Origin: a virus
DNA length: 25,221 bases
Virus record (IMG/VR): IMGVR_UViG_3300021964_000479
Coordinates: 1-25,221 of that record
Reading direction: 5' to 3' (one strand)
This document shows, one piece after another, positions 1-25,221 of this stretch. Positions within the stretch are counted from its first letter, which is position 1; the number at the start of each line of letters is the position of its first letter. Position numbers and translations under genes: made by a program. The notes beneath the pieces are model-generated. The model was not told the DNA's origin. It ran no database searches and worked only from the letters and a program-made list of their open reading frames with translations.

Positions 1-20
1 GGCCGACATCGTATCTTGCC

Positions 21-251
21 ATGCCGCAACTCAACATCAAAATGACCGGCGGAAACAGTTACACCATTGAAGTTGCGACAGTTGGCACGACCGGCAGCGT
101 TTCGGAAGATTCAAACGTGACGATGCTCGGTCAGCCTATGCAAACGAAATTGACAAACTCGCCAACGGGCTATTCCCTCTCGATTGAGGCGCATGAGTGG
201 TGGACCGATGAGGAATGGATCAACGAATCAGATTGGGCCAGTCAGCCCTAG
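21..251 (+). CDS. Small phage protein of the late region, function unknown
   Basis: A 76-residue acidic protein without a recognised family. It reads as a compact beta-rich fold: alternating hydrophobic and polar residues (QLNIKM, YTIEVATV, GYSLSIEA) followed by a Trp-rich acidic end (EWWTDEEWINESDW). There is no signal peptide or membrane segment. It starts at the first ATG of the window, so an upstream operon partner is out of view. Its stop codon overlaps the stop of the convergent minus-strand gene in a CTAG palindrome at 248-251. Position at the edge of the late structural module suggests a minor virion or tail-associated role, but that is inference from location only. Confidence 0.6.
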   Translation: MPQLNIKMTGGNSYTIEVATVGTTGSVSEDSNVTMLGQPMQTKLTNSPTGYSLSIEAHEWWTDEEWINESDWASQP

Positions 252-871
252 CTGTATTTGTCAGCAACTTTTTGAAGCTTGTTTGCAAGATACTTCTGCA
301 TGTCGGCAGTTGCTTCTCGAATTGCTTTCTCCAACGCGGGTTTCATCACTTTGGCGTAGTGGTTTGAGTCAAGACCGGGGATTTGGAGCAATGCAGTCAA
401 TGTTGCCGGGGTGGATATTTTTGCACTGGTGTCATCAATGGATGCTCGACCTTTGGCATGTGGATTTTTGGTAAAATCAAAAGGCTTTTTCATTAATTGC
501 TTTGCAAGCTTTATAAACATTGCCTTGGAGTAACCTATCGCCCTCTTACGCGAATTAAATATCTTACTAGCCAGATCATAGTTGCCCTTTCCTCGCGGAG
601 CTTTGCCCAATTTATTACCCTCAGATGCTTTGGCGTGGAATAGTCCGTTTGATTTCTTCCTTGGTCTAGCTCTACTCCCCGGCTTGCGAGGCTTGTGGGG
701 CGCACCCAGAGCTGTAATATCGGGAGCTTTTGCATTGTCGATGTGGGAAGCGGCGCGGAAAGCAATATCTTTCGCCTTGTTATTTATCAAATCTGACGAT
801 TCCCGCTTGTTCGCTTTTACGTATTCATTGAGCGTTCGCGTAAACTCCGTCATATCAATATCAAGCTCCAT
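248..871 (-). CDS. Basic phage protein, possible tail-completion/HK97-gp10-like, on the minus strand
   Basis: About 207 residues from the ATG at 871; an upstream TTG at 877 would add two residues. The first 45 residues (ELDIDMTEFTRTLNEY, then a helix with NNKAKDIAFRAASH) resemble the opening of phage tail-completion/virion-morphogenesis proteins as I remember them, which also start with a short beta strand and a long helix. The centre (about 60-115) is very rich in Lys, Arg, Pro and Gly, and the C-terminus is helical (KVMKPALEKAIREATADMQKYLANKLQKVADKY). The gene lies against the direction of the surrounding late genes, ends tail-to-tail with the 76-residue gene, and is head-to-head with the fibre gene at 964. 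No Shine-Dalgarno is seen. The tail assignment is tentative. Confidence 0.65.
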   Translation of the reverse strand: MELDIDMTEFTRTLNEYVKANKRESSDLINNKAKDIAFRAASHIDNAKAPDITALGAPHKPRKPGSRARPRKKSNGLFHAKASEGNKLGKAPRGKGNYDLASKIFNSRKRAIGYSKAMFIKLAKQLMKKPFDFTKNPHAKGRASIDDTSAKISTPATLTALLQIPGLDSNHYAKVMKPALEKAIREATADMQKYLANKLQKVADKYS

Positions 872-963
872 TGCCAAACTTCGCTTGTTTTTGCGAAACG
901 GTCAAATTGCGGTAAATTGAGCGACTTGGTAGCTTTAAAAGTTGCAACGTAAGGACAATTCAA

Positions 964-2274
964 ATGACTCTCTATTTCGACAGACGACTTCGCCGATTTG
1001 TAACTGTGCCAGGACTGGATGGCGCACTTGAAACGCTAACATTGAAAGCTGGAGACGTAGAGGAGGTTGTCGTTCAATTCGGGCGATCCCCAGACGGCGC
1101 AGCTCCAAACTCAGTTGTCACAGCTCCATCGTGGACGGCGGAGAATCTTGGAGCAGGCGCACTGATTGACATTGGAATTAAAGCGAGCGGAGACTATTCG
1201 GACGGCGATCTACTAGCCGGGACATCGACATATGTTCACGATTCAGTTGCAAAAACATACACTTTCAACCTTTCGCTAAACACCACCGAAATCAACACTG
1301 AGCTTCACAGGCTTGACGCGCATGAAGGTAACGATGTTGCTTCGATTGACGACTGCTTGTTTGAGCTGACCTACAAATACAGCGCAGGCGCAGACTACCA
1401 ATCTTCCATTGACGACGTAGTTGTAACGATTAAGCATGACGTTCTGGGAGGCAGTGAGGGAACACCTGTAAACGCCGCAGACCCGGACGAATATTCTCTG
1501 ATTTCAAACACGATTCAGCACTTTCCATCTTTAACGGGATTGACCGGCGGAACATCTACCGATTTGGATAGTGTTGAAACCGTCAGCCGGTCGATAGGTG
1601 AAGTCGTCGATCTTACAGTTGGCAACGACCTCAGAATCTACGAACTACAATCTGGAACGACGGCAGAAAGTTCTCCAGAAACAATTCGCCCGGACGATTA
1701 CGCGGCATCAACTAACGAAAAAATCTGGACCTTACTCAGCACCAACGGCGGCGGCGGCGGCGCAAGTTTACCTGTAGACGATACAACATCCATCGCAAGG
1801 GATCCGGTCGACAACACCAAGCAGGCGCGTCTCGATGTCGGGCTAGTTTCAACCGGGACCGTTCGCGCATTGCAAGTTCCAGACGGCGACGCCAAAGCGG
1901 GATTGGTCGTAATGGAGCGCGAATTGGTCGCATCAGGCGTTAGCGCGTCAGCACCATCATATCACGATTTTGGAGTAATCGGAACTCCGTTTACTGCCGT
2001 TTCGCTAGAAATCTACGTAAAGACACAGGCGACATCGCCAGTTGAGGCTCGGATGAGAAAAAATCAAGTATTGGCAGGAAATACCGCAATCGCCAATCAA
2101 GCGACGAACGGAACTGATTATGACGAATACGGAACGGTTGACCCGTCAGTTTCTTTTGCGGCAGGCGACGAGATGCAAGTCGCAATCACTGACGATGGAA
2201 CGGCAGGATCAGGCTCGACAGTGGCAGCGGGGCCGATAGTGGCGAGAGTGATCGGCTATTACAATGCGGCTTAA
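964..2274 (+). CDS. Probable tail fibre / receptor-binding structural protein
   Basis: 436 residues, low in Cys and Lys and rich in Thr, Ser, Gly, Asp and Ala, as usual for phage fibres. The N-terminal ~165 residues form a beta-rich domain (FDRRLRRFVTVPGL, then ELTYKYSAGADYQSSIDDVVVTIKHD). A central segment has a GGC x5 run (1747-1761) giving a five-glycine hinge. The C-terminal ~130 residues (from HDFGVIGTPFTAVSLEIYV to ARVIGYYNAA) look like a jelly-roll tip. The ATG is preceded by AAGGA with 9 nt spacing. The gene is followed by a TAATG overlap with a glycosyltransferase gene, which suggests co-expression. Exact position in the tail is unknown and receptor binding is inferred from composition and from the neighbours. 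Confidence 0.6.
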   Translation: MTLYFDRRLRRFVTVPGLDGALETLTLKAGDVEEVVVQFGRSPDGAAPNSVVTAPSWTAENLGAGALIDIGIKASGDYSDGDLLAGTSTYVHDSVAKTYTFNLSLNTTEINTELHRLDAHEGNDVASIDDCLFELTYKYSAGADYQSSIDDVVVTIKHDVLGGSEGTPVNAADPDEYSLISNTIQHFPSLTGLTGGTSTDLDSVETVSRSIGEVVDLTVGNDLRIYELQSGTTAESSPETIRPDDYAASTNEKIWTLLSTNGGGGGASLPVDDTTSIARDPVDNTKQARLDVGLVSTGTVRALQVPDGDAKAGLVVMERELVASGVSASAPSYHDFGVIGTPFTAVSLEIYVKTQATSPVEARMRKNQVLAGNTAIANQATNGTDYDEYGTVDPSVSFAAGDEMQVAITDDGTAGSGSTVAAGPIVARVIGYYNAA

Positions 2275-3203
2275 TGATCCAATCTCACGGCAACGAAAAC
2301 ACCTCTGATCTCGTCAATTTTGGATCAACCGCTAGGGTTTCCTGGTCAACCAAAAGAGCGCAGAGGCGTGGGAGTCCGGCCAAAAGAGTTCCATTGTCGT
2401 CAGATGAGCCGATTCGCGTGGATCGAATTGTTACCGTAGCAGACAAGAACCTAGCTCACGAGCTAGATGAGTGGCTACCTAGCGCGAGGCTCTGCTATCC
2501 TGGCGTCCCGCTGCACGTCGCCACAGATATTTCAGAACAGGAGTTTCAAGGAATACTAGGCAGGCTAAACGTAGAGAATGTGATTCGAATGCCGCTGGAT
2601 TTGTCTGTAGCAACTCCCAGGGTTCAAAAGGTAAATAAGTGGGCGGAACATTGGATTCTTGAGGCTATTTGGGCAAAACTCGACACGCTTCGCAGCGTCG
2701 TCACAGATCATCCGGGTGAAGGCGTTATGCTGGCAGATGCGGATATAACTTTCCTGAAACCTATTGATCGCAGTTTTTATGCTGATGTAGTTTTGAGTCC
2801 ATACTACTTTGGAGACTTCACTCAGAAAACCCGTGATCTCGATGGCGATTTGATTCCTTTAGCTGAAAGAGATGGATGGTTTAATGCGGGAATGATTCTC
2901 ACAAGATCAAAAGAGTTCTGCGATTGGTGGGTTCCGCAATACGAGGCAGGACATCCCGGTTCTTTTGTTGAGCAGTCATCTCTAGAGCTTGTGCCTGGGG
3001 CTTTCGCTACCGACTACCTCGACGCAAGGCACAATTTCGGAAAATGGAGACTATCGCCACCGGCTCCTGACACTGCAAGTGTCCACATGCACATTCACGA
3101 AAAATCGCATCGGACAGATATAACGATGTTGAAAATTGCAGCGCAAAGAGCAGCGGCAAAAGCTCGGAGATTACTGAGAGACAACCCAGACAAACGAGCA
3201 TGA
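2274..3203 (+). CDS. Glycosyltransferase-like protein (GT-A fold, DxD)
   Basis: 309 residues. After a polar 45-residue lead there is a nucleotide-sugar-transferase-like core: beta strand DRIVTVADKNL, a helix, YPGVPLHVATD, then KWAEHWILEAIWAKLDTLRS, followed by VMLADADITFLKPID, where D155-A-D157 fits the metal-binding DxD motif of GT-A transferases. Further on, WFNAGMILTRS and EQSSLELVPG match the acceptor-side and Asn-containing strands common in this fold. It starts in a TAATG overlap with the fibre gene and its stop overlaps the sulfotransferase start (ATGA at 3200-3203), so the three are translationally coupled. Likely role: adding a sugar to a virion or host-surface glycan. The substrate cannot be told from sequence. 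Confidence 0.72.
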   Translation: MIQSHGNENTSDLVNFGSTARVSWSTKRAQRRGSPAKRVPLSSDEPIRVDRIVTVADKNLAHELDEWLPSARLCYPGVPLHVATDISEQEFQGILGRLNVENVIRMPLDLSVATPRVQKVNKWAEHWILEAIWAKLDTLRSVVTDHPGEGVMLADADITFLKPIDRSFYADVVLSPYYFGDFTQKTRDLDGDLIPLAERDGWFNAGMILTRSKEFCDWWVPQYEAGHPGSFVEQSSLELVPGAFATDYLDARHNFGKWRLSPPAPDTASVHMHIHEKSHRTDITMLKIAAQRAAAKARRLLRDNPDKRA

Positions 3204-3811
3204 TTTCACTTCACCGAAAATTCGTTTTTGTCCATGTAAATAAAACGGGCGGCACGTCAATCGTCGAGGCATTGTCTCAATTTGAGGATCGAACAGAAGA
3301 AGATGTTTTACACGATCATTCTCCCTTTGCAGCGTATAAAAGAGTTCTGGGTTTAGACCTTTGGAACGAGTTCTACACTTTCGGATTTATACGAAATCCA
3401 TACGAAAGAATGGTTTCCGCTTACGAATACCGGAGGCAGATTCTTGAGGTTCAAAAGGAAACGATGGATGCCAAAAACAAGGCTTTTGCCGATTGGGTGT
3501 TTGATTTTGTCGCTCCAAAAGTAAAACGCCAAAAATTTTCAGAGTGGACAAATCAAATGAGACTACTAGGCGACGGGGAAAAGCCTATGGTTGAAGATTT
3601 GTTTTTGTTCGAGGAGATGGAAAGCGCATGGGAGACGATACAAAGCAAACTAGGCATTTCGGAGGAACTTCCTCACACAAATAAAACGGTAAAAAAGCCA
3701 CTAGGTGAATATTACCGGGGTAATGATGAAGTCAGAGATTTGGTTCGCGAGTTTCACTTAAACGATTTCGCATGGGCGGAGTCGAACGGGATAAATTGGG
3801 ATTGCGAATAG
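3200..3811 (+). CDS. Sulfotransferase family protein
   Basis: 203 residues, a compact cytosolic-type sulfotransferase. The 5'-phosphosulfate-binding loop is visible at residues 13-21 (VNKTGGTSI, matching K-x-G-G-T/S-S). The 3'-phosphate-binding segment is at 63-73 (FIRNPYERMVS, the RNPxxRxxS pattern). DHSPF around residue 40 lies where the acceptor-site His is usual, and LFLFEEM matches the later beta-strand/helix of the family. These proteins move sulfate from PAPS to a hydroxyl, usually on a carbohydrate. Translational coupling to the glycosyltransferase (ATGA) suggests both act on the same glycan. There is no signal peptide or membrane anchor, so it acts in the host cytoplasm. Family call is firm; the target is unknown. 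Confidence 0.88.
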   Translation: MISLHRKFVFVHVNKTGGTSIVEALSQFEDRTEEDVLHDHSPFAAYKRVLGLDLWNEFYTFGFIRNPYERMVSAYEYRRQILEVQKETMDAKNKAFADWVFDFVAPKVKRQKFSEWTNQMRLLGDGEKPMVEDLFLFEEMESAWETIQSKLGISEELPHTNKTVKKPLGEYYRGNDEVRDLVREFHLNDFAWAESNGINWDCE

Positions 3812-3821
3812 TTATTTAGTT

Positions 3822-4364
3822 ATGAATGTTTTACAAAACGGCAGCGATTTAGTCAGAAAAGCCAGAGAATCGGGAATGGATAAAGTGGCCGATACCTTGC
3901 TTTCAGTATCTCCAATCGGAGGCTATTGGAACATTGTAAAAAAGATTGGGCGAGCGTTGGGACTTGGCGACAACGCGACCGAAACAGCCATCGCCGACGC
4001 ACTGGAGGATGCAACACCGGAGCAGCGAGTTCAAATTGCAGAGATAGCATTGAAAGAGCATGAAGCGATTTTGGCAGACTACCAGCAGGACCGGGAACAA
4101 GTAACTGCCCGACACGCTGCCGATATGATGGGCGATTGCAGGCTTTCCAAAACATTCAGGCCAATCGCAGGCTATATTGTCATTGGCTGTTTTTTAATTG
4201 ATTGGATTCTTTGTCTAATACTTTTCGCGACAGGCAACCCATCGCAGCCAAACGAATTGCTGGCGACTCTTGCTACAACGGTAGTCGGTTTCTACTACGG
4301 ATCGCGAGGACTCCAGCATATCGCCTCGAAATTTGCATCGAAGTGGTCAGGTAAAGTCAGGTAA
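3822..4364 (+). CDS. Putative holin of the 3TM superfamily
   Basis: 180 residues. An amphipathic N-terminal region (PIGGYWNIVKKIGRALGLGDNA) and a charged helix (AEIALKEHEAILADYQQDREQVTARHAADM) precede the conserved RLSKTFRPIAGY segment. Two hydrophobic spans follow: IVIGCFLIDWILCLILFA and LLATLATTVVGFYYGSRGL. This layout, with soluble helix, R-P junction, TM hairpin and GSRGL/ERA-like end, is that of the phage Holin_3TMs family, which forms the inner-membrane lesions that release the lysin. It overlaps the lysin gene by one base (TAATG at 4362-4366), as expected for a holin-endolysin pair. No clear Shine-Dalgarno precedes it. Confidence 0.75.
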   Translation: MNVLQNGSDLVRKARESGMDKVADTLLSVSPIGGYWNIVKKIGRALGLGDNATETAIADALEDATPEQRVQIAEIALKEHEAILADYQQDREQVTARHAADMMGDCRLSKTFRPIAGYIVIGCFLIDWILCLILFATGNPSQPNELLATLATTVVGFYYGSRGLQHIASKFASKWSGKVR

Positions 4365-5761
4365 TGGTTTTTCTGCTTACATTGCTACGGCTAATTGTGC
4401 GCGAACTATTCGGAAGGAATAGGACGATTCACCGCGCACCACTACCTGACCCCGCGCCGATTCCAAGCGATCCACCAGAACCACCGGAAGCTCCCGCTAT
4501 AGTGAAACCACCGTCGATGGATTTCGGCGCAGCTACAGACGTTGCAAGGGCTGTGCTAGGCAAAGGATATGATGTTTTCGCAAACAACTTGCAACCATAC
4601 AATCTAAACATCGTAGGCATTCGCGACGCATCGCCAGAGTTTGACCGATTCGGATGTCGATTGGTGCAATTCTGGAAGCAGGAAAATGGAGAGTGGCATG
4701 TTATCTCCGTGCCGTTTACTACCTATCCGGGAGAGAGATATACTAGGCGTAAGCTACTCAATCCACGCGGCGCAATGATACTCAAGCCGGGCCAATACAG
4801 AAACATCTACCGACTCCGAAAGCATCGAGGACTCTACAATGCACTGTGCCAGGACGGTGGACCGGTAAACGTATACCGTGACGGCAACAGAGATAGAGTC
4901 TACGATCTCAAACCAAACACGCTACACAGTGGCAACTTCGGCGCAAACATTCATGCTCCAGAGAATCCAGACGACGGCATTTGTAGCGACGTTTACGAAA
5001 AGATTGGTGCAGCATCGGCAGGATGTCAGGTAACAAAGAGCGTTCAAGACTTCTTGCGATTGCGAGATGAATGGGAAAAGGCAAAGCAGATTTGGGGAAA
5101 TGTTTTCACATATACGCTTATTGAGGACACTGACCTGACCGACGCAAGCTCTGAGTTGGTAACTGTTGCAGATGTGACGATTGAAACGCCTAGCGACTAC
5201 GCAGCAGGCAGGGCTATAGTCGATCTCGAGGCGCGAAAAGATGCAGACGGGACGCTGAAAATTTACAGATTGCCAGAAAACGATGGCGGAGGAAAATACG
5301 AGATTGCAGGGATCAATGACCGATACCACCCGGAGGCACTTGCTGACCTGCAAGCGATGAATCCTGATCGGCGCGAGGAATACGCGGCTAGATACATTGA
5401 GGAATATACGCTGAAATATACAAAGCTCGACGAGGTAAGGCTCAAACCTGGGACGAGGTTCTTCGTTCTGGATACGACTTTCAACAGAGGGCCAAGCGGG
5501 AGCGCGTGGATCGTGCAGGATGCGCTTCGCGCAATGGGGCATAATGTAAGGAGAGATGGGAAATGGGGGCCGCGCACTCGCGGAACGCTAGAAAAGGCAG
5601 ACCGAGACACGCCTTCTCTATTGCTGCAAAAGCTACGAGACTCGCGAGAGAGATACGAGCGCGAAAGGGTAGGATATAGATCGAATCTTTGGAAGGGGCT
5701 TGTAAACCGTTGGAACGCAGTTCACGAAATCGCGGAGGAGATGAACAGTAACCTTTTATGA
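4364..5761 (+). CDS. Modular lysin: L,D-transpeptidase-like domain plus GH108-like muramidase
   Basis: 465 residues, more than twice the usual length of a GH108 phage lysin. Residues 1-14 are a hydrophobic signal-anchor-like segment, followed by a Pro-rich linker (24-50). Residues ~75-255 hold a domain with H197 (FGANIHAP) and C221 in SAGCQV, resembling the His and S-x-G-C of YkuD-type L,D-transpeptidases. Residues ~280-465 resemble phage GH108 N-acetylmuramidases with a C-terminal peptidoglycan-binding part: E289 in IVDLEAR as the likely acid, DGGGKYEIAGI, a LDTTFNRG segment and DGKWGPRTRGTL. It would cut murein after holin action. The N-terminal anchor suggests SAR- or signal-mediated export. 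It overlaps the holin and the next membrane gene by 1 and 4 nt. Muramidase call is good; the first domain's activity is inferred. Confidence 0.75.
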   Translation: MVFLLTLLRLIVRELFGRNRTIHRAPLPDPAPIPSDPPEPPEAPAIVKPPSMDFGAATDVARAVLGKGYDVFANNLQPYNLNIVGIRDASPEFDRFGCRLVQFWKQENGEWHVISVPFTTYPGERYTRRKLLNPRGAMILKPGQYRNIYRLRKHRGLYNALCQDGGPVNVYRDGNRDRVYDLKPNTLHSGNFGANIHAPENPDDGICSDVYEKIGAASAGCQVTKSVQDFLRLRDEWEKAKQIWGNVFTYTLIEDTDLTDASSELVTVADVTIETPSDYAAGRAIVDLEARKDADGTLKIYRLPENDGGGKYEIAGINDRYHPEALADLQAMNPDRREEYAARYIEEYTLKYTKLDEVRLKPGTRFFVLDTTFNRGPSGSAWIVQDALRAMGHNVRRDGKWGPRTRGTLEKADRDTPSLLLQKLRDSRERYERERVGYRSNLWKGLVNRWNAVHEIAEEMNSNLL

Positions 5762-6120
5762 ATATACTACACCAAATCATTGCAGCGGCGAAATCACTCG
5801 CCACACTACCGGCATCGGAGTTTACCATTTCCGGTTATATCAAATACTTTGCAGCAATTATCGCTATTTCCTCACTGGGTAGCGTTGCCAAAATGCTTGG
5901 GGATCACACCGAGAAAGTAACGAAGCGCGTCGTTCTGACCTATCTAATCACAGGAACTACTGCCGGGCTGATACTTTCGCTTTTAACTATTGATAAATAC
6001 GGCGGCTCCTTCCTGCTTGTCGGTATATCCGGCGTTGCTGGTTTTGGATCGGTCCAGATTCTTTCTGTTCTGTCCTATGGATTCCAGTCAGTTATCAAAA
6101 AGTTTTTCGGAACAAAATAA
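5758..6120 (+). CDS. Small membrane protein, candidate second holin or antiholin
   Basis: 120 residues with three likely membrane spans: YIKYFAAIIAISSLGSVAKML, VVLTYLITGTTAGLILSLLTI and FLLVGISGVAGFGSVQILSVLSYGF, and a basic C-terminus (KKFFGTK). The Gly-rich third span (GISGVAGFGSVQIL) resembles LydA-type/superfamily III phage holins. It starts inside the stop of the lysin gene (ATGA), which fixes it in the lysis cassette. With another holin candidate upstream, the pair may be holin/antiholin, or this may be a spanin-like accessory; no lipobox is present, which argues against a spanin. Confidence 0.65.
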   Translation: MNILHQIIAAAKSLATLPASEFTISGYIKYFAAIIAISSLGSVAKMLGDHTEKVTKRVVLTYLITGTTAGLILSLLTIDKYGGSFLLVGISGVAGFGSVQILSVLSYGFQSVIKKFFGTK

Positions 6121-6144
6121 CAAAACGAATAAAAGGAATGAACG

Positions 6145-6885
6145 ATGGGAGTTTCAAGATTCTTATTCGGAACGGACAGCCACGGCGATCAGCAAGATGA
6201 CGAAACGATAAATGCGTTTTTGTCGTTTGCTGACAGGTGGAAGCCTCACGTAAAAATACACGGCGGCGATGTGTTCGACTTTCGCCCTTTGCGAAATGGC
6301 GCAGGGGCGGAAGAACGAGCCGAGTCGATGGAGCGCGATTGTATCACCGGAATGGCGTTGCTCGACGCATACCGGCCGGATTACATCTTGCGAGGCAATC
6401 ACGACGAAAGATTGTGGCAATCGGCGCAGTCGGCCACAAACGGAAACATGCGCGATCTATGCGGGAGACTTGTGCAGGAGATCGAGCAGCAAAAGACCTG
6501 GAAGGCTGCGACCGTGCTGCCCTACGACGTGAGAAGTGGCGTCTTGAAATTGGGACAGCTGCAATTCGTTCACGGCTACCACGCTGGCGTCGCGGCAGCT
6601 CGCCAGGCGATAGGAATTTACAAGGGCAGCGGCACTGGTGTTGTCCAAGGCCACGTTCACTCGTTTTCCAGGTTTGCTGATTCGTCACTCTCCCGGGCAG
6701 AAGGAATCAGCGTAGGCGCACTCTGTAAAATTGACATGCCATACAATGCCAAGACTCCGCGCAAGTTGGCGCATGAGAACGGATGGGCATTTGGCGAAAT
6801 TCACCAATCCAAAAGCGGCAAATCAGATTGGGAGCTGTGGTTTTGCCGAAAAGGGGAGACGGGCAAGTTTATTTCTCCCGTTTGA
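6145..6885 (+). CDS. Calcineurin-like metallophosphoesterase
   Basis: 246 residues with all five metal-binding blocks of the metallophosphatase fold: D11-S-H13 (TDSHGD), G-G-D42 (HGGDVFD), G-N-H-D (84-87), H143 in FVHGYH, and G-H-V-H (169-172). This predicts a two-metal phosphodiesterase or phosphatase. Phage members of the family have been annotated as DNA- or nucleotide-acting but the substrate is not readable here. A good AAGGA Shine-Dalgarno sits 8 nt before the ATG. It is the last gene of the rightward late unit, and its end overlaps by 17 nt the end of the convergent minus-strand operon. Confidence 0.85.
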   Translation: MGVSRFLFGTDSHGDQQDDETINAFLSFADRWKPHVKIHGGDVFDFRPLRNGAGAEERAESMERDCITGMALLDAYRPDYILRGNHDERLWQSAQSATNGNMRDLCGRLVQEIEQQKTWKAATVLPYDVRSGVLKLGQLQFVHGYHAGVAAARQAIGIYKGSGTGVVQGHVHSFSRFADSSLSRAEGISVGALCKIDMPYNAKTPRKLAHENGWAFGEIHQSKSGKSDWELWFCRKGETGKFISPV

Positions 6886-7042
6886 TCCAATCGGAGATTT
6901 GCACGGACTGAGAGACTTCGCGAGCCTTGCAGATAGCGCGAAACATATCTGCGTGTTCCGGCTCAATCCTGACTGTGATTGTTTCGCGAGGGGTGTCGCG
7001 GGGCTTTCGCCCTGCTCCTTTGCGTTTTCCTCCTGCTTTCAT
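6869..7042 (-). CDS. Small ribbon-helix-helix-like DNA-binding protein
   Basis: 57 residues from the ATG at 7042. This start is chosen because it forms an ATGA overlap with the upstream stop and has GAGAGG 8 nt before it; a longer version from 7075 would overlap its neighbour by 37 nt. The N-terminus is a basic arm (GGKRKGAGRKPRD). ETITVRIEPEHADMF then fits the RHH beta strand plus first helix, and EVSQSVQISDWIKREK the second helix. Proteins of this size and form are usually dimeric transcription repressors or accessory factors. It is the promoter-distal gene of the leftward operon. The fold is inferred from pattern only. Confidence 0.65.
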   Translation of the reverse strand: MKAGGKRKGAGRKPRDTPRETITVRIEPEHADMFRAICKAREVSQSVQISDWIKREK

Positions 7043-7302
7043 TTCCAGCAACCTCTCTGGTTTTGTTTTGCCCACGCAACGCTACCTGCAAGCCAAAGAT
7101 TGAAAAACTCAATCGTAGAAAACTCCAGCCAACCGTCTTTGTTTTGCAGTGTGAACTTTTCTTGCGATCCGACTCTTTCAAATTTTCCCCACTCGTTTGA
7201 CTCCGCATCCAGAAGCACTTGAACAAATTGTAGTTTTTGCAGTTTGCCCCAAAGATATTTTTGGCATTCATCGAGGGCTGTTGTGTTGATTGTCTCTTGC
7301 AT
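7039..7302 (-). CDS. Small phage protein, function unknown
   Basis: 87 residues, unrecognised. A helical N-terminus (ALDECQKYLWGKLQKLQFVQVLLDAES) is followed by a short beta-like middle with aromatic residues (GWLEFSTIEFFNLWL). There is no membrane span or signal. The stop overlaps the start of the RHH-like gene (ATGA at 7039-7042), so both are probably co-translated. The start lacks a clear Shine-Dalgarno. Confidence 0.55.
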   Translation of the reverse strand: MQETINTTALDECQKYLWGKLQKLQFVQVLLDAESNEWGKFERVGSQEKFTLQNKDGWLEFSTIEFFNLWLAGSVAWAKQNQRGCWK

Positions 7303-7337
7303 GTTTTTAGATTACACCCCTATTTGATTTCGCGCAA

Positions 7338-7359
7338 GCACTTTTTCAAATAAAAGTGC
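7338..7359. promoter_or_regulatory. Intergenic hairpin in the leftward operon
   Basis: GCACTTTT and AAAAGTGC form an 8-bp perfect stem with a 6-nt loop between the minus-strand genes ending at 7409 and starting at 7302. Read on the minus strand no T run follows, so it is not a classical terminator for that operon. It may stabilise or process the mRNA. The 106-nt gap in which it sits is the widest one within the leftward operon. Confidence 0.35.
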
Positions 7360-7408
7360 ATTTATTTTCCTTTCCTTGCAGTGCTGCGAACAAGGCGATG
7401 CACAAGAC

Positions 7409-7687
7409 CTACTCCGTAAGCTCGCGATCTTGGGTGTTCTCCGAAAAATCCAAATCGGCCCAAATCTTCGGCGTTCGACCGAGGCGGAAAAGGTGGTTCC
7501 AGTGATCCGTGGCCTCCTTGAATGTGGTGCAGTATTTGGCTTGCGGCCTCCCGTCGAGACTTTGCCAAGTGACCATGTAGGGAAGCCCGCCGTGCGTTTC
7601 GGTGACGTTGAAACGGCGAACGAGCGGGTGCTGTCCAACCTGCTGCTCACTAGGAGTTGTCGGCGGATCGTTACAATAGTCTTGCAT
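7409..7687 (-). CDS. Small phage protein, function unknown
   Basis: 92 residues, unrecognised. The core (HPLVRRFNVTETHGGLPYMVTWQS, then AKYCTTFKEATDHWNHL) looks like two or three beta strands plus a helix. The ATG is preceded by an AT-rich stretch (AAAGTAAAAGATC), similar in style to other starts in this operon, with no Shine-Dalgarno. Transcribed with the surrounding minus-strand genes. Confidence 0.5.
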   Translation of the reverse strand: MQDYCNDPPTTPSEQQVGQHPLVRRFNVTETHGGLPYMVTWQSLDGRPQAKYCTTFKEATDHWNHLFRLGRTPKIWADLDFSENTQDRELTE

Positions 7688-7713
7688 GATCTTTTACTTT
7701 AATTATTCGTTAC

Positions 7714-8004
7714 TCAGTCCACCGCATTCACGTTACTGCCATAAAGTTTCAACCATAGCTTAGACGATTGCTGCCATTCCAATTCCTCTATTGACACTCC
7801 AGCATACCGCTCGTTTGGCGCGTCGAACTCCATGTATCGGTTGCCTTCTTCTGGATCGCCCCTAGGAATTTTCAACTCCGCAATATCAAACGGACCTCCA
7901 ACGGAGTCGGCATCAAACCAGGCTTCTGTAAAAGACCTTGCTTGAATGAGTGCGTATCGGCCTCCGTAAGCTTTTTCTCCCCAATCTATTATGTATGTCT
8001 TCAT
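7714..8004 (-). CDS. Small phage protein, function unknown
   Basis: 96 residues, acidic, unrecognised. It opens with TYIIDWGEKAYGGRYALIQA, then SFTEAWFDADSVG, which resembles short phage proteins with a ferredoxin-like or strand-helix arrangement. The start lies 2 nt after the stop of the upstream winged-helix gene, with the context AGAGTAAATAATTATG, so initiation is probably coupled to termination upstream rather than to a Shine-Dalgarno. Confidence 0.55.
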   Translation of the reverse strand: MKTYIIDWGEKAYGGRYALIQARSFTEAWFDADSVGGPFDIAELKIPRGDPEEGNRYMEFDAPNERYAGVSIEELEWQQSSKLWLKLYGSNVNAVD

Positions 8005-8006
8005 AA

Positions 8007-8258
8007 TTATTTACTCTTTTTAATTTCACGGTATGCCACAGCCTTACGACCTCCCGATAGTTTCACCTTCTTTTCCTCCCAAGTTCCAGCGGCGACAGAC
8101 GAGCGCATCAGACGAGTAATCGTAGAGCGTCCGCAATCAGCAAGCACCGCAAGATCGTCGATCGTCCTCCAGCCTTCGAGCTTGGCATCTTCGTAATTAC
8201 AAGCGACGGACTCAACACCGGCACGTTGCAATGCCTCGAATATCGAACTATCTTCCAT
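8007..8258 (-). CDS. Winged-helix-like DNA-binding protein
   Basis: 83 residues. The segment GWRTIDDLAVLADCGRSTITRLMRSSVAAGTWE fits helix-turn-helix with the recognition helix at CGRSTITRLMRSSV, and the following KKVKLSGGRKAVAYRE fits the beta wing. This is typical of small phage or plasmid regulators. It overlaps the upstream gene by 11 nt. The target is unknown; the divergent control region at 12991-13118 is one possible site. Confidence 0.65.
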   Translation of the reverse strand: MEDSSIFEALQRAGVESVACNYEDAKLEGWRTIDDLAVLADCGRSTITRLMRSSVAAGTWEEKKVKLSGGRKAVAYREIKKSK

Positions 8259-8490
8259 CTTTATTTTCTCTAGATTCAGACTGCAAAATGAGATTTAGAG
8301 CGTAGTCAGTTGGTTGAGGCTCATCCCACAATTCCAGGTCGGTCATAACGGAATCGAGAACTGTAAAAAGATGAGGCGACTCAAACAATCTCAACTTGAT
8401 TTTATCCAGACGCGATTCCGCAGCTCGCCAATATAAATCGTTTAGGTTGTTCGAGTCGTTTTTCATCTTATCAAAAAGGGATTTCGTCAT
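8248..8490 (-). CDS. Small helical phage protein, function unknown
   Basis: About 80 residues from the ATG at 8490 (MTKSLFDKMKND...). The reading frame stays open further upstream to 8715, but that part is antiparallel shadow of the SSB-like gene and has shadow-like composition. A second candidate start is the ATG at 8466. The protein is almost entirely helical (NLNDLYWRAAESRLDKIKLRLFES, VLDSVMTDLELWDE) and acidic at the end. It overlaps the SSB-like gene by 20 nt and the winged-helix gene by 11 nt. No family recognised. Confidence 0.5.
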   Translation of the reverse strand: MTKSLFDKMKNDSNNLNDLYWRAAESRLDKIKLRLFESPHLFTVLDSVMTDLELWDEPQPTDYALNLILQSESRENKDGR

Positions 8491-8779
8491 TGCCCGGAGC
8501 TGGGACATCTTGCATTGGATGTGCTGGCTGAGATGCTGGCGCAGGTGGTTGATTATCCCAACCCCATTTGCACTCACCATTCCCAATGTAGTTTTTCGGC
8601 AATCCAGCCTCTCGATCCTCCTGCGATTGAGACTGATTGAGAGAAACCTGCTTCCATGCCTCCGGCTCGTTTTCATCAATCCAAATATCGACGTCCAAAT
8701 ACGTGCCTTTTGCACCCTGGAACAGTTTGGTTTTGTCGATTTTAGTTACGTCAATTTTTGCTTTAACTAGCTTACTCAT
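8471..8779 (-). CDS. Small protein with SSB-type acidic tail
   Basis: 102 residues. An N-terminal beta-rich domain (VKAKIDVTKIDKTKLFQGAKGTYLDVDIWIDE) is followed by a Pro/Gln-rich flexible linker and a C-terminus ending DEIPF. That ending is the hallmark of bacterial single-stranded DNA-binding proteins, where the D-D-I-P-F tip docks partner enzymes. The N-terminal part is shorter than a full OB fold, so it may be a divergent SSB or a tail-mimicking adaptor. It sits two genes away from a RecE-type exonuclease, fitting a recombination role. Start ATG at 8779 has only an AT-rich leader. Confidence 0.65.
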   Translation of the reverse strand: MSKLVKAKIDVTKIDKTKLFQGAKGTYLDVDIWIDENEPEAWKQVSLNQSQSQEDREAGLPKNYIGNGECKWGWDNQPPAPASQPAHPMQDVPAPGNDEIPF

Positions 8780-8790
8780 ATTTTTTTATG

Positions 8791-9261
8791 TTATTCTACT
8801 CTTAGGGCATATTCAACCCCTTTCCTGTTTGGAAATTGTTCGATTGATGGCAGTTTGCCTCCTACGACTTGTATTTCTTTAGATGCCGATTCTGTCAGTG
8901 TAATTCGAAAATCACTCTCGCCGTTCAATTCTTTGATTTCTCTGGCTAAAAAATTCCGATCTGACTTGGTCACTTGCGAAATGTTGAATATCGCTCGACC
9001 TAGAATCTCGCTGAGTAAATACCAGGACATTGTGACTTTGGGCTTCACGTCCGGCAAATCCAAATGCGGCTCTTCAATTTTTGCATAAGCATTTACTCGT
9101 CTCTGCATCAGTTTTTTATCTTCGCTTGTTATCTCGTCGAACGATTTCAAATCGCGCCTGTCTAATAGCAATTTGCAACTGCGTAAACTCAGCCGAAGAA
9201 AATCAGGCTCGTTTTTGGAGCTTTTTCGATGGAAGATCGAAAGGTTTCTATTCGGGTGCAT
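8791..9261 (-). CDS. Phage protein between exonuclease and SSB-like gene, function unknown
   Basis: 156 residues, unrecognised. A charged N-terminus (RKSSKNEPDFLRLSLRSCKLLLDRRDLKSF) leads to a helical middle (SEDKKLMQRRVNAYAKIEEP, SWYLLSEILGRAIFNISQV) and a beta-like C-terminal third (DFRITLTESASKEIQVVGGKL). It overlaps the exonuclease gene by 14 nt. In many phages the gene next to a RecE-type exonuclease encodes a single-strand annealing protein or nuclease partner; nothing in this sequence proves that here. Confidence 0.55.
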   Translation of the reverse strand: MHPNRNLSIFHRKSSKNEPDFLRLSLRSCKLLLDRRDLKSFDEITSEDKKLMQRRVNAYAKIEEPHLDLPDVKPKVTMSWYLLSEILGRAIFNISQVTKSDRNFLAREIKELNGESDFRITLTESASKEIQVVGGKLPSIEQFPNRKGVEYALRVE

Positions 9262-10099
9262 TTGTGAAACCTGTCATCTCTTCCTCATCCTGCGCGTCAG
9301 CCCATCCCGGGCGACCTATTACGGCTACTTTGTCATTGAAAATATTTCCCCAAGACTCGGTTTTGGCGGCGTAGGTCAATCGGTCGAGTTGATGAGCACA
9401 CCAATCCTCGCCTGCTGCAATGTCCATCGCCGGCAACTCAGTTACGGCAACCTCGTAAGGCGACTCGCTGGATTGCCAAATAAAGCGGAATCTGCTGCGT
9501 TGGTCGTCTGGATTCTGATTGTTCCAGATTTTGAGATACCACGCCGCCTGCGCGTGATAACCGAATTGCGCGATCTTTTTGCTGATTCCGCCCGGTGAAA
9601 AGTCTCCGGTCGTTTTAATGTCTACCAAGTAGTCGCGATCCTCCGGGACCAGATCAATCATGCATTTCACTTGCACGTCTTTGATCGTTGATGTCAGAAT
9701 TACTTGCGCCTCTGAGCTGTCCAGCAAATCTGCCGCGTTCCGATCCAATCGAATCTTATTTGCGGCGATCTTTGCCTGGTCTACCTCGGACTGCTTCACA
9801 ACGACCAATCCAGCCTCGGCCTGCTCATCTCGCCATTTCCGGGCATCTTTCGACCGAAACGAGTCAAACGGAGAAACGGCAACGATTGATTCGCACCCAC
9901 CTGGCTCGGTCAATTCCGCGTCCACCATACTTCCCCAACTCGCCGCTGGCGATCCGGTAAAAACCTTTGGCGCGAATCTCCACCTATAAAGACTCGATGT
10001 TTTCAATTCCCACAACACAGATTTAGACAAGTAGCTGTCATCTGCGAAAATGTCCTCGCGATTGCACACTAGATTTTTGTGATATTCGTTTGGTGTCAT
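9248..10099 (-). CDS. RecE-type exonuclease, PD-(D/E)XK fold
   Basis: 283 residues. Features of the exodeoxyribonuclease VIII/DUF3799-like group are present in order: an N-terminal LSKSVLWELKTSSLYRW helix, W55-G-S-M-V-D (the conserved Gly-x-x-x-Asp/His position), E130 in the first nuclease strand, D149 in CMIDLVP, D160-I-K162 in YLVDIKTTGD (the core D-x-K), and Q184-x-x-x-Y188 in GYHAQAAWYL. It predicts a Mg-dependent 5'-3' double-strand exonuclease producing 3' tails for recombination or replication. Its start region shares a near-identical 23-nt block with that of the upstream PP-loop gene. No Shine-Dalgarno is visible. Confidence 0.82.
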   Translation of the reverse strand: MTPNEYHKNLVCNREDIFADDSYLSKSVLWELKTSSLYRWRFAPKVFTGSPAASWGSMVDAELTEPGGCESIVAVSPFDSFRSKDARKWRDEQAEAGLVVVKQSEVDQAKIAANKIRLDRNAADLLDSSEAQVILTSTIKDVQVKCMIDLVPEDRDYLVDIKTTGDFSPGGISKKIAQFGYHAQAAWYLKIWNNQNPDDQRSRFRFIWQSSESPYEVAVTELPAMDIAAGEDWCAHQLDRLTYAAKTESWGNIFNDKVAVIGRPGWADAQDEEEMTGFTNAPE

Positions 10100-10114
10100 A
10101 ATTGTTCTACTTTG
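10092..10114 (-). repeat. Start-site repeat, copy 1 (exonuclease start)
   Basis: A 23-nt block spanning the ATG of the exonuclease gene. It matches 21 of 23 positions of the block at 10899-10921, which spans the ATG of the PP-loop gene. On the coding strand the shared core is CAAAGTAGAAC, then n-ATTATGAC. Neither copy has a Shine-Dalgarno. Confidence 0.75.
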
Positions 10115-10123
10115 TGCTTATGT

Positions 10124-10906
10124 TCATAGATCGCATTCCACAATGTTCATCGGTTGCTCCATGCAAAAGATTCCGCATTCAAAATCCAAATCTTTCATGG
10201 GCGCACCTTTCGCATCGGTTGACAGCTCGTCCAAAAAAATTCGCTCGCCATTAACGCGCACGAGCTTTGCGCCGAGTTCCCTTGACTGTTCGGCCCTCTG
10301 TTTAAACACATCAGGATAGACCTTGCGGGTCCGGTTCCAATATGTAGCCGAGGAGGCTTTTACGCACCCCCGGCAGTTTGCGTTGGGCATTCCGTCAATA
10401 TAGCTCTGCGGCAATCGGATTCCTTCGTTTACCAATATTTGATAGCAATCCGATTTTGTTATTTTATCCTCAATGAGAATTGGTAGTATGTTTTCCCGCT
10501 CCATTGATTTAAACCGATCATATCTGTGCTGCTCCTCCGCCGTGAATCCAAGGACCAGCCAATCGTGATGGTTGTTTGCCTCCCACTCTTGGCGAGCCTT
10601 TTTCTTTAATTCCAAGGTGCATGGCGCGCCAGCAACTCCTGCCATAAACTTTCGATCATTCCAAACTTCCACGCACGACTGATTCGGGTATTTTGAACTT
10701 CGGCACTCCTCAATATAAACTTTGAGCCACTCCTCCACATCTCTAAGAAACCTGCGATTATCTGGATGCTCCTCGACTATCGGATTATTCACGATTCGGA
10801 TGTCGCAGATTGAGCCATATTTCTCCATTGTCTTTAAGGCTGCAACTGCTGATGCAGCACCGCACGAAAACCAAACGACTATGGTGTCTGTTTCTTGTGG
10901 GGTCAT
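10124..10906 (-). CDS. PAPS-reductase-family PP-loop protein
   Basis: 260 residues from the ATG at 10906; the frame is open further but would run into the HNH gene. A modified PP-loop is at 13-19 (FSCGAAS, in place of SGGxDS). Downstream are C96-T97 in APCTLELKK and LGFTAEEQHR (119-128), which correspond to the CT-x-x-LK and G-x-R-x-x-E blocks of PAPS-reductase/DndC-like proteins. Two Cys pairs near the C-terminus (C178/C181 and C244/C248) suggest a metal or Fe-S site. Such proteins adenylate or reduce a sulfur or nucleotide substrate; phage members have uncertain roles, with DNA or RNA thio-modification among the options. It sits between HNH and exonuclease genes. Confidence 0.75.
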   Translation of the reverse strand: MTPQETDTIVVWFSCGAASAVAALKTMEKYGSICDIRIVNNPIVEEHPDNRRFLRDVEEWLKVYIEECRSSKYPNQSCVEVWNDRKFMAGVAGAPCTLELKKKARQEWEANNHHDWLVLGFTAEEQHRYDRFKSMERENILPILIEDKITKSDCYQILVNEGIRLPQSYIDGMPNANCRGCVKASSATYWNRTRKVYPDVFKQRAEQSRELGAKLVRVNGERIFLDELSTDAKGAPMKDLDFECGIFCMEQPMNIVECDL

Positions 10907-10921
10907 AATGGTTCTACTTTG
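10899..10921 (-). repeat. Start-site repeat, copy 2 (PP-loop gene start)
   Basis: The partner of the block at 10092-10114. In this copy the TAG stop of the HNH gene lies inside the repeat, 7 nt before the ATG of the PP-loop gene. Re-use of the same block at two starts implies either a local duplication or a functional initiation element. Confidence 0.75.
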
Positions 10922-11405
10922 CAATCGGGCTTGTAGGATGAAATTTAGCTTTTGCTTGGATGTAGGCGTCTCGCGCCTCTTCCTCAGTGTTGTAATATCC
11001 AATATGTCGGTTCTTAGCGTTCAGAAAGATTTGCGCCCTCCATTTTTGGTATTGCTTGTTAAAATAATACCCTTTTGCTCGCCTCTGGTTGTGTTGATTC
11101 TGTGAAGGCGTGACAAGGCGCAGGTTTTCGCGACGATTGTCGTCTCTCAGGCCGTCAATGTGGTCAACCTCTAGACCGCCTGGGTCTTCGCCTTCGGAAA
11201 TCAACCACGCGAGACGGTGAGCTAAAAAACTTGAGCCGTTAATCATAATCGATCTATATCCGCCTGCGTTTAATGTGCCTGCGACTTTTCCACGCACATT
11301 TGCTGAAACTTTTTCATTCCTTCTCCAGCTCAATACTCCCGTATCAGGATCGTATTGCAATAGCTCAAGAACGATATGTATCGGAGGCAGTGGTTTTGAC
11401 TTCAT
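10914..11405 (-). CDS. HNH endonuclease with AP2-like C-terminal domain
   Basis: 163 residues. A HNH_3-type core is clear: H63-R-L-A-W-L, then E-V-D81-H82-I-D-G, D-N90-R-x-E-N94-L-R and the NQHNQ end. The C-terminal ~55 residues (KGYYFNKQYQKWRAQIFLN, then HIGYYNTEEEARDAYIQA) fit an AP2/ERF-type DNA-binding domain. This pairing is the standard build of free-standing phage homing endonucleases. It is inserted between the sliding clamp (1-nt gap) and the PP-loop gene (7-nt gap) without breaking either. Probably a selfish passenger that nicks or cuts phage genomes lacking it. Confidence 0.88.
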   Translation of the reverse strand: MKSKPLPPIHIVLELLQYDPDTGVLSWRRNEKVSANVRGKVAGTLNAGGYRSIMINGSSFLAHRLAWLISEGEDPGGLEVDHIDGLRDDNRRENLRLVTPSQNQHNQRRAKGYYFNKQYQKWRAQIFLNAKNRHIGYYNTEEEARDAYIQAKAKFHPTSPIAK

Positions 11406-11406
11406 G

Positions 11407-12480
11407 TTATTTACGCATCGGCATAATGATGTATTTTAGGCCGTCCGATTGAATCAACACGGGCGATTCGTTTTTGCCAACTTTAATATCGACCGATTCG
11501 CCGTCGATTGTAGCAAGCATCTTAGCCAGAAAATCGTGATTTACGGAAACGCCAAACTCAACAGACTCGCATTCCAGTTTCTCCGACGCTGATTCTCCTG
11601 CGTTCCAGGCAGAGACGGCAATTCCATCAGCACTCCCGTCGAGCCGAACGCATCCGATCCGGGGATCGGCAATCAATCCGACTCGACGGAGAATGCCTAG
11701 GATTTTTTTATGCGGAGCGGGAAAAGTTCTCATCGCAGATTCATCCGGCATCACCTTTCGCCACTCTGGGAATTTGCCTGCAATTACTTTCGACCAAATT
11801 TCTATCGAATTGGTCGTTATTCCGACAGCATCCTCTCCAAAGGAAAACTCAACAGCATCGTCACATCGACACGCGTCAAGAATAGCGTCAGCGGCCAATG
11901 TAGGGATCACCACATCGAAGTCTCGCCAATGTGCATCAAACGAATGCACCGCAAGCTGTCGTCCATCTGTAGCCACTACGCTAACTACGGACTCGACGCA
12001 CTGGACAAATACACCATTCAAAATATAGCGAGACTCATCGACAGACACGCATCCGATCACGCTCTGTATCGCGTTCGATAGCTGATTGGCCTCGATGTCA
12101 TACGATTGATCGCACTTCATTGAGCATTTCGGCCAATCCGCAACGTCAACTCCTTCGACAGACGCCTTAAATCGACCCGATCGAATTTCGGTTTTTGAGC
12201 CTTTAGCTTCAAGCTCTACAGTCTCGCCTTCCAGGTTTGCGATTATTGAATTGAATCGGCGGAATGGAACCAAAACCTCACCGCCCTGGTTTACATCAGC
12301 CGCGAGCGTTATAGACGTGTATTGATCCATATTGGTGGATTCAATGGAAAAACTATCGCCTGCGCTTAGAGCAGAGATTTTAACGTTCGACAGAACGGGA
12401 ATATTCCCGTGCGAGCTGCAAGTTTTACCCGCCGCTTTCAAGGCAGCAGAAAGCTCAGTTTTTTTTACCGTTATTTTCAT
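11407..12480 (-). CDS. dnaN: DNA polymerase III beta subunit-like sliding clamp
   Basis: 357 residues, close to the usual ~366 of bacterial DnaN, with the three-fold domain plan: domain 1 (1-~115, PVLSNVKISA, SIESTNMDQYTSITL, LVPFRRFNSII), domain 2 (~125-240, ESRYILNGVFVQ, VVATDGRQLAVHSF) and domain 3 (~250-357, ending YIIMPMRK). The VATDGxRLA and IMPMR-type blocks are diagnostic. As a phage copy it probably keeps host replicase on phage DNA, since no phage polymerase is seen in the window. Start ATG at 12480 overlaps the upstream stop (ATGA) and has AAGGA 8 nt upstream. Confidence 0.92.
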   Translation of the reverse strand: MKITVKKTELSAALKAAGKTCSSHGNIPVLSNVKISALSAGDSFSIESTNMDQYTSITLAADVNQGGEVLVPFRRFNSIIANLEGETVELEAKGSKTEIRSGRFKASVEGVDVADWPKCSMKCDQSYDIEANQLSNAIQSVIGCVSVDESRYILNGVFVQCVESVVSVVATDGRQLAVHSFDAHWRDFDVVIPTLAADAILDACRCDDAVEFSFGEDAVGITTNSIEIWSKVIAGKFPEWRKVMPDESAMRTFPAPHKKILGILRRVGLIADPRIGCVRLDGSADGIAVSAWNAGESASEKLECESVEFGVSVNHDFLAKMLATIDGESVDIKVGKNESPVLIQSDGLKYIIMPMRK

Positions 12481-12806
12481 AGCGTTTTTCCTTTAATTCT
12501 AATGCACGGAACATTTTTCTTTCCAAACGCATCGCAAGTTGAGCGAAACAGCGTGATCTTTTTACCAGACCACTCATCCATTTCGTTGCCGTGATGGCGG
12601 CGGATCGTCCGGGCATTGGTTTTGTTCAAGACCATCTCCTTTTTCACGCCGACAATCTTCATCAGCGGGTTTTCAATCGGGCGACCGTCCCGGCCCAAGT
12701 CTTTGCGCGTTCCCATACGGACGCACTCGATTTCGACCTCGATTTCCTTCCCGTCGGGAATGTCCTCCGCTTCCAAGAAACCGGCAAATGCGTCAGAGAC
12801 TTTCAT
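12477..12806 (-). CDS. Conserved phage protein of replication modules, function unknown
   Basis: 109 residues. The layout (KVSDAFAGFLEAEDIPDGKEIEVEIE, PLMKIVGVKKEMVLNKTNARTI, EMDEWSGKKITLFRS, VPCIRIKG) matches a short beta-barrel-like family that I recall from phage early operons, where K-x-M/L-V-L-N-K-T-N and W-x-G-K-x-I-T-L are the conserved blocks. The role is not established; an OB-like nucleic-acid binder is one possibility. A strong GGAGGTG lies 7 nt before the ATG, the best ribosome site of the operon. It overlaps the clamp gene by 4 nt and the upstream gene by 14 nt. Confidence 0.68.
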   Translation of the reverse strand: MKVSDAFAGFLEAEDIPDGKEIEVEIECVRMGTRKDLGRDGRPIENPLMKIVGVKKEMVLNKTNARTIRRHHGNEMDEWSGKKITLFRSTCDAFGKKNVPCIRIKGKTL

Positions 12807-12990
12807 TCAACACCTCCATAATATCTTCCAATTTTATGCGAGAACAGCTATAGCTTTTTTTCTCTAGCTTCTCAATGCAATCATCGCAATGCGATTGACT
12901 GAACAGAAAATCAGTCTCTGCAATTTCAAAAACAATCGACGACGCTTCAAAAACGCCATCGCACGTTTTACATCTTTTTTTATCTTCCAT
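12793..12990 (-). CDS. Small zinc-ribbon-like protein, first gene of the leftward operon
   Basis: 65 residues. CKTC near the N-terminus and SHCDDC in the middle provide two Cys/His pairs fit for one zinc ion. The rest is acidic and helical (IKLEDIMEVLNESL). As the promoter-proximal gene next to the divergent control region it could be an early regulator, but that is inferred from position. No Shine-Dalgarno is seen; the start is only 3 nt from the end of the left arm of the inverted repeat. Confidence 0.6.
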   Translation of the reverse strand: MEDKKRCKTCDGVFEASSIVFEIAETDFLFSQSHCDDCIEKLEKKSYSCSRIKLEDIMEVLNESL

Positions 12991-13118
12991 CGCCGGAGAC
13001 TAAAACCGCAATCGGTTCTTGTCTACTATTTTTTTCAAACAGAAAAAATTGGACGTTTTGAAAAAAGCGGTATAGTCTCCGCTGGCCCAAGGCCATTGAA
13101 ACGTAAAAAACTGAAAAT
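12991..13118. promoter_or_regulatory. Divergent control region with inverted-repeat operators
   Basis: 128 nt between the two operons. Outer arms CGGAGACTAAAACCGC (12994-13009) and GCGGTATAGTCTCCG (13067-13081) are inverted copies differing by one base and one gap. Inner arms TTTTTTCAAA (about 13030-13039) and TTTGAAAAAA (13057-13066) form a second dyad. A rightward sigma70-like promoter can be read as TTGGAC (13049-13054), 16 nt, TATAGT (13071-13076); its -10 lies inside the right outer arm, so a protein bound there would block it. The left arm lies directly before the leftward start codon. Confidence 0.6.
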
Positions 13119-13574
13119 ATGAAAAGAATTATTGCACTCACTCTGCTTGTTTTTGCGACAGGCAACTCCCAAGAAAAAAGGGCATTCCGTCCAATTTTGC
13201 AATCTGGCGTATTGCCTAGCCGAATTGTCAAAACGGCAAAATTGTGGAACGGCAACTATTTTCGCAAAGGCCAGTCTTGCCAATGCGCTAATTGGGTTAG
13301 CGAGGTAGTAAAGTCGTCCGGTGGAGGCAGGCCGCTGTATTCCTCAATGGCGCGTAATTGGCTCAAATGGGGCAAGGCGGTCAGCAAATCGGCAATGAAG
13401 CCTGGGGATGTGATTGTGACCTGGCGAGGCAGCAAGGGCGGTAAAAGCGGTCACGTTTTGATTTACCTGGGAAACGGCAAGTGTATTCACCGCCCCACTA
13501 AATCAAAACCGGTGCAACTCACAGACTTCTCTCTTTACCAGTCTAAAATTCTTGGAGTCAGGAGAGCAATATAA
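13119..13574 (+). CDS. Secreted NlpC/P60- or CHAP-like cysteine peptidase
   Basis: 151 residues. Residues 1-17 (MKRIIALTLLVFATGNS) form a signal peptide. The mature part has C56 in QCANWVSEVV (catalytic Cys at the start of a helix), then KPGDVIVTW, and H112 in GHVLIYLGNGKCIHRP (catalytic His strand). This order is that of NlpC/P60 and CHAP amidases or endopeptidases that cut peptide bonds in peptidoglycan. It is the first gene right of the divergent promoter, far from the lysis cassette, and is followed 8 nt later by the methyltransferase. That points to an early envelope role, such as superinfection exclusion or wall remodelling, rather than lysis; this is inference. Confidence 0.75.
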   Translation: MKRIIALTLLVFATGNSQEKRAFRPILQSGVLPSRIVKTAKLWNGNYFRKGQSCQCANWVSEVVKSSGGGRPLYSSMARNWLKWGKAVSKSAMKPGDVIVTWRGSKGGKSGHVLIYLGNGKCIHRPTKSKPVQLTDFSLYQSKILGVRRAI

Positions 13575-13582
13575 ACGATCTT

Positions 13583-14656
13583 ATGAGAAATTATGATAAT
13601 ACTACCAAAATCCGACACCTTAGCCTCTGTAGTGGATACGAAGGCATTGGACTTGGACTCCGAAGAGTTCTCCCAAATCTGCGAGAGATCGCTTACGTGG
13701 AGAGGGAAGGATTCGCAGTCGCGAACCTGGTTGCAAAGATGGAAGCGGGTAAAATGGATGCAGCACCTGTGTTCACGGACGTTAAAACCTTCCCATACCG
13801 AAAGTTTCGTGGATTTGTGGACATCCTCTCTGGAGGATTCCCGTGCCAACCTTTCAGCACTGCTGGAACGCGTCAAGGAGTTGACGACCCCCGACACCTG
13901 TTCCCCTACATTGCCAACGGAATCAGAGAGTGCCAACCCCGAATTGTTTTCCTCGAAAATGTTGAAGGAATTATCTCAAGTAAAACCAAAGACGGAGAGT
14001 CAGTTCTCCAATATGTACTCCGAACATTGGAAGGCATGGGTTACAGAGCAACGGCAGGAATATTCTCAGCGGCTGAAGTCGGCGCACCTCACCAACGAAA
14101 ACGGGTCTTCATCCTTGGTGTGGCTGACTGCAACAACGGACTCGGCAACAGATCGCAGCTCGAAATATGCACAAGGGGGGATGCCGCTATCGTTAGCAGT
14201 GAAAAACTGGCCGACTCCGGCAACCAGAGATCACAAAGGAAGCTATTCTCCAGCGGCGTTAATTCGGAAGGACGGAAAGAGTCGGATGGACGGTCTTCCT
14301 CAAGTTGTCGAATACGACAAAACGAGTTGGCCGACTCCGACAGTAGCGGAGGGATCGAAGATCGGGAATCAACCCAATTACGGGCAGAAGGGTCTGTCGA
14401 ATCACCCATCCATCGTTGGCCTTCCAGACCGGGAGAAACTCAACAAGAGTGGGAAGAGCAAAGAGTCATTGCCGATTCATATACCGAAGTCGAGGGGCAA
14501 GCTGAATCCAGATTGGGTGGAGCAACTGATGGGGCTTCAAGTTGGGTGGACCCAACTGCCAACCGAGTGGATCGACTCCGATTGCTAGGAAACGGAGTAG
14601 TCCCGGCGACAGCAGCAAAAGCTTTTGTCACGCTATTAAAAAGACTCAATCCATAA
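13583..14656 (+). CDS. dcm: C5 cytosine-specific DNA methyltransferase
   Basis: 357 residues with the complete motif set: motif I SLCSGYEGIGLGL (14-26), motif IV GGFPCQPFS with catalytic C88, motif VI ENV (125-127), motif VIII Q-R-K-R (171-174) after GAPH, and motif X LGNGVVP (335-341). The target-recognition region (~180-330) is unusual: hydrophilic, Ser/Arg/Glu-rich, with VADC, LADS, LADS and IADS at 180, 209, 249 and 296. It methylates cytosine C5 in duplex DNA, probably shielding phage DNA from host restriction. Nearly the whole gene is overprinted in the +1 frame by a 331-codon reading frame, which probably constrains the recognition region. Start ATG at 13583; no strong Shine-Dalgarno. 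Confidence 0.9.
   Translation: MRNYDNTTKIRHLSLCSGYEGIGLGLRRVLPNLREIAYVEREGFAVANLVAKMEAGKMDAAPVFTDVKTFPYRKFRGFVDILSGGFPCQPFSTAGTRQGVDDPRHLFPYIANGIRECQPRIVFLENVEGIISSKTKDGESVLQYVLRTLEGMGYRATAGIFSAAEVGAPHQRKRVFILGVADCNNGLGNRSQLEICTRGDAAIVSSEKLADSGNQRSQRKLFSSGVNSEGRKESDGRSSSSCRIRQNELADSDSSGGIEDRESTQLRAEGSVESPIHRWPSRPGETQQEWEEQRVIADSYTEVEGQAESRLGGATDGASSWVDPTANRVDRLRLLGNGVVPATAAKAFVTLLKRLNP
13593..14588 (+). CDS. Overprinted protein inside the methyltransferase gene (WPTP/LNPDWVE type)
   Basis: 331 residues, wholly nested in the +1 frame of the methyltransferase gene, with its ATG 10 nt after the host gene's ATG. It does not read like random shadow. It carries TSSLEDSRANLSAL (77-90), HWKAWVTEQRQEYSQRLKSA (145-164), WPTP at 206 and 246 each followed by a T/A-rich turn (ATRDHKG, TVAEGSK), LSNHPSIVG, and LNPDWVEQLMG (304-314) followed by GWT. 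From memory, proteins with WPTPTARD, EYSQR and LNPxWVEWLMG blocks are common in phage and metagenome annotation, often labelled as methyltransferase-related. Function unknown; a partner or regulator of the enzyme is a guess. An open run of 331 codons would arise by chance in uniform random sequence with odds near one in ten million. Confidence 0.6.
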   Translation: MIILPKSDTLASVVDTKALDLDSEEFSQICERSLTWRGKDSQSRTWLQRWKRVKWMQHLCSRTLKPSHTESFVDLWTSSLEDSRANLSALLERVKELTTPDTCSPTLPTESESANPELFSSKMLKELSQVKPKTESQFSNMYSEHWKAWVTEQRQEYSQRLKSAHLTNENGSSSLVWLTATTDSATDRSSKYAQGGMPLSLAVKNWPTPATRDHKGSYSPAALIRKDGKSRMDGLPQVVEYDKTSWPTPTVAEGSKIGNQPNYGQKGLSNHPSIVGLPDREKLNKSGKSKESLPIHIPKSRGKLNPDWVEQLMGLQVGWTQLPTEWIDSDC

Positions 14657-14675
14657 ATAAATTGCAACTTGCCAC

Positions 14676-14909
14676 ATGACAGAAGGACAAAGAAACGGAA
14701 TCCAAGACATCCAAGACGAAGGATTGAGGCTTGCTCGCATTCTTCTTTATCGGGAAATTACGCGCAGCAATATTCCGAACGAATACTTGGCAGGACTTGA
14801 GCAAGTGATGGAGGACATTTACAGAGTTGGGATTGAAACAGAGGCAGATGCCATGCTTTTCCTTTTTGACGATCAAGAAAAACAACAACAAAGAGAAAAA
14901 TACAAATAA
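14676..14909 (+). CDS. Small helical phage protein, function unknown
   Basis: 77 residues, unrecognised, mostly helical and acidic in the centre (NEYLAGLEQVMEDIYRVGIETEADAMLFLF) with a Gln/Lys-rich tail. It lies 19 nt after the methyltransferase and its TAA overlaps the next ATG (TAATG at 14907-14911). ACAAAGAAACGG-type purine runs surround it but no clear Shine-Dalgarno precedes its ATG. Confidence 0.55.
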   Translation: MTEGQRNGIQDIQDEGLRLARILLYREITRSNIPNEYLAGLEQVMEDIYRVGIETEADAMLFLFDDQEKQQQREKYK

Positions 14910-15139
14910 TGAAACTCGGGTATAAATTGGCGTATGCGGCGATTGGTAGGAATGTCTGCTTGGAAATCGCAGAAATTGATGCACACAGAATCGCTGAATT
15001 TTTAAAGAATACAGAAATCTACGACGAATCGGAGCTTTTTCGTGATCTTACAGATAACATTGAGCGCGGCGATCTCGCATCGCTTGAGCGAGCTGGGAAG
15101 TTGTGGGATTCTTGGAGAAAGATGGAGGCGGGAGAATGA
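14909..15139 (+). CDS. Small phage protein, function unknown
   Basis: 76 residues, unrecognised, with alternating helices (DAHRIAEFLKNTEIYDESELFRDLTDNI, DLASLERAGKLWDSWRKMEA). Start and stop both overlap neighbours (TAATG upstream, ATGA downstream), so it is translated as part of a chain of three small genes leading to the primase-helicase. Confidence 0.55.
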   Translation: MKLGYKLAYAAIGRNVCLEIAEIDAHRIAEFLKNTEIYDESELFRDLTDNIERGDLASLERAGKLWDSWRKMEAGE

Positions 15140-15360
15140 GCAAGCAGGAAAAACTAGCCTCTGAAATGCTGCAACAAGTTTTGGGAATTGGAGCGGTAGA
15201 CGCCGATTCCGCCGTTGCTTTTGCAATCGCTCGCCGGGATAGAAGCAATTCGAAGATTCAAGAGGGGCATCTCTCCCGGTGGGGATCAGACATCGAATGG
15301 CGCAAGATGCCGCCAGTCCCGCTTTTCCACATCCGCACTCGTTACAGGATCGAAAAATAA
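15136..15360 (+). CDS. Small phage protein, function unknown
   Basis: 74 residues from the ATG at 15136, chosen for the ATGA overlap and the GGAGGCGGGAGA leader just before it; an in-frame GTG at 15103 is less likely. The N-terminus is helical (KQEKLASEMLQQVLGIGAVDADSAVAFAIARR) and the C-terminus basic with aromatic residues (FHIRTRYRIEK). No family recognised. A hairpin follows directly after it, before the primase-helicase gene. Confidence 0.5.
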   Translation: MSKQEKLASEMLQQVLGIGAVDADSAVAFAIARRDRSNSKIQEGHLSRWGSDIEWRKMPPVPLFHIRTRYRIEK

Positions 15361-15368
15361 ACAAAAAT

Positions 15369-15409
15369 AATTCCCCACAGCAGCGATGCGTTTGCTATGG
15401 GGAATTTTT
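15369..15409 (+). terminator. Hairpin with T tract just before the primase-helicase start
   Basis: Arms 15369-15382 (AATTCCCCACAGCA) and 15393-15406 (TGCTATGGGGAATT) form a 14-bp stem with one mismatch and a 10-nt loop, followed by a T run to 15409 and then the ATG at 15410. It has the form of a Rho-independent terminator. It also hides the only purine-rich segment (GGGGAA) before that ATG, so it could act as an attenuator or a translation lock rather than a plain terminator. Confidence 0.65.
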
Positions 15410-17842
15410 ATGAACAAAAATAGAATGATTACATTCAGCCAGTTTAGAACAGTATTTTCTACCGACGACTTGCCCGACCAGACGACACTTCGCCAGGTCT
15501 GGGAGGACGTGACAAAGGGCAAGCATTACAAGCTAATTGAGGAAATCAGGCGCGAGCAGGACAAAGGCAGACGCGGAGAATTAAAAAAGAGACTTCCGGC
15601 AATTACACCGCAATCGCTTTTTTCGACACCGCATCGGACCAAGACCGCTCCGCATACCCCGAGGCCGTATATCTGCGTGGATGTTGACGGTCTTAGCATT
15701 GAACGAGCAGAAAGGCTTCGTAGTGATATGGGGAATGACGAGCATTGTCATCTTGCGTTTCTGTCGCCATCCGGCGAAGGCGTGAAAGCGATTTTTGCAA
15801 TATCAGACGCTCACGCTGACGCGGGTGATATATTCTACACGGCGCAGAAGTATGTAGACGATACATTCGGAATTGAAATCGACGTAAAGTGCAAGGGCGC
15901 AGATCGAGCCTGTTTTCTTTCGTGGGACCCAGGAGCGATTTACAAGGAAACAGCAACGCCGTTGACGGTGGAGAAAAAGCCTGTTCCAAAAAGTGACCGG
16001 ATTATGGATTTATCCAGACCGGCTGACCATTCCCCAACGGGCGAGACACCTCTCGACGATTTCAGCAATCAGGCCACGCAGGAGACTTTCGAAGGACTGC
16101 TGCAATCAGGTGGGTGGTCGCCATGCAGTCACGACCGGCTGAAATGGACTCGACCGGGGAAGGATAGCGGCACGTCTGGTGTAATCAATCCGCCCGATGC
16201 AAAGATGGACGTATGGAGCTTCTACTCTCACAGCTCGACCGTAGATTTTGATTCGGAAAAGGCATACACGGGAGGCGCACTTTACGCAGTTTTGAATCAC
16301 GGCGGCGATTTCAGCGCGGCAGCGAGGGAATTGTCTGCGAGTGGCTACGGGTCCAAGCGCGAAGCCCATTCAACACAAGTTTCGACGGTGGATGAGTCAG
16401 AATCTGCATCTCAAGAGGCAAAGGCGGTGATGGAATTGGAGCAGGAACTCATTCCTTTTCCGACGATTTATCTCCCTTCTAATATGCAGGGATTCGTCAA
16501 AAACGTCGCAGAATTGAACGGAGTTCCAGAGTCGATGGTCGCGGCTTGCTGCTTTTCTGCGATTTCAACTGCCGTAGGAAACTCTGTTGTAGTCGATTCA
16601 CTCCCGGGCATGGTTTCGCATTGCAATCTGTATATTCTCACGTTAGCCAAGTCAGGGACCGGGAAGGGAAGAACGCAAAGGACCGTGATGAAACCATTGA
16701 TTGAGGCGGCGGCAGAGGCAGAGGAAAAGCGGAAGAATGTTCACGCTCCAGTCGCACAAAAGCGTTTGGATGAGCTGGAGAATGAGATCAAAGACCTGCT
16801 CGACGAGGGCGGCAATCCAGAATCGCTTTATGAGGAAAAGTCGAAACTTGAAAAGCTACTCACGCCAGAAAAGGTGGTTGTAAGCGATACGACGACCGAA
16901 ACCATGCTGGGTTATTTGGGCCGCAATTCGCATCCTACAATCCTGTCAATGAGCGCAGAGGCATCGCAGCAGTTTCAGAATATGTCTGGCAGGTATTCGA
17001 GCCAAAGAGGGACCAATGACGATGGGACTTGGTGCGATCTGTATTCAGGCGATGCAGTAAGCTATGATCGTAAAAGCGAGTCTCACAGTCTGATAGACGC
17101 GACGCTCGGCATATCGTGGATGACCCAGCCCCATGCTTTCCTTTCGATTTTGGAGGATTCAAACAAGATCGAGGGCGGATTCCTGGCTCGATTTTTGATG
17201 CACGATTCCGAGGCGGAGGTGCAGGATTGGCCGGAGGATGTTGATTTTGATGCAAAGGCGCATAATCTCTGGGCTGAAATTATTGAACATTTGTTTTCGG
17301 CTTACAGAGCAAAACCTGTGCCTGACCAGCTCGGAAAGATTCCGCAAACGTCTAGCTTTACGGATGCGATGAAAAGCTATTACAATCTATGCGCGAAGGC
17401 GAGCCGGGAGGAACCGATTGAGTCGCTGGCGTCTTTCCATAACCGATACGCCGAAAACGCCTACAGGCTCGCAATCGTCCTTCACATGGCGGAGAATTAC
17501 GACAACCCGTTTGGGAAACCCTTGCTAAAGGAGCATGCCGTTAGAGCCTGTGGATTCGTTAAGTGGTTTGCGGACAGGCAGCGCGAATTGCTTTTCCCTC
17601 TATTGCTCGAGAAAACAAAGGAGCAAATGAGCAAACAAGAAAAATGGGTGGAGATGGTGAAGGAGGCAGGCGACAAGGGGTTGCTCTTGCGGAGCGCGTT
17701 AAGGTCGGCGCATCTATCCCGAGGGGCGTTTGACCTGAAACTTGCAAAGATGCCGGAGATCGAAATGCGAAAAGTGAAGGACGACGACGCAATCCGGGCG
17801 TCCGAAAGGTTGTTTTGGATCGGCTCAAATGATGCGAAATAG
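15410..17842 (+). CDS. Primase-helicase-like replication protein (BT4734-like N-terminus plus DUF3987)
   Basis: About 810 residues from the ATG at 15410; an upstream ATG at 15386 lies in the hairpin loop and is less likely. The N-terminal ~200 residues (PYICVDVDGLS, HLAFLSPSGEGVKAIFAI, DVKCKGADRACFLSWDP) fit the BT4734-like/VirE-N domain, a primase-polymerase-type fold. The C-terminal part fits DUF3987: LNGVPESMVAACCFSAISTAVGN, Walker A AKSGTGKGRT near residue 413, TTTETMLGYLGRN, and GGFLARFL near 588. Such proteins prime and unwind at phage and plasmid origins. It is followed at once by an iteron-bearing AT-rich region, and then by a RuvC-like gene, which fits a replication-initiation role. 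Confidence 0.8.
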   Translation: MNKNRMITFSQFRTVFSTDDLPDQTTLRQVWEDVTKGKHYKLIEEIRREQDKGRRGELKKRLPAITPQSLFSTPHRTKTAPHTPRPYICVDVDGLSIERAERLRSDMGNDEHCHLAFLSPSGEGVKAIFAISDAHADAGDIFYTAQKYVDDTFGIEIDVKCKGADRACFLSWDPGAIYKETATPLTVEKKPVPKSDRIMDLSRPADHSPTGETPLDDFSNQATQETFEGLLQSGGWSPCSHDRLKWTRPGKDSGTSGVINPPDAKMDVWSFYSHSSTVDFDSEKAYTGGALYAVLNHGGDFSAAARELSASGYGSKREAHSTQVSTVDESESASQEAKAVMELEQELIPFPTIYLPSNMQGFVKNVAELNGVPESMVAACCFSAISTAVGNSVVVDSLPGMVSHCNLYILTLAKSGTGKGRTQRTVMKPLIEAAAEAEEKRKNVHAPVAQKRLDELENEIKDLLDEGGNPESLYEEKSKLEKLLTPEKVVVSDTTTETMLGYLGRNSHPTILSMSAEASQQFQNMSGRYSSQRGTNDDGTWCDLYSGDAVSYDRKSESHSLIDATLGISWMTQPHAFLSILEDSNKIEGGFLARFLMHDSEAEVQDWPEDVDFDAKAHNLWAEIIEHLFSAYRAKPVPDQLGKIPQTSSFTDAMKSYYNLCAKASREEPIESLASFHNRYAENAYRLAIVLHMAENYDNPFGKPLLKEHAVRACGFVKWFADRQRELLFPLLLEKTKEQMSKQEKWVEMVKEAGDKGLLLRSALRSAHLSRGAFDLKLAKMPEIEMRKVKDDDAIRASERLFWIGSNDAK

Positions 17843-18139
17843 ACTGCTTAGTGTCCCATTTGGAGACGTGACAAAATGCTTATTGTCACATTTGTCACGT
17901 CCTTATAGTCACAAAGTCGCAAACATAGTACTATATCATTATTATATTATTATTATTATAATAAAGATTATTTACCAGAATGCAGGGCATCAATTACAAT
18001 TCAATTTTTCAGAGTTTTTGTTTTGGCAATGTGACAGGTGACAAATGTGACACGAGAAATGTGACACTAAGAGAAGGGCAAAATTGAGTCGTCAACGTAT
18101 GCTTTTTGCAAACGTCCAAGGATTGGCGCATTGTTTGAA
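17843..18139. other. Candidate replication origin: GTGACA iterons flanking an AT-rich element
   Basis: A 297-nt gap without a credible gene. GTGACA/TGTCAC elements occur at about 17868, 17884 and 17893 on the left (GTGACA once direct, TGTCAC inverted twice), with a looser AGTCACAAA at 17907, and at 18030, 18039, 18046 and 18060 on the right (all direct). Between them, roughly 17929-17975 is almost pure A/T with ATT repeats. Repeats around a melting-prone segment, next to a primase-helicase gene, is the usual build of an origin. A 70-codon frame across it is rejected because it consists of these repeats. Confidence 0.55.
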
Positions 18140-18640
18140 ATGATCTTAGGAATTGATCCAGGGACAACAGAATCAGGATACGCGTTGATTGGCGCAGATT
18201 GGAGAGATGCAGGACCGGCTCAAGCCGGAGTGATCGACAATCGGCAGATGTTGAAGCGCATCACTCGCTATCACCTCGAGCATGGCGCGTCTGTCGCCAT
18301 CGAGATGGTATCAAGCTATGGCGCGAGAGTAGGACAAACGACGTTTGATACACTCGTATGGATCGGGCGCATGGTCCAGGTCTGCGAGTCTCACGGTATT
18401 CGATACAGGTTGATCAAGCGGCACGAAGTGAAAAAGCACATTGCACCGGGGCAGAAGTCAAACGACGCAGTGATTCGAAGGAAGATGATTGAGGCAATGG
18501 GCTGGTCAGATGAAGACACAAGGGCAAATGCCAAGCGCATCGGCCTCAAGTCTCACGCATGGCAGGCGTTAGGGGTTGCGGCATCGTCAGAGATAATCGA
18601 CGCAAAGCGATGCGGAATGACGTTTGAATATGAACCGTAA
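18140..18640 (+). CDS. RuvC-like Holliday junction resolvase
   Basis: 166 residues from the ATG at 18140; a TTG nine bases upstream would add three residues. RNase H-fold resolvase motifs are visible: ILGIDPGTTESGYALI with D6, VAIEMVSSYG with E55, and KSHAWQALGVAA near 137-147, where RuvC has its D-x-x-D-A-x-x-x-A helix but here His replaces an acidic residue. K106-S-N-D matches the basic block before the C-terminal helices. It would cut branched recombination or replication intermediates before packaging. It lies between the candidate origin and the terminase, a common place for phage resolvases. Confidence 0.82.
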   Translation: MILGIDPGTTESGYALIGADWRDAGPAQAGVIDNRQMLKRITRYHLEHGASVAIEMVSSYGARVGQTTFDTLVWIGRMVQVCESHGIRYRLIKRHEVKKHIAPGQKSNDAVIRRKMIEAMGWSDEDTRANAKRIGLKSHAWQALGVAASSEIIDAKRCGMTFEYEP

Positions 18641-18848
18641 TGCCGAAAGCGACACAAACAGAACATTATGATTTCGAAATTTATTGCTAAATATGACACA
18701 AACCAAAAGTCAAATAACAGCACTGATGCCAACCCTGCGACATGCGTAACTCGTTGAAAATAAACGGGTCCTATTCGGGCAATCTCCCATTTAGGGGCGC
18801 AATCCATTCATTTTCGACACAAAACGCCCATTAGCGACCACCACCAAG
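18641..18848. repeat. Spacer before terminase with GACACAAA repeats
   Basis: A 208-nt non-coding spacer. GACACAAA occurs at 18651, 18695 and 18816, and a fourth time at 18860 inside the first codons of the terminase small subunit, all in the same orientation. Position directly before and inside the small-subunit gene is where pac or cos binding sites lie in several phages. No convincing promoter was found. Confidence 0.45.
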
Positions 18849-19262
18849 ATGGCAAATAAGACACAAACGAAACCTGAGTGGACAGTGAGCAAGGCGTCTC
18901 GGATATGCCGAATGGATAAAGGAAAGTTTTCTGCGCTCATGGAAGAACAAGGATTGAAGCCGCGCATCGCAGGGAGCAGTCATTTATATGACGCTGAAAA
19001 GTTGGTTTCTATCGTAATCGACCACAAGGGCGCACTTACATCGACAGATCGACGGAACATGGCGCAAGCTCGAAAGGCGGAGGCTGAAACGGAGATACTG
19101 GAGGGGAAATGGATAAAGATTGAGGACATCGCCAAACCACTCGGCCACGCTATCTCTGCCATGAACAAAGTCATTTCCAGGCTCGACATCAGCGACGAGG
19201 AAAAAGGAAATTGTATCGAGCAACTCCAGATAGTGCTGGACGAGTTCACAGAGGAAGATTGA
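18849..19262 (+). CDS. Terminase small subunit (Nu1-like)
   Basis: 137 residues. The N-terminal ~60 residues (EWTVSKASRICRMDKGKFSALMEEQGLKP, then SSHLYDAEKLVSIV) form a winged helix-turn-helix of the Nu1/excisionase type, used to bind the packaging site. The remainder is helical (DRRNMAQARKAEAETEILEGKWI, AISAMNKVISRL) and fits the oligomerisation and large-subunit-binding part. The L-x-x-x-R-A/K-x-x-A-E block is common to phage small terminases. It lies 4 nt before the large-subunit gene. No Shine-Dalgarno is visible. Confidence 0.82.
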   Translation: MANKTQTKPEWTVSKASRICRMDKGKFSALMEEQGLKPRIAGSSHLYDAEKLVSIVIDHKGALTSTDRRNMAQARKAEAETEILEGKWIKIEDIAKPLGHAISAMNKVISRLDISDEEKGNCIEQLQIVLDEFTEED

Positions 19263-19266
19263 GCGG

Positions 19267-21093
19267 ATGGACGACAGCTACAACATCTCGCAATTATCCT
19301 TGCTCAAAACGCTCAACCAGACGCTCAAAGATTCTCTGCGATTCCGTCCTGCTATCTCCTTTGAAGATTGGGCCACTCGTTACATCATCAACCCGGACGG
19401 CACTCCGTTTCGATTTCGAGAAACGCAGGTGCAAATAGCCAGGGACTTGTTCAATCCATCGCTGACATCAGTAGCGATCCGGGCATTTTCTGGCGCGGGA
19501 AAAACCTATCTCTTTGCGGCTGGACTCTGCTATGTGGTCGAGCAGTTGCGGACTGCCGCTGGCGTCATGTTCCCATCGCAAAGCATTGCAGAGGATTGGG
19601 TGAACGAGGAACTTTACAAAATGTTCTTGGCGACTCCCGCGATTGAGAAGATGGAGATGGAAACCGATCTCAAGAGATTAAAGCGATGGAACAGCGGCGC
19701 AGCAATCCACGCAATAGGCAGTAATTCATCCGGCATGATTCGAAGACTCCAGGCTCCTGTTCTCTACGCTGACGAGATCGACGCAATCACCCAAGAGACT
19801 ACCGACGAAGGCGACAAGCTCGCGCAATTTTTCAAACGCGCCCGGGGCGAGAAAAACCAATACAAGTGGGCGTCATCTTACCCGTCGCTCAAAGGTCACT
19901 CAAAGATCGACGCGATGTTTGACCAATCGGATCAATGCCGTTGGTTCGTCACCTGCTCGAAATGTGAACATGAGTGGGAAATGCAAATCAAAGACCTGCA
20001 ATGGAAAACAGGCGAGCCAGAAAGCGCAGTAATCGTCTGCCCAAGTTGCGGCGAAAGACACGACGACGAATCGAGACTTGCGATGGCAAAGGGCGGAAGA
20101 TTCTTGGACAAGACACTGAGCGAGCCTAGAGATTCCGGCGAGCGCGGATTCCACCTAAATTGCTTGGCGAACGTAGGCGACCACTCGGCAGCCTATAACG
20201 GCTATTTGCACGAAATTGCCGCCGAGATCGAGCGCGGGAAAAAAGCAGACTCGCCAGAAAAGGCCAAGCGCGTATTTGTGAACACGATGCTCGCGGAATC
20301 GTATGCAGAGCAGGTAGAATCAAAACCAGAGCCTCACGTCTTGTATGCTCGCCGCGAGGAATACAATCCCGGCGAAATGCTACCAGGTGAAGTTCTAATG
20401 CTTACCGCTGGCGTAGATTGGCAGAAAAACAGATGCGAACTGATCGTGATGGGATGGGGCGACAACGCCGAAAGTTGGGGCGTCGCATACAAAACCATTT
20501 TGGGGAGTCCAATGGAGCTTTCGACTTGGCAAAAGCTCGACAAGGAATTGTCGAAGCGATACGCGCACCCCATCGCCGGATCGCTCGGAATCGTTTGCAC
20601 TATGATCGACTCCGGAAAATGGCAGGATGCGGTGTTGGCGCAAACGCATATGCGGACACGCCAGCGAGTTTACGGCTGTAAGGGGGCCAGGACAATCGAC
20701 CGCGTATTGATGGACAATAAACCGACGCGGATCGGAGCAGCAAAGATTCTGCAATACCACATAGGCACTCACGAAGCGAAAGAAACTATATACTCCCGGC
20801 TCGATTTGAAACCGGACGAGGATGGCGAATCACATCCTCGCGGATTTATTCACTTTCCAAAGACCGCAGAGTTTGGACCGTCAGCCGGTGGAGAGGCTAC
20901 CGGCTTTTTTGAAATGCTGCTAGCAGAGGATTCGGTAATCCGGCGCAGCTCCAAAACCGGCGAGTTTGTTCGCTTTTTCGAATGCCAACGCGGTCAGCGA
21001 AACGAAGCTCTTGACTGCATGGTTTACGCAATGGCAGCAGAGCGGCGGATGTCGCCTAAATACGAGGAGATTGCGCGAAATATGCTGAAATAA
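19267..21093 (+). CDS. Terminase large subunit, lambda GpA family
   Basis: 608 residues, close to lambda GpA (641). ATPase part: Walker A at ~75-80 (FSGAGKT), SQSIAEDWVNEEL, Walker B at ~165-171 (VLYADEID). A four-Cys zinc site follows at C230, C233, C258 and C261, as in GpA. The nuclease part starts at LTAGVDWQKNRCELIVMGWG with D384, and ends near EALDCMVYAMAA. It cuts concatemers and pumps DNA into proheads. A GAGGA lies upstream of the ATG. With the GpA type, a cos-like cutting mechanism is more likely than headful, but related GpA phages use both. Confidence 0.92.
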   Translation: MDDSYNISQLSLLKTLNQTLKDSLRFRPAISFEDWATRYIINPDGTPFRFRETQVQIARDLFNPSLTSVAIRAFSGAGKTYLFAAGLCYVVEQLRTAAGVMFPSQSIAEDWVNEELYKMFLATPAIEKMEMETDLKRLKRWNSGAAIHAIGSNSSGMIRRLQAPVLYADEIDAITQETTDEGDKLAQFFKRARGEKNQYKWASSYPSLKGHSKIDAMFDQSDQCRWFVTCSKCEHEWEMQIKDLQWKTGEPESAVIVCPSCGERHDDESRLAMAKGGRFLDKTLSEPRDSGERGFHLNCLANVGDHSAAYNGYLHEIAAEIERGKKADSPEKAKRVFVNTMLAESYAEQVESKPEPHVLYARREEYNPGEMLPGEVLMLTAGVDWQKNRCELIVMGWGDNAESWGVAYKTILGSPMELSTWQKLDKELSKRYAHPIAGSLGIVCTMIDSGKWQDAVLAQTHMRTRQRVYGCKGARTIDRVLMDNKPTRIGAAKILQYHIGTHEAKETIYSRLDLKPDEDGESHPRGFIHFPKTAEFGPSAGGEATGFFEMLLAEDSVIRRSSKTGEFVRFFECQRGQRNEALDCMVYAMAAERRMSPKYEEIARNMLK

Positions 21094-21144
21094 AGCCGAT
21101 TGCGGCGAATTTGCCTATATCCGCATAGGTGTTACCGTTTAGGC

Positions 21145-21699
21145 ATGGCAATCGAGATATACTCAAAACCGCCGAAAAGCCTAATCGCCGGAGATGTTTA
21201 CCAATGGAATGACACTCCAGAATACATCGACGACGTAAGCGCGTATTCTGTTATTTTCAGATCGGTTAATGACGGCGATGTATCTTTCACCATTGCAGGA
21301 ACAGACGACTCTAGCCATTTCAGCTTTGAAATAGAGGGCGCAGATACCGCGTCCCTGGCAGCAGACGAGTTTGCGATCACCAAAATCATTACATACACTT
21401 GGGGCAGGGAGAGCGAAGAAAGCGGATTTCTGACTTTGCTGCCCAATCCAACTGCAACACCGACAGAGTCATTCAACTCGAGAATGGTCGGACTGCTAGA
21501 ATCTCACATCGAGGGCAGACTTCCAGAGGGATTGGAAAGCCACACAATCGGAGGCGTTCCAATTTCGAAGATTTCTCTAGTAGAAGCGCAGCAGTTGCTT
21601 TCAGAATACAGAGGCAGACTAGCCTACGAAATCAAAGCAGATTTGCAGCGGCGCAATCCAGACGAGCCTACCGGCAATACAATCCACATCCATTTCTAA
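21145..21699 (+). CDS. Protein in the gpW position, possible head-tail joining role
   Basis: 185 residues from the ATG at 21145; the frame is open from 21100 but those residues (basic, His/Cys-rich) look untranslated. Residues 1-~95 form a beta-sandwich-like domain (KSLIAGDVYQWNDTP, YSVIFRSVNDGDVSFTIAGTD, HFSFEIEGADTASL). The C-terminal ~75 residues (FNSRMVGLLESHIEGRL, ISLVEAQQLLSEYRGRLAYEIKADLQRR) resemble gpW-like joining proteins, whose helices end in a Y/R-rich segment. Gene order terminase - this gene - portal equals lambda A-W-B. A 5-bp hairpin (21114-21129) precedes it. The extra N-terminal domain is not explained by gpW. Confidence 0.6.
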   Translation: MAIEIYSKPPKSLIAGDVYQWNDTPEYIDDVSAYSVIFRSVNDGDVSFTIAGTDDSSHFSFEIEGADTASLAADEFAITKIITYTWGRESEESGFLTLLPNPTATPTESFNSRMVGLLESHIEGRLPEGLESHTIGGVPISKISLVEAQQLLSEYRGRLAYEIKADLQRRNPDEPTGNTIHIHF

Positions 21700-21702
21700 G
21701 AG

Positions 21703-23175
21703 ATGCCTTCCAAAATAAAAGCAGCATGGGACGCCCTGCGCGGCAAGTCTGAAATTGTAAAGCCAAAAAATAGATTTTTCGAGGGCGCATCTGTCAGTCG
21801 TTTCACTAGCGATTGGGTCACGCGAAACGCGTCTCTCGATTCGCTGATGGAAAACAGCCTGGTAAAACTTCGCTCCAGGTCGAAGCAACTTTGCCAAAAC
21901 GACGGATATGCAGCCAACGCAGCAACTCAGGCGGTTCAGAATGTAGTCGGTCACAGTGGTTTTCGCTTAAAGGTCCGGGCCAAAAACAAACGAGGCGGAA
22001 TCGACAAAGCAGCGAGCAAGGCGGTAGAAGATGCCTGGAAAAAATTCTGCAAGCGGCAAAACTACACCGTGACAGGCGATGTCACAGAGCATGAGTTTGA
22101 CTGTATATTCATGCGCTCGGTATTTGTTACCGGCGGAGGATTGGCAAGAATGGTGAAGGGTTACAATCGCAATCCGTTTAGATTTGCGATGCAGGGAATC
22201 GCAATGGAGCGACTTGATCCGGAGCTGTATGACAAAGAACGTCGAATCTTCATGTCTGTCGAAAAAGACGGATTTGGAGCAGTCACAAAGTATCACGTTC
22301 TCGACAAGCACCCCGGGGATAGGTGGGACGGCAGAGTTATAAACGGACCGCGACAGACTCTCGATGCCAGTGAAGTGATTCACGCATTTATCAAACATGA
22401 GTTTTCGCAATCTCAGGGATTGCCTTGGTTGAGCAACTGCCTGACTAGGCTGCGTATGCTACACGGCTACGAAGAAGCGGAACTGATTGCCGCTCGCGCC
22501 CATGCAAGCAAGTTAGGGTTTTTCGTTTCTGATTTTGACTCTCCCGCTGGCGGATACCAAGGCGAGGGGAAAGACAATTTCGGAAATATCAAAATGGACG
22601 GCAGCCCCGGAAGTTTTGAAAATCTGCCTCCCGGCGTCAGGCCAGAGCTACTTGATCCAACGCATCCAAACCAGAACCTTCCAGGTTTCCGCAAAGCAAT
22701 GTTGCAAGCTGTCGCGGCAGGTCTGACAATTTCGTATCCGCAACTTGGTTCTGATTTGGAAGGCGTGAACTACAGCTCGATTCGCCAAGGCACATTGAGC
22801 GAGCGCGATATGTGGAAGTTGGTGCAAAAGTGGTATATCGACGAAGTAAAAACTCCGATCTTTGAGCAGTGGCTCGAGATGGCGATCATGTCAGGCGAAT
22901 TGGGTTACGATATGTCTGATTTTGACCGATTGGCACACCCTGAGTTTCAAGGCAGACGGTGGGAGTGGATTGATCCAGACAAAGATGCAAGGGCAGAGGA
23001 TCGCAGATTGAAAAACAGACTGACATCTCACCAGCGACTCGCACGTAGCAAAGGCGAGGACATCGAGGAGATATTCGACGAAATCGAGGCTGATTCGGCA
23101 TCTGCTGAAAGTAGGCAAATAGATATGTTTTTGGACATACCAGACTTTCAGCCAGCACCCGATGAAGTGGGCTAA
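21703..23175 (+). CDS. Portal protein, lambda GpB-like
   Basis: 490 residues (lambda GpB 533). Family traits: an N-terminal DSLMENSLVKLRSRSKQLCQNDGYAANAATQAVQNVVG segment, where the R-x-R-x-x-x-N-x-x-x-A pattern is standard; FMRSVFVTGGGLARM; ALMLERLDPE-type AMERLDPELYD; VIHAFIKHEFSQSQGLPWLSNCLTRLRMLHGYEEAEL; and LEGVNYSSIRQGTLSERDMWK in the clip/crown region. It forms the dodecameric ring through which DNA enters and to which the tail is joined. It starts 3 nt after the previous stop with AAGAG just before the ATG. Confidence 0.9.
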   Translation: MPSKIKAAWDALRGKSEIVKPKNRFFEGASVSRFTSDWVTRNASLDSLMENSLVKLRSRSKQLCQNDGYAANAATQAVQNVVGHSGFRLKVRAKNKRGGIDKAASKAVEDAWKKFCKRQNYTVTGDVTEHEFDCIFMRSVFVTGGGLARMVKGYNRNPFRFAMQGIAMERLDPELYDKERRIFMSVEKDGFGAVTKYHVLDKHPGDRWDGRVINGPRQTLDASEVIHAFIKHEFSQSQGLPWLSNCLTRLRMLHGYEEAELIAARAHASKLGFFVSDFDSPAGGYQGEGKDNFGNIKMDGSPGSFENLPPGVRPELLDPTHPNQNLPGFRKAMLQAVAAGLTISYPQLGSDLEGVNYSSIRQGTLSERDMWKLVQKWYIDEVKTPIFEQWLEMAIMSGELGYDMSDFDRLAHPEFQGRRWEWIDPDKDARAEDRRLKNRLTSHQRLARSKGEDIEEIFDEIEADSASAESRQIDMFLDIPDFQPAPDEVG

Positions 23176-23192
23176 TTTGCCTTATCGTTTTT

Positions 23193-25145
23193 ATGTGTTT
23201 TCTTTTTAAGGTGAAGACGCAGCAGAAACAGACATGGTATAACCTTTCCCAAGAAGGTTCAGTAGCCGATATATCCATTCACGACGAAATTGGTGGATTC
23301 GGAGTATCAGGCAGCAGCTTCCTCGCAGAGATGCAGGCGATGGAAGGAGTAGACGAAATCAATCTTTCGATACACTCTCCCGGCGGCGATGTGCTGGAAG
23401 GATGGGCGATCTACAACGCTATCAAAAACTTTGAAGGCATCGTATCCGCAAAGGTAGAAGGATTTGCTGGCAGCATGGCAAGTGTCATTCTCATGGCGGC
23501 TGACGAGATTATAATGCCGGCCAACAGCTATTTGATGATTCACAATCCGTATGTAGGACTAGTTGGCGATTCGCAAGCACTTGGAGATGCTGCCGCCACA
23601 CTGGAGAAAATCCAAAACAGCATTGTTTCGGTATACGTCGAGCGGACCGGACTAACACGCGAGCAGGTCCAAGATTTGATGGATCGCGAAACATTTATGG
23701 ATGGAAATGAGGCTGTTGATCTTGGTTTTGCAGATCGAGTCGAGGAAAGTTTCAAGGCCGCTGCGTTCAAGGAATCATGGGCGAACAGCATTACAAAAGA
23801 TTTACCAAAAGGGTTGGTTTTCGGGGAAATTTCCGAACAGCCCGAAACAAAACCAACAAACCAACAACTACCTCACACCATGAGCGAAGAAGTAAAGCCG
23901 GAAGCACCGGCCATCAACATCAAGGACATCCGCGAGGAGGAGCGTCACCGCATCGGAGAAATTTCCGCTATCGGCCAGCGTTTCAACGTGGACGAGAAGG
24001 AAATCAACTCTGCAATCGACAGCGGCAAAGCTACTGACGAGTTTCGCGCCGAGGTGATGAACAATTTCGACCCAAGCAAATTTGCAGCAGGCGGCTCGAA
24101 TGAGTCTGTCTACGTCGGAGAAAAAGAAGTTCAGAGCTATTCTGTTCTGAAAGCAGTCAACGAGCATATCAACGGCGGATTGACCGGCCTGGAGCGCGAG
24201 GTTCAAGACGAGCTTTCTCAGCGTTTCCGCGCAGCATCCGGCGACACTCCAAAGGGCATTCTCATTCCTGGCGAAGTTTCTCACGGAGTAAAGAACGCCG
24301 CTACAGTTGGAACTACCACCTCTGGTGGTCACACCGTAGCAACGGAATTGCAGCCAGTCGTCGATTATTTCGAGGACTACTCGCTTCTTCCACAGCTCGG
24401 AGCAACGATTTTTCGCGATGCCACCGGCAATCTGAGCTTTCCAACTGCGACAAGCGGCTATACCGGCAGCTGGGACGCGGAGACTGACACGATTGCAAAC
24501 GCAGACGCGGTTTTCTCCAACTTCACCATGACTCCCAAGCGAGTGGGTGCAGGAACTAGCGTTTCTCTCCAACTTCTCCAGCAGTCATCTGTTGATTTCG
24601 AGGGCTGGATTCGATCCAAGCTCGGCCAAGGCATCTCGATTGCCATTGACCGTGGAGCATTCACCGGAGCAGGCGGCGACGCACCAACCGGCATCCTCTC
24701 CGCATCTGGAACGACCGCTTACACTTGGCAGGTCGGCAACTCTGCTCACCAAAACGTGATCGACCAGTGGAAAGAGCTTCGGGATTCCAAGGCTCCGCTT
24801 ACATCGGCCAAGTGGCTTTCTGAGCCAGGCGTCACTGCTGACTGGATGGCGACTCCAAAAGAGTCCGGCCAGGCCAGCTACGTCATCGACGAGAATCCCA
24901 ACGGAACTCAGCGCGCACTCGGTTACGAGTATTACGACCACACCGACATCACTGCTAACAAGGTAATCTTCGGAGAGTTCAGCTATCTCTTGGTATGCCT
25001 TTGGGGAGGAATTGACCTCGTTGTTGATCCTTACAGCAGCAAGAACTCGGGAACGGTTGAGCTGTTCGCGAACGCATTCGCTGACGCAGCACTCGAGCAG
25101 CCTTCCGCCTTCGTTATCGGAGACAACGGAACGACTCACGCATAA
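23193..25145 (+). CDS. Prohead protease fused to HK97-fold major capsid protein
   Basis: 650 residues. Residues ~22-185 are a ClpP/S14-type protease: INLSIHSPGGDVLEGWAIYNAI, catalytic S94 in GFAGSMAS, H117 in YLMIHNP, and an Asp near 164-170. Residues ~230-335 are charged and helical (DIREEERHRIGEISAIGQRF) like the delta/scaffold part of capsid precursors. Residues ~340-650 are an HK97-fold capsid domain (TVATELQPVVDYFEDYSLLPQLGA, FTMTPKRVGAGTSVSLQLLQQSS, DRGAFTGAGG, GIDLVVDPYS). The frame is open throughout, and the in-frame ATG at 23880 at the junction lacks a Shine-Dalgarno, so one polypeptide that self-cleaves is the simplest reading. Confidence 0.9.
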   Translation: MCFLFKVKTQQKQTWYNLSQEGSVADISIHDEIGGFGVSGSSFLAEMQAMEGVDEINLSIHSPGGDVLEGWAIYNAIKNFEGIVSAKVEGFAGSMASVILMAADEIIMPANSYLMIHNPYVGLVGDSQALGDAAATLEKIQNSIVSVYVERTGLTREQVQDLMDRETFMDGNEAVDLGFADRVEESFKAAAFKESWANSITKDLPKGLVFGEISEQPETKPTNQQLPHTMSEEVKPEAPAINIKDIREEERHRIGEISAIGQRFNVDEKEINSAIDSGKATDEFRAEVMNNFDPSKFAAGGSNESVYVGEKEVQSYSVLKAVNEHINGGLTGLEREVQDELSQRFRAASGDTPKGILIPGEVSHGVKNAATVGTTTSGGHTVATELQPVVDYFEDYSLLPQLGATIFRDATGNLSFPTATSGYTGSWDAETDTIANADAVFSNFTMTPKRVGAGTSVSLQLLQQSSVDFEGWIRSKLGQGISIAIDRGAFTGAGGDAPTGILSASGTTAYTWQVGNSAHQNVIDQWKELRDSKAPLTSAKWLSEPGVTADWMATPKESGQASYVIDENPNGTQRALGYEYYDHTDITANKVIFGEFSYLLVCLWGGIDLVVDPYSSKNSGTVELFANAFADAALEQPSAFVIGDNGTTHA

Positions 25146-25152
25146 TTCACCA

Positions 25153-25183
25153 GATAGCCCGGAGGCAATTCCTCCGGGCTATC
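25153..25183 (+). terminator. Strong hairpin terminator after the capsid gene
   Basis: GATAGCCCGGAGG and CCTCCGGGCTATC form a perfect 13-bp stem with a 5-nt loop (CAATT), 8 nt after the capsid stop codon. No U run follows, so release may need Rho or be partial. In phages such hairpins after the capsid gene often raise capsid mRNA over downstream genes. Confidence 0.8.
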
Positions 25184-25199
25184 ACATCCCGCTGATGAG

Positions 25200-25221
25200 A
25201 TGAAAATTTACTTTTCAAAAC
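25200..25221 (+). CDS. Possible start of the next gene, cut by the window end
   Basis: An ATG at 25200, 17 nt past the terminator hairpin, opens a frame (MKIYFSK...) that runs off the window. Too short to classify; head-tail connector or completion genes usually follow here. Confidence 0.3.

Follow-up and report, generated by a model that had tools for sequence, protein, structure and literature searches.

Two overlapping reading frames of a phage locus very probably encode one heterodimeric cytosine-C5 DNA methyltransferase

The analyzed DNA (hereafter, the window) is the whole stretch of 25,221 nucleotides comprising positions 1 to 25,221 of the IMG/VR virus record IMGVR_UViG_3300021964_000479. 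It is a fragment of a tailed phage, with genes of the terminase, portal, capsid and primase/helicase; megablast of the whole window against phages gave no match. Two overlapping open reading frames, designated alpha and beta, were found at positions 13583-14656. The features of the locus, with putative subunit assignments, are as follows:

13560..13564, + strand: AGGAG, a possible Shine-Dalgarno sequence, weakly placed at 18 nt upstream of the alpha ATG
13583..13595, + strand: paired starts read from the sequence, alpha ATG at 13583 and beta ATG at 13593 (offset +10)
13583..14656, + strand: predicted alpha subunit, 357 aa; PF00145, E 1.3e-35 (profile positions 2-224 of 324); phrog_363, E 1.9e-53
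13593..14588, + strand: predicted beta subunit, 331 aa, in the +1 frame of alpha; phrog_1008, E 8.7e-22; conserved in the +1 frame across the family
13613..14128, + strand: alpha catalytic domain, motifs I-VIII; best PDB fold match the large domain of M.HhaI, E 2.7e-15; hmmsearch against the PDB
13841-13849, + strand: PCQ with C88, the predicted catalytic Cys of alpha
14013..14102, + strand: predicted core helix of beta (residues 141-170, ...WKAWVTEQRQEYSQRLKSA...), on DNA that also encodes alpha motifs VII-VIII; pLDDT up to 94
14168..14548, + strand: alpha linker, residues 196-322, predicted disordered, pLDDT about 40; stop avoidance
14208..14339, + strand: two WPTP repeats of the putative beta target-recognition region (TRD), W206 and W246, from the alignment
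14499..14558, + strand: putative beta motif IX (KLNPDWVEQLMGLQVGWTQL); hhalign to single-chain methyltransferases, 96.2%, E 2.6e-9
14564..14647, + strand: alpha motif X (LRLLGNGVVPATAAKAF) and terminal helices; pLDDT 76-96; match to the alpha-X profile

The coordinates, the +1 frame, its 331 codons and the beta start 10 nt after the alpha ATG, as given in the original prediction, were all confirmed, and C88 and the blocks EYSQR, WPTP (twice), LSNHPSIVG and LNPDWVEQLMG are present as quoted there. The stop codon of an upstream NlpC/P60-type gene lies at 13572-13574, with the alpha ATG eight bases after it, so reinitiation is possible.

The catalytic part of the enzyme is represented in the alpha frame. 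Motifs I, IV, VI and VIII (QRxR) are present, PCQ of motif IV and ENV of motif VI being invariant in the alignment, and a profile built from 43 alpha proteins matched M.HhaI and M.HaeIII in the PDB across the catalytic motifs. The match to the Pfam family DNA_methylase (PF00145) covers only the profile positions listed above, and the AF2 model of alpha is confident only at residues ~5-190 and 328-355, with residues 196-322 predicted to be disordered. This linker is the DNA of the beta TRD read in the alpha frame; WPTPT of beta, for example, appears there as LADSD. Neither the Pfam alignment nor the AF2 model of alpha contains motif IX or a TRD. The partial Pfam alignment and the disordered middle of the model thus indicate that alpha consists of motifs I-VIII and X, lacks the TRD and motif IX, and is not a complete C5 methyltransferase. 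The original prediction of a complete gene with all catalytic motifs has to be corrected in this respect.

The beta frame is composed of an N-terminal extension, the core helix, the xPTP-repeat TRD and motif IX. No Pfam match was found for beta, and the beta profile had no significant match in the PDB; its match, phrog_1008, is labelled 'DNA methyltransferase', so that the database family with such sequence blocks, named in the original prediction, does exist. The near-invariant block LNPxWVExLMGxPxGWT is located at the beta C-terminus in the family alignment, and in the window it is represented by LNPDWVEQLMG..GWT. BLASTP of the window beta against a single-chain enzyme gave short, insignificant matches only; profile methods were therefore used, and by hhalign this C-terminal block aligned to motif IX of single-chain methyltransferases with the values listed above. 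The AF2 model of beta alone was of low confidence (mean pLDDT 56, pTM 0.24) and was for this reason left out of the fold search. By these alignments, beta carries the xPTP-repeat TRD and motif IX, the parts missing from alpha. Across the family, the beta frame contains between 0 and 6 xPTP repeats, a variation that suggests modular or multiple target specificities.

Viral and bacterial scans, together with phage records, yielded 262 loci, in 235 of which motif IX lies in the +1 frame relative to the shared frame of motifs I-VIII and X. This supports the prediction that phage C5 methyltransferase genes are widely overprinted, with two products per locus. With the actinophage loci added later, the set also contains 30 loci whose motifs IX and X are in frame with the catalytic motifs, and 13 in which both lie in the +1 frame. 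Since the two viral scans share some contigs, the raw count includes duplicates, and the tests were performed on dereplicated overprinted loci (n = 109). The bacterial records belong to Pseudomonadota, Bacillota, Bacteroidota, Myxococcota, Planctomycetota and others, and many of them are MAGs, which makes the host assignment loose. One enterobacterial beta alone matched 211 phage records.

Two classes were distinguished among the overprinted loci. The +1 frame is fully open over the catalytic domain in 74 of the 109 (7 expected), forming the long-beta class, to which the layout of the window corresponds. The remaining 35 hold all of the +1 stops in this region, and in these short-beta loci beta must start further downstream. 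A tree built from the catalytic domains places 72 of the 74 long-beta loci in one supported group of 86 rows, with short-beta and single-chain loci mostly on the opposite side. The move of motif X to the beta frame happened repeatedly: its label changes 10 times on the tree, and at least nine of these changes are forced by well-supported branches. Loci L272 and L288 share identical catalytic domains, but motifs IX and X lie in the +1 frame in only one of them, the other being single-chain; this is either a very recent frame switch or a sequencing error.

The original prediction put the probability of the open +1 frame arising by chance at about 1e-7 under uniform composition; this is the wrong null, and it was replaced by codon nulls with the alpha protein fixed. 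Permuting the synonymous codons gave a mean of 6.8 stops in the +1 frame, and 1 of 20,000 trials left it fully open. When codons were sampled according to the usage of neighbouring genes, the mean was 9.5 stops and the frame was open in 0 of 20,000 trials. Chance openness of the window's +1 frame is unlikely from the single gene and is settled by the family-wide data. Over the catalytic domain of the 109 loci, +1 stops, which if frequent would have counted against the original prediction, numbered 109 against 348 expected. No depletion was seen in the +2-frame control of the same loci (782 vs 781) or when single-chain controls were read in +1 (34 vs 40). In distant long-beta pairs, +1 residues are more alike than alpha forces (z 38; z 10 for the +2 control); the corresponding values for the first 40 columns were 17 vs 3, and short-beta loci showed nothing there (-0.1). 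In the long- and short-beta loci, xPTP repeats were found only in the +1 frame; a few of the 'single-chain' controls (L246, L279 and L284) also keep such repeats in +1, which makes this control conservative. The profile of the beta N-terminal half also matches the +1 frame of single-chain genes, and matches to this half were therefore not counted as evidence.

Across the TRD, the alpha frame of long-beta loci contains 21 stops vs 308 expected and is open in 72 of 74 loci (3.4 expected); in short-beta loci, 0 stops were found vs 98 expected. Through this region, alpha-frame stops number 0-0.3 per locus when motif X is in alpha and 7.3 per locus where it has moved to beta, and single-chain genes have 4.0 stops in the +1 frame. 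Openness of the alpha frame across the TRD is maintained only where alpha must extend to motif X.

The distribution of substitutions in close pairs was also frame-specific. Because the window and its nearest relative share 79% identity over the catalytic domain, these tests rest on other members of the family. In the catalytic region, substitutions are fastest at alpha position 3 (0.34), and in the TRD the maximum shifts to alpha position 1, which is position 3 of the beta codons (0.42, the other two positions being at 0.31 each); single-chain genes keep their maximum at position 3 (0.39). Conservation of fourfold sites in the catalytic region was not clearly stronger than in single-chain genes. 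As fourfold sites alone did not separate the classes, the constraint on the beta N-terminal half is regarded as moderate, and frame-specific permutation tests were used instead. Computationally, both frames are coding across the family.

In 61 of the 74 long-beta loci, the alpha and beta starts are located within -5 to +10 nt of each other; such paired starts were found in 8% of shuffled upstream DNA, in 2 of 23 short-beta loci and in 0 of 30 single-chain loci. The commonest paired form, ATGTG/GTGTG/TTGTG, is present in 40 of the 74, and GTG is the sole possible alpha start in 13. The window contains no dual-frame ATGTG or GTGTG start; two ATG codons 10 nt apart are present instead. Sites of the AUGUG/GUGUG type have been shown experimentally to start both frames in E. 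coli (PMC9841429). It appears somewhat likely that this large family of phage methyltransferases starts two fully overlapping frames at one ribosome-binding site by means of adjacent starts (ATGTG and variants); the two subunits of an obligate enzyme would then be produced together from a single set of bases. If true, ambiguous initiation would be in broad natural use here and conserved over a long time, and the genes would have switched repeatedly among single-chain, split and overprinted forms. The paired ATGTG starts offer a natural family for testing ambiguous translation initiation.

The two overlapping frames of the locus very probably specify the two subunits of a single heterodimeric cytosine-C5 DNA methyltransferase. 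Alpha would fold as the large catalytic domain, responsible for SAM binding and containing the catalytic Cys88, with motifs I-VIII closed by motif X; beta would supply the small domain with the xPTP-repeat target-recognition region and motif IX, and its helix and N-terminal extension probably dock on alpha. Translation of alpha would continue across the TRD DNA solely because its motif X lies beyond it, leaving a long disordered loop in alpha. With starts a few bases apart on one mRNA, synthesis of the subunits would be near-equal, and the assembled enzyme would mark the phage genome, the simplest purpose being protection against host restriction. No recognized restriction endonuclease was found among the scanned genes of the window, which fits an orphan phage enzyme. 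A composite of alpha (I-VIII), beta (TRD-IX) and alpha (X) aligned to PF00145 over positions 2-317 of 324, as compared to 2-224 for alpha alone, and raised the Pfam score only slightly, from 123.9 to 128.7 bits. For this enzyme, we infer heterodimer assembly, methylation activity, the mode of translation and the anti-restriction role.

The same composite order of modules could be obtained in one chain by programmed ribosomal frameshifting, from alpha I-VIII to the +1 frame for TRD-IX and back for motif X; the canonical order of modules in the DNA and the existence of single-chain relatives agree with this. Such a mechanism is nevertheless very improbable, as it requires two opposite shifts per gene and leaves unexplained the openness and conservation of the +1 frame upstream over motifs I-VIII, the conserved start of beta itself, and the alpha frame that is open through the TRD and decays once motif X moves to beta. 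An alpha sufficient as an enzyme, with beta as an accessory such as a regulator or inhibitor, is improbable as well: all motifs used in catalysis are located in alpha, as the original prediction assumed in proposing a specificity or inhibitor partner, but alpha lacks motif IX and an ordered TRD, and beta carries exactly these two in the order of the single-chain enzymes. Since the parts found in beta are missing from alpha and are in frame in single-chain relatives, the best interpretation is that the two products are halves of one enzyme; the specificity part of that proposal is the best fit, and the inhibitor part was not supported.

There is hardly any likelihood that codon bias in alpha has produced the +1 frame as a non-coding by-product. 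The +1 profile of the catalytic region does also match the +1 frame of single-chain genes, and similarity alone is no proof of coding; against a by-product stand the stop depletion, the frame-specific residue conservation, the switch of periodicity and the paired starts, each with +2 and single-chain negative controls, and by these four lines of evidence this explanation is refuted for the family.

In M.EcoHK31I, the beta subunit is nested in alpha in another frame. This methyltransferase (YGGCCR) consists of two polypeptides, the larger carrying motifs I-VIII and X and the smaller motif IX, with the TRD predicted in the large subunit (PMC3404938). By published layout, the computed arrangement of the window is alike: alpha also has motifs I-VIII and X without IX, which is located on the second frame within the alpha gene. 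The window differs in that the TRD (xPTP) is in beta and alpha residues 196-322 are disordered, whereas in M.EcoHK31I the TRD is predicted in the large subunit; in addition, the window beta begins next to the alpha start and extends over almost all of the alpha gene. The window enzyme is best read, from its motif layout, as a two-subunit C5 methyltransferase architecturally like M.EcoHK31I, a variant with the TRD in a beta that covers nearly the whole alpha gene. The kind of enzyme is already known; the widespread variant is new, and literature text searches of open-access papers revealed no paper describing this family-wide split.

M.AquI (CYCGRG) is split between motif VIII and motif IX (PMC3404938). 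Motifs IX and X are there on one subunit, unlike the window, in which X is in the alpha frame; the M.AquI layout, with IX and X in the beta frame, is matched only by 13 other loci (L023, L026, L035 and others). Single-chain C5 methyltransferases of actinophages, such as gp75 of Mycobacterium phage Estave1 and its relatives, have the same LPTPxARD repeats and IX and X modules. In Estave1 gp75 and many other actinophage proteins, the LPTPxARD repeats, RLxxAFPEWMMGWPAGWV (IX) and LRIIGNGVVPQQA (X) are located in one chain, and residues 203-366 of the Estave1 protein match phrog_1008 (E 9e-50), the profile also matched by beta. All modules of these enzymes are in one frame and the TRD is not overprinted, unlike that of the window. 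In Gordonia phage CheeseTouch (L246, 1441-2520 and 1493-2293), motifs I-VIII, IX and X are in one frame and LPTP repeats in a +1 ORF, which is a third way of dividing the modules; in L279 and L284, xPTP repeats were likewise found only in +1.

Overlapping ORFs of C5 methyltransferases have been described in Streptococcus phages (P0092; PMC5601072; Tn5252 cited in PMC5601072), likewise as two ORFs in different frames of one methyltransferase gene. They were rejected as the same system: the long ORF, when translated, is complete, with motif IX in frame (RKLTPRECWRLQGFPDWAF). The Streptococcus phage loci L257 (1797-2669 and 1954-2376) and L252 contain a complete C5 methyltransferase, and their +1 frame holds a different conserved ORF, ending ...CSLSDILEEQVEDKYFLS; this is a separate kind of overlap, which may encode an extra TRD-like piece.

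The overprinted phage records inspected are annotated unevenly: only alpha (e.g., C75C1), only beta (PIN1, Alfacinha3) or both frames. The latter is the case for two members of the family, Escherichia phage K1ind2 (C-specific methylase/Mte8-like) and Paenibacillus phage Tadhana, the beta of which is of the short type and starts well inside alpha; neither record states a mechanism. In the public records of L003 and L004, only beta is annotated as methyltransferase and the catalytic alpha is omitted. The proposed division accounts for many strange 'DNA methyltransferase' annotations of phage genes, hypothetical or duplicated, in which one half of the enzyme, sometimes the non-catalytic one, is often all that is logged. 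A conserved overlap of ~1 kb with a function assigned to both frames is rare, and the single-chain and split relatives serve as internal controls, making the evolution of overlapping genes directly testable.

Other genes of the window include a ClpP-like protease fused with an HK97-type capsid protein (23193-25145) and a phosphoadenosine phosphosulfate reductase-like gene on the minus strand (10124-11002). A gene of the latter type is also located near the methyltransferase in Klebsiella phages PIN1 and Soft.
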